From positions 1-51,888 of the forward strand of contig JAJQBC010000072.1 of the NCBI GenBank assembly GCA_021203465.1: 51,888 nt of DNA, in the 5' to 3' direction. A model generated the notes under the pieces. The model saw only the letters and a program-made list of their open reading frames with translations, did not search any database and was not told the origin of the DNA. The stretch's first letter is position 1. Each line of letters begins with the position of its first letter. This document shows, piece by piece, positions 1 through 51,888 of the stretch. The position numbers were made by a program, and so were the translations under genes. Source of the stretch: Lachnospiraceae bacterium (GTDB taxonomy: Bacteria; Bacillota; Clostridia; Lachnospirales; Lachnospiraceae).

Positions 1-91
1 TTCAATCGCTATGGATTTTTTAGGTGTTCAACTTCATTTTACAATCGACCTAAGAAGTAATTTACAATTTGATTTCCCTAAAAGAATCTCC

Positions 92-120
92 TTGACATCC
101 ACCTTCACAAAATCTATAAT
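92..120 (+). promoter_or_regulatory. Sigma-A-type promoter of the HipB-like gene
   Basis: A perfect -35 box TTGACA lies at 92-97 and a perfect -10 box TATAAT at 115-120, with the optimal 17-bp spacer. The predicted start near position 127 is about 108 bases ahead of the HipB-like start codon at 235. Consensus this complete normally means a strong promoter, which fits a gene that needs autorepression through the palindromes just downstream. Confidence 0.8.
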
Positions 121-129
121 CAAATAAAG

Positions 130-216
130 TCGTTCGGCATAATTTTATCGCAAAAATTATAAATATAGCCGCTCGGCATTTTTTATAGATTGCCTTTGAA
201 AATAGCGCCGCTCGGC
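130..216 (+). promoter_or_regulatory. Three operator-like palindromes, GCCG-CT-CGGC type
   Basis: Three copies of a palindrome occur at 130-139 (GTCGTTCGGC), 168-177 (GCCGCTCGGC) and 207-216 (GCCGCTCGGC). Their spacings are 38 and 39 bp. The first starts at the predicted transcription start and the last abuts the ribosome binding site. HipB-family regulators are known to bind several palindromes ahead of their own operon. I infer that these are the autorepression sites of the adjacent HipB-like protein. Confidence 0.65.
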
Positions 217-234
217 AAAAAAGGAGAATTTCCA

Positions 235-450
235 ATGAAAATCGCAGATGCAAAATCCTTCGGGGAGGCCATACGCAAAAGAAGAAAAGAACTTCACTAT
301 ACGCAGGGCTACCTCTCCGCATGCACCGGACTGAGCATTACTTTCATTTCAGATCTTGAGCGGGGGAAGCCCAGTATACAGCTGGAAAAGGCGATCCAGC
401 TGGTAAATATTCTGGGGATGGATCTTCTGATTGAGAAGCGGGGTGAGTAG
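235..450 (+). CDS. HipB-like XRE-family transcriptional regulator
   Basis: This 71-residue protein is a single helix-turn-helix domain of the XRE/Cro type. The recognition segment is around residues 25-45 (TQGYLSACTGLSITFISDLE), followed by the typical ERGKPS turn. HipB proteins repress their own operon and act as antitoxin to the HipA kinase, and the sequence directly downstream is a HipA remnant, which supports the HipB call. I chose ATG 235 because AAGGAG sits at 221-226 with good spacing; an in-frame ATG at 190 has no ribosome binding site and would run through the operator-like palindromes. The gene looks intact although its toxin is destroyed, so it now probably acts only as a DNA-binding protein. 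Confidence 0.8.
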   Translation: MKIADAKSFGEAIRKRRKELHYTQGYLSACTGLSITFISDLERGKPSIQLEKAIQLVNILGMDLLIEKRGE

Positions 451-1014
451 AGTGCGGGGATTATCACACACTTATCCCTGACCGGCGCTTCCGGAAAAGT
501 CGGCCTCTATTACGACGAGCAGGAGAAACAGTGGTATCTTCCCATTGGCGACGCGCCCAGTACACACATTGTCAAGCAAAGCCATGTAAGGCTGAGCCGA
601 ATTGTGACAAACGAGCAGCTCTGCCTCCTGACAGCGAGACATCTCGGCGTTGCTGTGCCGGATAGTTTTATTCTGAATCTGTCTCTATTGTACAGCGCAG
701 ATCTGAAAAGTATTCGGCTTGCCCCCGCATACGATCTTGTCAGCACCGCGGTCTATGACAGCGGAAGTGAGGATATGGCGTTCAGCATTGGCGGGGAACG
801 TAATATTCACGCCATCTCCAGAAAATCGTTCGAAAAAGCCGCCAAAGAAGTCGGGCTTGGCGCCAAAATGGCCATGAACCGCTTCGACGCCATGGTTTCC
901 GACTTTGAAAAAGCACTCATTTCTGCAGGTAAAGAGCTTAAAGAGCAGGGATTCGCGGAGGCCAGCCGTATAAGCGAATCCGTTCTACATAAGGGCGGCA
1001 TTGCGCGGCAATAA
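451..1014 (+). pseudogene. HipA-like toxin kinase remnant with two deletions
   Basis: Directly after the TAG of the HipB-like gene, in the same frame, translation continues with a HipA-like segment: a SLTGASGKVGLY nucleotide-loop-type motif, THIVKQSHVRLS, then NEQLCLLTARHLGVAVPDSF. At about 680 the sequence jumps from FILNL to SLLYSADLKSIRLAPAYDL, which is the C-terminal part of HipA after its catalytic loop. About the first 140 residues of HipA and the central catalytic region, including the expected Asp and Asn residues, are missing. No start codon with a ribosome binding site is seen before the remnant. The frame is open to TAA at 1012-1014, so both deletions kept it. It cannot be an active kinase. 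Confidence 0.75.
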
Positions 1015-1108
1015 ATTTACACATGCAATCACTGGATTCTTCCGTCTGCTCGGAATTGTATCGGCACACCGCCACCGCATACAATAAACCATGAAAGGAA
1101 GGTGCATT

Positions 1109-1327
1109 ATGAGCAACCGAGACTTTGCAAAAGACCTTATTGACCAGATACCAGAAGGTAAACTGGCCTATGTCATTGCCTATCTGCAAGGTGCAGCCGT
1201 GCCGGAGCACACGCCAAACACCGAAACGCTGGAAGCCATCGCTGAGGTCGATCACATGATCCAGACGGGAGCAGGTGAACACTTCACGGGAGCAACTGCG
1301 GATTGCTACAATCTCGATCTATTATAG
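1109..1327 (+). CDS. Orphan RelB/DinJ-like antitoxin
   Basis: This 72-residue protein has an N-terminal helical stretch (SNRDFAKDLIDQIPEGKLAYV) and an acidic C-terminal tail typical of small type II antitoxins in Clostridia, with a TETLEAIAEVDHMI helix and the GEHF segment. I chose ATG 1109 because AAGGAAGG lies just upstream; an in-frame ATG at 1091 has no such site. No toxin gene follows. The 160 bases downstream hold only a short in-frame continuation after the stop, so the partner appears lost. The family call rests on my recall of similar proteins and is moderate. Confidence 0.55.
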   Translation: MSNRDFAKDLIDQIPEGKLAYVIAYLQGAAVPEHTPNTETLEAIAEVDHMIQTGAGEHFTGATADCYNLDLL

Positions 1328-1490
1328 GCCATTATTGACACACTCCGCGTCCCTGAACCGTTACCAGATAAAAACAGGGATCGCATTCTGACTTGTTCGA
1401 CCTGTAAATGAATGTCCTGCTCCCGGTAATTTTCATTTCTGAATGGGAGCAGAACATTTAAACAGCAAGATAATTTATTTTTTAGGAAGT
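1328..1490. other. Non-coding stretch with a hairpin
   Basis: No convincing gene is seen. After the antitoxin stop the same frame stays open for about 27 codons with no start. An inverted repeat runs from 1411 to 1458: AATGTCCTGCTCCC at 1411-1424 pairs with GGGAGCAGAACATT at 1445-1458 with one mismatch. It has no T-run, so it is a poor intrinsic terminator. It may end the antitoxin transcript or mark a deletion scar. Confidence 0.4.
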
Positions 1491-1676
1491 TTAGAATTCT
1501 TTTAGACCATCGCCACAATTTGGACATATTTTGCTGATATTATAAAACTCGTAAGGATGACATATCCGTATTTCATTCATAACACTTGGGGGCTTTCCCA
1601 AAAGCCCCCACTCCCTCGAAAATAACACTTCCGGCGACGGGAGTTTTTTTATTTTCTGTATTATGAGCTCACGCAC
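1491..1676 (-). CDS. Possible small protein with a CPNCG motif
   Basis: A 61-codon reading frame starts with GTG at 1676, with GGAG about five bases upstream. Near its C-terminus it has CPNCG, half of a possible zinc ribbon. Its middle codes across a 9-bp inverted repeat (1588-1596 with 1601-1609). I do not recognise the family. It lies just downstream of the broken ATPase and could be a remnant of a larger gene or a chance frame. Confidence 0.25.
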   Translation of the reverse strand: MRELIIQKIKKLPSPEVLFSREWGLLGKPPSVMNEIRICHPYEFYNISKICPNCGDGLKEF

Positions 1677-1694
1677 CTTGTCTCCACCAGATTG

Positions 1695-2003
1695 TCAATC
1701 CCACATATTTTTTAGATTGATAACTTCCACAGAGTCTTCCACCCCCTCTAAATCAACTGGAGATTTTGAGATAAAAACGTATTTCTGACAGTTTATGCCT
1801 GTTGCACTTTCTTCCGCAACCTGCCTGCATTCATAATAAATACTTTGGCACGAGGTGTCTTTCAGCAACTGTTTTACCAGTTCACTTTTTCCTACACGTC
1901 TTCGTCCATAAATCAGGACGATCTGCATAGATTCTTCTTTATTCGTCTTAGCAATTGCTCGTTTCAGTTTCCTCAGTGGTTCCTCTCTGCCAATAAAGTT
2001 CAT
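1695..2003 (-). pseudogene. DEXX-box (PF01637-type) ATPase remnant
   Basis: The start MNFIGREEPLRKLKRAI and the Walker A loop YGRRRVGKSEL are typical of the archaeal-type DEXX-box ATPases common as orphan genes in Clostridia. After about 65 residues the reading jumps to YVFISKSPVDLEG...VINLKNMWD, which resembles the last 30 residues of that family. Full-length members have about 450-480 residues and this frame has 102, so most of the ATPase core and the C-terminal DUF234-type region are deleted without a frameshift. The ribosome binding site is weak. The biological role of intact members is not established. Confidence 0.65.
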
Positions 2004-2088
2004 TTTACTCGGTTTACGTCGAGTAATGCGCAGCCTAAATCCTCCTTGACCGCATTCTTGCGGAACCAGACATTCATACGTTCTTTTT

Positions 2089-2319
2089 TTATATCTCCGT
2101 GAACGTATACCGCTGCGAGATCCCCGAAGTCTCGACATGATAAATAATCGTGCCATCCGCAAGGTCCTCCCGCTCGAGGCTCAGCTCTTTATCCTTGTGC
2201 TTATTTCGGATGTACTGCTCCGGATCGTCCAGCGAGAGCTCCTCAAAAAAGACATCCCGCATCTGATTGTTCGCGCATTCGTTGAAGATCTCGTGTACCA
2301 CTTCATATTCCTTCATCAT
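2089..2319 (-). CDS. Small conserved protein after the VWA gene
   Basis: This 76-residue acidic protein starts MMKEYEVVHEIFNEC and ends SQRYTFTEI. AGGAGA lies about nine bases before the start codon. It begins 23 bp after the VWA gene stop on the same strand, so it is probably the last gene of a MoxR-VWA-small-protein operon. I see no membrane segment, metal site or known domain. The pattern of short strands at the C-terminus (GTIIYHVET, RYTF) suggests a small alpha/beta fold. The function is unknown; a role with the ATPase pair is inference from position. Confidence 0.7.
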   Translation of the reverse strand: MMKEYEVVHEIFNECANNQMRDVFFEELSLDDPEQYIRNKHKDKELSLEREDLADGTIIYHVETSGISQRYTFTEI

Positions 2320-2342
2320 AAAAATTTCTCTCCTGTTAGCCT

Positions 2343-4097
2343 TTAATCTCTATCATCCAGCTGCTTTTTCAGATAACGCCCCACCACGTGAGCGAAGGTC
2401 GACACGTCCCGGATGTAGGCGAAATCCTTGCCGAAGATCCGTCGCTCCGCCATCAGGTCGCGCTCCTCGCCAACGAAGACGCCGAGCACGGCAATGCCCT
2501 GCGCGCGGAGATGTCGCACCTCCGCTGCCGTGTCCTTTACCGCATATTCCCCGGTGTAGACAGACGGATTCTTCACATTCGGCCGGTTGACCACCACGTC
2601 GTTCGGCCTGCCATCACTGAGCACGATCAGAATGCGGTTCTCCTCCGGGCGCTGCAGCAGGCCGTCCGCCGCGGCGCGCAGAGCCAGACCGTCCCGGTTG
2701 CTCGAGGAAGAGGTAAACTGAAAAATCCGCCAGTCGGCCTCCGGGCTATCGTCGTACTCCCGGAAGCGGCGCATGACCGTATAGTTCCAGAAACTGCAGA
2801 AGCTTAAGACCCGGTGTGGAATCCGCGCCCTGGAGAGCGCTGCTGACAGAATATAGCCCTGCAGCGCGACCATGCTCTGGCGGCTTCTCTGCGAACCGCT
2901 GCCGTCCATCAGCACATCCACCACGAAATCGGAGTTCGGCTTCCTGAAGACTCTCGTAAACAGCCGCGGATCGTCCGTCCTGCCCACTTTCCAGAGCTTG
3001 CGCGGGATGACCGCGCCGTAGGCAGCCTCCATACGATCCTCCTCATCGCGCGCCTGCAGCGAGCGGCGCAGCAGCTGGCCGAGCTGCTCGATATTGTGGC
3101 GCGACACGCGCCGGTGCTGGCTGTAGAAACGCTCGTTCTGATCCCTGGTACGGCAGGCCAGCACATAAGTATTATTCTCGCGAACCGCGTGTTCGATGAT
3201 GCCGTCGGTAAAGTACAGCCGACAGTCTCCGTGGACGCCGCGGCAGACGCGGCGGTTCAGGCGCTCCTGCTCCCGCTCGTCCATGTAGGAGCTCCCGAAA
3301 TTCAGCTCGATGTAGGAGTACATCTTACGTGCGGCCTCTTCCGTAACCAGAATACGCCCGGCATGCCCGCGTCCCTCCGGCGTCTCCTGCTCCGGGTCAC
3401 TCGCCGCCTCTTCCTCCAGCTCCATCGCGGCCTCCAGCGCCGCCTCGTCGAGGAAATCCTGCCAGTCAAAGGCGCGCAGATCCTCCGCGCTGACCGCCAG
3501 CACCGTCTCAAGACCACCGTGCTCCGTCTCAAAAGCCGGATCGACCAGACGATTATAAAAGCGGTCGGTCTGCCGGATGACCTCCATTGTATCCGTCACG
3601 CCGCGCAGGGCAAAGAGCTCCTCCATCTGCTCTGTGATCTGCTTCCCGGCTATGTAATTCCCATCGACCCCATCCCGCAGCACCGCGATCTTCAGCCGCC
3701 CGAGCGGATGCGCGGCCAGTCGATCGAAATCCCGTTCCAGAATATCCGCATAGGCCCTGCGCCGCAGGGAGCGCAGACCTGGGCGCTCCACCGCTGCTTT
3801 CTCACAGGCCGCCTGATCGACACACAGCTGCGCGAGCAGCATCAAGGAAGCCTCATCCGCCCCGAGATACAGCTTCTTCACCAGATAGAGGCCGAACTCG
3901 TCCGTGGAAAAAAAGCGCGCGAAAGCGCCCTGCCGGACCGCGTCGTAGAGAGAAATCGAGGGATAATGGTGAAACGAATCGACGTCGAGATTCGCCTCCA
4001 GCTCATAATCCCCGCTGACAGTCCAGAGCAGGTTGCGCATACGGTTTTCCAGTTCGTAGCGATACTCCTCTTCCAAGTTTCTATCTCCCAAACACAT
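2343..4097 (-). CDS. VWA-domain protein, NorD/CobT-like
   Basis: This protein of about 584 residues has a C-terminal von Willebrand A domain with a complete MIDAS metal site: DGSGS at 398-402, the NRDG segment at 467-470 and SDGRPND at 494-500. The N-terminal 380 residues are mostly charged helices. Such proteins pair with MoxR-type AAA+ ATPases to insert metals or remodel a target, and the ATPase gene is directly upstream. The two genes overlap. ATG 4097 has GGGAGG immediately before it with no spacer, whereas TTG 4091 is six bases after the same GGGAGG, so the true start may be 4091. NorD-type annotation is common for this family, but no nitric oxide reductase genes are nearby, so the target is unknown. 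Confidence 0.85.
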   Translation of the reverse strand: MCLGDRNLEEEYRYELENRMRNLLWTVSGDYELEANLDVDSFHHYPSISLYDAVRQGAFARFFSTDEFGLYLVKKLYLGADEASLMLLAQLCVDQAACEKAAVERPGLRSLRRRAYADILERDFDRLAAHPLGRLKIAVLRDGVDGNYIAGKQITEQMEELFALRGVTDTMEVIRQTDRFYNRLVDPAFETEHGGLETVLAVSAEDLRAFDWQDFLDEAALEAAMELEEEAASDPEQETPEGRGHAGRILVTEEAARKMYSYIELNFGSSYMDEREQERLNRRVCRGVHGDCRLYFTDGIIEHAVRENNTYVLACRTRDQNERFYSQHRRVSRHNIEQLGQLLRRSLQARDEEDRMEAAYGAVIPRKLWKVGRTDDPRLFTRVFRKPNSDFVVDVLMDGSGSQRSRQSMVALQGYILSAALSRARIPHRVLSFCSFWNYTVMRRFREYDDSPEADWRIFQFTSSSSNRDGLALRAAADGLLQRPEENRILIVLSDGRPNDVVVNRPNVKNPSVYTGEYAVKDTAAEVRHLRAQGIAVLGVFVGEERDLMAERRIFGKDFAYIRDVSTFAHVVGRYLKKQLDDRD

Positions 4098-5004
4098 CCT
4101 CCCGCATCCAATCCTCCGGAATGCGGGTCATGACCATATCCGAGACAATCTCTTTTTCAAAAATATCGAAGGCCTTGTTCGTGACACCCATCTCCACCGC
4201 CTTCAGCGGCGCAAGACCGATCTTCACCGCACCCAGCGCGCCTAAGAGACCACGCAGGTCCAGCGCCTTGGTCGAGATTTCGCTGTTCTGCGCTTTCAGC
4301 TGCAAGTCGAGGAACAGCCCGCAGAACGCGGCCTCCGCGTCCGGGCGGATCGCCGGATAATCGTGCTCGATGATTTTCCGCAGATTCTCCTCCGTCAGAG
4401 GCGGCATGTCGATGACCAGAAAGCGCGACACCAGCGCCTCGTTGAGCTCGCGCGTCCCCGCGTAGCCGTAGTTCATCGTCCCGATGAAGCGCGTCGCCGG
4501 GTGCAGCTCAATGCGGTCGTAGCCCGGCACATCGATCATCCGGCGATGGTCGAGCGTCGCGTGCAGCACGCTGGCCGCGTCATTCTTCGCCATATTGATC
4601 TCATCGAAAATGCCGAAACCGCCCTCCTCCGCGCAGCGATAAACGCTGCCCTTGCGCAGCTGCACCTCATTGTCACGGAAGGTGTCCGTCCCGATGAGCG
4701 AGCTGCTGTCCGTATTGACATTAAAAGAAATATTGTAGGTCGGGCGCCTGAAAATATAGGCCAGATTCTCCGCCAGAATATTTTTTCCGGTGGCCTTCGC
4801 CCCGGAGAGCAGCAGATTCGAGCCCTGCAGCAGCGCCGTAATCGCCATCTCCAGAATTTCTTTCCCGTAAAAAGGAATCGAAGGCCGCATGACGCGGTTT
4901 TTCACCGCGTCTGAGACCGGGTAACTCTCCCGGAACTCCTCCACCTTCTGTAAAAGCGCCTCCGATATATTCTGTTCTTCCAAAAAACTCAGTTCACCCT
5001 TCAT
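4081..5004 (-). CDS. MoxR-family AAA+ ATPase
   Basis: This 307-residue protein has a single AAA+ module. Walker A is GAKATGKN at 68-75, Walker B is GIFDEI at 131-136, sensor 1 is GTMN at 175-178, and a likely arginine finger lies in ALVSRF near 194. The Walker A ends in Asn where Thr or Ser is usual, a deviation worth checking in relatives. MoxR ATPases form hexamers and work with VWA proteins as chaperones that activate metalloenzymes or membrane complexes. I chose ATG 5004 because AGGAG lies six bases upstream; the longer frame to 5118 has no ribosome binding site. The stop overlaps the VWA start, so the two are translationally coupled. Confidence 0.88.
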   Translation of the reverse strand: MKGELSFLEEQNISEALLQKVEEFRESYPVSDAVKNRVMRPSIPFYGKEILEMAITALLQGSNLLLSGAKATGKNILAENLAYIFRRPTYNISFNVNTDSSSLIGTDTFRDNEVQLRKGSVYRCAEEGGFGIFDEINMAKNDAASVLHATLDHRRMIDVPGYDRIELHPATRFIGTMNYGYAGTRELNEALVSRFLVIDMPPLTEENLRKIIEHDYPAIRPDAEAAFCGLFLDLQLKAQNSEISTKALDLRGLLGALGAVKIGLAPLKAVEMGVTNKAFDIFEKEIVSDMVMTRIPEDWMREDVFGR

Positions 5005-5092
5005 TGCTTCTCCTTTTTGATCTTTGGTTCCATCCGTCCAAAGCCCATATCTATCAAACCTTTTATCTTCTCGTCGGAAACTGCACCGATGC

Positions 5093-6193
5093 TCACTCCA
5101 GAAACTGCGCGAACACATAGTTGCTCACATCGATTCCCCTGTCGGTCAGGCGGACGTGGTCTCCTCTCTCCTCCAGAAGACCCTGCTCTTCCAGCTTCGC
5201 GAACAATGCGGCATAATGTTCCCGGTATTTTCCCGGATCCACACCTTCCATCTTGCGAAGGCCAAGGAAAAAATATTCCTCGCGGATGTCCTTCCCGCCT
5301 AAGGTCTCGCTCGTCCCCGCGTAATCACCGCGCAGGTACGCTTCCATCTCCCGCGTATTGCTGCTGCGCACATCGCCCAGCAGGGAGGCCGCTCCGAGGC
5401 CGAAGCCCTTATAATCCGTCCGCTCCCAGTAGCCGAGATTGTGATGGCAGGCAAAGCCCGGCTTCGCGTAATTGGAGATCTCGTAGCGTTCATATCCATG
5501 CGCCGCCAGAATTTCCTTTGTATCATAATACATCCGGCGCTCCTCTTCCTCGTCGGGTAAAAGCTCCGGATGCTCCGCGTAGCGCTCATGGAAGGGCGTG
5601 GCCTCCTCGATGATCAGGCTGTAGGCGGAGATGTGCTCCGGCTCCAGCGCCAGCACCTTTTCGAGCGTACGCCGCCAGTCCGCCGCCGTCTGCCCGGGCA
5701 GCGCGGACATGAGATCTACATTAATATTGTCAAATCCGGCCTCGCGGGCGAGCCGAAAGCTCGTAAGAAACTGCTCCCAGGTATGAATGCGCCCCAGTCG
5801 CTTAAGTTCCTCATCGTCCGCGGACTGCAGCCCCAGGCTGATGCGGTTGATACCAAAGTCGCGATAGGCGGTCAGCTTTTCCGCGGAAAGCGTCCCCGGG
5901 TTGGCCTCAATCGTGATCTCCGGACGCTCCCGCCAGACAAACTGCTCCCGCAGAAGCTCCATGATACAGCCGATCTGCTCTGCCGGAAGGATACTCGGCG
6001 TACCCCCGCCGATGAAAGCCGTCAACACCTCATAGTCTTGCGCAGGCAACGCACTCCACCGAATTTCTTCCAACAGCTGCGCGACATAGCGTTCCTTCGT
6101 CTCCTCGTCCGCCGACGCGGACAGAAAATCACAGTAGTCACATTTTCTTACGCAGAAGGGAATGTGAATGTAGAGTTCCAGCGGCTTTTTCAT
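5093..6193 (-). CDS. hemW: HemW-like radical SAM protein
   Basis: This 366-residue radical SAM protein has the cluster motif C14-xxx-C18-xx-C21 (FCVRKCDYCDF) and the GGGTPS SAM-binding motif near residue 60. HemW is related to oxygen-independent coproporphyrinogen III oxidase but acts as a haem chaperone, and many genomes annotate it as HemN-like. The CDYCDF version of the motif fits HemW better than HemN. The start codon comes one base after the TGA of the upstream transporter gene, so it is probably cotranslated with that gene. A separate HemZ protein is encoded at 46492-48006. Confidence 0.88.
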   Translation of the reverse strand: MKKPLELYIHIPFCVRKCDYCDFLSASADEETKERYVAQLLEEIRWSALPAQDYEVLTAFIGGGTPSILPAEQIGCIMELLREQFVWRERPEITIEANPGTLSAEKLTAYRDFGINRISLGLQSADDEELKRLGRIHTWEQFLTSFRLAREAGFDNINVDLMSALPGQTAADWRRTLEKVLALEPEHISAYSLIIEEATPFHERYAEHPELLPDEEEERRMYYDTKEILAAHGYERYEISNYAKPGFACHHNLGYWERTDYKGFGLGAASLLGDVRSSNTREMEAYLRGDYAGTSETLGGKDIREEYFFLGLRKMEGVDPGKYREHYAALFAKLEEQGLLEERGDHVRLTDRGIDVSNYVFAQFLE

Positions 6194-6194
6194 G

Positions 6195-7103
6195 TCAGGC
6201 CGCCTTCTTCTCCGGCAGCTGTGCCAACACAATCGCGGCGAACATCAGCACGCAGCCGAGCAGTTCCCGCAGACTCAATGCCTGCCCCAGTAGCACCCAG
6301 CCCGCCAGCACAGAGAAGACGGACTCAAGGCTCATCAGCAGCGAGGCAACCGTCGGATCAGCGTTTTTCTGGGCGACAATCTGCAGCGTGTAGGCGACGC
6401 CGCAGGACATGACGCCCGCGTAGAGAATCGGCTTCCAGGCCGCCGGTACCTGATCGAGCGTCGCGGTCTCCCACATGAGCGTCGGCACCGCGCAGACGAT
6501 CGCCGCGGTCAGAAACTGGATCGCCGACATCCGCACGCCGTCCACAAGCGGGGAGAAATGATCGATCACCATGATATGAATCGAGAAGACGAAGGCACAG
6601 GCGATGACAAAAACATCGCCAATATTCAGGTAAAAACCTTCCGTCATGCACAGCAGATAAAGTCCCGCGACCGCCAGCGCGACGCAGGGCACGATCAGAA
6701 GCTGCAGCTTCTTCCTGAGAAAAACGCTGAGAATCGGCACAAGCACGATATACATCGCCGTGATGAAGCCCGCCTTGCCGACCGTCGTGAACAAAAGCCC
6801 CCACTGCTGAAGGCTACTCGCAACGGCAAGTGCCAGACCACAGCAGATACCGCCCCTGACCAGCGTCTTTTTATCTCCGATACGCGCCTGCCTCTGCTCC
6901 GGCGTCTCTCCGTTCTTCTCCTCCATATGATCCACAAAGCGGATCACCGGGATCAGCACCAGCGCGCCGATGATATAGCGCACCGTATTAAAGGTGAAGG
7001 GGCCTACATAATCCATGCCGACGCTCTGCGCAACGAAGGCACAGCCCCAGATCAATGCTGTCAGAATCAGCAGCAGATTATTCTTCATCCGTCCCATCTT
7101 CAT
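6195..7103 (-). CDS. EamA/DMT-family transporter
   Basis: This 302-residue membrane protein has about ten hydrophobic segments, arranged as two EamA repeats of five. Its start resembles other drug/metabolite exporters (LILTALIWGCAFVAQSVGMDYVGPFTFN). Family members export amino acids, nucleotides or drugs; the substrate cannot be predicted here. The start codon overlaps the stop of the upstream HAD gene as ATGA, and its stop is one base from the hemW start, so it sits in the middle of a coupled operon. A second in-frame ATG at 7088 is possible. Confidence 0.88.
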   Translation of the reverse strand: MKMGRMKNNLLLILTALIWGCAFVAQSVGMDYVGPFTFNTVRYIIGALVLIPVIRFVDHMEEKNGETPEQRQARIGDKKTLVRGGICCGLALAVASSLQQWGLLFTTVGKAGFITAMYIVLVPILSVFLRKKLQLLIVPCVALAVAGLYLLCMTEGFYLNIGDVFVIACAFVFSIHIMVIDHFSPLVDGVRMSAIQFLTAAIVCAVPTLMWETATLDQVPAAWKPILYAGVMSCGVAYTLQIVAQKNADPTVASLLMSLESVFSVLAGWVLLGQALSLRELLGCVLMFAAIVLAQLPEKKAA

Positions 7104-7759
7104 TCACCCGCATATTCTTTCAGAATGTCCAGAAGCTCCTGAGCTGTATCTGCGATCTGCTCCGCGCCGAGCTTTTCGAGCCTGGCGCGCCCCCGAAAGC
7201 CCCAGGAGACGCAGACACAGGGAATCCCTGCGTTCGCCGCCGTTTCCAGATCCGTCTCGGAATCTCCCACATAAACGCAGGCGTCCTTTTTGACGCCCAG
7301 CTCGCGCATGGCCTCATAGAGCGTATCCGGCGCCGGTTTTTTTCGCACGCCTTCCTGCGCCCCGATTGCGACCGGTATCCGGTCTCCAAATGACTCTCTA
7401 TTCAGATCTTTCACTGCACTGTCCGATTTATTCGAGACAATCGCCATAGAGATGCCTGCCTCGCGCAGTGTATCAAGAAGCCACACAACTCCCGGGTAAG
7501 GAGCCGTGTGGTCGTCCAGATGCGTATGATAATATTCCTGAAACGACGCATGGCAGGCTTCATACTTCGGATTTGACTCGCCGCCCTCAATGCAGCGGCG
7601 CATCAGCTCGCGTGAACCATTTCCGACAAACAATCTCACCTCGTCCGGCGTCCGGGGCGGAAGCCCTGCCGCCGTGAGCACCGCGTTCGTGCTCAGATAT
7701 ATATCCTCCAGCGTGTCCAGCAGGGTGCCGTCCATATCAAAAATTACTGCATTTCTCAT
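7100..7759 (-). CDS. HAD-family phosphatase, phosphoglycolate phosphatase-like
   Basis: This 219-residue protein starts with the catalytic motif DMDGT (Asp8 and Asp10), has a helical cap domain around 20-85, motif 2 (IVSNKSD), the motif 3 lysine region (RKKPAPD) and the acidic motif 4 (VGDSETD). The arrangement matches the Gph/PpaX group of HAD hydrolases, which remove phosphate from small metabolites such as phosphoglycolate or pyrophosphate. The precise substrate is uncertain. Its start overlaps the stop of the ABC exporter gene upstream by four bases (ATGA), which suggests translational coupling. Confidence 0.88.
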   Translation of the reverse strand: MRNAVIFDMDGTLLDTLEDIYLSTNAVLTAAGLPPRTPDEVRLFVGNGSRELMRRCIEGGESNPKYEACHASFQEYYHTHLDDHTAPYPGVVWLLDTLREAGISMAIVSNKSDSAVKDLNRESFGDRIPVAIGAQEGVRKKPAPDTLYEAMRELGVKKDACVYVGDSETDLETAANAGIPCVCVSWGFRGRARLEKLGAEQIADTAQELLDILKEYAGE

Positions 7760-9672
7760 GAAAGTTCAAAAGCTCCCGTGTATAACTGATAGTACCGTCC
7801 GCGCTCCGCGATCAGGGACTCGTGATTGCCCCTCTCGATGATGCGGCCCTGGTCCAGAACCATAATAACATCCGAGTTCTTGATTGTCGAGAGCCGATGT
7901 GCGATGACAAACACCGTTCTCCCCTTCATCAGCCGGTCCATGCCCTCCTGCACGATCGTCTCCGTGCGCGTATCGATGCTGGAAGTTGCCTCGTCGAGGA
8001 TCAGCACCGGCGGATCCGCGACCGCCGCCCGCGCGATGGCGAGTAGTTGGCGCTCACCCTGTGAAAGACTCGCGCCGTCGCCACTCAACACGGTATTATA
8101 GCCATCCGGCAGACGCGTGATAAAATAGTCAGCGTTTGCGAGTTTCGCCGCAGCTATGACTTCCTCGTCCGTCGCGTCAAGCTTGCCATAGCGGATGTTA
8201 TCCGCAATCGTACCGGTGAAAAGATGCGTATCCTGCAGCACAATCCCAAGCGCACGCCGCAGCTCCGGCTTCTTGATCTTATTGATATTGATACCGTCGT
8301 AACGGATCTTGCCGTCCTGTATATCGTAGAAACGATTCAGCAGATTCGTGATCGTCGTCTTGCCCGCGCCGGTCGCGCCGACGAAGGCAATCTTCTGTCC
8401 GGGCTTCGCGTACATCCTGATATCATGCAACACGATCTTGTCGTCCGTATAACCGAAGTCCACACCGTCGAGCACCACGTCGCCCTCGAGCTTCTCATAG
8501 GTGACAGTGCCGAGCGCCTTGTGCGGATGCTTCCAAGCCCAGACACCGGTGCGCTCTTCTGTCTCCGTGAGCGTGCCGTCCGCTTCTTCCTTCACATTTA
8601 CGAGCGAAACGTAGCCAGCGTCCTCCTCCTCGGGCTCGTCAAGCAGCTCGAAAATACGCTCTGCACCGGCCAGCGCCATAATGATCGAGTTGAACTGCTG
8701 CGAAATCTGCGTGATCGGCTGATTAAAGCTTCGCGTAAGCTGCAGGAAGGAGGCCAGGGTGCCGAGCGTCATACTGCCGATCCCGGCGATCGCCAGAACC
8801 GAGCCGAGCGCCAGCGTCAGCACATAGTTGATATAGCCCAGATTTCCCATAATCGGCATCAGGATATTCGCGAAGGTGTTCGCATTCTTTGCGCTGTCAA
8901 ACAGATCATCGTTCAACACATCGAAATTCCTGATTGCTTCCTCCTCATGGCAGAAGACCTTGACAACCTTCTGCCCCTCCATCATCTCCTCGATGTAGCC
9001 GTTCACACGCCCCAGCGACTTCTGCTGTTTAATAAAGTACGCGCTGCTCTTTCCGCCGACCGTGCGCACCACATTCAGCATGACGAAAATCATCACCACG
9101 ATGAGGGCCGTCAGCGGCAGGCTCAGGATGAGCATGGAGATAAAAGTGCTGATAACCGTCACCGCCGAACTGATCAGCTGCGGAATACTCTGGCTGATCA
9201 TCTGACGCAGCGTATCGGTGTCGTTTGTATAGCAACTCATTACATCGCCATGCGTGTGTGTATCAAAATATTTGATCGGCAGACGCTCCATATGCGTGAA
9301 CATCTCATCCCGGATGGTCTTTAAGGTGCCCTGCGTCACGTTGATCATGATCCGGTTGTAGCTGTACGTCGCCAGCACGCCCGCGTAATAGATGCAGGCC
9401 ATCGTCAGCAGCGCCCGGATCAGCGGCGCAAAATTCGGACTTGACTGCGAGAGGAGCGGCGTGATATAGTCGTCGATCAGGCTCTTCAGGAACAGATTTC
9501 CGATGACGCCGGCCAGTGAGCCGATCGCAATACAGATCAGCACCAGCGTAAATGGTAATTTATAATCCTTCCACACATAGCCAAGCAGCCGTTTCAGCGT
9601 CTTACCCGGCGTCCGGCTCTTCGAGGTGCCGCTCATCCGCGGTCCCGGGCCTTTGAAAGTCCTCTCACTCAT
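7756..9672 (-). CDS. ABC exporter, second half-transporter (canonical site)
   Basis: This 638-residue half-transporter has a six-helix type 1 exporter membrane domain followed by an ATPase domain with Walker A GATGAGKTT, signature LSQGERQLL, and Walker B LILDEATSSID with the catalytic Glu. Between the membrane and ATPase domains it has an extra charged insert of about 45 residues after ELLDEPEEEDAG. With the gene upstream it should form a heterodimeric exporter of the TM287/288 or LmrCD type. I chose ATG 9672 (MSERTF), eight bases after GGGAGG; ATG 9678 is an alternative. It overlaps the upstream gene by eight bases. Confidence 0.9.
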   Translation of the reverse strand: MSERTFKGPGPRMSGTSKSRTPGKTLKRLLGYVWKDYKLPFTLVLICIAIGSLAGVIGNLFLKSLIDDYITPLLSQSSPNFAPLIRALLTMACIYYAGVLATYSYNRIMINVTQGTLKTIRDEMFTHMERLPIKYFDTHTHGDVMSCYTNDTDTLRQMISQSIPQLISSAVTVISTFISMLILSLPLTALIVVMIFVMLNVVRTVGGKSSAYFIKQQKSLGRVNGYIEEMMEGQKVVKVFCHEEEAIRNFDVLNDDLFDSAKNANTFANILMPIMGNLGYINYVLTLALGSVLAIAGIGSMTLGTLASFLQLTRSFNQPITQISQQFNSIIMALAGAERIFELLDEPEEEDAGYVSLVNVKEEADGTLTETEERTGVWAWKHPHKALGTVTYEKLEGDVVLDGVDFGYTDDKIVLHDIRMYAKPGQKIAFVGATGAGKTTITNLLNRFYDIQDGKIRYDGININKIKKPELRRALGIVLQDTHLFTGTIADNIRYGKLDATDEEVIAAAKLANADYFITRLPDGYNTVLSGDGASLSQGERQLLAIARAAVADPPVLILDEATSSIDTRTETIVQEGMDRLMKGRTVFVIAHRLSTIKNSDVIMVLDQGRIIERGNHESLIAERGRYYQLYTGAFELS

Positions 9673-11401
9673 CGTCATCTCCTCCCTTCTTCTGAAGTTC
9701 GTAGATTTCCCGGTAAATCTCATTGGTCCCAAGCAGCTCTTCATGCGTCCCGAAGCCGACGACCCACCCCTGATCAAGCACAATAATCCGATCCGCATCC
9801 TCCACAGATGAAATACGTTGCGTGATAATGAGCTTCGTCGTGTCCGGAATTTCCTCCACGAAAGCCTTGCGGATCAGCGCATCCGTGTGCGTATCAACCG
9901 CGCTCGTTGAGTCATCGAGGATCAGCACTTTCGGCTTCTTCAGGAGGGCGCGTGCGATGCACAGACGCTGCTTCTGTCCGCCGGAGACGTTCGTGCCGCC
10001 CTGCTCGATATACGTATTGTAACCATCCGGCAGCTTCTCGATGAATTCATCCGCCTGCGCCAGACGGCAGACTCTCCTGCAGTCCTCCTCGCTGGCGTTC
10101 TTATCGCCCCAGCGAAGGTTTTCAAGGATCGTCCCGGAGAAGAGAACATTTTTCTGTAGCACCATCGACACCGCGTCACGCAGCGTCTCAAGATCGTACT
10201 CCCGCACATCCCTGCCGCCGACCTTTACCGAACCGGAAAGGACATCATAAAGACGCGGAATCATCTGCACAAGCGTCGACTTCGAGCTTCCGGTGCCGCC
10301 GATCACGCCGATTGTCTCGCCCGCGTGAATGTCGAGATTGATGTCGCGCAGAACACATTTATCAGCATCGCCACTATAGGAAAAATTCACATGCTCGAAC
10401 TGAATCGCGCCGTCCTTCACTTCACAGACCGGATTCTCCGGATTTGTAAGAGCACTCTTCTCATCGAGCACCTCCACGATACGCTCTCCGGAGGCCCGTG
10501 CCATCGTCACCATGATGAACACCATGGAAATCATCATCAATCCCATCAGGATCTGCGTCGTGTAGGTGAAAAGACTCATGAGCTGTCCGGTCGTCATGGA
10601 ACCGTGCACGACGATCAGCCGCGCTCCAACCCAGGAGACCAGCAGAATACAGGTATAAACTGTGAACTGCATGACAGGCATATTCATAATAACCAGTTTT
10701 TCGGCGTTGATGCTGAGATTTTTCAGATTATCCGTCGCGTCACAGAATTTCTTATTCTCATAATCCTCACGTACGAAGGATTTCACGACGCGGATACCGG
10801 TCAGGTTTTCCTGCACGCTCGCGTTCAGCCGGTCGTAGCCCTTGAACATTTTGTCAAAAATAGGGAACGAATGCGTCATGATAAAGGCCAGCACACTGAC
10901 CAGGAAAATAATCGCAACGATATAGATCACCGACAGGTTCGGATTGATGTAAATACACATGGCAAGCGCCGACAGCATCATGATCGGCGAGCGCACCAAT
11001 GTGCGGACGATCATCTGATATGCGTTCTGCACGTTTGTCACGTCCGTCGTCATGCGCGTGACCAGACCGGCCGTCGAGTAGCGATCAATATTCTGAAAAG
11101 CAAAATCCTGAATATTATCGTACATCGCCTTTCTTAAGTTCCGGCCAAAGCCCATGGCCGCCCGTGCGGCATGCCTGCCAGAGAGTACGCCCGCCGCCAG
11201 CGCGCACATCGCCGCCACCAGCATCAGCAGCGCCGTCCGAACCACATATCCCATATCTCCTGTGGACACGCCGTTGTCGATGACCCTGGACATCAGAATC
11301 GGCAGCATGACCTCCAGAATGACCTCGATCGTCACATAAAACGGCGCCAGCAGCGAGTCTTTTTTATATTCACCAATGTGCGCCATCAGCTTTTTTACCA
11401 T
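9665..11401 (-). CDS. ABC exporter, first half-transporter (degenerate site)
   Basis: This 578-residue half-transporter has six membrane helices and an ATPase domain with Walker A GGTGSSKST, signature SGGQKQRL and Walker B VLILDDSTSAVD. The residue after the Walker B aspartate is Asp rather than the catalytic Glu, which is the hallmark of the degenerate site in heterodimeric exporters. Its partner downstream has the canonical Glu. The pair probably exports drugs, peptides or lipids; the substrate is not predictable. The start at 11401 follows AGGAGG with a seven-base spacer. Confidence 0.9.
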   Translation of the reverse strand: MVKKLMAHIGEYKKDSLLAPFYVTIEVILEVMLPILMSRVIDNGVSTGDMGYVVRTALLMLVAAMCALAAGVLSGRHAARAAMGFGRNLRKAMYDNIQDFAFQNIDRYSTAGLVTRMTTDVTNVQNAYQMIVRTLVRSPIMMLSALAMCIYINPNLSVIYIVAIIFLVSVLAFIMTHSFPIFDKMFKGYDRLNASVQENLTGIRVVKSFVREDYENKKFCDATDNLKNLSINAEKLVIMNMPVMQFTVYTCILLVSWVGARLIVVHGSMTTGQLMSLFTYTTQILMGLMMISMVFIMVTMARASGERIVEVLDEKSALTNPENPVCEVKDGAIQFEHVNFSYSGDADKCVLRDINLDIHAGETIGVIGGTGSSKSTLVQMIPRLYDVLSGSVKVGGRDVREYDLETLRDAVSMVLQKNVLFSGTILENLRWGDKNASEEDCRRVCRLAQADEFIEKLPDGYNTYIEQGGTNVSGGQKQRLCIARALLKKPKVLILDDSTSAVDTHTDALIRKAFVEEIPDTTKLIITQRISSVEDADRIIVLDQGWVVGFGTHEELLGTNEIYREIYELQKKGGDDDE

Positions 11402-11472
11402 GGTTCTCCTCCTTCAGCTCACCGCTGCAATACGGTTATTCTATGCAATAATCCGACAATCATGACGCTCCG

Positions 11473-12465
11473 TTATTTTTCTCTCAGCTTCCGGATCCGC
11501 TCGCGCAGTTCCTCCAGATCAATATCCGGAAGCTCAGGCCGCAGCGAGGGATTCCTCCTGCGAAGCTGTTCCGTGCTCTTCTCAAGACTCTGCATAAGCT
11601 GCTCCCCGCGTTCACGCAGCTCAGCAAACTCCCGCTCGATTCGCTCTGTGCGCTGCGCTTTCTTTTCCTGCTGCTCCGCACTGCTTTTCCCCATGCGATC
11701 CGCGAGCTGCTCCTTTTTTTCCTGAAACTCCGCGCTACTTCTCTCCACGCGCCCCATGATCTGTTCCCGCTTTTTCTGGAGCTGCGCGGCGCTTCTCTCC
11801 ATCCTGTCCGCCAGTTCTTCCCGCCGTTCCGCAATCGTCTCTTTAGCAGCTGCACCGGTAAACGTCGCTGTCGCCTCGAAAAGACGCTTCTTCTCCTCCA
11901 GACGCTGCTCGGCCTCCGCGCGGAGCTGCTCGGCCTGGATCAGCAGGTCGCGCAGATCGAGTGCTTCCTTCAGCGCGCCGCGGAAGTCGTACACGATGAG
12001 AACCGTGACTACAAAGGTAAGCACTGAAGACACATCCTCCGAAAGTCCAAGCACAACACGCGCCACCGGCTCATGCACCACATACACCATCAGCAGACTC
12101 AAAAACCCCCAGACAATCGTGGACGTTAGACAGATATGCCCCTTATACTGGAAGCGCTGATTGCTGTAATCCCAGTAGCGAACCCTAAAGAGCCGCAGCA
12201 TCACGACGCCGGTCACATACTCGAGCACCGTGGCCCCCGCCGCCCCGATCAGATACACTAAGATGGGCGTCTCCTGAAACGGCAGCGTTAGCCACAGAAT
12301 AAGAACGGCGCCGCTTCCATACAGAGGCAACCAGGGTCCCTTTATAAAACCGCGGTTTACGGGCCGATGTTCCTTAAGCGACACATAGGTCGATTCAAAG
12401 CACCAGCCGAAAACACAGTAGAAGTAAAACAGCGCAAGCCATTCTGTGAAGTGATAACTGTACAT
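11473..12465 (-). CDS. PF06541-type (ABC type IV) membrane protein with coiled-coil tail
   Basis: This 330-residue protein has about five membrane segments in residues 5-165, including the conserved start WLALFYFYCVFGWCFESTYV, FIKGPWLPLYG and LEYVTGVVML. These are typical of the family often called putative ABC transporter type IV or CmpB. From about residue 165 the C-terminus is a long charged helix. Residues 218-307 are five consecutive 18-residue repeats. The start at 12465 follows GGAGG with good spacing; the longer frame to 12534 has none. It is the gene before the ABC exporter pair with a 71-bp gap, but the family's function is unknown. Confidence 0.82.
   Translation of the reverse strand: MYSYHFTEWLALFYFYCVFGWCFESTYVSLKEHRPVNRGFIKGPWLPLYGSGAVLILWLTLPFQETPILVYLIGAAGATVLEYVTGVVMLRLFRVRYWDYSNQRFQYKGHICLTSTIVWGFLSLLMVYVVHEPVARVVLGLSEDVSSVLTFVVTVLIVYDFRGALKEALDLRDLLIQAEQLRAEAEQRLEEKKRLFEATATFTGAAAKETIAERREELADRMERSAAQLQKKREQIMGRVERSSAEFQEKKEQLADRMGKSSAEQQEKKAQRTERIEREFAELRERGEQLMQSLEKSTEQLRRRNPSLRPELPDIDLEELRERIRKLREK
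11545..11814 (-). repeat. Five tandem 54-bp coding repeats (18-residue helix units)
   Basis: Within the PF06541-type gene the protein runs through five units: LADRMERSAAQLQKKREQ, IMGRVERSSAEFQEKKEQ, LADRMGKSSAEQQEKKAQ, RTERIEREFAELRERGEQ and LMQSLEKSTEQLRRRNPS. Each is exactly 18 residues. Eighteen residues make five full turns of an alpha helix, so the pattern gives a straight face along one helix rather than a classic seven-residue coiled coil. The DNA copies have diverged. Confidence 0.85.
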
Positions 12466-12498
12466 GCGAGTCCTCCAACACACATTGTGGTGCAGCTT

Positions 12499-12576
12499 AA
12501 TAAAAGTCCTTCCGATGTCTATGTGTCCTTGCATGCAAACATGCAGTCCACATAGCCGCCGTCCGGGACTTTTATT
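12499..12576 (-). terminator. Long nested hairpin after purB
   Basis: AATAAAAGTCC at 12499-12509 is perfectly repeated in inverse as GGACTTTTATT at 12566-12576. Inside are a second pair, CTATGTG at 12519-12525 with CACATAG at 12549-12555, and a GCATG/CATGC tip. Read on the minus strand the stem ends in CTTTTATT just after the purB stop, which fits an intrinsic terminator for the purF-purB operon. It could also work in the other direction. Confidence 0.65.
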
Positions 12577-12581
12577 TTATA

Positions 12582-14015
12582 TTATACGGTTATCTCCGCC
12601 TTCACACCGAGCAGTTCCTTATTTTTCTCGAGAATCGGATTCACGATCTCCCGTAGGAAATTTTCCACCTGCAACGGCGCGCGCCCAACATAGCGGGACG
12701 GCTCCATGCAGGCTTCCAGCTCCTCGAGGCTCAGGTTGAAGGAGGGATCCGCCGCGATCAGCTCGAGCAGATTATTTTCCTTTCCCTCGGCCTTGACATT
12801 CCGCCCTGCCTCCATCGACAACGTGCGGATCTTCTCGTGCAGCTCCTGACGGTCTCCTCCGGCCTTCACCGCGTCCATCATAATATTCTCAGTCGCCATA
12901 AAGGGCAGCTCGCTGCGCAGGCGCTTCTCGATTACCTTCGGATAGACGACCAGGCCGTCGACCACATTCAGGCAAAGGTCAAGAATCCCGTCAACCGCAA
13001 GAAAGCCTTCGGGAATTGACAGGCGCTTGTTCGCCGAGTCGTCTAGCGTGCGCTCAAACCACTGCGTCGCGGAGGTAATCGCCGGATTCAGTGCGTCGAC
13101 CATCACGTAACGCGAGAGCGATGCGATACGCTCGCTTCGCATTGGATTCCTCTTATATGCCATCGCGGAAGAACCGATCTGCGACTTCTCAAAGGGTTCT
13201 TCCACTTCCTTCAGGTGCTGCAACAGACGGATGTCGTTCGACATCTTGTGCGCGCTCGCCGCGATACCCGCGAGCACGTTCAGCACGCGCGTGTCCGTCT
13301 TTCTCGAATAGGTCTGACCGGAGACCGGCACGCATTTTTCAAATCCCATCTTTTCGGCAATCATCGGATCAATGCGGTCGATCTTCTCCTGATCGCCTTC
13401 GAACAATTCGAGAAAGCTCGCCTGCGTGCCCGTCGTGCCCTTCGAGCCGAGCAGCTTCATGGAACCAAGCACATAGTCCACATCCTCGAGATCCATGCAG
13501 AATTCCTGCAGCCAGAGGGAAGCCCGCTTGCCCACAGTCGTCGGCTGCGCCGGCTGGAAATGCGTGAAAGCAAGCGTCGGCAGGCCCTTGTACTCATCCG
13601 CAAATTTCGCGAGCTCCGCGATCACATTAACGAGCTTTTTCTTCACGAGCTTCAGCGCCTCGGTCATGACAATGATATCTGTATTATCCCCAACATAGCA
13701 AGATGTCGCGCCAAGATGGATAATTCCCTTTGCCTTCGGGCATTGAACCCCGTAGGCATAGACGTGCGACATGACATCGTGACGCACTTCTTTTTCACGG
13801 GCCCGCGCAACATCATAATTGATATCGTCGGCGTGTGCTTTTAACTCCTCGATCTGCTCGTCTGTAATCGGCAATCCCAGCTCCTTCTCCGTCTCGGCCA
13901 GCGCAATCCACAGCCTGCGCCAGGTGCGGAACTTCATATCCTGTGAAAAAATATACTGCATCTCCCTGCTCGCGTAGCGCTCGGAGAGCGGGCTTACATA
14001 ACGGTCTGTGCTCAT
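12582..14015 (-). CDS. purB: Adenylosuccinate lyase
   Basis: This 477-residue protein has the fumarase/aspartase-family signature [14 protein letters not shown] at 281-293, which includes the mobile-loop serine, and the conserved [11 protein letters not shown] and [11 protein letters not shown] segments near 101 and 150. It releases fumarate at two steps: SAICAR to AICAR in purine synthesis and adenylosuccinate to AMP. The length is normal for the family. TAGGAGG precedes the start with a good spacer. It follows purF by about ten bases, so the two form an operon for the first committed and the late steps of purine synthesis, with a terminator just downstream. Confidence 0.96.
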
Positions 14016-14025
14016 AAACGTCCTC

Positions 14026-15474
14026 CTATTTTTCGTAGTCCCCTCTAATATCCTCCGTCGGCGGAGCCATCGGATATTTCCCTGTAAAACAGCCGGCGCA
14101 ACAGGCGAGCCCCTCGATCATCTCTCCTAAGCGCTCCAGCTTAAGATATGCCAGCGAATCCGCCCCTATGATCGCACGAATTTCCTCAACCGTGCGATTA
14201 TAGGCGATCAGCTGGTCGCGCGCCGGAATATCTGTCCCAAAATAACAGGGATACAGGAACGGCGGCGCGGCTACGCGCATATGAACCTCCCTCGCTCCGG
14301 CGTCACGCAGTATCCGCACAATCCGGTCGCTCGTCGTGCCCCGCACGATCGAATCGTCGATCATGATCACACGCTTCCCGTTGACTGCCTCCCTGAGGGC
14401 GCTCAGCTTCACCTGCACGCTCGACTCGCGGCTGCTCTGTTTCGGCTTGATAAAAGTCCTTCCTATATAACTGTTTTTCACAAAAGCGGTACCGTAGGGG
14501 ATGCCCGACTGCAGGGAATAGCCGAGTGCCGCCGAGTTTCCGGACTCCGGCACGCCCACGACCAGATCGGCGTCAACCGGACTGTCGATGGCGAGATATT
14601 TCCCCGCGCGGAGACGGGAAGCGTACACGCTCACCCCATCGATCTGAGAGTCCGTCCGCGCAAAATAGATATACTCAAAAATGCAGCGCGCCATCTTCTC
14701 CTTCGGAATACAACGGCTCCTATCCGACTCGATCCCATACTTCGGAGAGATACTGACGATCTCGCCCGGCTCCACATCACGCACAAACTCCGCGCCAATC
14801 GTGTGAAGCGCCGCCGTCTCCGATGCCAGAATGTACGTATTATCCCTCTTTCCAATGCAGAGCGGGCGGAAACCATAAGGATCCCGCGCACCGATCAGTT
14901 TTCTCGGCGACATAATCACGAGAGAATAGGAGCCCTTCAGCTTATCCATCGCATTGGCGACCGCCTGCTCCACCGACTTCGTCTTCACGCGTTCCCGCGC
15001 AATGTGATAGGCGATGACCTCCGAGTCGATCGTCGTCTGGAAGATCGCGCCGCTGTACTCCAGCTCCCGCCGCAGCTGTGGGGCATTGATCAGATTTCCA
15101 TTGTGCGCCACCGCAAGGGTGCCCTTGATATAATTCAGCACCAACGGCTGCGCGTTCTCCCGCGTACTGCTGCCCGCCGTGGAATAGCGCGTATGTCCCA
15201 CCGCAATATCGCCGTGCATGCTCTCCAACATCTCGGGCGTAAACACCTCGTTCACCAGCCCCATGCCCTTCTGCGTCACGACTCTTCGCGGCCCGTGCGT
15301 GTCCGCCACCGCGATGCCACAACTCTCTTGCCCCCTGTGCTGCAGCGCCAGAAGGCCGTAATAAACGGAGGACGCAACATCTCCTCCGTCAAAATCATAA
15401 ATGCCAAATACACCACACTCCTCGTGCAGGCCATCCAGAATCTCTTCCTGTTCTGTCAACTTTCCATGCTCCAT
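14026..15474 (-). CDS. purF: Amidophosphoribosyltransferase
   Basis: PurF makes phosphoribosylamine from PRPP and glutamine, the first committed step of purine synthesis. The sequence shows the class II glutaminase start EECGVFG, where Cys20 becomes the N-terminal nucleophile after propeptide removal, and the PRPP-binding motif [17 protein letters not shown]. Four-cysteine positions near the C-terminus ([15 protein letters not shown]) fit the iron-sulphur type of Bacillus. I prefer ATG 15474 because GGAAGG lies nine bases before it; an upstream ATG at 15504 would leave only about 14 nt of leader after the predicted transcription start. purB follows. Confidence 0.95.
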
Positions 15475-15524
15475 TCGTTTCTGCCTTCCAAAGTCTGTTG
15501 TCATAAACGTCAGGTTCGTTATTC

Positions 15525-15553
15525 AGTATAACTGCTGACTGCAAAAATTGCAA
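15525..15553 (-). promoter_or_regulatory. Promoter of purF-purB
   Basis: On the minus strand a -35 box TTGCAA (15548-15553) and a -10 box TATACT (15525-15530) are separated by 17 bp. Transcription should start near 15518. It lies directly downstream of the tRNA-Gly terminator. I see no purine riboswitch or clear PurR box in the short leader. Confidence 0.7.
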
Positions 15554-15560
15554 CCGCAAC

Positions 15561-15589
15561 AAAAAAGCCCTGAAACTCAGGGCTTTAAA
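15561..15589 (-). terminator. Terminator of tRNA-Gly
   Basis: Read on the minus strand, GCCCTGA, a short loop and TCAGGGC (15567-15573 paired with 15577-15583) are followed by a run of six T. It lies three bases past the tRNA 3' end, so it ends the tRNA transcript before the purF promoter. Confidence 0.85.
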
Positions 15590-15591
15590 AG

Positions 15592-15662
15592 AGCGGGTGA
15601 TGGGAATCGAACCCACGTATCCAGCTTGGAAGGCTGGTGTTCTACCATTGAACTACACCCGC
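15592..15662 (-). tRNA. tRNA-Gly (anticodon TCC)
   Basis: On the minus strand the sequence begins GCGGGTGTAGTTCAATGG, has the anticodon loop CTTCCAA flanked by the CCAGC/GCTGG stem, a T-loop GGTTCGATTCC and an acceptor end CACCCGC with discriminator T. The 7-bp acceptor stem GCGGGTG/CACCCGC is perfect. Total length is 71 nt without an encoded CCA. Anticodon TCC reads GGA and GGG. It stands alone rather than in a tRNA cluster and has its own terminator. Confidence 0.97.
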
Positions 15663-15713
15663 GCTCAGAACAAAAAACATTCTACTATGCAAATTTTTTC
15701 TTGTCAAGCTCTT

Positions 15714-16730
15714 TTAATAGAAGACATGATCCCCGATGACATAGCCGTTCGCACTGCCGGCGCGCTTAAAGTGCGTCGCCGTGCCGACGGTCGTCTCGCC
15801 ATTGATAGCCGCCTGCGCCGCCTGCATACAGCTTGCGCTCGGACCTGAGGCCATAATCTGCGCTACCCTGCCGGTCGCTGCGGGGCCGAACTGCCCCGGC
15901 TGGGCGATCACCGCCTGAATCGTATTCGGGTAAGCCGCACTGCGAACCCGGTTCATGACGACTGCGCCGATGCCGACCTTGCCTTCATAGGGCTGGCCTC
16001 CACCTTCCGCCTGAATCAATGCAGCCAGAAGCGTCACCTCATCCGTCGAAGCTGCGATCGCACCAAGATTCGTCGTCCGCTTTGCCTTCTCTTCGGCAGC
16101 CTTGCGGGCGGCTTCCTCCGCCTCGATCTCCTCCATCGTCTTAGCTTCCCCGTACTCACAGGATACCTCGACATACTCCGCGGAGACATAATACACATCT
16201 CCATCTGAATACACAATCTCCAGCCAGCCGTCTGTCTCCTCGCCAATCTCGATCTGCTCCCCATAACCGATCAGATCGATGACTTTAGACTCTGTGTTTG
16301 CTTCCGCGCGTACCTTCAACGTCTCTACCGTGACGGTTGCAATCTTCGAAACATCTTCTTTGGCCCGCTCCGCTGCATCGGATCCAAATGCGAGATATTC
16401 ATCCCTTACCCAGCCCGTCACATTGCCGGACTGAATCTTCGTCCAGCCGTCCGCCTGTTCGAGAATCTCTCCCGCATCTCCCTTGAACAATTTTCCGACA
16501 GCTTTGGAATCCTCACTTGCCTCTTCGCGAATATTGACGGATTCCTCCACATTCGCCATCACCCGGCCTGCCCACTCGGTGCTCGCGAGCGCTTCATCGA
16601 TCTCATCCTCAGTCAGATCGCTGACAACGCTCATCCACATATCTTCGCTCTCGCTTCCCAGACCGGTAAAGCCGGTCAGTCCCAACCACATGGCCAGAAA
16701 CAAAAGTGAAAGCACAGCTTTCTTAAACAT
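15714..16730 (-). CDS. Secreted SH3b / SleB-type cell-wall hydrolase
   Basis: This 338-residue protein has an N-terminal signal peptide (FKKAVLSLLFLAMWLGLTGF), two bacterial SH3 domains at about 60-115 and 130-190, and a C-terminal hydrolase_2/SleB domain from about 225. The motif AALIQAEGGGQPYEGKVGIG includes the likely catalytic Glu. SleB-type enzymes are lytic transglycosylases best known from spore cortex, but the SH3b-containing forms are also found in vegetative cells. The start follows GGAGG. It has its own strong promoter, so it is probably a single-gene unit. Confidence 0.88.
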   Translation of the reverse strand: MFKKAVLSLLFLAMWLGLTGFTGLGSESEDMWMSVVSDLTEDEIDEALASTEWAGRVMANVEESVNIREEASEDSKAVGKLFKGDAGEILEQADGWTKIQSGNVTGWVRDEYLAFGSDAAERAKEDVSKIATVTVETLKVRAEANTESKVIDLIGYGEQIEIGEETDGWLEIVYSDGDVYYVSAEYVEVSCEYGEAKTMEEIEAEEAARKAAEEKAKRTTNLGAIAASTDEVTLLAALIQAEGGGQPYEGKVGIGAVVMNRVRSAAYPNTIQAVIAQPGQFGPAATGRVAQIMASGPSASCMQAAQAAINGETTVGTATHFKRAGSANGYVIGDHVFY

Positions 16731-16776
16731 CTGAAACCTCCAGAACTATTACAAAAATGTTACATATATTACGGAG

Positions 16777-16805
16777 ATTTTATCAGATGTTTCATATATT
16801 GTCAA
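16777..16805 (-). promoter_or_regulatory. Promoter of the SH3b/SleB hydrolase
   Basis: On the minus strand a perfect -35 TTGACA (16800-16805) is followed after 17 bp by the -10 TAAAAT (16777-16782). The start codon is about 47 bp downstream. The match to the sigma-A consensus argues for vegetative rather than sporulation-only expression. Confidence 0.75.
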
Positions 16806-16833
16806 CATTTTCCTTAAAAGTCCCGTCCGGCGG

Positions 16834-17616
16834 TTATGTGGGCCGCGTTGATCTCTGGTGGCAGGCCTCGTACATCAGGATCGCCGCTGCCACCGACGCG
16901 TTCAATGATTCGAGTTTTCCATGCATCGGAATGTGGATCAGGGTATCCGCACAGGCGCTCAAGCCCGCCGTCAGGCCGTTCCCCTCATTTCCGATCAGGA
17001 ACGCGCAGCCCCGGCGATAATCCGCCTCATCATAGCCGCAGGTTCCGCCAAGATGCGCCGCATAACTGCGAATGCCCCGCTCCTTCAGATCAGACAGAAC
17101 TTCCTTCAGATCGTCCGCATAGAGAAAGGGCACCCGGTAAACAGAGCCCATGGTCGCGCGAATCGTCTTCGGATTGTAAATATCTACGGAATCATTGCTC
17201 AGAATCACGCCGTCCGCCCCGGCGCCCTCCGCGGTTCGGATGATCGTGCCGAGATTGCCCGGATCCTGCAGGTTCTCAAGAATAATAAGAAAGGGATTCG
17301 CTTTCCGCGTGAAATCGGTCAGCGTATAAGAGAAACGCTCAATCAGGCACAAGACGCCCTGCGGCGTCTTCGTGTCGCTGACAGCCCGGTACACCCGGTC
17401 GTCTAAAATCTCCAGATCTGCGTGTGGAAAAAAAGCCTGTCCCTTTTCCTCGTACAGGCTTTTTGATACATATATTTTCCGGATGCGCTCCGGCGGCGCT
17501 TCGAGGAGCATCTTTACACCCTCCGCGAGGAATACGCCCTGCTCCCTTCGCACCGAAGATTTTTTCATGAGCTGCTGCAGGTTTTTCACCTGCGGATTGG
17601 CTGTACTGGTAATCAT
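16834..17616 (-). CDS. SpoU/TrmH-family RNA 2'-O-methyltransferase
   Basis: This 260-residue protein has an N-terminal substrate-binding domain and the three SpoU motifs: ENLQDPGNLGTIIRTAEG (motif 1), YNPKTIRATMGSVYRVPF (motif 2) and LIGNEGNGL with IPMHGKLESLNASVAAAI (motif 3), which form the trefoil knot that binds SAM. It should methylate a ribose 2'-OH of rRNA or tRNA; relatives are annotated RlmB, TrmH or TsnR, and the target here is not resolved. Its ATG overlaps the TGA of pfkA (ATGA), so it is coupled to a glycolytic gene. Confidence 0.9.
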   Translation of the reverse strand: MITSTANPQVKNLQQLMKKSSVRREQGVFLAEGVKMLLEAPPERIRKIYVSKSLYEEKGQAFFPHADLEILDDRVYRAVSDTKTPQGVLCLIERFSYTLTDFTRKANPFLIILENLQDPGNLGTIIRTAEGAGADGVILSNDSVDIYNPKTIRATMGSVYRVPFLYADDLKEVLSDLKERGIRSYAAHLGGTCGYDEADYRRGCAFLIGNEGNGLTAGLSACADTLIHIPMHGKLESLNASVAAAILMYEACHQRSTRPT

Positions 17617-18587
17617 ACTGACATATTCTTCGCGACATGGATCATATACTCAGACACGCCCTTGTTCATGCCGAGCGCCTCGTTGATATCGTAATCCTGA
17701 AATTTTCCGTTCTGATAGCCAACCACACGGTTTGTCTTCCCGTCGCACAGCAAATCCGCCGCCATCGCGCCCATCATCGTGGCATAGACGCGATCCTTGC
17801 AGGTCGGGCTGCCGCCGCGCTGCATGTAACCGAGGATCGTCGCCCGCGTCTCCACACCCGTAGCCGCCTCAATACGCCTCGCCATTGAGGTAGAGTGCCC
17901 GATGCCCTCCGCGTTGATGATAATGTGATGCTTCTTCCCGCTCTTACGGCTGGCGACAATGTGATTGATGATGCGCTGCTCATCATAGTCATAGGTCTCC
18001 GGGATCAGGATATCCTCCGCGCCGTTCGCGATACCGCACCAAAGCGTAATATAACCCGCGTCGCGCCCCATCACCTCGATAATACTCACACGCTCGTGCG
18101 AAGTTGACGTATCGCGCACCTTATCAATCGCCTCCATGGCCGTGTTCACCGCCGTGTCAAAGCCGATCGTATACTCCGTACAGGCAATATCAAGGTCAAT
18201 CGTCCCCGGGACGCCTACTGTATTAATCCCCTGTGCTGCCAGCTTCTGCGCACCGGCGAAGGAACCGTCCCCGCCGATCACAACCAGACCGTCGATCCCG
18301 TTTTTCCGGCAAATCTCAGCACCCTTTTTCTGGCCTTCCTCCGTCCGGAACTCCGCGCAACGCGCCGTAAGCAGAAAGGTTCCGCCCTGATCGATGATCT
18401 CGCTGACGGACTCTCTCGTGAGTTCCATAATATCTTCCTCCAGAAGCCCTTGATAGCCCCTGCGGATTCCCTTTACTTTTTTCCCATTCGCAAGCGCCTC
18501 GCGCACCACGCCGCGGATTGCCGCGTTCATGCCCGGCGCGTCGCCGCCGCTCGTCAGAACCCCTATTGTATTCACTTCGTTCGCCAT
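17613..18587 (-). CDS. pfkA: 6-phosphofructokinase
   Basis: This 324-residue enzyme phosphorylates fructose 6-phosphate with ATP, the committed step of glycolysis. Seen motifs are TSGGDAPGMNAA near residue 10, the ATP-type GGDGSF (the PPi type has GGDD), the catalytic TIDLDI segment and MGRDAGYI. The size is that of the bacterial ATP-dependent PfkA. The start is preceded by GGAGG. pfkA has a likely promoter at 18623-18651 behind dnaE, an order common in Firmicutes. Confidence 0.97.
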   Translation of the reverse strand: MANEVNTIGVLTSGGDAPGMNAAIRGVVREALANGKKVKGIRRGYQGLLEEDIMELTRESVSEIIDQGGTFLLTARCAEFRTEEGQKKGAEICRKNGIDGLVVIGGDGSFAGAQKLAAQGINTVGVPGTIDLDIACTEYTIGFDTAVNTAMEAIDKVRDTSTSHERVSIIEVMGRDAGYITLWCGIANGAEDILIPETYDYDEQRIINHIVASRKSGKKHHIIINAEGIGHSTSMARRIEAATGVETRATILGYMQRGGSPTCKDRVYATMMGAMAADLLCDGKTNRVVGYQNGKFQDYDINEALGMNKGVSEYMIHVAKNMSV

Positions 18588-18622
18588 ATCATTTCCTCCG
18601 AAAACAACAGCCTACAGTTCTC

Positions 18623-18651
18623 AGTCTAATGCATTTACGTCTTATTTTCAA
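18623..18651 (-). promoter_or_regulatory. Likely promoter of pfkA
   Basis: On the minus strand TTGAAA (18646-18651) and TAGACT (18623-18628) are spaced by 17 bp, in the gap between the dnaE stop and pfkA. It is a moderate match, so pfkA may be read from here as well as from dnaE. Confidence 0.5.
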
Positions 18652-18652
18652 C

Positions 18653-21600
18653 CTACTTTTCGACCAACTTCACGTTTTTTTCGCCAAAGCGGGCATACAG
18701 CCGTCCAAGCAGAGCCTCGTCAGCCTTCACATTCCGGCTCGGCGGAAGAAGCTTTTTCTGCCGTTCCTTCCGCACATAAATAACAACGGAGACCTCCCCT
18801 TCGCTGTCCATTAACAGGCGGAAAAGCTCCTGCTCCCGCGCGCCATATTCCTCCATGTCCGCAAATTGAACCCACAGCTCCTTTCTGGGTCTTTCAAAGG
18901 GCGTAAGCTTCTCGAAAATCAACTTACTGGCCTTATCGAGTTCCGCAGAAACGCGACCGCTCACAAAGACCATGCTGTCCTCGTTCAGCTGCCTGCCGTA
19001 CTTCTCATAATCCCGCGGAAAGACGATCACCTCCACAGAACCGGCCATATCCTCCACATTGATGAAGGCCATCATCTTGTTATTCTTCGTCGCCTTCACT
19101 GTTTTGGATGTGATCATGCCGCCAATCACCACACGCTCACCGTCATGCAGCTTTTCATCCTCATCGTCCTCGGGCGGCAGAAAATCCGTGGAAACATGGC
19201 TAATCTTTCGTCGCCACTGCTCCTCACACTCCTCCATCGGATGCCCACTGATATAGAAGCCGAGCACCTCCTTCTCCAGTGAGAGCAGCTCCTCCTTTCC
19301 ATACTCCGGCACCTGCGGAATCCGAACCTTGAACGATGCTCTGTCCTCCTCCGGGGCGAAGTCAAACAGACTCATCTGCCCCGCAAACTCCGTCTTCCTC
19401 TTCCACGCCGCCTCGTCCACGATCCGCTCGTAGACATTCAACATCTGGCGGCGGTTCAACGGAAAACTGTCGAAGGCTCCGGCCTTGATAAAGTTCTCAA
19501 TCGTACGCTTGTTCAACTCCCTGCCCGTGGTCCGCTCGATGAAATCTTCCAGATCCTGATAAAGGCCATGTTCCTCCCGTTCCCGGATAATCTCCGCGAT
19601 CACCGGCTTCCCGACGCTCTTGATCGCCGTCAGCCCATAGCGAATCGCCCCGTTCGATACGGAAAATACGCCGACGCTCTCGTTGATATCCGGTGGCAGG
19701 ATGCGGATACCCATCTGACGGCAGCTCGCAATATACTCCGACACCTTCGTCGAGTTATCAATGACCGAAGTCAGGAGCGCGGCCATATATTCTACCGGAT
19801 AATAATATTTCAGCCAGGCCGTCTGATAGGAAACCACCGCGTAGGCCGCCGCGTGGGACTTGTTGAAGGCGTACTCCGCAAAATCCATCATCTCGTCATA
19901 GATCTTATTGGCGACCGCCTCGGAGATTCCCCTCGCAATACAGCCGGGAACGCCCTCCTCTTCGTTTCCGTAAACAAAGCTCTGGCGCTCCTTCTTCATA
20001 ACCGCGGCCTTTTTCTTTGACATGGCGCGGCGCACGAGATCAGCCCGCCCCAGCGTATAGCCAGCCAGCTGCTGTACGATCTGCATGACCTGTTCCTGAT
20101 AAACGATACAGCCATAGGTAGGCTTCAGGATCGGCTCCAGCTCCGGACAGTCATAGGTGACCTGGTCCGGATGATTCTTGCCACGGATATACTGCGGGAT
20201 GAACTGCATGGGACCCGGGCGGTAGAGGGAAATACCGGCGATCAGATCCTCGAGGCTCTGCGGTTTGAGCTCCTTCATGAAGCTCTTCATCCCCGCACTC
20301 TCGAGCTGGAACACGCCGTCGGTCTTTCCCGTCCCGAGAGAGTCCAGCACCTTCTGATCCTGATAATCAATCCGATCAATGTCGATCTTCGTCCCGCTGC
20401 TCTTCTCAGCCATCTCCACCGCGTTCTGGATCACGGTCAGCGTCCGCAGACCCAGGAAATCCATCTTCAGAAGCCCCAGCTCCTCCAGCGTCGTCATCGT
20501 AAACTGTGTCGTGACCGAGCCGTCCTGCGCTCTGGAGAGCGGCACGTACTCATCCACGGATTTCTGGCTGATCACGACGCCCGCCGCGTGCGTGGAGGCA
20601 TGCCGCGGCAGACCCTCCAGACGTTTGGACATATCCACAAGCTCCCTCACCTGTTCGTTCGTCTCATAGAGATTTTGCAGCTCCGGGTTCACCTGCAGTG
20701 CACGGTCCAGCGTGATATTCAGCTCGCGCGGCACCATCTTCGCGATCGAATCAACAAAGGCATAGGGCATATCCATGACACGGCCCACGTCTTTGAGCAC
20801 CGCGCGGGCAGCCAGCGTCCCAAAAGTGACAATCTGTGCCACGCGGTCCTTTCCATACTTACGGACAACATAGTCAATGACTTCCTGCCTGCGCTCAAAG
20901 CAGAAGTCCACATCAATATCAGGCATCGACACGCGTTCCGGATTCAGAAAGCGCTCAAAGAGCAGCTGATACCTCGCCGGATCGATGTTCGTGATTCCCA
21001 GCGAGTAGGAGACGAGACTTCCGGCCGCCGAGCCGCGCCCCGGCCCGACCGCGATGCCGTTGTCCCTCGCAAATTTTATAAAATCCCAGACGATCAGGAA
21101 GTAGTCGACATAGCCCATCGTCTGAATGATCGAAAGCTCATAGTCGAGCTGCTCTCGCAGCGTGCCGTCGTCACCCGGATAACGCTCTGCAAATCCCTCC
21201 GAGCAGAGTTTATTCAGATATTCCCACGAAGTATAACCGTCCGGCACATCATACTGCGGTAACTTCGTCACACCGAACTCAATCTCTACATTGCAGCGAT
21301 CCGCAATCTTCTGTGTATTCTCCAGCGCCTGCGGCGCATAGCGGAACAGCTCCGCCATCTCCTGCGGCGATTTCACAAAATACTGCCCGCCCTCGTAGCG
21401 CATGCGATCCTCGTCCGACAGACGCTTGCCGGTCTGCAAGCAGAGCAGGATTTCATGCGGCTTCTCATCCTCCGCATAGGTATAATGCACATCGTTCGTC
21501 GCCACGAGTTCAATGCCGAGTTCCCGGCTCATCCGCAGGAGCCCCTGATTTACCTGCTTCTGCTCCGGGATGCCGTGATCCTGCAGCTCCAGAAAGAAGT

Positions 21601-22108
21601 TTCCCTTTCCGAAAATATCCTCATAGCGCTTCGCGGCGGCGCAGGCCTCCTCGTACCGATCCTTCTCTATATAGCGCTGTACCTCACCCGCGAGACAAGC
21701 GCTCGTCGCGATGATCCCCTCGTGGTAACGCGCGAGCACCTCACGATCCACGCGCGGCTTGTAATAAAAACCTTCCGTATAGCCGATAGATACAATCTTC
21801 ATCAGATTCTGATAGCCCTGATTATTTTCTGCCAGCAACACCAGATGATAGTAGCGATCCTCCCCACCGGTCGTCTCCTTGTCAAAGCGGGAATTTGGCG
21901 CGACGTAGACCTCACAGCCCAGAATCGGCTTGATACCCTGCGCTTTCGCTTCCTTATAAAAGTCAATCACACCAAACATCGCGCCGTGATCGGTGATCGC
22001 CGCGCTGTCCATGCCCAGCTCCTTCACCCGCGCCACATATTCTGTGATCTTGTTCGAGCCGTCCAGCAGACTGTACTCCGTGTGTACGTGAAGATGTGCA
22101 AAACCCAT
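18653..22108 (-). CDS. dnaE: DNA polymerase III alpha subunit
   Basis: This 1151-residue replicative polymerase of the DnaE type has an N-terminal PHP domain (FAHLHVHTEYSLLDG, AITDHGAMFG), the polymerase core with the PDIDVDF catalytic aspartates near 395-405, the helix-hairpin-helix region, and a C-terminal OB domain (GMITSKTVKATKNNKMMAFI). In Firmicutes DnaE works beside PolC, usually extending primers on the lagging strand. Length and domain order are normal for the shorter DnaE group. The start follows a G-rich stretch rather than a standard AGGAG. Confidence 0.97.
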   Translation of the reverse strand: MGFAHLHVHTEYSLLDGSNKITEYVARVKELGMDSAAITDHGAMFGVIDFYKEAKAQGIKPILGCEVYVAPNSRFDKETTGGEDRYYHLVLLAENNQGYQNLMKIVSIGYTEGFYYKPRVDREVLARYHEGIIATSACLAGEVQRYIEKDRYEEACAAAKRYEDIFGKGNFFLELQDHGIPEQKQVNQGLLRMSRELGIELVATNDVHYTYAEDEKPHEILLCLQTGKRLSDEDRMRYEGGQYFVKSPQEMAELFRYAPQALENTQKIADRCNVEIEFGVTKLPQYDVPDGYTSWEYLNKLCSEGFAERYPGDDGTLREQLDYELSIIQTMGYVDYFLIVWDFIKFARDNGIAVGPGRGSAAGSLVSYSLGITNIDPARYQLLFERFLNPERVSMPDIDVDFCFERRQEVIDYVVRKYGKDRVAQIVTFGTLAARAVLKDVGRVMDMPYAFVDSIAKMVPRELNITLDRALQVNPELQNLYETNEQVRELVDMSKRLEGLPRHASTHAAGVVISQKSVDEYVPLSRAQDGSVTTQFTMTTLEELGLLKMDFLGLRTLTVIQNAVEMAEKSSGTKIDIDRIDYQDQKVLDSLGTGKTDGVFQLESAGMKSFMKELKPQSLEDLIAGISLYRPGPMQFIPQYIRGKNHPDQVTYDCPELEPILKPTYGCIVYQEQVMQIVQQLAGYTLGRADLVRRAMSKKKAAVMKKERQSFVYGNEEEGVPGCIARGISEAVANKIYDEMMDFAEYAFNKSHAAAYAVVSYQTAWLKYYYPVEYMAALLTSVIDNSTKVSEYIASCRQMGIRILPPDINESVGVFSVSNGAIRYGLTAIKSVGKPVIAEIIREREEHGLYQDLEDFIERTTGRELNKRTIENFIKAGAFDSFPLNRRQMLNVYERIVDEAAWKRKTEFAGQMSLFDFAPEEDRASFKVRIPQVPEYGKEELLSLEKEVLGFYISGHPMEECEEQWRRKISHVSTDFLPPEDDEDEKLHDGERVVIGGMITSKTVKATKNNKMMAFINVEDMAGSVEVIVFPRDYEKYGRQLNEDSMVFVSGRVSAELDKASKLIFEKLTPFERPRKELWVQFADMEEYGAREQELFRLLMDSEGEVSVVIYVRKERQKKLLPPSRNVKADEALLGRLYARFGEKNVKLVEK

Positions 22109-22132
22109 CCCTTACCCCCGCTCACTATACAT

Positions 22133-22157
22133 AAAAGGCTCCTGCTAAGCAGGAGCC
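22133..22157 (-). terminator. Terminator after the HPr-like gene
   Basis: On the minus strand GGCTCCTGC and GCAGGAGCC (within 22137-22157) form a strong stem, followed by TTTT (22133-22136). It closes the small upstream gene and isolates it from dnaE. Confidence 0.85.
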
Positions 22158-22174
22158 CCTCTTTGACACTTCCG

Positions 22175-22408
22175 TCAGCCGTTAATCATGAAGTTCAACA
22201 GCTTGTCGATATCCTCTTTCTCATAAGCGACGATCTCAAGCTCCGGAATCTCACCGTTCGAGAAAATATTTGCGAGTGACACGTACTGGGAAAGCTTCGA
22301 CTTCAGGTTCAGCCTGTCTCCCTCCCCTGTCACGAGTTCTACCTTTCCAGCACAGCTGTCTACCACTTCGAAAAACTTATTGACGTCTTTAATGTTCTGT
22401 ACTTTCAT
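22175..22408 (-). CDS. HPr-like small protein lacking the His15 region
   Basis: This 77-residue protein resembles the C-terminal two-thirds of HPr. The segment DRLNLKSKLSQYVSLANI corresponds to the conserved NLKSIMGVMSL region that holds the regulatory serine, and IPELEIVAYEKEDIDKLLNFM to the last strand and helix. The N-terminal loop with the phosphorylated histidine is absent, so it cannot act as a normal PTS phosphocarrier. It could be a regulatory or chaperone-type relative; its role is unknown. The start at 22408 follows AGGAG. It has its own promoter and terminator, so it is a single-gene unit. Confidence 0.7.
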   Translation of the reverse strand: MKVQNIKDVNKFFEVVDSCAGKVELVTGEGDRLNLKSKLSQYVSLANIFSNGEIPELEIVAYEKEDIDKLLNFMING

Positions 22409-22444
22409 CTTCTTATTCTCCTTTCTTCTCTTCCTATGGCACAC

Positions 22445-22473
22445 ATTATACTCAAAAGCACTGTGGAATGCAA
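22445..22473 (-). promoter_or_regulatory. Promoter of the HPr-like gene
   Basis: On the minus strand -35 TTGCAT (22468-22473) and -10 TATAAT (22445-22450) are 17 bp apart. The -35 box overlaps the gap after the cvfB stop. Together with the terminator at 22133-22157 this makes a one-gene transcript of about 300 nt. Confidence 0.75.
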
Positions 22474-22474
22474 G

Positions 22475-23305
22475 CTATTTTTTCCAGATACTGTCCTCTG
22501 AGAGATCAATGCGCTCTTCTTTCAGAAGATGGCCAACCGCGCGCTTAAACGCGTTTTTGCTCATGGAGAATTTTTCTTTGATGACCTCCGGGGATGTTTT
22601 ATCAGAAAACGGCATTTCCCCGCCATACTCCTCGAGCACCCGCATGACGCGCTCCGCGTCCTGAGCGCTCTGTAAGTATGCCTTCTCGCGCAGGCTTAAG
22701 TCCAGCTTCCCGTCGCTCTTCACACCGGTCACGCGCGCCTCGATCATATCGCCGATCTTCGCCTCTCCGTAGAACTCACGCTTCGGTATCAGACCGGACC
22801 AGCGATCGTCTACCGCCACGAAGGCGCCAAAATTTTCACTGATCTGATAGATCGTCCCTTTTACGTGATCATCCTTTCGGTAGGGACTATCAAGCGACAG
22901 ATAATCATAGACATTCATCGTCGCGCACAGGCGGTCACTTTTGTCTGTATAGAGCGCCACCAGACACTCTTCTCCCGCCTGAACCTTCCGGGTCTGCTGC
23001 CGAAACGGCAGGAGCAAATCCTTCGCAAGTCCCCAGTCCAGAAAGGCTCCGATCTTCGTGACCTCCTTCACCTTCAGCCTCACAATCCCGCCCAGCGTAA
23101 CGAATGGCTCTGTTGTAGTGGCAATCAGACGATCCTGCGAATCTTTGTATAGAAAGACCTCCAGCTCATCGCCGACACGCGCTCCCTCGGGCACCTGCTT
23201 TTTCGGAAGAAGTACTTGCTCCTTCGCCTCACCCGGATCCGCTAGATATACGCCAAACTCCACCTCTTTTATAATCTCAAGAGACTGTATTTTCCCTAAT
23301 TCCAT
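22475..23305 (-). CDS. CvfB/YitL-like S1-domain RNA-binding protein
   Basis: This 276-residue protein has tandem S1/OB-type domains (VEFGVYLADP, GGIVRLKVKEVTKIGAFLDWG, VKGTIYQISENFGAFVAVDDRWSGLIP) and a C-terminal winged helix (FSMSKNAFKRAVGHLLKEERI). This domain order is that of CvfB, which in staphylococci binds RNA and affects virulence gene expression. The target RNAs here are unknown. It begins about ten bases after the thioesterase stop and has a clear GGAG site, so the two genes are cotranscribed. Confidence 0.9.
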   Translation of the reverse strand: MELGKIQSLEIIKEVEFGVYLADPGEAKEQVLLPKKQVPEGARVGDELEVFLYKDSQDRLIATTTEPFVTLGGIVRLKVKEVTKIGAFLDWGLAKDLLLPFRQQTRKVQAGEECLVALYTDKSDRLCATMNVYDYLSLDSPYRKDDHVKGTIYQISENFGAFVAVDDRWSGLIPKREFYGEAKIGDMIEARVTGVKSDGKLDLSLREKAYLQSAQDAERVMRVLEEYGGEMPFSDKTSPEVIKEKFSMSKNAFKRAVGHLLKEERIDLSEDSIWKK

Positions 23306-23315
23306 TGCTTATCTC

Positions 23316-24017
23316 CTATCGAAACTCGATCACGGCATAGGGCTTCCCCTCCGTATCGTCCAATGCTACTGTCGCTCCCCGCTCATCCACCTCGACCTTT
23401 GGGCAGATCTGGTCATTCAGCTTTGCTGACTTCCGATATTCCGCCCGCATTTGGCGAATCTGGAAATCTTCCGGCAAATACTCCGCCGCCATCAGCACAT
23501 ACTGGCCATTATTCACATGATGATTTACATCCAGCTGATGCCTGATCACCAAAAATGGTTCCTCCTCTCGCATCCCATCAGGAAGCGCTATATGCCCCTC
23601 CTCGTACTCCATGGGCAGCTTCGGATTGATCTCATAAGCTCCGCTCACATCCTCATCCAGCCTGCAGGGACGCGCGCGCTCCGTATTCATGTAGACCCAG
23701 TAGGAATCCGCCCATGCCAGCGCCTCTCCATGCTCATCCAGCATACGGAAATTCCTGCTCCCCGTCATCTTTCCGAAAGCGTAGGGCCAGGTCTCGACCC
23801 GGATGCGCTCCGCCATCTTCGGATAGCGAGCGATCACGATCTTCCAGGAGCTCAGCACCCACATCCGCTTCCTGCTCTCCAGAAAATGCATCCCGACACC
23901 GCGGTCTTCCGAGCGAAAAACGCTGCAATCCTGAAACTGGTTCAGCACAGCGGGCAGCGTCATCTGCCGATACTGATCCGTCTCCGTCATTCTCACTCTG
24001 GTTTCATATCCATACAT
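23316..24017 (-). CDS. Acyl-ACP thioesterase
   Basis: This 233-residue protein is a tandem hot-dog acyl-ACP thioesterase of the bacterial FatA/FatB-like family. The N-terminal half has the ETDQYRQMTLPAVLNQFQDCS helix and the RVETWPY strand; the C-terminal half has DVNHHVNNGQYVLMAAEY, which holds the conserved Asn/His active-site region. It would release free fatty acids from acyl carrier protein. I chose ATG 24017 because GGAGG lies nine bases upstream; the longer frame to 24290 has no support. Confidence 0.85.
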   Translation of the reverse strand: MYGYETRVRMTETDQYRQMTLPAVLNQFQDCSVFRSEDRGVGMHFLESRKRMWVLSSWKIVIARYPKMAERIRVETWPYAFGKMTGSRNFRMLDEHGEALAWADSYWVYMNTERARPCRLDEDVSGAYEINPKLPMEYEEGHIALPDGMREEEPFLVIRHQLDVNHHVNNGQYVLMAAEYLPEDFQIRQMRAEYRKSAKLNDQICPKVEVDERGATVALDDTEGKPYAVIEFR

Positions 24018-24062
24018 GCAACGTGCCTCCTTATAAGCATTCACGGCCATGCCCATGCGAGT

Positions 24063-24068
24063 ATTATA
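24063..24068 (-). promoter_or_regulatory. Probable -10 box of the thioesterase-cvfB unit
   Basis: A perfect TATAAT on the minus strand lies 46 bp before the thioesterase start. The -35 position has only TGGCTT, a poor match, so activation or an alternative element may be needed. Confidence 0.4.
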
Positions 24069-24146
24069 CTTTCTCTTTCGCAAAAAAGCCACCCTTTCTT
24101 TTCGACTATCCACATTAGGAGACAGCCGCCGCACTCCTCTTGTCTC

Positions 24147-24175
24147 TTGTCTCTTTTCCGCAATCCTTGTATAAT
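24147..24175 (+). promoter_or_regulatory. Promoter of the plus-strand PBP
   Basis: TTGTCT (24147-24152) and a perfect TATAAT (24170-24175) are spaced by 17 bp, 36 bp before the PBP start codon at 24211. It diverges from the thioesterase promoter. Confidence 0.7.
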
Positions 24176-24210
24176 AAAGTGCGAAGCAGCTATTTCCTGA
24201 GGTGACATTC

Positions 24211-26130
24211 ATGAGTAAGAAGCGCAGAAAAAAAAGAAAAACCAGAAGCGACATGGCCACATTTTTCTTCCGTCTGGCACAGGTGACCATGCTCTGTATT
24301 TTTATCAGCGTCTGTTTTCTGGTCTACAAGACCGGCTATGTACAGACCGTTATTCAGCTTTATGAGGAGGCCCAGGAGATCACCCGGACCTCCTCCGCGG
24401 CAGATTTTCAGGCAGACCAGCAGGGCGAGGTCTACGATGCGGACGGAAATACGATCGCACTGCTGCGCAATGACCGCAACATCATTTATCTCAGCTCGGA
24501 CGAAATCCCGGATTATGTGAAGGAAGCCTTTGTATGCACCGAGGATAAACGCTTTTATAAACATGGCGGCTTCGACCTGATCGGCATCCTTCGGGCCGTC
24601 GGCTCACTGATCACGAGCGGCAGCATTTCCCAAGGCGGCAGCACCATCACACAGCAGCTTGCCAGAAATGTTTATCTGACCCACACGGTAAGCTGGGAGC
24701 GCAAGGTGGAAGAGATCTTCATCGCAATCGCGCTCGAAAAGGTCTACACGAAGGATGAGATTCTCGAATTTTACATCAATAATATTTACTTTGGCAACGG
24801 TTACTATGGCATTGAGGCCGCAAGCCAGGGTTATTTCAGCAAGAGCATAAGCGAATTGAGTCTTTCCGAGACCGCTTTTCTCTGCGCGATCGTCAACAAC
24901 CCGACTTACTACGACCCGCTCACAAACAAAGAAAACACGCTGTCCCGGCGCGACCTGATTCTGGAAAGCATGCTGGATAATAAAGCGATCAGCAATGCGG
25001 AATATACGGAGGCTGTCGCGGAGACGATCACGCTGGATACGAGTTCCCCCCAGTATACGCGCACCTGGGCGCATACCTATATTTATTATTGCGCAACGCT
25101 GGCTCTCATGGAAGTGACCGGCGAGGATTTCGAGACCTGCAATGAGCTGCTCTACACGGGCGGCTATCGGGTCTACACCTCCATCGACATGGAGGCTCAA
25201 ACATTGCTGCAGGATACCGTGGATGAAACGCTCAAGGATTACAACACGCTGGACACCAACGGTACTTATGCCTTGCAGGCAGCAGCCGTGACGATTGACA
25301 ATGACACCGGTCTGGTGACAGCAATCGTTGGCGGGCGCTCGCAGGATGATATTTCCGTGGATTACAACCGCGCCTACTTAAGCTTCCGGCAGCCCGGCAG
25401 CTCAATCAAACCGCTGATCGTCTACACGCCCGCTCTGGAGCGGGGGTACACGGCCTCAAGTCTGGTCGACGATTCAAAGGAGGAGGATGGCCCCTCCAAT
25501 TCCGGAAATTCCTACTCCGGCTCTATTACACTGCGCAGCGCCGTGGAGCAATCCAAAAACACTGTCGCTTACAAACTGTTCCGCGAGCTGACCCCGGAAG
25601 TAGGGCTTTCCTATCTGCTTGACATGAATTTTTCCTCGATCGAGGAGGAAGATTATACGCTGTCCGCTGCGCTCGGAGGGCTGACGACCGGCGTCAGCGC
25701 GCTCGAGATGACCGCCGCCTATGCCACGCTGGCCAACGAGGGCGTCTACCGCTTTCCGACCTGCGTCACGATGATCACCGATATGGACGGAAACATCATC
25801 GCCCTGCCGGATCAGGGCGAGCATCAGGTCTACGAATCCGATGCCGCCCACGAGATGACCAACATTCTGGAGGGCATTCTGACGCGCGGCACCGCAAAGG
25901 GAAACGCGCTCGAAAACATGCCCTGCGCCGGCAAGACCGGCACGACCAATGACAATCTGGACGGCTGGTTCATCGGCTACACCGCTTACTATACGACCGG
26001 CGTCTGGGTCGGCTTCGACTCACCGCGCAGCAACAGCGCGCTGTCAGGAGCCAGCTATCCGCTTTCTATCTGGAACAGCTATATGACAGAACTGCATGAG
26101 GGACTGGAGAGTAAAGAGCTGAATGATTAA
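24211..26130 (+). CDS. Class A penicillin-binding protein (PBP1A-type)
   Basis: This 639-residue bifunctional peptidoglycan synthase has a short basic cytoplasmic tail and one membrane segment (about 18-38). A family 51 glycosyltransferase domain follows (EDKRFYKHGG at 111-120, GGSTITQQLARN at 142-153), then a transpeptidase domain with SSIK at 397-400, SKN at 448-450 and KTG at 575-577. All catalytic motifs are present. ATG 24211 has GAGGTGA just upstream; the GTG at 24202 is less likely. It converges with a second class A PBP and is the only plus-strand gene for many kilobases on either side. Confidence 0.95.
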   Translation: MSKKRRKKRKTRSDMATFFFRLAQVTMLCIFISVCFLVYKTGYVQTVIQLYEEAQEITRTSSAADFQADQQGEVYDADGNTIALLRNDRNIIYLSSDEIPDYVKEAFVCTEDKRFYKHGGFDLIGILRAVGSLITSGSISQGGSTITQQLARNVYLTHTVSWERKVEEIFIAIALEKVYTKDEILEFYINNIYFGNGYYGIEAASQGYFSKSISELSLSETAFLCAIVNNPTYYDPLTNKENTLSRRDLILESMLDNKAISNAEYTEAVAETITLDTSSPQYTRTWAHTYIYYCATLALMEVTGEDFETCNELLYTGGYRVYTSIDMEAQTLLQDTVDETLKDYNTLDTNGTYALQAAAVTIDNDTGLVTAIVGGRSQDDISVDYNRAYLSFRQPGSSIKPLIVYTPALERGYTASSLVDDSKEEDGPSNSGNSYSGSITLRSAVEQSKNTVAYKLFRELTPEVGLSYLLDMNFSSIEEEDYTLSAALGGLTTGVSALEMTAAYATLANEGVYRFPTCVTMITDMDGNIIALPDQGEHQVYESDAAHEMTNILEGILTRGTAKGNALENMPCAGKTGTTNDNLDGWFIGYTAYYTTGVWVGFDSPRSNSALSGASYPLSIWNSYMTELHEGLESKELND

Positions 26131-26189
26131 TGCGCTGTCTCACTCACTTTCAGGCAAATCATTATGTGAAATGTGAGTGAGACAGCGCA
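26131..26189. terminator. 17-bp perfect inverted repeat between convergent PBP genes
   Basis: TGCGCTGTCTCACTCAC at 26131-26147 is exactly repeated in inverse at 26173-26189, and TTTCA/TGAAA inside extends the stem. It begins on the base after one PBP stop and ends nine bases before the other. There is no T-run on either strand, so it is not a standard intrinsic terminator, though its position between convergent genes suggests a bidirectional transcription block or mRNA 3' protection. Confidence 0.6.
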
Positions 26190-26198
26190 CGCAATTCC

Positions 26199-28877
26199 TT
26201 ACCCGCCGTCGTCCGTATCCGCGGTATCTCCCTCTCCGGCGGACGCCTCCCCTGTATCCGTTGTTGTGGCTGCCGCGCCGGACTGCTCATAGATACTGGG
26301 CACATAGACGCCGCCTGTGTGAACCGTACAGGTGGCAGATTCCAGATTAGAGCTTATACCATAAGCCGTATCCAGAGTCGTGGCCTCCTCGACCCCCTCC
26401 TGCATTTCCGGTAGGAGAACCTTCACCTGAATCACCTGATTCGGGCAGGCCTCCGTCGCCAGGAGTCCTGTATCGGCACAGATATTGACCGCCACATGGA
26501 CATCGCAGGTCTCCGTCGGTTCCGTTCCTTTCACAAAATACTCATTTATCACAATGCCATCCCGACCGTCACAGTCGCATAGGCCGGCAACCGCCAGCTT
26601 GCCCGACTTCGAACAGATCGTACACTGGACGATGCCGTCCGGCATCTCAAAATCCTTATTCTCCAGACCCAGGTGTATCCGGGTCATGATCTTGGCCCAG
26701 AGCTTCTTGTGATAGGTCGTCTCTCCGTTGGAACTGCTGAGCTCATGCTTATAGCCATTGTTGTCATACCCGGTCCAGATACCCGCCGTATAATAGGGTG
26801 ACATGCCGACAAACCACACATCGCGGTTTTCAGAAGTCGTACCGGACTTTCCGGCGACCGTCATACCGCTGACATTCGCCGCACTGGACGTACCGCCTGT
26901 TCCGGTGATGACATCTTTCATACAGTCGATCAGCAGCCAGGCATTCTCCTCAGAGATAACCCGCGTGGTTTCTGTTTCATTGTCAAGGATCACATTGCCG
27001 TCATTATCTACGACTTTCGTATAAAGACGCGGTTTGATGTATTCCCCGCCATTTGCGATCGCCGCATAGGCTGCCGTCAACTCGAAATTTGACACGCCAT
27101 TCGTCAGGCCACCGAGAGCCGTCGCCTGTCCGTAGTCATTATTCGATCCCTCAAGCTGAAGACTTGTAAAGCCGAATTTTAACAGATAGTCGATCGCCAC
27201 CGACGGTGTAACGTCCGTGATCGTCTTGACCGCTACAATATTAATCGATCGGGTAATCGCTTCACGAATTGTCGTCCAGCCGCGGTACTGGGTCGACGAA
27301 TCCCAGTTGCTGACAAGACGCCCTGTCGTCCCATTCTCCGTGTAGGCGAAGGGGCCGTCATACTGTGTCGTCCCCGGTCCATAGCCGAGCTCCTCAAAAG
27401 CCGGCGCATAAGCAGCTACAACCTTAAACGTAGAACCGGGATTTCTGAGAGAATCCGTCGCACGGTTCAGCGTCTTATTTGCCGTCTTCTCCCCGCGTCC
27501 GCCGATCATCGCCACGACATCACCGGTGCTTTGATCCATAATGACCATCGACGCCTGCGGCTGAATCACCATATAGCAGCTCTCGTACACGGTGTCGCTG
27601 TCCTTGATGCCGAGCGTGGCCACATACTCGTCGATTGCGGCCTGCGCCTCCTCCTCAGAGTCATACAAAGGTTCATAGTCAGAATCGCTCTCCTTAAAGT
27701 AGGCGTACAGCATCTCCTGACTGTAATTCGTCGTCATGCCATCCTCTTCCACAACCGTCAGCGCCCACTCGAGCGCCACCTTGGAACCCGATGGGAAATT
27801 ATCCTCATCCGCAAACTCCTCGTCCAAAATCTCTTGAATATCCGGATCCTGCGTCGTATAGATCTTAAGTCCGCTGCTGTAAAGTGCGTTTGAGGCCTGT
27901 TCCTCTGTATAGCCGGCCTTCTCGACCAGATCTTCCTCCACCTGCTCGATCACTGCATCCACAAAATAAGAGTAGACCGTGCTCGTGGACTCCGTCTTCT
28001 CATTTGTTTCCTTAATCCGGGAATAGACATCATCCGCAAGAGCCTCCTGATACTCGCTCTCCGTGATATAGCCCTGTTCATACATATTTTTCAGCACGAG
28101 AGCACGGCGTTCCTTATTGGCCTCCGGATGGCTGAGCGGATTGTACTCGGTCGGACTCTTTGTAATCGCCGCGAGCACCGCGGCCTCCGAGATCGTGAGC
28201 TCGCTGACCGATTTCCCGAAATAGCGGTTCGCAGCGGCCTGTACCCCCAGCGTATTCTGCCCCAGATTGATCGTGTTCAGATAACTTTCGAGAATCTCGT
28301 CCTTGGTCATGATCTGTTCCAGCTGCACAGCGAGATACTGCTCCTGAAGTTTTCGCTCTATCTTGTCGAGCATCGTATCCTCTGACATAAAGTCGAACAC
28401 GTTATTCTTCAGAAGCTGCTGCGTGATCGTGCTCGCTCCCTGTGTAGTCTTAAAGCCACTGGCAACATAGGTAACCCCCGCACGAATGATGCCTTGAATA
28501 TCAATGCCGTTGTGCTCATAGAATCGTTCGTCCTCGATCGCAACAAACGCATATTGCACATGCTCCGGAATATTTTCGATCTTCACATAAGTACGGTTTG
28601 TACCTGCCGCTACCAGCTCTGCAATTTTATTTCCCTCCGCATCGTAGACGACAGATTTGTATCCTCGCGGAATCACACTCGCGCTCGTAATATCCGGCGC
28701 GTTTTCCATAACGCCCCGAATAATGCCGACGCCTGCGCACACGCCCGCAACGCCAAGACAGATAACAAGCACCAACATCGTTTTCAGAAATACAACGCCC
28801 AGCTTTTTTCCCATCCGGGTGCGTTTGGAGCGCAGCGCAGATTTCTTTTTCGAGGTGCCTTTTTTACTGTAATTCAT
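26199..28877 (-). CDS. Class A penicillin-binding protein (large, PBP1A-type)
   Basis: This 892-residue bifunctional peptidoglycan synthase has a basic cytoplasmic tail, one membrane segment near 25-50 and a glycosyltransferase domain (EDERFYEHNG, GASTITQQLLKN). The transpeptidase domain has NPGSTFK, the SINIVAVK segment where SxN is expected, and KSGTT. The C-terminus beyond the transpeptidase holds a cysteine-rich segment (CTICSKSGK, LCDCDGRDG, NICADTGLLATEACPNQ) and an acidic Thr/Ala/Gly tail. ATG 28877 follows AGGAGG with a seven-base spacer. It is 34 bp downstream of the ctpA-type gene and probably belongs to the same division cluster. Confidence 0.95.
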   Translation of the reverse strand: MNYSKKGTSKKKSALRSKRTRMGKKLGVVFLKTMLVLVICLGVAGVCAGVGIIRGVMENAPDITSASVIPRGYKSVVYDAEGNKIAELVAAGTNRTYVKIENIPEHVQYAFVAIEDERFYEHNGIDIQGIIRAGVTYVASGFKTTQGASTITQQLLKNNVFDFMSEDTMLDKIERKLQEQYLAVQLEQIMTKDEILESYLNTINLGQNTLGVQAAANRYFGKSVSELTISEAAVLAAITKSPTEYNPLSHPEANKERRALVLKNMYEQGYITESEYQEALADDVYSRIKETNEKTESTSTVYSYFVDAVIEQVEEDLVEKAGYTEEQASNALYSSGLKIYTTQDPDIQEILDEEFADEDNFPSGSKVALEWALTVVEEDGMTTNYSQEMLYAYFKESDSDYEPLYDSEEEAQAAIDEYVATLGIKDSDTVYESCYMVIQPQASMVIMDQSTGDVVAMIGGRGEKTANKTLNRATDSLRNPGSTFKVVAAYAPAFEELGYGPGTTQYDGPFAYTENGTTGRLVSNWDSSTQYRGWTTIREAITRSINIVAVKTITDVTPSVAIDYLLKFGFTSLQLEGSNNDYGQATALGGLTNGVSNFELTAAYAAIANGGEYIKPRLYTKVVDNDGNVILDNETETTRVISEENAWLLIDCMKDVITGTGGTSSAANVSGMTVAGKSGTTSENRDVWFVGMSPYYTAGIWTGYDNNGYKHELSSSNGETTYHKKLWAKIMTRIHLGLENKDFEMPDGIVQCTICSKSGKLAVAGLCDCDGRDGIVINEYFVKGTEPTETCDVHVAVNICADTGLLATEACPNQVIQVKVLLPEMQEGVEEATTLDTAYGISSNLESATCTVHTGGVYVPSIYEQSGAAATTTDTGEASAGEGDTADTDDGG

Positions 28878-28911
28878 CGTTAAACCTCCTCTGTTTCCTT
28901 CGTGCAACAGA

Positions 28912-30108
28912 TCATTTTAACACCTCAATCGCCCTCTGTAACTGGTTGTCTTCTTCACTCTCCGCATCCGCCTCCAGAACAATATCCGGGGTGATCCCCA
29001 CCTCATGAATATTATTGCCGGATGGCGTATAGTATCTCGAAACCGTAATCTTAATCGCGGAACCGTCGCTGAGCAGGATCAGGCTCTGCACAATTCCCTT
29101 GCCGTAAGTCTGCGTCCCAATCAATGTTCCCACACCGTAATCCTGAATCGCACCCGCAAAAATCTCCGAAGCGCTCGCGGTATTTCCATTTACAAGGATG
29201 ACCATCTCGCCGTCAAAATAGTTCTCGGCGTCAGAGTACTCTTCTTCCCGGTTCCCATATTTATCCTCCGTATAGACGATCAACCCCTCCGGAAGCAGGG
29301 AATCCAGAATCGTGCAGGTCACATCGACCAACCCGCCCCCGTTATCTCTGAGGTCAATGATCAGGCTCTCCATTCCCTGAGACGCAAGATCCTCCAGCGC
29401 GCTCGCAAATTGCTCATCCGTCACATCATCAAACTCCGTAATCGCAATGTAACCGATGGAATCCTCCAGCATTTCATACTCGACGGTTGGAACCTCAATA
29501 CTCGCACGGGTGATCGTCATCTCAATCACCTCGCTTCCGCGAACGATACTGATATTTACGTCCGTGCCTTCCTCGCCCTTCAGGTCGACAACGACAAGGC
29601 TCAGGTCAACACCCGTGACCTCCTCGCCCTCCACCATATAGAGGATATCATCCGCCTGCAATCCGGCCGCCTCCGCGGGAGAACCCTCAAAGGTACTCAC
29701 CACTGTGATAAGGCCTGTACTGTAATCCTGCTGCAGCGTGGCTCCGATCCCACTGTAGCTTCCGCTCGAACTCTCCAGAAAGCTCGCGTACTCCTCCGCC
29801 GTATAATAGCAGGTGTAAGGATCTCCAAGGCCATCCATCATGCCCTTGTAAATGCTTTCCTCCACATCCTCCTCATCATAGTCAAACAGATAGTAATTAT
29901 CAATGTAGCTCTGCAACTCCGCCATCTTTTCCTCCAGCTGGCTCTCCGACAAACCAGAGGATGACGAGCCGGAGTTCAAGCCTGCAAGGCCAAGCCTGAT
30001 GAGAAGGGACGAAGCCCCACAACCGCCCAAAACCATCACCATGACGCACAAAAGGGCTCCGCATATCAGCCCTTTTCCGAAGGAATGATTTCCCCGATTT
30101 TTTTTCAT
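28912..30108 (-). CDS. S41-family C-terminal processing protease, lipoprotein
   Basis: This 398-residue protein has a lipoprotein signal ending in LGGC (27-30), a PDZ domain around 115-190 and the S41 catalytic region: the serine in NTASASEIFAG and the lysine in GTQTYGKGIVQS. CtpA-type proteases cleave C-terminal ends of exported proteins, often cell-wall hydrolases. Its place after ftsEX and a PcsB-like hydrolase fits processing of division hydrolases. I chose ATG 30108 (GGAG upstream); an ATG at 30138 is in frame. The 270-bp gap before it contains a hairpin array. Confidence 0.93.
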   Translation of the reverse strand: MKKNRGNHSFGKGLICGALLCVMVMVLGGCGASSLLIRLGLAGLNSGSSSSGLSESQLEEKMAELQSYIDNYYLFDYDEEDVEESIYKGMMDGLGDPYTCYYTAEEYASFLESSSGSYSGIGATLQQDYSTGLITVVSTFEGSPAEAAGLQADDILYMVEGEEVTGVDLSLVVVDLKGEEGTDVNISIVRGSEVIEMTITRASIEVPTVEYEMLEDSIGYIAITEFDDVTDEQFASALEDLASQGMESLIIDLRDNGGGLVDVTCTILDSLLPEGLIVYTEDKYGNREEEYSDAENYFDGEMVILVNGNTASASEIFAGAIQDYGVGTLIGTQTYGKGIVQSLILLSDGSAIKITVSRYYTPSGNNIHEVGITPDIVLEADAESEEDNQLQRAIEVLK

Positions 30109-30171
30109 ATACAGATTCTCCTCTTTTCTTCCTTCCATTCTATGATGTTGGAATTCAAAGTAACCTCCATA

Positions 30172-30382
30172 GATACCTTGGATTTCTGCACAGCATAAGT
30201 TCGATCACGAAAATCAAAGATTTTCTATCTCACTTATACGCGCTACGTGCTCTCGAAATCCCAAAACATTCGGAATCCGCTCATTTTCCTACGGAAAATG
30301 GCTACTTCCTCATGTTTTGCGGGTTCCAAGGGCATGAATACGAATGTAAACATTCGATTCATGTCTTTGGAACCCTGGTATC
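30172..30382 (-). other. Hairpin array between the PcsB-like and ctpA-type genes
   Basis: This stretch is packed with inverted repeats. A long hairpin spans 30321-30375: GGGTTCCAA, CATGAAT and CGAATG pair with CATTCG, ATTCATG and TTGGAACCC. CATTTTCC at 30282-30289 pairs with GGAAAATG at 30293-30300, enclosed by AAAACAT/ATGTTTT (30263-30269 with 30312-30318). GAAAATC-AAA-GATTTTC is at 30209-30225, enclosed by ATAAGT/ACTTAT. GATACC (30172-30177) pairs with GGTATC (30377-30382). None has a T-run on the minus strand. It may be a structured RNA, a leader of the protease gene or a degenerate repeat element. Confidence 0.6.
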
Positions 30383-31709
30383 AATTCACATACCCTGTCG
30401 GATCCACATAGCTCCCATTTACAATCACGCCGAAATGCAGATGCGGCCCGGTGGAATAGCCGGTCGAACCTACCGCCGCAATCGTCTGCCCCTGCGTGAC
30501 GATATCCCCCTCCGACACATATAATGCCGAAGCATGCATGTAGACGGTAGAAATCCCGTTTCCATGGGAAATCACCACATAATTCCCGGCGGAACTGCTG
30601 TAGGTGGCTGTCGTCACTCTTCCGGACGCAGAAGCCACAATCGCCGCTCCACTGGACGCACCAATGTCAATGCCCTTGTGATAGGTGGATGCCCCGGCAA
30701 CCGGTGCTGTCCGATAGCCAAAACTACTCGTGATCCGATGGCTCGACGGACAAGGCCACAGAAAGCCGGTGCTGCTGCCGCCGTCACCATCATCTGCCGA
30801 TGCCTTCGCGGCCGCGGCCGCCGCGATTTGCTGCTCGACCTGATCCAGCAGCGCCTCCTGCTCCTCCAGCTGATCCTCGTAATCGCTCTGCTCTCCCGAG
30901 GCCGCATTGATCTGCGCCTGATATGACGCAATCTCCTGTGATTTCGCCTCAATCGCCGTATTTACAGCTTCCTGCTGCGACTCTGTCTCAGCCAGAAGCT
31001 CCTCAAGCTCAGCTTTTTCCTCCTCGAGCGCAGCCTTCTGCTCCTCAATCTTCGCAAGCGTCTCCTGAAGCTCCTGCATCATGCTTCTGTCATACTCAGC
31101 CATCTGAGAGGAGTACTCCGCACGGTTCAGCAGATCGGCGACATCCTCAGACTCCAAAAGAAGCTCCAAAAACGACTCTGTGCCGTTTTCGTACATATAC
31201 TGGATGCGTTTCTTCATCATCGCGTACTGCTCTTCGGCTTCTTCCTCCGTCTGTGCCAGTTCTTCCTCGCTGCTCTCGATCTCCTCCTCCTTCTGGATAA
31301 TGGATTCCTCGAGCTCTGTGATCTGTTCGGAAAGGGCATTCAGCTCTTTATCCAGCTGATTGATGTAAGTCTGCAGACTGCTTTTGCTCGACTGCAGCGC
31401 GCTGATCTTCTCCTCCACCGTGCTGATGTCCGATTTGATAGAATCAATCGCATTCAGAGTGTTCTGGCGCTGCTCTTCCAGCTTGCGGGTGTAGGCGTCA
31501 TCTTCGTCATCCTCATCCTCGTCGTCGCTGTCTTCCTCGTCTTCCTCATCCTCTTCGTCATCGCCGCTGTCATCCGTCTCGTCTGAGGTCTCCCCCGCCT
31601 CATCAGCGGTGGCCTGCACGGCCAGCCTCCAGACATCGCTCCTTCCGGCCAGAGCGACGATTAATATAAGAGACAGAAGCGCAGCCAATGCGCGCAGCTT
31701 CCTGCCCAT
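30381..31709 (-). CDS. PcsB/EnvC-like coiled-coil murein hydrolase (M23)
   Basis: This 442-residue exported protein has a signal sequence (about 1-25), an extremely acidic Asp/Glu/Ser linker at 36-71, a long coiled coil from about 73 to 300, and a C-terminal M23 (LytM) domain with HKGIDIG and GPHLHFGV. It follows ftsE and ftsX with a three-base gap. In the pneumococcal PcsB and the E. coli EnvC systems, FtsEX controls such coiled-coil hydrolases or their activators during septum splitting. The metal residues in HKGID and HLHFG suggest it may be catalytic rather than only an activator like EnvC. The ribosome binding site is weak, so coupling to ftsX is likely. Confidence 0.9.
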   Translation of the reverse strand: MGRKLRALAALLSLILIVALAGRSDVWRLAVQATADEAGETSDETDDSGDDEEDEEDEEDSDDEDEDDEDDAYTRKLEEQRQNTLNAIDSIKSDISTVEEKISALQSSKSSLQTYINQLDKELNALSEQITELEESIIQKEEEIESSEEELAQTEEEAEEQYAMMKKRIQYMYENGTESFLELLLESEDVADLLNRAEYSSQMAEYDRSMMQELQETLAKIEEQKAALEEEKAELEELLAETESQQEAVNTAIEAKSQEIASYQAQINAASGEQSDYEDQLEEQEALLDQVEQQIAAAAAAKASADDGDGGSSTGFLWPCPSSHRITSSFGYRTAPVAGASTYHKGIDIGASSGAAIVASASGRVTTATYSSSAGNYVVISHGNGISTVYMHASALYVSEGDIVTQGQTIAAVGSTGYSTGPHLHFGVIVNGSYVDPTGYVN

Positions 31710-31712
31710 CTT

Positions 31713-32621
31713 TTAAACCTTCAGGTGGCGCTGGCTCGTGAAAACGCTTCCAAAGAAGCCGATGCCCACGCCGAGGATCAGGCCGACCGGGAGAAGAACC
31801 CGGAACAGCTCATTTGCAGAAATAAAACTCATCACGCTGGTCAGCATATTGAATTCCGCTGCCACATACGCGATGATACGATTATACAGATAATACAGGA
31901 TGCCGAGCGGAAGCGCCGACCCGAACAACCCTATAATAATTCCCTCTATCAGGAAGGGCATCTTGATAAATGAATTTTTCGCCCCGATCAGACGCATAAT
32001 CGCTATCTCCTCCCGGCGGACCGAGATGCCGGTCGCTACCGTATTACTGATCAGGAAGGTGGAAACCGCCAGCAGTAATACGATAATCGCTACAGATACA
32101 TAACTGACCAGCCGATTGAAACCCGTCAGAATGTCCGCCACCTGATCCGAACGGTTCACCTTGCGCACGCTCTCGAGCGACTCAATGTATTCCACCAAAT
32201 CATCCTGCAGAGCCACATCCTTCATGTAAATTTCGAGGTTCGCGCTGTTTGCCAGAGGATTGTCGTCCACAAAAGCCTCCGCCAGCTCCTCATTTCCCTC
32301 AAAATAGATCTCCTGATAACTCTCCCAGGCCTCCTCCGCGGAAACGTAAACGACCTCGGCTACTCCTTCGCGTTTCGTCAGATCCTCGCCAATCGAGAGA
32401 ATCTCTTCCTCCGTCATCCCCTCATCAAACAGAACTGTTACGGCGACGCCTTCCTCCGCTTCCTTCACAAAGTACTGAAAATTCTGCACAATGCAGAAAA
32501 AAAGGCCGAACATAAAAATACATGCAGCCATCGTCGCCATGGATGCAAGCGAAAAAAGTTTATTTCTCCATATGTTTTTTAAGCCCTGCCCAAAGCAGTA
32601 TCCGATTGTACTGAGCCTCAT
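31713..32621 (-). CDS. ftsX: Cell division protein FtsX
   Basis: This 302-residue protein has one N-terminal membrane segment (KLFSLASMATMAACIFMFGLFF), a large extracytoplasmic loop of about 110 residues with acidic character, and three more membrane segments in the C-terminal half (residues ~170-300). This FtsX permease topology matches the division-specific type. With FtsE it forms an ATP-driven switch that signals across the membrane to peptidoglycan hydrolases, here most likely the PcsB-like protein encoded next. The start overlaps the ftsE stop (ATGA). Confidence 0.95.
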   Translation of the reverse strand: MRLSTIGYCFGQGLKNIWRNKLFSLASMATMAACIFMFGLFFCIVQNFQYFVKEAEEGVAVTVLFDEGMTEEEILSIGEDLTKREGVAEVVYVSAEEAWESYQEIYFEGNEELAEAFVDDNPLANSANLEIYMKDVALQDDLVEYIESLESVRKVNRSDQVADILTGFNRLVSYVSVAIIVLLLAVSTFLISNTVATGISVRREEIAIMRLIGAKNSFIKMPFLIEGIIIGLFGSALPLGILYYLYNRIIAYVAAEFNMLTSVMSFISANELFRVLLPVGLILGVGIGFFGSVFTSQRHLKV

Positions 32622-33298
32622 CCGATATACCCGCTTTCCTTCTCATCTCCTGTGATAACCCCCTTCTGTACGCGGATTACCCTCTTTTTCAATGTGTTCA
32701 CTATCGCCTGATCATGAGTGACGACCAGAACCGTCGTCCCGCGGGCATTGATCTCCTCCAAAAGCTTCATGATCTCTCTGGATGTCTTTGGGTCAAGGTT
32801 ACCGGTCGGCTCATCCGCGAGGAGAATATCCGGACTGTTCACCAGCGCTCTGGCCAGCGCCACTCTCTGCTGCTCTCCGCCGGAGAGCTGCCTCGGATAA
32901 GAGCGGTATTTTTCCGCCAGGCCGACGAGAGAGAGCATCGCGGGAACGTTCTTTTTAATCTCCCGGGAGGGAGTCGCAACCACGCGCTGCGCGAAGGCAA
33001 CATTCTCATAGACATTGCGGTCTTTCAGTAAACGGAAATCCTGAAACACGCAGCCAACCTTGCGGCGGTACTTCGGGATCGCTCTTTTTTTCAGACGATT
33101 CAGCAGAACACCGTTCACGCGAATCGTTCCCTCCGTGGGTTCAAGCTCCTTCAGGAGAAGCTTGATCAGCGTAGATTTTCCGGAGCCGCTGTCGCCGACC
33201 ACAAATACAAATTCTCCTCTCTCAATATGTAAACTTATCCCATTGATGGCTCCAACCCCATTGGGATAAGATTTTACTACGTTTTCCAGTACGATCAT
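32618..33298 (-). CDS. ftsE: Cell division ATP-binding protein FtsE
   Basis: This 226-residue ABC ATPase has Walker A GDSGSGKSTL near residue 37, the Q-loop region, signature LSGGEQQRVALARAL and Walker B ILLADEPTG. It is the cytoplasmic motor of the FtsEX complex. The start codon follows AGGAGGC. Only 17 bp separate it from the end of the regulator gene upstream, so ftsEX may be cotranscribed with that regulator, which is an unusual arrangement. Confidence 0.95.
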   Translation of the reverse strand: MIVLENVVKSYPNGVGAINGISLHIERGEFVFVVGDSGSGKSTLIKLLLKELEPTEGTIRVNGVLLNRLKKRAIPKYRRKVGCVFQDFRLLKDRNVYENVAFAQRVVATPSREIKKNVPAMLSLVGLAEKYRSYPRQLSGGEQQRVALARALVNSPDILLADEPTGNLDPKTSREIMKLLEEINARGTTVLVVTHDQAIVNTLKKRVIRVQKGVITGDEKESGYIG

Positions 33299-33315
33299 GG
33301 AAAAGCCTCCTAAAA

Positions 33316-34401
33316 TCAGTAATCTAACGTCTCCATATATCTCATGTATTTCACGACCATCAACGCGATCTTGAACGTGATAGCATCCTCGAACACACGG
33401 ATATCCAGCCCGGTGGCCTTCTGGAGCTTATCCAGCCGGTACACAAGCGTATTCCTGTGAATGAAGAGCTGCCTTGAGGTCTCCGACACATTCAGGCTGT
33501 TCTCGAAGAATTTATTGATCGTCGTCAGCGTCTCCTCGTCAAAATCATCCGGCGACTTTCCCTCAAAGGTCTCCTTGATAAACATCTTGCAAAGCGGAAT
33601 CGGAAGCTGGTAGATCAATCGTCCGATGCCCAGAGAACTATAGGATACAATATCACGCTCCTCGAAGAAGATCTTGCCGACGTCAAGCGCCATCTTCGCT
33701 TCCTTATAAGAGCGGGACACCTCTTTGATCTCGCTCACAATCGTTCCAAGAGCCACACGGATCTCCTCGCCGTCCGTCGACGCCGCATCTTTCATCTCCT
33801 GCGCCGCAAGGAACATCTCCTCATAGCCCTCTCCGGAAGCCAGCTCACGAACCACGATCACGTTCTTCTCATCAACCGCCGTGACAAAGTCGTGGGACTT
33901 ACTCCCGTATAGGTTTCTCATATTTTCCAGAGCGACATTTACCTTCTCACGGCTACACTCGATCACAAACACCATGCGCCGCGCCTCCGCCGCAATATGC
34001 AGCTTCTTGGCACGATTGTAAATGTCCACCAGCAACAGGTTATCCAGAAGCAGATTTTTGATAAAATTATCTTTGTCAAAACGCTCCTTGTACGCAATCA
34101 GCAGGCCGGAGAGCTGGAACGACGCCATCTTTCCCACCATGTAGACATCATCGCTGCCGCCCTTTGCCAGCAGTATATATTCCAACTGATTTTCATCAAA
34201 AACCTTGAAAAACTGATATCCGTGGATCACCTGACTGTCCGCCGGCGACGCGGTGAAAGACTCCGCCTCTGCCCCCATATTCTCCGGCAGCTCCTCCGTG
34301 GAGGCCAGTATCTGCCCATCTATATCCAATACGCACAGATCAATCCGCGTAATTCCCTTCAGGCCGTCAATCGTATTTTGGATAATCTGGTTTGAAATCA
34401 T
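33316..34401 (-). CDS. PucR/CdaR-family transcriptional regulator
   Basis: This 361-residue protein has an N-terminal sugar-diacid-recognition-like domain (IDLCVLDIDGQILASTEEL), a central GGDEF-like but degenerate segment (RMVFVIECSREKVNVALENM) and a C-terminal PucR-type helix-turn-helix (NVSETSRQLFIHRNTLVYRL). CdaR-type regulators respond to organic acids such as glycerate or glucarate; the ligand here is unknown. It is the first gene before ftsE and its promoter region contains a 23-bp palindrome, so it may autoregulate and control the division genes downstream. The start at 34401 follows GGGAGGG. Confidence 0.9.
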   Translation of the reverse strand: MISNQIIQNTIDGLKGITRIDLCVLDIDGQILASTEELPENMGAEAESFTASPADSQVIHGYQFFKVFDENQLEYILLAKGGSDDVYMVGKMASFQLSGLLIAYKERFDKDNFIKNLLLDNLLLVDIYNRAKKLHIAAEARRMVFVIECSREKVNVALENMRNLYGSKSHDFVTAVDEKNVIVVRELASGEGYEEMFLAAQEMKDAASTDGEEIRVALGTIVSEIKEVSRSYKEAKMALDVGKIFFEERDIVSYSSLGIGRLIYQLPIPLCKMFIKETFEGKSPDDFDEETLTTINKFFENSLNVSETSRQLFIHRNTLVYRLDKLQKATGLDIRVFEDAITFKIALMVVKYMRYMETLDY

Positions 34402-34425
34402 GGTATTTCCCTCCCCTTATATATA

Positions 34426-34454
34426 AGTATAGTAAACGATCCGACACCGTTTAC
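34426..34454 (-). promoter_or_regulatory. -10 box and 23-bp palindrome ahead of the PucR-type regulator
   Basis: A -10 box TATACT on the minus strand (34426-34431) directly abuts a perfect palindrome GTAAACG-N9-CGTTTAC at 34432-34454. The palindrome fills the whole spacer and the -35 position; no good -35 match is seen. A symmetric site in this position suggests operator control, probably by the adjacent regulator or another dimeric repressor. Confidence 0.6.
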
Positions 34455-34603
34455 CCTCGCTCGTGAATCCATCTCGCTGAATTCCTACGTTATATATTAA
34501 AGCAAAACTTCCAAAAAGGAAAGAACTATTTTTATTTTATGCATGCCCCGCCGCTCCGCTTCATATAGTATAACCAAAGCATCATCAACAATAGGAGCCT
34601 GCC

Positions 34604-35047
34604 ATGAGCGCCAAAACCAAAATCTGGGTGTTCCACATGAAAGAGCTGATCTACACTGTAGTCTTCGTCGTGCTGGGCATTCTCTTTCTTCTGCTCCTGA
34701 TCTTTATGTTTTCATCAGGCCAAAAGGACACGAACACGGAACCGACTGCCGAATCCGGCGGGCGTTACACTGCCGGAGTCTATACTTCTTCGCTCACACT
34801 GGGTGGAAACACAGTGGAAATCGCTGTCACGGTGGACGAAGATTATATCTCCTCCATCAGCTTCCGACAGATCGATGAGACCGTCGCCGCCATGTATCCG
34901 CTCATGGAACCCGCGCTGGAATCTCTGGCCTCCCAGATCTGTGAAACGCAGTCTCTGGAAAATATCACCTGCTCCGAAGACAGCCAATACACCTCGCTCC
35001 TGCTCATGAGCGCCATAGAGGCCGCTCTGGAAAAAGCGAGGAACTAA
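34604..35047 (+). CDS. Single-span membrane protein, FMN-bind-like extracellular domain
   Basis: This 147-residue protein has one membrane segment at about 17-37 (IYTVVFVVLGILFLLLLIFMF). The extracellular part begins with a Thr/Glu-rich spacer and GRYTAGVYTSSLTLGGNTVEIAVTVDEDYISSI, the strand pattern seen in FMN-binding-domain proteins, but without the usual flavin-attachment motif. The C-terminal helix is amphipathic. GGAG precedes the start. It is transcribed away from the PucR-type regulator. Function unknown; a role in the envelope is inference. Confidence 0.72.
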   Translation: MSAKTKIWVFHMKELIYTVVFVVLGILFLLLLIFMFSSGQKDTNTEPTAESGGRYTAGVYTSSLTLGGNTVEIAVTVDEDYISSISFRQIDETVAAMYPLMEPALESLASQICETQSLENITCSEDSQYTSLLLMSAIEAALEKARN

Positions 35048-35051
35048 AAGC

Positions 35052-35075
35052 CTGCCGGGATCGCTCCCCCGGCAG
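35052..35075 (-). terminator. Terminator after the 51-residue gene
   Basis: On the minus strand CTGCCGGG and CCCGGCAG (35068-35075 with 35052-35059) form an 8-bp stem, followed after a few bases by TTTT (35047-35050). It lies three bases past the small gene stop. Confidence 0.7.
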
Positions 35076-35078
35076 CCC

Positions 35079-35234
35079 TCACTGTCTGAGATAAACGCCC
35101 TGCGACTCGATCCAGTCGTCCAATTCTGTCAAGCAGTCCTCATTCCAAGTCGGGCTCAGCTCCTTCTGCTTCTGCGCCCCGGATTTCTCCTCACAAACTG
35201 CCTCCTGCTCCCTTTTCTTTTCTTCCTGTGCCAT
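35079..35234 (-). CDS. 51-residue hypothetical protein
   Basis: A short frame starts ATG at 35234 with GGAGGG seven bases upstream (35242-35247) and ends TGA at 35079-35081. The product begins MAQEEKKREQEAVCEE and ends LTELDDWIESQGVYLRQ. It is a charged, Lys/Glu-rich N-terminus followed by an acidic C-terminal segment with two Trp. No membrane segment or known domain is seen. The good ribosome binding site and the close downstream terminator support a real gene. The transcript before it contains a 174-nt multi-hairpin element, so its expression may be controlled by RNA structure. Confidence 0.65.
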   Translation of the reverse strand: MAQEEKKREQEAVCEEKSGAQKQKELSPTWNEDCLTELDDWIESQGVYLRQ

Positions 35235-35260
35235 AACGTTTCCCTCCACTCGCCGGTTTG

Positions 35261-35434
35261 TAACTCTTCAGAACAGCAGGCCACAGACCGCCTTCTTCGA
35301 AGGCTATATGCCGCTTACGCGTCATATGTCTGAGGCTTGATGGGCGTTCCGCCCATCCCGAAATGAAAATACAGCCTTTAGCAGGTAAACCTGCACAGTC
35401 TGTTTTTTCATTTCGATGCTGTTCTGAACTGTTA
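35261..35434 (-). ncRNA. 174-nt multi-hairpin element ahead of the 51-residue gene
   Basis: An outer 18-bp inverted repeat with two mismatches closes the element (35261-35278 with 35417-35434). Inside are: a three-way junction closed by CAGAC/GTCTG with arms GCCTTC-TTC-GAAGGC (35290-35304) and a second hairpin at 35306-35328; GATGGGCG-TTC-CGCCCATC (35339-35357); and CGAAATGAAAA/TTTTCATTTCG (35359-35369 with 35405-35415), which encloses GCAGG-TAAA-CCTGC (35381-35394). It ends about 14 bases before the ribosome binding site of the 51-residue gene. It could be a cis-regulatory leader, a separate RNA or a MITE-like insertion with terminal inverted repeats. I know of no described class that it matches. 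Confidence 0.5.
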
Positions 35435-35445
35435 CTCAATTTTCC

Positions 35446-35484
35446 AAAAAGCCACCCCCAAAAGCTCTCAGCTTTGAGAGTGGC
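35446..35484 (-). terminator. Terminator of lspA
   Basis: On the minus strand GCCAC, CTCTCA-loop-TGAGAG and GTGGC are followed by TTTTT (35446-35450). The hairpin overlaps the last codons of lspA (stop at 35468-35470). Confidence 0.7.
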
Positions 35485-35938
35485 CTCCATTTCCTGCGCA
35501 TATCAGAACTGTCCCAATAAAAATGAAGAAGTCCGCCAAATTAAATACAAGTCGATTCAGGCATTTAAACGGAGTATGGAAGCGAATATAATCCACCACA
35601 TAACCCCGACGGCAACGGTCATACAGATTGGAAAGTGCCCCGCCTGTCAGGAACGCAGCCCCCACCGTTCGGACAAGCTGACCCGGCATTGTCAGCAGAC
35701 GGATAAACATTCCGACATCGCAGGCCGTCACGAGAGCGGTACCCTGCACGATCTCCGTCATATGGCCGACCCACCTGCTGCCTGCCAATCCGTAATTGTG
35801 CAAACGTTCAATATCCGCGAATCCGCCCGACAGCGGATATTCCCCACCGCCCTCCGAAAGCTCTTCGATCTCACGCTTCACCGCCTGATCAGCCTGAAAC
35901 AGGGCAAGCGCCATACCCGCAAAAAATATTTTTTTCAT
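35468..35938 (-). CDS. lspA: Signal peptidase II-like protein
   Basis: This 156-residue membrane protein has the two aspartate motifs of prolipoprotein signal peptidase: GGALSNLYDRCRRGYVVDYI and FNLADFFIFIG. DQAVK near residue 18 matches the conserved DQ-x-x-K of the first helix. The segment HNYGLAGSR replaces the common N-x-G-A-A-F-S motif, so it is a divergent member. LspA cleaves the signal peptide of lipoproteins after lipid attachment; this window encodes at least two candidates (the S41 protease and the DUF3048 protein). It starts two bases after the ClpX-like gene stop and is probably cotranscribed with it. Confidence 0.82.
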   Translation of the reverse strand: MKKIFFAGMALALFQADQAVKREIEELSEGGGEYPLSGGFADIERLHNYGLAGSRWVGHMTEIVQGTALVTACDVGMFIRLLTMPGQLVRTVGAAFLTGGALSNLYDRCRRGYVVDYIRFHTPFKCLNRLVFNLADFFIFIGTVLICAGNGGHSQS

Positions 35939-35940
35939 GA

Positions 35941-37365
35941 TTAACCCTGCATCTCCAGCGCCGGCACGCCGCGCAGCGTGATCAGCGGTCCGCCCCGGTG
36001 CTCGATATAATCGCCCGTAATCGTCACTTGACCGATATTATCATCCTTCGGGATCTCATACATAATATCCAACATGAATTCCTCGATAATCGCGCGCAAT
36101 GCCCTGGCGCCCGTGTCCTTCTCCATCGCTTTCCTCGCGATGGCGCTCAGCGCATCGTCCGTGAACTCCAGCTTTACCTCGTCCAGCGCCAGCAGCTTCT
36201 GATACTGCTTCAGTATCGCGTTCTTTGGCTCCTTCAGGATACGTACCATCATCTCCTCGTTCAGCGCGTCGAGTGTAAAGACAATCGGCAACCGCCCGAT
36301 AAATTCCGGAATCATCCCGAAATTTCTGAGATCCTCGACCGTCACGCGGCTGATGAGGTTCTTTTCCTTATCATATTTATCCTTCAGATCCGCACGAAAG
36401 CCGATCGACGACTGTTCGTTCAGCCGTTCCTTGATGATATCCTCCAAATCCGGGAACGCTCCGCCGCAGATGAACAGAATATTCTTTGTATTGATCGTCT
36501 CGAGCGGCACCATCGCGTTCTTGCTGTTCGCGCCGACCGGAACCTCGACCTCTGCCCCCTCGAGCAGCTTCAGAAGTCCCTGCTGTACCGACTCGCCGCT
36601 GACATCGCGCTGGGTCGTGTTTTTCTTTTTTGCCAGTTTATCGATCTCATCGATAAAGACGATCCCCTGCTCCGCCTTCTCCACATCGTTGTCCGCCGCG
36701 GCCAGAAGCTTCGAGAGCACACTCTCGATATCATCTCCTATATATCCAGCCTCCGTCAGAGAGGTGGCATCCGCGATTGCGAGCGGCACATCCAGAAGCC
36801 GGGCCAGAGTCTTCACAAGATAGGTCTTGCCGCAGCCCGTCGGCCCGATCATCAACATATTGGACTTCTCGATCTCGATACCATCCGCATCCGCACCGGC
36901 AGCCACACGCTTATAGTGATTGTATACCGCTACGGAGATCACCTTTTTGGCCTTCTCCTGTCCCACAACATACTCGTCCAGACTCGCCTTGATCCGATGT
37001 GGCGCGGGAATGGAACGAATATCCAGCTTCTTTTCCTGCTTCAGCTGTTCATTCTGCTCCGGCGCCTTCTTTTTCACACGCTGGCGGTGTGGGATCATAT
37101 TCTGCAGATCGGACAGATTAATCATGCTGATATTCGGCATCTTTGAAAAATCGATCTTGCTATAGTCCACGTTCCCATTATTCATCGTGTCCATAGCCTT
37201 CTGCATACACTCCGCGCAGATATGGATGTCCTTCGTCAGGTGGATCATCTTCCCTGTTTTACTCGCGGGACGGTGGCACATAAAGCAGACATCCTCATAC
37301 TCGTCCTCCTGCTTCTGTTGGTCAGCCTGATCCTTCAGTTCCGTATCTTTATCTTCAAAATCCAT
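35941..37365 (-). CDS. ClpX-like AAA+ ATPase
   Basis: This 474-residue protein has an N-terminal four-cysteine zinc-binding domain (C27, C30, C50, C53), then the ClpX AAA+ core with Walker A GPTGCGKT at 174-181, Walker B VFIDEID near 236-242 and a box VII arginine region. The IGF tripeptide in QSSIGFRAD is the loop that docks ClpX onto ClpP. It is longer than typical ClpX (about 420-430 residues) because of an extended acidic N-terminus and linker. No clpP, tig or lon is next to it; lspA follows, so it may be a second ClpX paralogue. GGAG precedes the start. Confidence 0.88.
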   Translation of the reverse strand: MDFEDKDTELKDQADQQKQEDEYEDVCFMCHRPASKTGKMIHLTKDIHICAECMQKAMDTMNNGNVDYSKIDFSKMPNISMINLSDLQNMIPHRQRVKKKAPEQNEQLKQEKKLDIRSIPAPHRIKASLDEYVVGQEKAKKVISVAVYNHYKRVAAGADADGIEIEKSNMLMIGPTGCGKTYLVKTLARLLDVPLAIADATSLTEAGYIGDDIESVLSKLLAAADNDVEKAEQGIVFIDEIDKLAKKKNTTQRDVSGESVQQGLLKLLEGAEVEVPVGANSKNAMVPLETINTKNILFICGGAFPDLEDIIKERLNEQSSIGFRADLKDKYDKEKNLISRVTVEDLRNFGMIPEFIGRLPIVFTLDALNEEMMVRILKEPKNAILKQYQKLLALDEVKLEFTDDALSAIARKAMEKDTGARALRAIIEEFMLDIMYEIPKDDNIGQVTITGDYIEHRGGPLITLRGVPALEMQG

Positions 37366-37385
37366 GGGAGTCTCCTTTTTCCATC

Positions 37386-37415
37386 ATTATACCGTACAGG
37401 AGGCCTTAAGGGCAA
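37386..37415 (-). promoter_or_regulatory. Promoter of the clpX-like gene
   Basis: On the minus strand TTGCCC (37410-37415) and a perfect TATAAT (37386-37391) are spaced by 18 bp, 21 bp before the start codon. The start codon is so close that the leader is only about 14 nt. Confidence 0.6.
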
Positions 37416-37421
37416 GCAAAA

Positions 37422-38807
37422 CTATTGGGCAGCATTGACCTCCTCCGCCGTACACAGCGTCACCTGCAACGTCTCTTCTGTGTAGGACGAATTTTCCATC
37501 CGCTGTACAATTACCTCAACAGTCTCGCCCGCCGCATAGTAGGTGAGCTGTTCCTTCAGCTCGCTGTAACTTGAGACTGTCACTCCGCCCAGCTTCGTGA
37601 TAATATCGCCCTCTTCCATACCTGCGGCATCCGCACCCAGTCCTTCAATCACCGTGCGTACATAAATGCCGGTCGGCATATTGTAGCTCTCAGACACGTC
37701 GGAAGTCACGTCAACCAGATCTGAGATCCCCAGATACCCCTGTTCGCTTTCATCAACCTTATCCCGTATCTCAATGTCCATCAGCTCGTTGATAATTTCC
37801 TCTATATCGGAGATCGGGATCGCGTAACCCATGCCCTCCACATCCTCCGAGACAAACTTCGCGGAGTTAATACCGACCAGTTCCCCTTTCGAATTCAGCA
37901 GTGCGCCGCCGCTGTTTCCGGGATTAATCGCCGCGTCGGTCTGAATCAGCTTGCTCGTGATCGTCTGTCCGTCAGACTCCAGAGTCACCTCGCGGTTCAG
38001 CGCGCTGACAATACCGGAGGTCACTGACAGGCCGTAGCCGTAGGCGTTCCCGATCGCCACAACCGGCTCGCCAACCTTCAGGGTAGAAGAGTCTCCAATC
38101 GTCGCAATCTTGACCGTGGACAGCGTTTCCTCCGGTATGTCGCTCAGATCCACCTCGATCACCGCCAGATCCTTATTCGTATCTGTCCCTTTCACCTGCG
38201 CCGAAAAAACATTACTCTCATCCGCGTCATCGCCGTCGGAATTAAAATAGACGCTGATCTCGTCAGCCCCTGAAATGACATGGTTGTTCGTCACAATCAG
38301 AAGCTCCTTATCATTTTGCCCAATGATGATGCCGGAACCGCTGGAAGAACTCTGCTGCGAATAGCTTCCGAACATTGTCCGAAATTCGGTCGTGCTCACA
38401 TTCGTGATTGAGACGACCGACGACATACAATTCTCTACGATCCCCGACACATCATAGACATCCGAGCCGACAGAGCCCGTGGTCGTACTCGCCACTGCGC
38501 TTTCACTCGTCTCAGCTTCCGTCCCGATTTCAGCCAATTCCGTGTCTGTGCCGATCTGCGCGCTCACCGCATCGCCAAAATACTGATGTCCCAGATAATT
38601 TACGCCCATAAACGACGCGCTCGCAACACCCCCAAACAGAACGGCCAACACCAGACACTTCGCAACCGTCCTTCCGAATCCCCCTTTTTTCTTTTTCTTC
38701 TTCGGCTGATTCATTGCGTCAGAAGAATTGTAATGCGTATAACTGCTCCCTGTGTCATAGTAATTTCTGCCAGTTGTGCTGCTGTTATTATTCAAATCGT
38801 CATACAT
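37422..38807 (-). CDS. HtrA/DegP-type membrane-anchored serine protease
   Basis: This 461-residue protein has a polar Asn/Tyr/Ser-rich cytoplasmic tail with a KKKKKK stretch, one membrane segment (TVAKCLVLAVLFGGVASASF), a trypsin-like domain with His in NNHVIS, Asp in KDLAVIEVD and Ser in GNSGGAL, and a C-terminal PDZ domain (GIYVRTVIEGLGADAAGMEEGD). HtrA proteases degrade misfolded exported proteins at the membrane. I chose ATG 38807 because AAGGAG lies eight bases upstream; in-frame starts at 38828 and 38891 lack one. It diverges from the DUF3048 gene. Confidence 0.93.
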   Translation of the reverse strand: MYDDLNNNSSTTGRNYYDTGSSYTHYNSSDAMNQPKKKKKKGGFGRTVAKCLVLAVLFGGVASASFMGVNYLGHQYFGDAVSAQIGTDTELAEIGTEAETSESAVASTTTGSVGSDVYDVSGIVENCMSSVVSITNVSTTEFRTMFGSYSQQSSSSGSGIIIGQNDKELLIVTNNHVISGADEISVYFNSDGDDADESNVFSAQVKGTDTNKDLAVIEVDLSDIPEETLSTVKIATIGDSSTLKVGEPVVAIGNAYGYGLSVTSGIVSALNREVTLESDGQTITSKLIQTDAAINPGNSGGALLNSKGELVGINSAKFVSEDVEGMGYAIPISDIEEIINELMDIEIRDKVDESEQGYLGISDLVDVTSDVSESYNMPTGIYVRTVIEGLGADAAGMEEGDIITKLGGVTVSSYSELKEQLTYYAAGETVEVIVQRMENSSYTEETLQVTLCTAEEVNAAQ

Positions 38808-38960
38808 GGCTGTTTCTCCTTCCGTCATGCTATATCTCCAATATATAAAGAAAGTCGACTGCTTTGCGGCATATATACGGCGCAGAAACAAACGGCTATA
38901 ATCCTCTACTATCAGTTATAGCAACGAAATGTGTTCGAATTGTGATTTTGCGATTAATAC

Positions 38961-38989
38961 TTTAAAAAAATTGAAAAGTGGTGTATACT
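38961..38989 (+). promoter_or_regulatory. Weak promoter of the DUF3048 gene
   Basis: TTTAAA (38961-38966) and TATACT (38984-38989) are 17 bp apart, 37 bp before the start codon. The -10 is good and the -35 poor. Confidence 0.4.
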
Positions 38990-39026
38990 GACCTCAGATT
39001 ATTTCACAGAAAGGATTTTACTACTT

Positions 39027-40142
39027 ATGAAGAAAGAAACTCTGCTCGTCTTCGTGGCGGCTCTCATCGCAAGCTTCTCGCTTGTCGCCTGCGGCGGCTC
39101 CTCAGAGACAGAGGAAACGGCTGCGCCGAGCGCGACCGATATTTCGGCGGAAGAAGAATCTGCGGAGGATGAGGAAGAAGAAGTCGCCGAGGAGGAAGAA
39201 GAAACCCGCGAGGGATATTATCGCAGCGAGTTGACCAATGAATGGATCGACGAAAGTCTTCAGAGTCAGCGTCCGGTCGCCATCATGGTCGACAATGAGA
39301 AGACTGCCCTCTACCACTACGGCCTGACGCAGGCGGACATCGTCTACGAGATGATGAACAGCACCGCAAACGGTGAAATCACCCGTTTCATGGCTATCGT
39401 GAAGGACTATGCGAGCATCACACAGTTCGGCAGCATCCGTAGTGTACGTCCGACCAACTTCATGATCGCGCCGGAGTACAATGCCGTCGTCATTCATGAC
39501 GGAGGCCCTTACTACATAGACGCTTTCCTTGAAAATGACTGGGTAGACCACTTAAGCGGCGGCTTCTCCCGTATTGACAACGGAAAATCAAGAGAGTTCA
39601 CCGAATATGTGACGACCGGCGAGATCGAGAGCCGTATGGAGTCCGCAGGCATCGACGTCGATTACAATGAATATTATCAGGGAGCACACTGGCAGTTTGC
39701 GAGCGAGTCCAACCCGGTTGACCTCGGCGAGGCTTCCGATTCTCTTGACTGCGTGCTCGTCGACCTGCCCTTCGACCATAACGGTTCACAGCTCGACTAC
39801 GACGAGGAGAGCGGCACCTATCTCTACTCCGAATACGGCATGGCCCATATTGATCTGGCAAATGACAGCAAACAGCTTGCTTTCACGAACGTCATCGTTC
39901 AGTGTGCGACACACACACAGTATGACAGCAACGGCTACATGCAGTTCAATCTCATCAACGAGTCCGGCGAGGGCTACTACATCACCGGCGGCAAGGCAAT
40001 CCCGGTTACCTGGTCCAAAGGCCACGATATGGAGCCGACCAGGTTCTATGACGCTGACGGCAACGAGATCACGCTGAACACCGGCAAGACTTACATCGCT
40101 CTCGTGTCCACCACCAGATGGGACGAGCTGGTGCTCGAATAA
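39027..40142 (+). CDS. DUF3048 (YerB-type) lipoprotein
   Basis: This 371-residue protein has a lipoprotein signal with the lipobox LVAC near residues 18-21, an acidic Glu/Asp-rich spacer of about 30 residues, and two DUF3048 regions: RPVAIMVDNEKTALYHYGLTQADIVYEMM with TRFMAIVKDYASITQFGSIRS, and a C-terminal strand-rich domain (GKTYIALVS). The family is widespread in Firmicutes and of unknown function; YerB of Bacillus is the best known name. The protein should be anchored on the outside of the membrane. GAAAGGA precedes the start. Confidence 0.92.
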   Translation: MKKETLLVFVAALIASFSLVACGGSSETEETAAPSATDISAEEESAEDEEEEVAEEEEETREGYYRSELTNEWIDESLQSQRPVAIMVDNEKTALYHYGLTQADIVYEMMNSTANGEITRFMAIVKDYASITQFGSIRSVRPTNFMIAPEYNAVVIHDGGPYYIDAFLENDWVDHLSGGFSRIDNGKSREFTEYVTTGEIESRMESAGIDVDYNEYYQGAHWQFASESNPVDLGEASDSLDCVLVDLPFDHNGSQLDYDEESGTYLYSEYGMAHIDLANDSKQLAFTNVIVQCATHTQYDSNGYMQFNLINESGEGYYITGGKAIPVTWSKGHDMEPTRFYDADGNEITLNTGKTYIALVSTTRWDELVLE

Positions 40143-40158
40143 GAAAGAAAAGCATTTC

Positions 40159-40185
40159 AAAAGGCTCCCCGCGGGGAGCCTTTTC
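40159..40185. terminator. Bidirectional terminator between DUF3048 and gltA
   Basis: AAGGCTCCCC and GGGGAGCCTT form a 10-bp stem with A-run on one side and TTTT on the other, so it can end transcripts on both strands. It lies between the convergent DUF3048 and citrate synthase genes. Confidence 0.85.
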
Positions 40186-41526
40186 TCATTCCAATGTTTT
40201 CACTTCCATTACACTCTTGTAGGACGGGCGGATGATCTTGTTCATTCCCACGATCTCCTCAAGCCGATGAGCGCTCCACCCTACGATTCGCGCGATCGCG
40301 AAAATCGGCGTGTAAAGCTCCTGCGGTATACCGAGCATATCATAGACAAAACCGCTATAAAAATCGACGTTCGGGCTGACTCCTTTGTAAATACGTCGTT
40401 TTCGGGCTATCAGCTCCGGCGCAAGCGATTCAATGTTGCTGTAGAGCGTCATATCCTCCTCCCGCCCCTTTGCCGCTGCCAGCTTTTCCACAAAGCCTTT
40501 GAAAATCCGCTCTCTCGGGTCAGACAGCGAGTACACTGCATGCCCCATCCCATAAATTAATCCCTTTCCATCAAAGGCCTCTCCCGCCAAAATTTTACTG
40601 AGATAATTGCCAACCTCGTCCCGGTCTGAATAGTCGCTCACATGGGTGCGGATATCGTCCATCATTTCCATGACCTTGATGTTCGCGCCTCCGTGCTTTG
40701 GTCCCTTCAGGGAAGACATGGCCGCCGCGATCGCAGAGTAGGTGTCCGAACCGGAGGAGGTGACAACTCTGGTCGTAAAGGTGGAATTGTTTCCGCCGCC
40801 ATGCTCCATATGAAGAATCAACGCCACATCCAGCACCTTCGCCTCGAGATACGTATATTTCTTATCCGGCCGCAGCATCAGCAGCAAATTCTCCGCCGTG
40901 GACAGCTTCGGATCCGGCCTGTGTATATACATGCTTCTGTCCCGGTCATAGTGATTGTATGCGTGATAGCCATAGACCGCCAGCATCGGGAAAACACTGA
41001 CCAGATTCAGGCACTGGCAGATTACGTCGTCCAGACTGTTTGAATCCAGATTTTCATCATAAGACGCCAGCGTCAGGATGCTCCGTGTCATGGAGTTCAT
41101 GATGTCCTTGCTAGATGCCTTCATAATCACATCCCGCGTGAAATTAGTCGGGAGCTCCCGTCCACTTGCAAGTGTATCGAAAAGCTCTTTCTCCTCCTCC
41201 AATGTCGGCAGGTCGCCGAACATCAAAAGATAGGCGATCCGTTCAAAGCCAAAATGCCCTTCCGGTATCCTCTGAATCAAATCTCGCACATCGTAGCCGC
41301 GATACCAGAGCCTGCCCTCGCAGGGAACCTTTTTCCCATCCTCCATTTTAAAGGAATCGATTCTGGAAATATTGGTGAGGCCGGTCAGTACGCCGTTTCC
41401 ATTCACGTCGCGCAAGCCCCTGTTCACCCCATACTCCTGAAACAAATGATCCGAAATCGTGTCATTTTTCACGCAGAGCGACTGATACTTCTGCGCAGTG
41501 TCTCTCCATTTTTCATAATAGCCCAA
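40186..41526 (-). CDS. gltA: Citrate synthase
   Basis: This 446-residue enzyme condenses acetyl-CoA with oxaloacetate. Seen motifs are EHGGGNNSTF near residue 235 (substrate His), GMGHAVYSLSDPRER near 325 (catalytic His) and the Asp region VDFYSG near 385. The size and the N-terminal region match the long citrate synthase type of Clostridia. The start codon appears to be TTG (41524-41526), eight bases after AGGAG. The L,D-transpeptidase gene ends 30 bp upstream, so both may share a transcript, and a bidirectional terminator follows. Confidence 0.95.
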   Translation of the reverse strand: MGYYEKWRDTAQKYQSLCVKNDTISDHLFQEYGVNRGLRDVNGNGVLTGLTNISRIDSFKMEDGKKVPCEGRLWYRGYDVRDLIQRIPEGHFGFERIAYLLMFGDLPTLEEEKELFDTLASGRELPTNFTRDVIMKASSKDIMNSMTRSILTLASYDENLDSNSLDDVICQCLNLVSVFPMLAVYGYHAYNHYDRDRSMYIHRPDPKLSTAENLLLMLRPDKKYTYLEAKVLDVALILHMEHGGGNNSTFTTRVVTSSGSDTYSAIAAAMSSLKGPKHGGANIKVMEMMDDIRTHVSDYSDRDEVGNYLSKILAGEAFDGKGLIYGMGHAVYSLSDPRERIFKGFVEKLAAAKGREEDMTLYSNIESLAPELIARKRRIYKGVSPNVDFYSGFVYDMLGIPQELYTPIFAIARIVGWSAHRLEEIVGMNKIIRPSYKSVMEVKTLE

Positions 41527-41556
41527 TGATACATCTCCTTTTCTTTTCGATTTGTC

Positions 41557-43113
41557 CTATTCAGCAGTTCCTCCTGTGTCCGTAATTTCTTCTGTAACCT
41601 CTGTCTCTGTTGTCTCCACAGCTTCCGTAGTTTCCGCAGACTCTGTCTCTTCCTCCGCCTGCACATTGTCCTCCGTCTCACCGGAGGTATCCACTTCCGT
41701 AGCCGCCGGCTCTGTCCCCGGCAGATAATAACAGATCACCGGCGTACCCTTCTCCACATAACTGTAGAGTTCCTGTGCCTTCGCGTAGGGTAGATTGATG
41801 CAGCCGTGCGAACCGTTCGTCTTGTAAATATCTCCGCCGAAGGTCGACCGCCAGGTCGCGTCGTGCAGTCCGATATTTCCATTAAATGGCATCCAGTAGG
41901 AAACCGGTGTCGAGTAAGTCTCGCCCACCAGTGTGGCGTCGCGCTGCTTGTAGGTGATGCTGTACACACCGACCGGCGTGTCATAGCCTTTCGCAGAATT
42001 CCCCGAAACAAAATCCGATTCCATGACAAGCACACCATCCTCATAGTAGAACAGGTGCTGCGCGGTCAGGTTGACCTCTATATATGTATCCCCATAGTCC
42101 GGCGTATCATAGGAGGCCGCCGTCTGATAGTAGACCGGTGTGCGCTCACCGCTCTCCCCGTTCTCAATCATCTCGGCCAGCTCCTCTGCCTCCTGCACGT
42201 AGTTCATCCACCAGCCATAGTCGCCGGAGCTGATCGTGATCTCCGTCCCATAACTGGTTCTGAACGTACGAGAGCGGAAGATCGTATCGTACTTCTTGCG
42301 AAGCGTGGCGACAAACTCCTCCACCTGCTCTGTGTCCAAGGTCGCTTCGAGGTCTTCGACACTGAGCCAGCTGCAAATCGTCTCGCCGTCAAGCACCTCC
42401 ACATTGTCCCCGAAGGTGTAGGTAATCGTAATATTCTCATAAGTTTTCAGTTTCGTGAGAAGACTCTGCAGCTCTTCATCATCAGCGCAGATTTCCGGCG
42501 TCTCATAGCAGCCCTCCGCATCCAGATCCACTTCTTCCTCGAGCCCCGCAACAGCCGCACGGACAGCCGCGAGCGTGCGCGTGAGATTCAGTGTATTTCC
42601 TTGCGTCTCCTCCACAATCGAGTACCCACTGCCCGAAACATACTCTGAAACGTACGCATCCGTCGGTTCAACCGCAAAGTCACTGTCAAAGCCATGCAGT
42701 GCTTGAACCGCTTCCTCCAGTGCCTCCTCATCCCAGACGATCATGTCCTCCAGCTCATACTCCTGTTCCTGCCTGAGAAACCAGAGCCATGCATTTTGCC
42801 CCTCAAGTATCTCCTGAAGCGGCTCCGTAGAAGCATAAGAGAGCCCAATATCCGTACCCGGAATTTCATCTTCCAGCGTAGTCCCGTCGCTCTTCCGCTC
42901 CAGAACCCGCAGCGTATAGCTCTCGATCCGCTCTTCCAGCTCTGCGATTGTCATGCCTGACACATCGACCTGATCGATGACCGTTCCTCTCGCGAAGCGG
43001 TTCTGATAGTAAATCATCCCGCCACAGTATACCGCCAACAGCAGCGCTGCCAGGGCACCACAGACAAGCGGGATCAGCGGAAAGTTTTTTTTCTCCTCGG
43101 TCTGTTTTTCCAT
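41557..43113 (-). CDS. L,D-transpeptidase with PG-binding domains
   Basis: This 518-residue protein has a short cytoplasmic tail, one membrane segment (IPLVCGALAALLLAVYCGGMIYY), two PG_binding_4-type regions (about 90-300) and a C-terminal YkuD catalytic domain with SHGCINLP, whose Cys is the nucleophile. It ends in a Glu/Thr-rich tail of about 50 residues. L,D-transpeptidases form 3-3 cross-links or attach proteins in peptidoglycan; in clostridia they can supply much of the cross-linking. ATG 43113 has GGAGGAG upstream; the longer frame to 43179 has none. Confidence 0.93.
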   Translation of the reverse strand: MEKQTEEKKNFPLIPLVCGALAALLLAVYCGGMIYYQNRFARGTVIDQVDVSGMTIAELEERIESYTLRVLERKSDGTTLEDEIPGTDIGLSYASTEPLQEILEGQNAWLWFLRQEQEYELEDMIVWDEEALEEAVQALHGFDSDFAVEPTDAYVSEYVSGSGYSIVEETQGNTLNLTRTLAAVRAAVAGLEEEVDLDAEGCYETPEICADDEELQSLLTKLKTYENITITYTFGDNVEVLDGETICSWLSVEDLEATLDTEQVEEFVATLRKKYDTIFRSRTFRTSYGTEITISSGDYGWWMNYVQEAEELAEMIENGESGERTPVYYQTAASYDTPDYGDTYIEVNLTAQHLFYYEDGVLVMESDFVSGNSAKGYDTPVGVYSITYKQRDATLVGETYSTPVSYWMPFNGNIGLHDATWRSTFGGDIYKTNGSHGCINLPYAKAQELYSYVEKGTPVICYYLPGTEPAATEVDTSGETEDNVQAEEETESAETTEAVETTETEVTEEITDTGGTAE

Positions 43114-43150
43114 CTCTCCTCCAGTCCTTCCGTTCTCCGTGCTGTCTTTC

Positions 43151-43179
43151 AGTATACCGTTTTTTTCAGGTAAAAACAA
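43151..43179 (-). promoter_or_regulatory. Promoter of the L,D-transpeptidase gene
   Basis: On the minus strand TTGTTT (43174-43179) and TATACT (43151-43156) are 17 bp apart. The -35 box lies inside the U-tract side of the aspS terminator. Confidence 0.65.
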
Positions 43180-43203
43180 CCGGGGTCTTCCCCCGATTGT
43201 TTC
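43172..43203 (-). terminator. Terminator of the hisS-aspS unit
   Basis: On the minus strand ACAATCGGGG and CCCCGGTTGT form a 10-bp stem with one G-U pair, followed by TTTTT. It lies about 47 bp past the aspS stop. Confidence 0.85.
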
Positions 43204-43250
43204 ATATTTTACCTGAGCTTCGTAAATTTAACATAAATTCCCCATTGCAA

Positions 43251-45008
43251 TTACTTCTCTTCTCTCACAATCTGGATGTGCACATCCTGAAGCTGCCGCG
43301 GCTCGACCTCGGCCGGCGCGCCCATCATGACATCCTGCGCATTCTTATTCATCGGGAACGGAATGATCTCGCGAATGCTCTCCTCACCGGCGATCAGCAT
43401 GACCATACGGTCGACTCCCGGGGCGATACCCGCATGGGGCGGCGCACCGTAGCAAAATGCATTGTACATAGCCGGGAATTTTGCCTTCACATCCTCCTCG
43501 CCAAGGCCTACGATCTGGAAGGCTTTCACCATGATCTCCGGGTCGTGGTTCCGGACCGCGCCGGATGAGAGCTCCACGCCGTTGCAGACAAGGTCATACT
43601 GCCAGGCCAGAATTTCCAGCGGATCCTGCTCCTCCAGAGCCTTCAGTCCGCCCTGCGGCATCGAGAAGGGATTATGGCAGAATTCCAGCTCGCCGGACTC
43701 CTCACCGATCTCGTACATCGGGAAATCCACGATCCAGCAGAATTCATAGCAGTCTTTCTTCATATAAGCGTCACTGAGGCCGCCGAGCTTTGTGCGCAGG
43801 ACGCCCGCCGTCTTCTGCGCTGTCCGCAGATCGCCCGCGGCAAGTCCCACGAAGTCACCAGGTTTCAAACCCAGCGCCACGATGACCGCATCTTTTCTCT
43901 CCTGCAGGAATTTGGAAATACCGCCAACGAGCTCTCCCTTGTCGTCCAGACGGAACCAGTAGGCCTTCTGGCCACTCTGCACCTCCACGTCCGCACACAG
44001 CCGGTCGATGACCTTGCGCGTGCCGGAGAATGCCGGGGCGACGATCGCCTTCACTTTATTTCCTTCAAAAGGTCCGAATCCGCAGTCCGCAAGCGCTTCG
44101 GTCGCGTCCTGCACGGTCAAATTAATCCGCAGATCCGGCTTGTCCGTGCCGTAGCGCTCCATCGCGTCGAGATAAGCGATGCGGCGGAAAGGCGGCTTCG
44201 AAGCCTCTTTATAAATACCATATTTTGAGAAGACCGGCGGCAGCACATCCTCGAGCACCGCGAAGACATCCTCCTGATCCGCGAAGGCCATCTCCATGTC
44301 GAGCTGGTAGAACTCACCCGGAGAGCGGTCCGCACGCGCGTCCTCATCACGGAAGCAGGGCGCGATCTGGAAATAACGGTCAAAGCCTGAGGCCATCAGG
44401 AGCTGCTTGAACTGCTGCGGCGCCTGCGGCAGGGCGTAGAATTTGCCCGGATGATTTCGCGAGGGTACCAGATAGTCGCGCGCACCCTCCGGAGAGGAGC
44501 AGGTCAGGATCGGCGTCGTGATTTCCATGAAACCATGCGCGATCATGCTGCTGCGCAGATCAGCCACGACCTTGCTGCGCAGGACAATCCGATCCTTCAC
44601 TGCCGGATTGCGCAGGTCGAGGTAACGATATTTCAGACGGGCATTCTCGTCCGCCTCCTTCGAATGATTGATCTGGAACGGCAGCTCATTGTAACGGCAG
44701 CGGCCGAGCAGTTCGACCTTCACCGGCACGACCTCGATCTCGCCGGTCGGCAGCTTCGCGTTCTTGCTGCTGCGCTCGCGTACCTCTCCCTCGACCGCGA
44801 TCGTCGACTCATAGTTGTAATCCGAGAGCTGCTCCATGATCTCCTCGGTCTCCACCACGACCTGCATCGTCCCATAGAAATCTCTCAGAATCAGAAATCC
44901 TAAATTTTTGCTGACCTTGCGGAGGTTCTCGTACCAGCCGACCAGACGAACCTTCTGTCCGGCATCGCTGAGCCTGAGCTCTCCGCAGTTGTGGGTTCTT
45001 CCCTGCAT
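43251..45008 (-). CDS. aspS: Aspartyl-tRNA synthetase
   Basis: This 585-residue class II synthetase charges tRNA-Asp (possibly tRNA-Asn too). It has an N-terminal OB anticodon-binding domain (QKVRLVGWYENLRKVSKNLGFLILRDF) and class II motifs in RYLDLRNPAV, FRDEDARADRSPGEFYQLDMEM and the C-terminal GIDR-type motif 3 (GIAPGVDRMVML). A bacterial GAD insertion is present in the middle. Length is normal for bacterial AspRS. I chose ATG 45008, 11 bases after AGGAG; the ATG at 45026 precedes that site. It lies about 90 bp after hisS. Confidence 0.96.
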   Translation of the reverse strand: MQGRTHNCGELRLSDAGQKVRLVGWYENLRKVSKNLGFLILRDFYGTMQVVVETEEIMEQLSDYNYESTIAVEGEVRERSSKNAKLPTGEIEVVPVKVELLGRCRYNELPFQINHSKEADENARLKYRYLDLRNPAVKDRIVLRSKVVADLRSSMIAHGFMEITTPILTCSSPEGARDYLVPSRNHPGKFYALPQAPQQFKQLLMASGFDRYFQIAPCFRDEDARADRSPGEFYQLDMEMAFADQEDVFAVLEDVLPPVFSKYGIYKEASKPPFRRIAYLDAMERYGTDKPDLRINLTVQDATEALADCGFGPFEGNKVKAIVAPAFSGTRKVIDRLCADVEVQSGQKAYWFRLDDKGELVGGISKFLQERKDAVIVALGLKPGDFVGLAAGDLRTAQKTAGVLRTKLGGLSDAYMKKDCYEFCWIVDFPMYEIGEESGELEFCHNPFSMPQGGLKALEEQDPLEILAWQYDLVCNGVELSSGAVRNHDPEIMVKAFQIVGLGEEDVKAKFPAMYNAFCYGAPPHAGIAPGVDRMVMLIAGEESIREIIPFPMNKNAQDVMMGAPAEVEPRQLQDVHIQIVREEK

Positions 45009-45101
45009 GTCTTTTTGTCTCCTCATCTACAAATTATTTGTTTTCATCGTCAAGTCTATGCTTCACAGAAATCTATAATCTCACTTAACCAATATACGCT
45101 C

Positions 45102-46352
45102 TCAGCGTACAAAAAACTCTTTAAACTCCGTGTAGCCCTCTTTCTCGAGCTGCTCCTTCTGGAACTTCTTGTTCTTATTCATCATCGTCACGAGTACCTG
45201 ATTTCCGGCCTCGCGCTCCGCAGTGGCCGTCCTCAGCACCTCGCAGAGCTTGTCCGCAGGCATGTTCTTCTCGACAAGGAAGGCCTTCTTTCCTGCTGCA
45301 CCGGGGATCTGGAAGCCCTGCTCCAGCAGAATCGTGATGATACGCTCAAAGCCGATCGAGAAGCCGCAGGCCGGTGTATCCTTGCCCGTAAACTTGCCGA
45401 TCATCTTGTCGTAACGACCGCCGCCGGCCACGGAGCTGCCGAACTCCGCCATCTCGATCTCGAAGATCGTACCTGTGTAGTAGGACATGCCACGCACGAG
45501 CGTCGGATCGAAGACCAGTTCAAAGCGTGACGCCGCGACCGCCTCCACGCTCTCGCGGATCATACGCAGATTGTCGATGACGCCGTCCTCCAGCGCGCCC
45601 GCAAGTGCTTTCTCCAGATAGCTGAGCGGATCGTCCGCCTGCTCCATCTCTCCGAACATCGCCACATAGCGTTCCACGCTGTCCGCCGCGAAGCCAGCCT
45701 CCAGGAGCTCCGCCTTCACGCCGTCCCAGCCGATCTTGTCCATCTTGTCGAGGATGATGAAGACGAGGTCATACTGCTCCTCCGGAAAGCCGCAGCGCTC
45801 CGCCATCGCCTTCAGGATGCGGCGTTCATTGATACGCACCTTGAAGCCCGAGAAATCAAGTTTTCCGAGCAGAGTCGTCGTCGCGAGGATGAGCTCGATC
45901 TCCGCGAGCGCGGTCGGCTCGCCCAGGATATCGATATCACACTGGACAAACTGACGGAAACGCCCTCTCTGCGGCCGATCCGCGCGCCACACGCTGCCGA
46001 TCTGCAGCGCCTTGAAGGGCGCAGGCAGGCTGTTCGCGTTATTCGCGTAAAAACGGGAAAGCGGCACGGTCAGATCGTAGCGCAGGCCGCTGTCGGTGAG
46101 GTCGGCCTCGCTCTCTGCAGTCTCGAGATTCAGCTTCTCGCCGCGCTTCATGATCTTGAAGATCAGCTTTTCATTTTCGCCGCCCTGTTTGCTGCACAGG
46201 TTCTCGATGTGCTCCACACAGGGCGTCTCGATCGGGGAGAAGCCGAAGCTCTTATAAGTATCCTTGATCAGTCCGGTCACGTAGTCCCGCAGCTGCATCT
46301 CCGCAGGCAGAATGTCCTTCATGCCGGTCACCGGTTTTTTCTTCATCGCCAT
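45102..46352 (-). CDS. hisS: Histidyl-tRNA synthetase
   Basis: This 416-residue class II synthetase charges tRNA-His. Motif 2 is in SVWRADRPQRGRFRQFVQCDID, the HisA/HisB signature segments are LVRGMSYYTGTIFE and AGGGRYD, and the C-terminal anticodon-binding domain begins near 320. Length is normal. ATG 46352 is eight bases after AGAGAGG; in-frame ATG 46358 and TTG 46370 are less favourable. I saw no T-box signature in the 139-bp gap upstream, which is unusual for hisS in Firmicutes. Confidence 0.95.
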   Translation of the reverse strand: MAMKKKPVTGMKDILPAEMQLRDYVTGLIKDTYKSFGFSPIETPCVEHIENLCSKQGGENEKLIFKIMKRGEKLNLETAESEADLTDSGLRYDLTVPLSRFYANNANSLPAPFKALQIGSVWRADRPQRGRFRQFVQCDIDILGEPTALAEIELILATTTLLGKLDFSGFKVRINERRILKAMAERCGFPEEQYDLVFIILDKMDKIGWDGVKAELLEAGFAADSVERYVAMFGEMEQADDPLSYLEKALAGALEDGVIDNLRMIRESVEAVAASRFELVFDPTLVRGMSYYTGTIFEIEMAEFGSSVAGGGRYDKMIGKFTGKDTPACGFSIGFERIITILLEQGFQIPGAAGKKAFLVEKNMPADKLCEVLRTATAEREAGNQVLVTMMNKNKKFQKEQLEKEGYTEFKEFFVR

Positions 46353-46491
46353 ATTCATAACCTCTCTCAATCTTAAGCTTTACAGTTCAACACGCATCCC
46401 AACGCGGCGTCTGCACAAAATCTGACCTTGGAAGCAGGTGGGTATATCCGTAAATACGGGACTCCACTCGTGAAAGTCAGCTTTCCTGCGC

Positions 46492-48006
46492 TCACGCACT
46501 CCCACAGCTGCTATGCTGCTTTTTCATAGATTCTGAAAAATTCTTTGCGAAAAAAGCTTCCTTCCGTCCGATCATCTCGTCGATGCGCGCGATATACTGC
46601 CCCACGTCCTTGACGTTCTCCACTCGCTCGATGTGGTTTTCGTCCGGATAGCGCTCCGTCGGCGGCATCACCACCTTCGTCGCCGCGCCCGCGCCCGCAG
46701 CCAGAATCGTCTGCTTTTCTTCCATAATCAGTATATTGTAAATTCCGGCTTTGTCAACCTTCGCATAGCCCACGTTCTCGAAATTTCCGGCCATATTTTT
46801 CTGCCGGTAGAGGTAGTAGGGGGACAGTCCCATTTCCGCGCAGCGCAGAGCGGTCATGTCCATGATCCGCGCGCTGTTCTCCATGCCCATCTCCTCGTAC
46901 TGGTCACGGAAAAGCTTCAGCCGGGCTGCGCGCTTGACCGCGAGCGAGTGCACGGTGACGCTGTCGGGCGCGAGCGCCGCGATCTCGTCCATCGTGTGCT
47001 CCACGTCCTCGTAAGTTTCCCCCGGCAGGCCGACGATCAGGTCCATATTGATATCGGAAAATCCCATTTCTCTTGCGAGACTATAGGCCTCCCGGATCTG
47101 TGCGACCGTATGGCGTCGTCCGATGATCTCCAGTGTCCGCTCGTTCATCGTCTGCGGGTTGATCGAGATGCGGCTGATGCCGTGGTCGAGCAACACCTGC
47201 AGCTTTTCCCGCGTGATGCTGTCGGGCCGCCCAGCCTCCACCGTGAATTCCTGCAGATGCTCCATATCAAAAGAGCTCTGTATCTTTGTCAGCAGGCGGT
47301 CGAGCTGCCGCGGCTCAAGCGTCGTCGGCGTCCCGCCGCCGATGTAGACCGTGTTCAGCTTCTTATGCCAGAAACGTCCGGACAGATAATCGAGTTCCTT
47401 AAAAAGCGCGTCCAGATAAGAGTCAACCTGTTTCTTCCATTTGGATAAGGGATAGGAAGAGAACGAACAATATAGACAGATGCTCGGGCAGAAGGGAATC
47501 CCGACATAGAGGCTGTAGCCGTCCTCGTAGTCGATATTCCGCAGGACGTAGCGCTCCCGGTTCGCAATCATGACGCTCAAGGATGCCTTCTCGCGGCTCA
47601 CAAGCCAGGTATCCCGCATATGCGCCGCAATCTCGACATTGCTCCTGCCCTGCTCAAGCATCTGCATCGCCAGCTTCGTCGGACGGATGCCGGTCAGCGT
47701 CCCCCAGGGCAGTGTGCGTCCCGTGTACGCCGAGAGGATCTCGTAAATCAGCTTTTTAAACTGATTCTTCGTCTCCTTTCGGTCGTTCCAGTCGATGGTG
47801 CGCGAACCCGTTCCTTTCTGCACACCGTCCTCCGTGAGCTCCACGGCAACCGACGCATCGGTAAAGAAGACGGACATACGAATGGCCATCTCCTCTGTAA
47901 ACTCCTCCTTCACCCGGACGTTCACACTCTTTCGCGGAAAGAATGCCTGTACCAGAGAGTGGATATCATACTCGAAGCTCGGCCTGTTTATTATCACTTC
48001 TATCAT
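46492..48006 (-). CDS. hemZ: HemZ-like oxygen-independent coproporphyrinogen dehydrogenase
   Basis: This 504-residue protein has an N-terminal domain of about 155 residues followed by a radical SAM domain with CPSICLYC (C-xxx-C-xx-C), GGGTPTTLEP and the SINPQTMNE segment. The long N-terminal domain and the C-terminal region distinguish HemZ from HemN and HemW. Similar proteins occur in Clostridia that lack a full haem pathway, so the natural substrate is uncertain. ATG 48006 gives MIEVIINRPSFEY; the ribosome binding site is weak, and an ATG at 48033 is in frame. Confidence 0.88.
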   Translation of the reverse strand: MIEVIINRPSFEYDIHSLVQAFFPRKSVNVRVKEEFTEEMAIRMSVFFTDASVAVELTEDGVQKGTGSRTIDWNDRKETKNQFKKLIYEILSAYTGRTLPWGTLTGIRPTKLAMQMLEQGRSNVEIAAHMRDTWLVSREKASLSVMIANRERYVLRNIDYEDGYSLYVGIPFCPSICLYCSFSSYPLSKWKKQVDSYLDALFKELDYLSGRFWHKKLNTVYIGGGTPTTLEPRQLDRLLTKIQSSFDMEHLQEFTVEAGRPDSITREKLQVLLDHGISRISINPQTMNERTLEIIGRRHTVAQIREAYSLAREMGFSDINMDLIVGLPGETYEDVEHTMDEIAALAPDSVTVHSLAVKRAARLKLFRDQYEEMGMENSARIMDMTALRCAEMGLSPYYLYRQKNMAGNFENVGYAKVDKAGIYNILIMEEKQTILAAGAGAATKVVMPPTERYPDENHIERVENVKDVGQYIARIDEMIGRKEAFFAKNFSESMKKQHSSCGSA

Positions 48007-48080
48007 AATAGTATTCGCTGATTCGATCCTCATCCAGATCAGTCCCCTCGATCAAAAGCTGCGCTGCCAATTCTCCTTTC

Positions 48081-48713
48081 CTACAAGAAAGGATTGTATT
48101 TTTTCTCATGTCCGATCGTCGTCTCATTCCCGTGACCCGGACAGACGCGCGTCTCCTCCGGCAATACAAAGAGCTTCTCCCGGATCCCGCAGAGCAACGC
48201 CGACGGACTTCCGCCCGGGAAATCACTGCGCCCCACGGACTCCTCGAAAAGCGTATCCCCCGCGAACACGCAGCCCGCCTGCGCACAGTAATAGGAAGCT
48301 CCGCCCGGCGTATGCCCCGGCGTGTGCAACACCTTCAGCGTAATGCCACAGAGCGCCAACTCCTGTCCGTCATGGAGCAACTCGTCTACCGCGAGCTTCA
48401 CGGAACGCCCGCCGATGAACACGGACAGGTTTTTCTTCGAATCCTCAAGAAAATCCCGCTCTTCCTCCAGCGCGTAAACGCGCGCAGCGGTCAGGCTCTT
48501 CAATTCCTCCACACCGCCGATATGATCCATGTGTCCATGCGTCAACAGGATCGCGCGGATCGTCCATCCATTATCGTCAGCTTTCTTTTTAATACGTGGA
48601 GCTTCATCGCCCGGATCAAAAACCAGCGCTTCCTTCGTATCCCCATTTATCAGAAACCAGCAGTTCGTCGCCAGCTTTCCTACTGTGACAGACATCACTG
48701 TGACATTTCCCAT
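48081..48713 (-). CDS. MBL-fold metallohydrolase (glyoxalase II-like)
   Basis: This 210-residue protein has the metallo-beta-lactamase metal motif THGHMDHIGG near residue 58, a second His in HTPGHTPGG, the bridging Asp in VFAGDTLF and the last His in CPGHGNET. It matches the YqgX/YcbL group of small hydrolases related to glyoxalase II that occurs beside relA and hemZ in many Firmicutes. Substrate unproven; hydrolysis of thioesters such as S-lactoylglutathione analogues is a family-based guess. The upstream gap contains decayed copies of the relA end. Confidence 0.88.
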   Translation of the reverse strand: MGNVTVMSVTVGKLATNCWFLINGDTKEALVFDPGDEAPRIKKKADDNGWTIRAILLTHGHMDHIGGVEELKSLTAARVYALEEERDFLEDSKKNLSVFIGGRSVKLAVDELLHDGQELALCGITLKVLHTPGHTPGGASYYCAQAGCVFAGDTLFEESVGRSDFPGGSPSALLCGIREKLFVLPEETRVCPGHGNETTIGHEKKYNPFL

Positions 48714-48845
48714 ACAATCCTCCTGACTCCTCCGCTCACCTGACGCAGCTTTCTCAAAGATTGAGACTCTGTATCAATTCACGAGCGTTCGATATCCAGC
48801 ACACTCTCCATCTGGCACAACATCCCCGAAGATTAAGATGCCGTA
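48714..48845 (-). repeat. Decayed tandem copies of the relA 3' end
   Basis: The gap after relA holds two degenerate copies of its own 3' end. Bases 48786-48814 match relA 48859-48887 at 26 of 29 positions, and 48737-48751 match 48882-48896 at 15 of 15. The offsets are 73 and 145 bases, so the unit is about 73 bp. In translation the copies read as fragments of RQVESVLDIERS and KLRQV. Confidence 0.75.
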
Positions 48846-51143
48846 TTAGCTCACCGATCGCTCGATATCCAGCACGCTCTCCACCTGACGCAGCTTCTCG
48901 ATGATACGGTTCAGCTCCTCCACGCCGGAGATCTCAAAGCTCACCGTGATCGTCGCGGTTCCCTGCTTGCTGGTGTGCACGTTCATCGAGGTCACATCAA
49001 TATTCCGCTCCGTCAACGCCTTCGAGATGTCGACCAGCAGACCGGTGCGATTGTTTCCAAATATCTTAATCTCTGTCGAATACTTCTCAGCGCTGCTCGT
49101 CTTATAGCCGCGCTGCCACTCCGCCTCGATCAGACGCTCCCGCTCCGACTCCGCCAGATTCAGCACATTCACACAGTCCGTCCGGTGAATCGTCACACCG
49201 CGCCCCCTCGTCACAAAACCGACAATCTCATCGCCGGGTACCGGATTACAGCACTTGGAGAAGCGCACCGCCACGTCGTCGATTCCCTTGACGACGATGC
49301 CGCTCTTGGAACGGGCAAGGTGAAGCTTCGGTTCCTTCGCCTCCGCCACGCTTTCCATGATCTTTTCATCAGTGATCGTCTTTTTCTTTGCCTTCTCGTA
49401 CTCCTCCAGCATCTTGTTGACGACCTGACCCTCTTTGAGACCGCCGTGGCCAATCGCCGCCATGACCGAATCCCAGTCGCGGAAGCCATATTTGCGCAGA
49501 ACCGCCTCCTGAAACTCCGGACGCACGACCTGTGCCTGCGGAATGCCCTTTACCTTACAGTACTGGGAGATGAGCTCCTTTCCCTTGAGGATGTTGCCCT
49601 CCTTGAACTCCGCCTTGAACCACTGGTTGATCTTGTTCTTTGCCTGTGTGCTCTTGACGATGTTCAGCCAGTCGCGGCTGGGACCCTTTGAATTCTGCGA
49701 GGTGATGATCTCAATCCGGTCGCCGTTCTTGATCTGGGTATCGATCGGCACCAGCTTGCCGTTGACGCGCGCACCGATCATCTTGTTGCCGACCGCGCTG
49801 TGGATGCTGTAGGCAAAATCAATCGTATTCGATCCGTTCGGCAGCGTCTTCACATCACCGCCCGGCGTGAAGCAGTAAACGCTGTCAGAAAACAGGTCGA
49901 GATCGCTCTTGAGCAGGCTCATGAACTCGCGGTTGTCGGACATATCGCGCTGCCACTCCAGAATCTGGCGCAGCCAGGTAAGCTTCGCCTCAGCGCTGTC
50001 CCTGCCCTCTACATTCTGCTCCGTACTGCCGCCGCTCTCCTTATATTTCCAGTGCGCGGCGATGCCGTACTCCGCTGTTCGGTGCATCTCATAGGTGCGA
50101 ATCTGGATTTCGAAGGGCTGACCCTTCGGTCCAATCAGCGTCGTGTGCAGCGACTGGTACATATTGGCCTTCGGCATCGCAATGTAATCCTTGAAACGCC
50201 CCGGAATCGGCTTATACATCTCATGGATAACGCCCAGCGCGGCGTAGCAATCCTTAATAGACTCCACAAGGATCCGAACCGCAAACAAATCATAGATCTG
50301 GTCGAGCGTCTTGTCCTGATTTACCATCTTCTTGTAAATACTGAAGAAATGCTTTACTCGTCCCTGCACATCCGCTTTGATCTTTGCATTCTCCATGTGA
50401 TGGCGAACTTCCTCGACGATTTCCTGAACATATTTCTCCCGCACACTCTTCTTCTCGGCAATCTGGTCCACCAGATCATAATAAACCTCCGGCTCCAGAT
50501 ACTTGAGCGCCAGGTCGTCCAGCTCGATCTTCACCTTTGAGATACCGAGCCGCTGCGCGATCGGCGCGTAAATATCCATCGTCTCGCGCGCCTTCTCCCG
50601 CTGCTTCTCGGGCGGCATATATTTGAGTGTACGCATATTGTGCAGGCGGTCGGCCAGCTTGATCAGGATAACGCGGATATCCTTCGCCATCGCGAGGAAC
50701 ATCTTGCGCAGATTTTCCACCTGCTTATCCACCTTGTCCGCTGAATAGCTGAGCTGCCCCAGCTTGGTGACGCCGTCCACCAGAAGCGCCACTTCCTCAC
50801 CAAACTCCCGCTCAATATCCTCCATCGTCACGGCAGTGTCCTCGACAACGTCATGAAGAATACCCGCAACAATGCTTTCCTTATCTAATTCCAGATCTGC
50901 CAGAATGAGCGCAACGCACAGAGGGTGAATAATATAGGGTTCACCCGACTTGCGAAGCTGGTTCCCATGAGCCTTCTTCGCCATCTGATATGCTTTTTCA
51001 ATCATGGAAATGTCCGCGGAGGGATGGTACTCCAGCACACTCTTCACAAGTGTCTGATAGAGTTCGTCAGGACTTGTAAAATCCTCCATCTTCCTGACGC
51101 TCCTGTCCTCTGCCTGCACTTCCCGGATCAACTCTTCCTTCAT
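48846..51143 (-). CDS. relA: Bifunctional (p)ppGpp synthetase/hydrolase (Rel)
   Basis: This 765-residue stringent-response enzyme has an N-terminal HD hydrolase domain (GILHDVVEDTAVT), a synthetase domain (YGIAAHWKYKE, with the RIKDYIA-type loop seen as RFKDYIAMPKANMYQSLHT), a TGS domain (VKTLPNGSNTIDFAYSIHS), a conserved-Cys region (KCCNPVPGDEIVGFVT) and a C-terminal ACT domain. Both active sites look complete, as in the long Rel proteins of Firmicutes. ATG 51143 is the outermost start; ATG 51089 is possible. It follows apt by 20 bp. Confidence 0.96.
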   Translation of the reverse strand: MKEELIREVQAEDRSVRKMEDFTSPDELYQTLVKSVLEYHPSADISMIEKAYQMAKKAHGNQLRKSGEPYIIHPLCVALILADLELDKESIVAGILHDVVEDTAVTMEDIEREFGEEVALLVDGVTKLGQLSYSADKVDKQVENLRKMFLAMAKDIRVILIKLADRLHNMRTLKYMPPEKQREKARETMDIYAPIAQRLGISKVKIELDDLALKYLEPEVYYDLVDQIAEKKSVREKYVQEIVEEVRHHMENAKIKADVQGRVKHFFSIYKKMVNQDKTLDQIYDLFAVRILVESIKDCYAALGVIHEMYKPIPGRFKDYIAMPKANMYQSLHTTLIGPKGQPFEIQIRTYEMHRTAEYGIAAHWKYKESGGSTEQNVEGRDSAEAKLTWLRQILEWQRDMSDNREFMSLLKSDLDLFSDSVYCFTPGGDVKTLPNGSNTIDFAYSIHSAVGNKMIGARVNGKLVPIDTQIKNGDRIEIITSQNSKGPSRDWLNIVKSTQAKNKINQWFKAEFKEGNILKGKELISQYCKVKGIPQAQVVRPEFQEAVLRKYGFRDWDSVMAAIGHGGLKEGQVVNKMLEEYEKAKKKTITDEKIMESVAEAKEPKLHLARSKSGIVVKGIDDVAVRFSKCCNPVPGDEIVGFVTRGRGVTIHRTDCVNVLNLAESERERLIEAEWQRGYKTSSAEKYSTEIKIFGNNRTGLLVDISKALTERNIDVTSMNVHTSKQGTATITVSFEISGVEELNRIIEKLRQVESVLDIERSVS

Positions 51144-51163
51144 GACCGATCACCAGACTTTAC

Positions 51164-51688
51164 TTATTTTCCATCGTAACAGATTACGCTCTCCACTTCA
51201 TATTTCTTAAGCCGCTCCCGCCCCTTCAGGCCTGCCAGCTCCATCAGAAATACCATCTTAACCACTTCGCCGCCGAGCAGCTCCACCAGCTTCGCGGCAG
51301 CCTCGATCGTCCCGCCGGTAGCAATCAGATCGTCAATCAACACGACCTTCTGTCCCGGTTTGATCGAATCCCTGTGCATCTCGATCTCCGCGCTGCCATA
51401 TTCCAGATCATAACTCATCGACACAGTCTCTCGCGGCAGCTTGCCCTTCTTGCGAACTAATACAAAGGGTTTATGAAGATTGTACGCGATCGGCATGCCA
51501 AAGATAAACCCTCTCGACTCCGTCCCGGCAATCACATCAAACTCCAGCCCCTTCAGGCAGTCCTGAAGCCCGTCGATCGCGAGCCGCAGCCCATCCGCGT
51601 CCTGTAAAATACTGGTCACATCCCGGAAAATAATCCCCGGCTCCGGATAATCCGGTATGCTTGTCACATAATCCTCTACCCTTTTCAT
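51164..51688 (-). CDS. apt: Adenine phosphoribosyltransferase
   Basis: This 174-residue enzyme salvages adenine to AMP with PRPP. The PRPP motif VVLIDDLIATGGT is near residue 122, and the start FRDVTSILQD and AGTESRGFIFG are typical of Apt. Length is normal. GGAGCGGG precedes the start. In many Firmicutes apt lies directly before relA, as here, which links purine salvage and ppGpp synthesis in one transcript. It has its own promoter. Confidence 0.96.
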   Translation of the reverse strand: MKRVEDYVTSIPDYPEPGIIFRDVTSILQDADGLRLAIDGLQDCLKGLEFDVIAGTESRGFIFGMPIAYNLHKPFVLVRKKGKLPRETVSMSYDLEYGSAEIEMHRDSIKPGQKVVLIDDLIATGGTIEAAAKLVELLGGEVVKMVFLMELAGLKGRERLKKYEVESVICYDGK

Positions 51689-51747
51689 TTTTACCCGCTC
51701 CTTTTATCTTTACACGTCCGGGCACACTTTTGCCCACAAGTATTTTT

Positions 51748-51776
51748 AATATAGCATATTTTGCGCGGTTCTGCAA
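51748..51776 (-). promoter_or_regulatory. Promoter of apt-relA
   Basis: On the minus strand TTGCAG (51771-51776) and TATATT (51748-51753) are 17 bp apart, about 60 bp before the apt start. The leader contains a small GGGCA/TGCCC hairpin. Confidence 0.65.
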
Positions 51777-51888
51777 CGTTTCTGACAATTCTTGAGTTTC
51801 CGCAGGTTTATCCACCGTCGCCTCATTTACCCGGGCTCTTTATCAACAACTTTCAGAAATTGCTCAAAATATAAGGAATCCTCTCTCT
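51777..51888. other. Unassigned right edge
   Basis: I see no gene, repeat or strong promoter here. A frame on the minus strand stays open but has no ribosome binding site and runs through the apt promoter, so I do not call it. Confidence 0.5.

Follow-up and report, generated by a model that had tools for sequence, protein, structure and literature searches.

A branched inverted-repeat element beside lspA in a Lachnospiraceae bacterium is very probably one copy of a MITE-like mobile family

Genes and features of the locus

The window analyzed here is a whole stretch of 51,888 nucleotides from Lachnospiraceae bacterium (assembly GCA_021203465.1, contig JAJQBC010000072.1). Between lspA and a gene encoding 51 amino acids, it carries a multi-branched inverted-repeat element of about 176 bp (35260-35435) with the ends GTAAC...GTTAC. 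The two genes flank the element as a preliminary description of this DNA had them, and both lie on the minus strand, so that a leader RNA here would be a minus-strand RNA. The features are:

35468..35938, minus strand: lspA (Peptidase_A8, PF01252), the upstream neighbor, outside the element
35260..35435, no strand assigned: the whole element, an inverted repeat with the ends GTAAC...GTTAC (boundaries from empty sites and the target-duplication register)
35260..35278, plus strand: left terminal inverted repeat, the 5' arm of the closing stem (inverted-repeat and end-motif searches)
35279..35337, no strand assigned: branch 1, a stem with an inner three-way junction from which the hairpins 35290-35304 and 35306-35327 arise (predicted fold and copy alignments)
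35339..35357, no strand assigned: branch 2, a short hairpin, GATGGGCG-TTC-CGCCCATC (predicted fold and copy alignments)
35359..35415, no strand assigned: branch 3, a long hairpin with internal loops and a TAAA end loop (predicted fold, inverted repeat and copy alignments)
35417..35435, minus strand: right terminal inverted repeat, the 3' arm of the closing stem (inverted-repeat and end-motif searches)
35079..35234, minus strand: conserved 51-amino acid gene after lspA, outside the element (kept in five relatives without the element)

The 51-amino acid protein had no match in a Pfam search, and its C-terminus (SPTWNEDCLTELDDWIESQGVYLRQ in the window) is nearly invariant across nine relatives of the genus, which marks it as a conserved small protein. 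Another ORF (35191-35490; 99 amino acids) crosses the element and is taken as a chance frame. Of the two terminators proposed earlier, the hairpins themselves are present: one at 35075-35052, behind the 51-amino acid ORF, is terminator-like, and one behind lspA (about 35446-35487), read by eye, is conserved in relatives. Their standing as terminators gains little from our terminator scan, which proves little, with two sites of this kind in 1.1 kb where 1.4 would be expected, and did not list the hairpin behind lspA.

Folding analysis bore out the multi-branched hairpin structure that had been drawn within 174 nt. The minimum free energy (MFE) of 35261-35434 is -85.8 kcal/mol on the plus strand (shuffled sequences: -40.8, sd 3.6; z = -12.7) and -89.5 kcal/mol on the minus strand (z = -11.0), and on either strand none of 200 shuffles folded as well. 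The closing repeat, given previously as 18 bp, consists of 19-nt paired arms (35260-35278 and 35417-35435) that are 89% complementary. In the predicted fold, the closing stem leads to an outer four-way junction with three arms, and the first of these arms contains an inner three-way junction. A search of the 3 kb at 34000-37000 with the Rfam covariance models gave no match at E <= 10.

The site beside lspA is empty in related genomes

Comparison with relatives showed an element-free site at this position in five genomes (G001, G008, G011, G012, and G014), where the left and right flanks meet (the relatives were aligned up to the junction). Against these empty sites, the window has an insertion of about 180 bp, with the lspA hairpin on one side and the 51-amino acid gene's ribosome binding site on the other. 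All five relatives keep this gene, at 76-84% identity and almost unchanged in the C-terminal half of its product, together with its GGAGG box. In two further genomes, G013 and G007, whose flanks are less similar, the matched parts are separated by 116 and 193 nt, where the window has 324 and 418 nt; by our reckoning, these intervals are too short for a full-length copy.

Copies are dispersed within the genome and the genus

The preliminary description had named many dispersed copies as a mark of a mobile element, and these we found: in its own genome (3.24 Mb, 158 contigs), the element gave 71 BLAST pieces at about 40 places, and the end motif TAACNNTTCAGAACAGC had 67 matches (up to two mismatches) against two for a reversed control. 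A covariance model built from 11 full-length copies returned 36 matches in the same genome, comprising 30 distinct places and six opposite-strand matches of the same copies. Copies adjoin unrelated genes, in either orientation. Of 18 further sites in this genome, 13 could be aligned through the junction with one or more of five relatives, in some cases with missing or additional bases.

Under stricter filters, which may miss weak copies, the covariance model matched 7 of the 17 genus genomes searched (the own genome included) and, weakly (E 0.003 to 1e-8), 3 of 20 genomes of other genera of the family; none of 24 genomes of other families in the order gave a match. The remote copies in other genera still have a closing stem and branching arms, but most of their letters differ. 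An exact 35-base pattern was present in 44 contigs of named genomes, all titled as Lachnospiraceae or Clostridiales MAGs; the phage and plasmid records searched, and IMG/VR searched with one exact pattern, gave no match. Near a contig end of a genome from another genus (G018; L143, 1-463), three related hairpin units lie head to tail, forming either an array or a nested insertion.

Shared ends, target duplication, and insertion sites

Many copies share terminal inverted repeats, with ends of the form GTAAC(N2)TTCAGAACAGC; intact right ends commonly read GTTAC. The terminal boxes of integron attC sites are RYYYAAC and GTTRRRY. Right ends of the GTTAC form do not fit them, and an attC site was rejected as an identity for the element.

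Target duplication was analyzed at 58 sites, which remained from 67 model matches and 11 short copies once orthologous and contig-edge sites had been removed. The signal was best at a length of 8-9 bp with the element starting at G: in the GTAAC...GTTAC register, the left and right 8-mers had a mean identity of 0.39 against 0.30 when permuted (z = 5.1), the best of the 120 combinations of length and offset reaching z = 5.2. Only seven of the 58 sites have at least six of eight bases matching in this register, and most show no duplication; in the window copy four of eight bases agree, which is not a clean duplication. Clear cases are L094 (GAAAATTA, eight of eight), L126 and L014 (one site in two genomes; TTCGCAAAT), L095 (AGAAATG, present singly in three genomes without the element), and L119. 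Copies with weak duplications may have lost theirs, or a second route of insertion may exist.

Counts of gene context, intact ends, strand balance, and MFE folds are based on the first 67 of 139 covariance-model matches (above about 99 bits); the rest are opposite-strand, partial, or weak. For gene context, 51 sites were kept, 49 of them with both neighbors, and genes were called with a home-made codon-model caller, which replaced a longest-ORF version whose choice among overlapping frames looked unreliable. Stop codons facing the element lay within 8 nt of it in 24 of 48 cases and start codons in 0 of 50. Selection against insertion into ribosome binding sites may underlie this asymmetry, as may a preference for certain targets or the TAA within the element's ends. 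Most sites (38 of 49) lie between co-directional genes, where the orientation of the element shows no clear preference (21 versus 17).

Erosion and extra modules

Copies with both ends recognised measure 36-227 nt, which is too short for a transposase gene; the longest listed end pair (260 nt, at L033) was taken as a chance partner and left out of this range. At 4 of the 11 short sites queried, a relative carries a full-length orthologue in the same place: L033 corresponds to full-length copies in G011 and G012, L034 and L039 to copies in G008, and L026 to one in G011. Read by eye, the breakpoints of three of these four eroded copies fall at direct repeats of 4-6 nt, and the short copy at L039 also holds other sequence. 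Copies shrink by internal deletion.

The 227-nt copies bear an extra hairpin module, which is found at two or more positions within the element and has matches at eight places of the own genome (E <= 1, the weakest ones short). In L012, L016, and L024, all in the own genome, a module of about 55 nt lies inside the copies at differing positions, as if a second small repeat had inserted into the first. At the site where L016 (2946-3172) holds a 227-nt copy, two relatives (L161 and L170) have only a sequence resembling the right end, which provides the stop codon of the upstream gene; this state is either a nearly complete deletion or a target that resembles the element's end.

The branched fold is maintained

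Pairing was analyzed in 37 hand-chosen full-length copies aligned by sequence, among which related copies are counted many times. In this set, 97.8% of 1850 cells pair, against 30-46% for slid structures, and 20 of 50 pairs are changed on both sides, which none of 500 shuffles equaled; since the structure was derived from the same alignment, both controls flatter it. Doubly changed cells number 106 (shuffled mean 30.7; 0 of 500), whereas 13 cells carry one-sided standard changes and about 41 are unpaired. The count of further pair types did not exceed that of the shuffles (36 versus 34.9; 186 of 500). An earlier fold from 11 copies had largely the same helices, with 17 of 60 pairs doubly changed, and the TAAA end loop is invariant across all 37 rows and never inverted. 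The fold is maintained. Covarying stems had been proposed as a mark of a regulatory RNA, and they are present here in dispersed copies rather than orthologues, so that covariation did not by itself separate a leader from a MITE.

Wobble pairs are rare on both strands. Among the 37 copies, 14 of 1850 cells are G-U on the plus strand (0.8%) and 24 are A-C, which is G-U on the minus strand. In MFE folds, the G-U share is 2.6% (plus) and 3.8% (minus), compared with 11.5% in 19 tRNAs and 6.2% in the antisense of the same tRNA loci. Of 67 copies, 59 have a more stable fold on the minus strand than on the plus strand. The balance of wobbles over the 67 copies depends on a single column pair, 20/214, which reads G-T in 57 of them, a wobble on the plus strand and a mismatch on the minus: with this pair set aside there are 91 A.C cells (G.U on the minus strand) and 48 G.U cells, and with it included 92 (minus) and 105 (plus). 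The strand test is ambiguous. The rarity of G-U pairs and the near-perfect Watson-Crick arms point to upkeep of the fold at the DNA level, which we consider most likely; a need for the folded strand in movement, or template switching from arm to arm, would fit such upkeep. The greater stability of the minus strand in most copies speaks against it, and a transcript of that strand may have a role.

Search for a mobilizing partner

No transposase for the element was found by IS66-family profile, solo ends, or end pairs in the draft assemblies searched. None of the nine solo ends examined in the own genome had a good partner at the distance expected of a transposon, and most of them look like broken copies; among the matches listed for six relatives, no two ends 0.8-5 kb apart made a convincing pair. 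End-like motifs facing each other 0.8-0.9 kb apart occur at G011:C129:25760-26589 and G012:C4:6878-7774; one end sequence, which may be part of a conserved gene, is shared by these pairs and is also present in G000 and G014.

Descent from an IS66-family element is improbable in our judgment. Two IS66-type elements of the same genus, L212 (in G010) and L214 (in G002), have perfect 8-bp duplications and ends that begin with GTAA, as the element's do, but these ends (GTAAGCGTCAAATAAG) are otherwise unlike the element's GTAACNNTTCAGAACAGC, and the genomes of L212 and L214 have no match to the element. IS66 ends start with GTAAGCG, as far as the description we draw on goes (PMC11946415), and only GTAA and the 8 bp agree with the GTAAC ends found here. 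In genomes that do carry the element, the IS66 loci (L213, L216, and L217) showed no convincing ends, and the IS66 profile had no match in the draft genomes of the carriers G011, G012, G013, and G014.

Discussion

Dispersed copies, empty sites, shared ends, and a statistical target duplication together indicate a MITE-like insertion, and the stretch beside lspA is very probably one copy, of about 176 bp, of such a mobile element, which occurs in a group of uncultured gut bacteria. The suggestion that the closing repeat could be the ends of a MITE-like insertion is thus supported by the dispersal, the empty sites, and the duplication statistics. Against this reading stand the lack of an autonomous partner in our searches and of a clean duplication in the window copy; moreover, 20 doubly changed pairs and an invariant loop exceed what a simply decaying MITE should show.

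In the model we propose, a transposase supplied in trans would recognize the element by its GTAAC...TTCAGAACAGC ends and place it in intergenic regions, duplicating 8 bp of the target. The strands of the element can form near-perfect hairpins in a branched arrangement. Inserted copies then erode by internal deletions, which seem to occur between short direct repeats, until hairpins of 36-90 nt formed from the ends remain. At lspA, the element inserted into the stretch that separates the lspA hairpin from the following gene's ribosome binding site, and any effect there is probably a by-product.

The position between lspA and the 51-amino acid gene, the very stable fold, and the covariation among copies are what led to the proposal of a cis-regulatory, riboswitch-like leader. 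This proposal is largely refuted by the empty sites: five relatives keep the gene while lacking the element, which is therefore not a conserved leader, and its copies lie dispersed beside other, unrelated genes, with few G-U pairs and no Rfam match up to E 10. We regard a leader as very improbable. An element that spreads by mobility while selection keeps its minus-strand transcript, as an mRNA stabilizer, a processing site, or an operon insulator, would account for the greater stability of that strand in most copies, the excess of A.C over G.U cells with one pair set aside, the frequency of sites between co-directional genes, and the invariant TAAA loop. That excess is lost when columns 20/214 are counted in and is small in the 37-copy set (24 versus 14 cells), G-U pairs are less frequent on either strand than they are in tRNAs, and orientation is not clearly biased with respect to transcription; such a dispersed structured RNA seems unlikely to us.

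The pairing might instead be kept by mutation, not selection, if, during replication, template switching within a hairpin rewrites one arm from the other, a homogenization that has been described, in the accounts we draw on (PMC8794818; PMC8604942). The predominance of doubly changed over one-sided cells points this way, although related copies repeat the same change, as do a change from U-A to G-C at columns 35/43 with the intermediate absent and the scarcity of G-U intermediates on either strand. Such copying sits less easily with a TAAA loop that is the same in 37 rows and never inverted, and with branched folds retained in distant copies of other genera; we consider it possible, if somewhat doubtful. 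Rather less probable, and put forward tentatively, is a class of mobile element selected for the folded single strand of its whole interior. If this were true, transposition or replication-coupled copying would recognize a branched DNA fold and not only the ends, and architecture and loops would persist across genera while most stem letters turn over.

By the features tested, and apart from the missing parent element, the family belongs to the MITEs. As prokaryotic MITEs are described in the part of PMC10969869 used here, they are likewise short and intergenic, with terminal inverted repeats, target duplication, and a strongly folding transcript; the element differs in a branched interior fold kept by paired changes and in that no parent insertion sequence was found. 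The closest described sets known to us are the BOX, RUP, and SPRITE repeats and the bcr repeats. BOX, RUP, and SPRITE of Streptococcus pneumoniae share with the element the structured intergenic form, modular length, and insertion into one another, whereas, set against the portion of their description drawn on (PMC3049150), the element has short versions that at four sites are internally deleted full-length copies. The repeats bcr1-bcr18 of the Bacillus cereus group are similar in length (100-400 bp) and in the tens of bcr1 copies per genome; in the excerpts considered, bcr1-3 are called MITE-like, some other bcr repeats have a conserved fold, and bcr is linked to a TTTAT motif, in contrast to the 8-bp duplication and GTAAC ends of the element (PMC6542083; PMC3446304). 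The eroded short copies look like solitary palindromes of the REP type (GTAG/CGTC), to the extent that PMC3733652 was drawn upon, except that some short palindromes of the element derive from longer insertions. We describe a new family of a known kind, set apart from BOX/RUP/SPRITE and bcr by their descriptions; the open-licence literature on such repeats in Lachnospiraceae yielded no description, though an earlier one is possible.

As the family shows, an intergenic fold can be multi-branched, covarying, and very stable and yet be a mobile repeat and not a riboswitch, which makes it a trap for searches for structured RNAs. It also provides, at orthologous sites, a natural series from full-length insertion to short hairpin. 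Together with the similar architecture across genera, this eroded series makes the choice between selection, transposition, and arm-to-arm copying directly testable.
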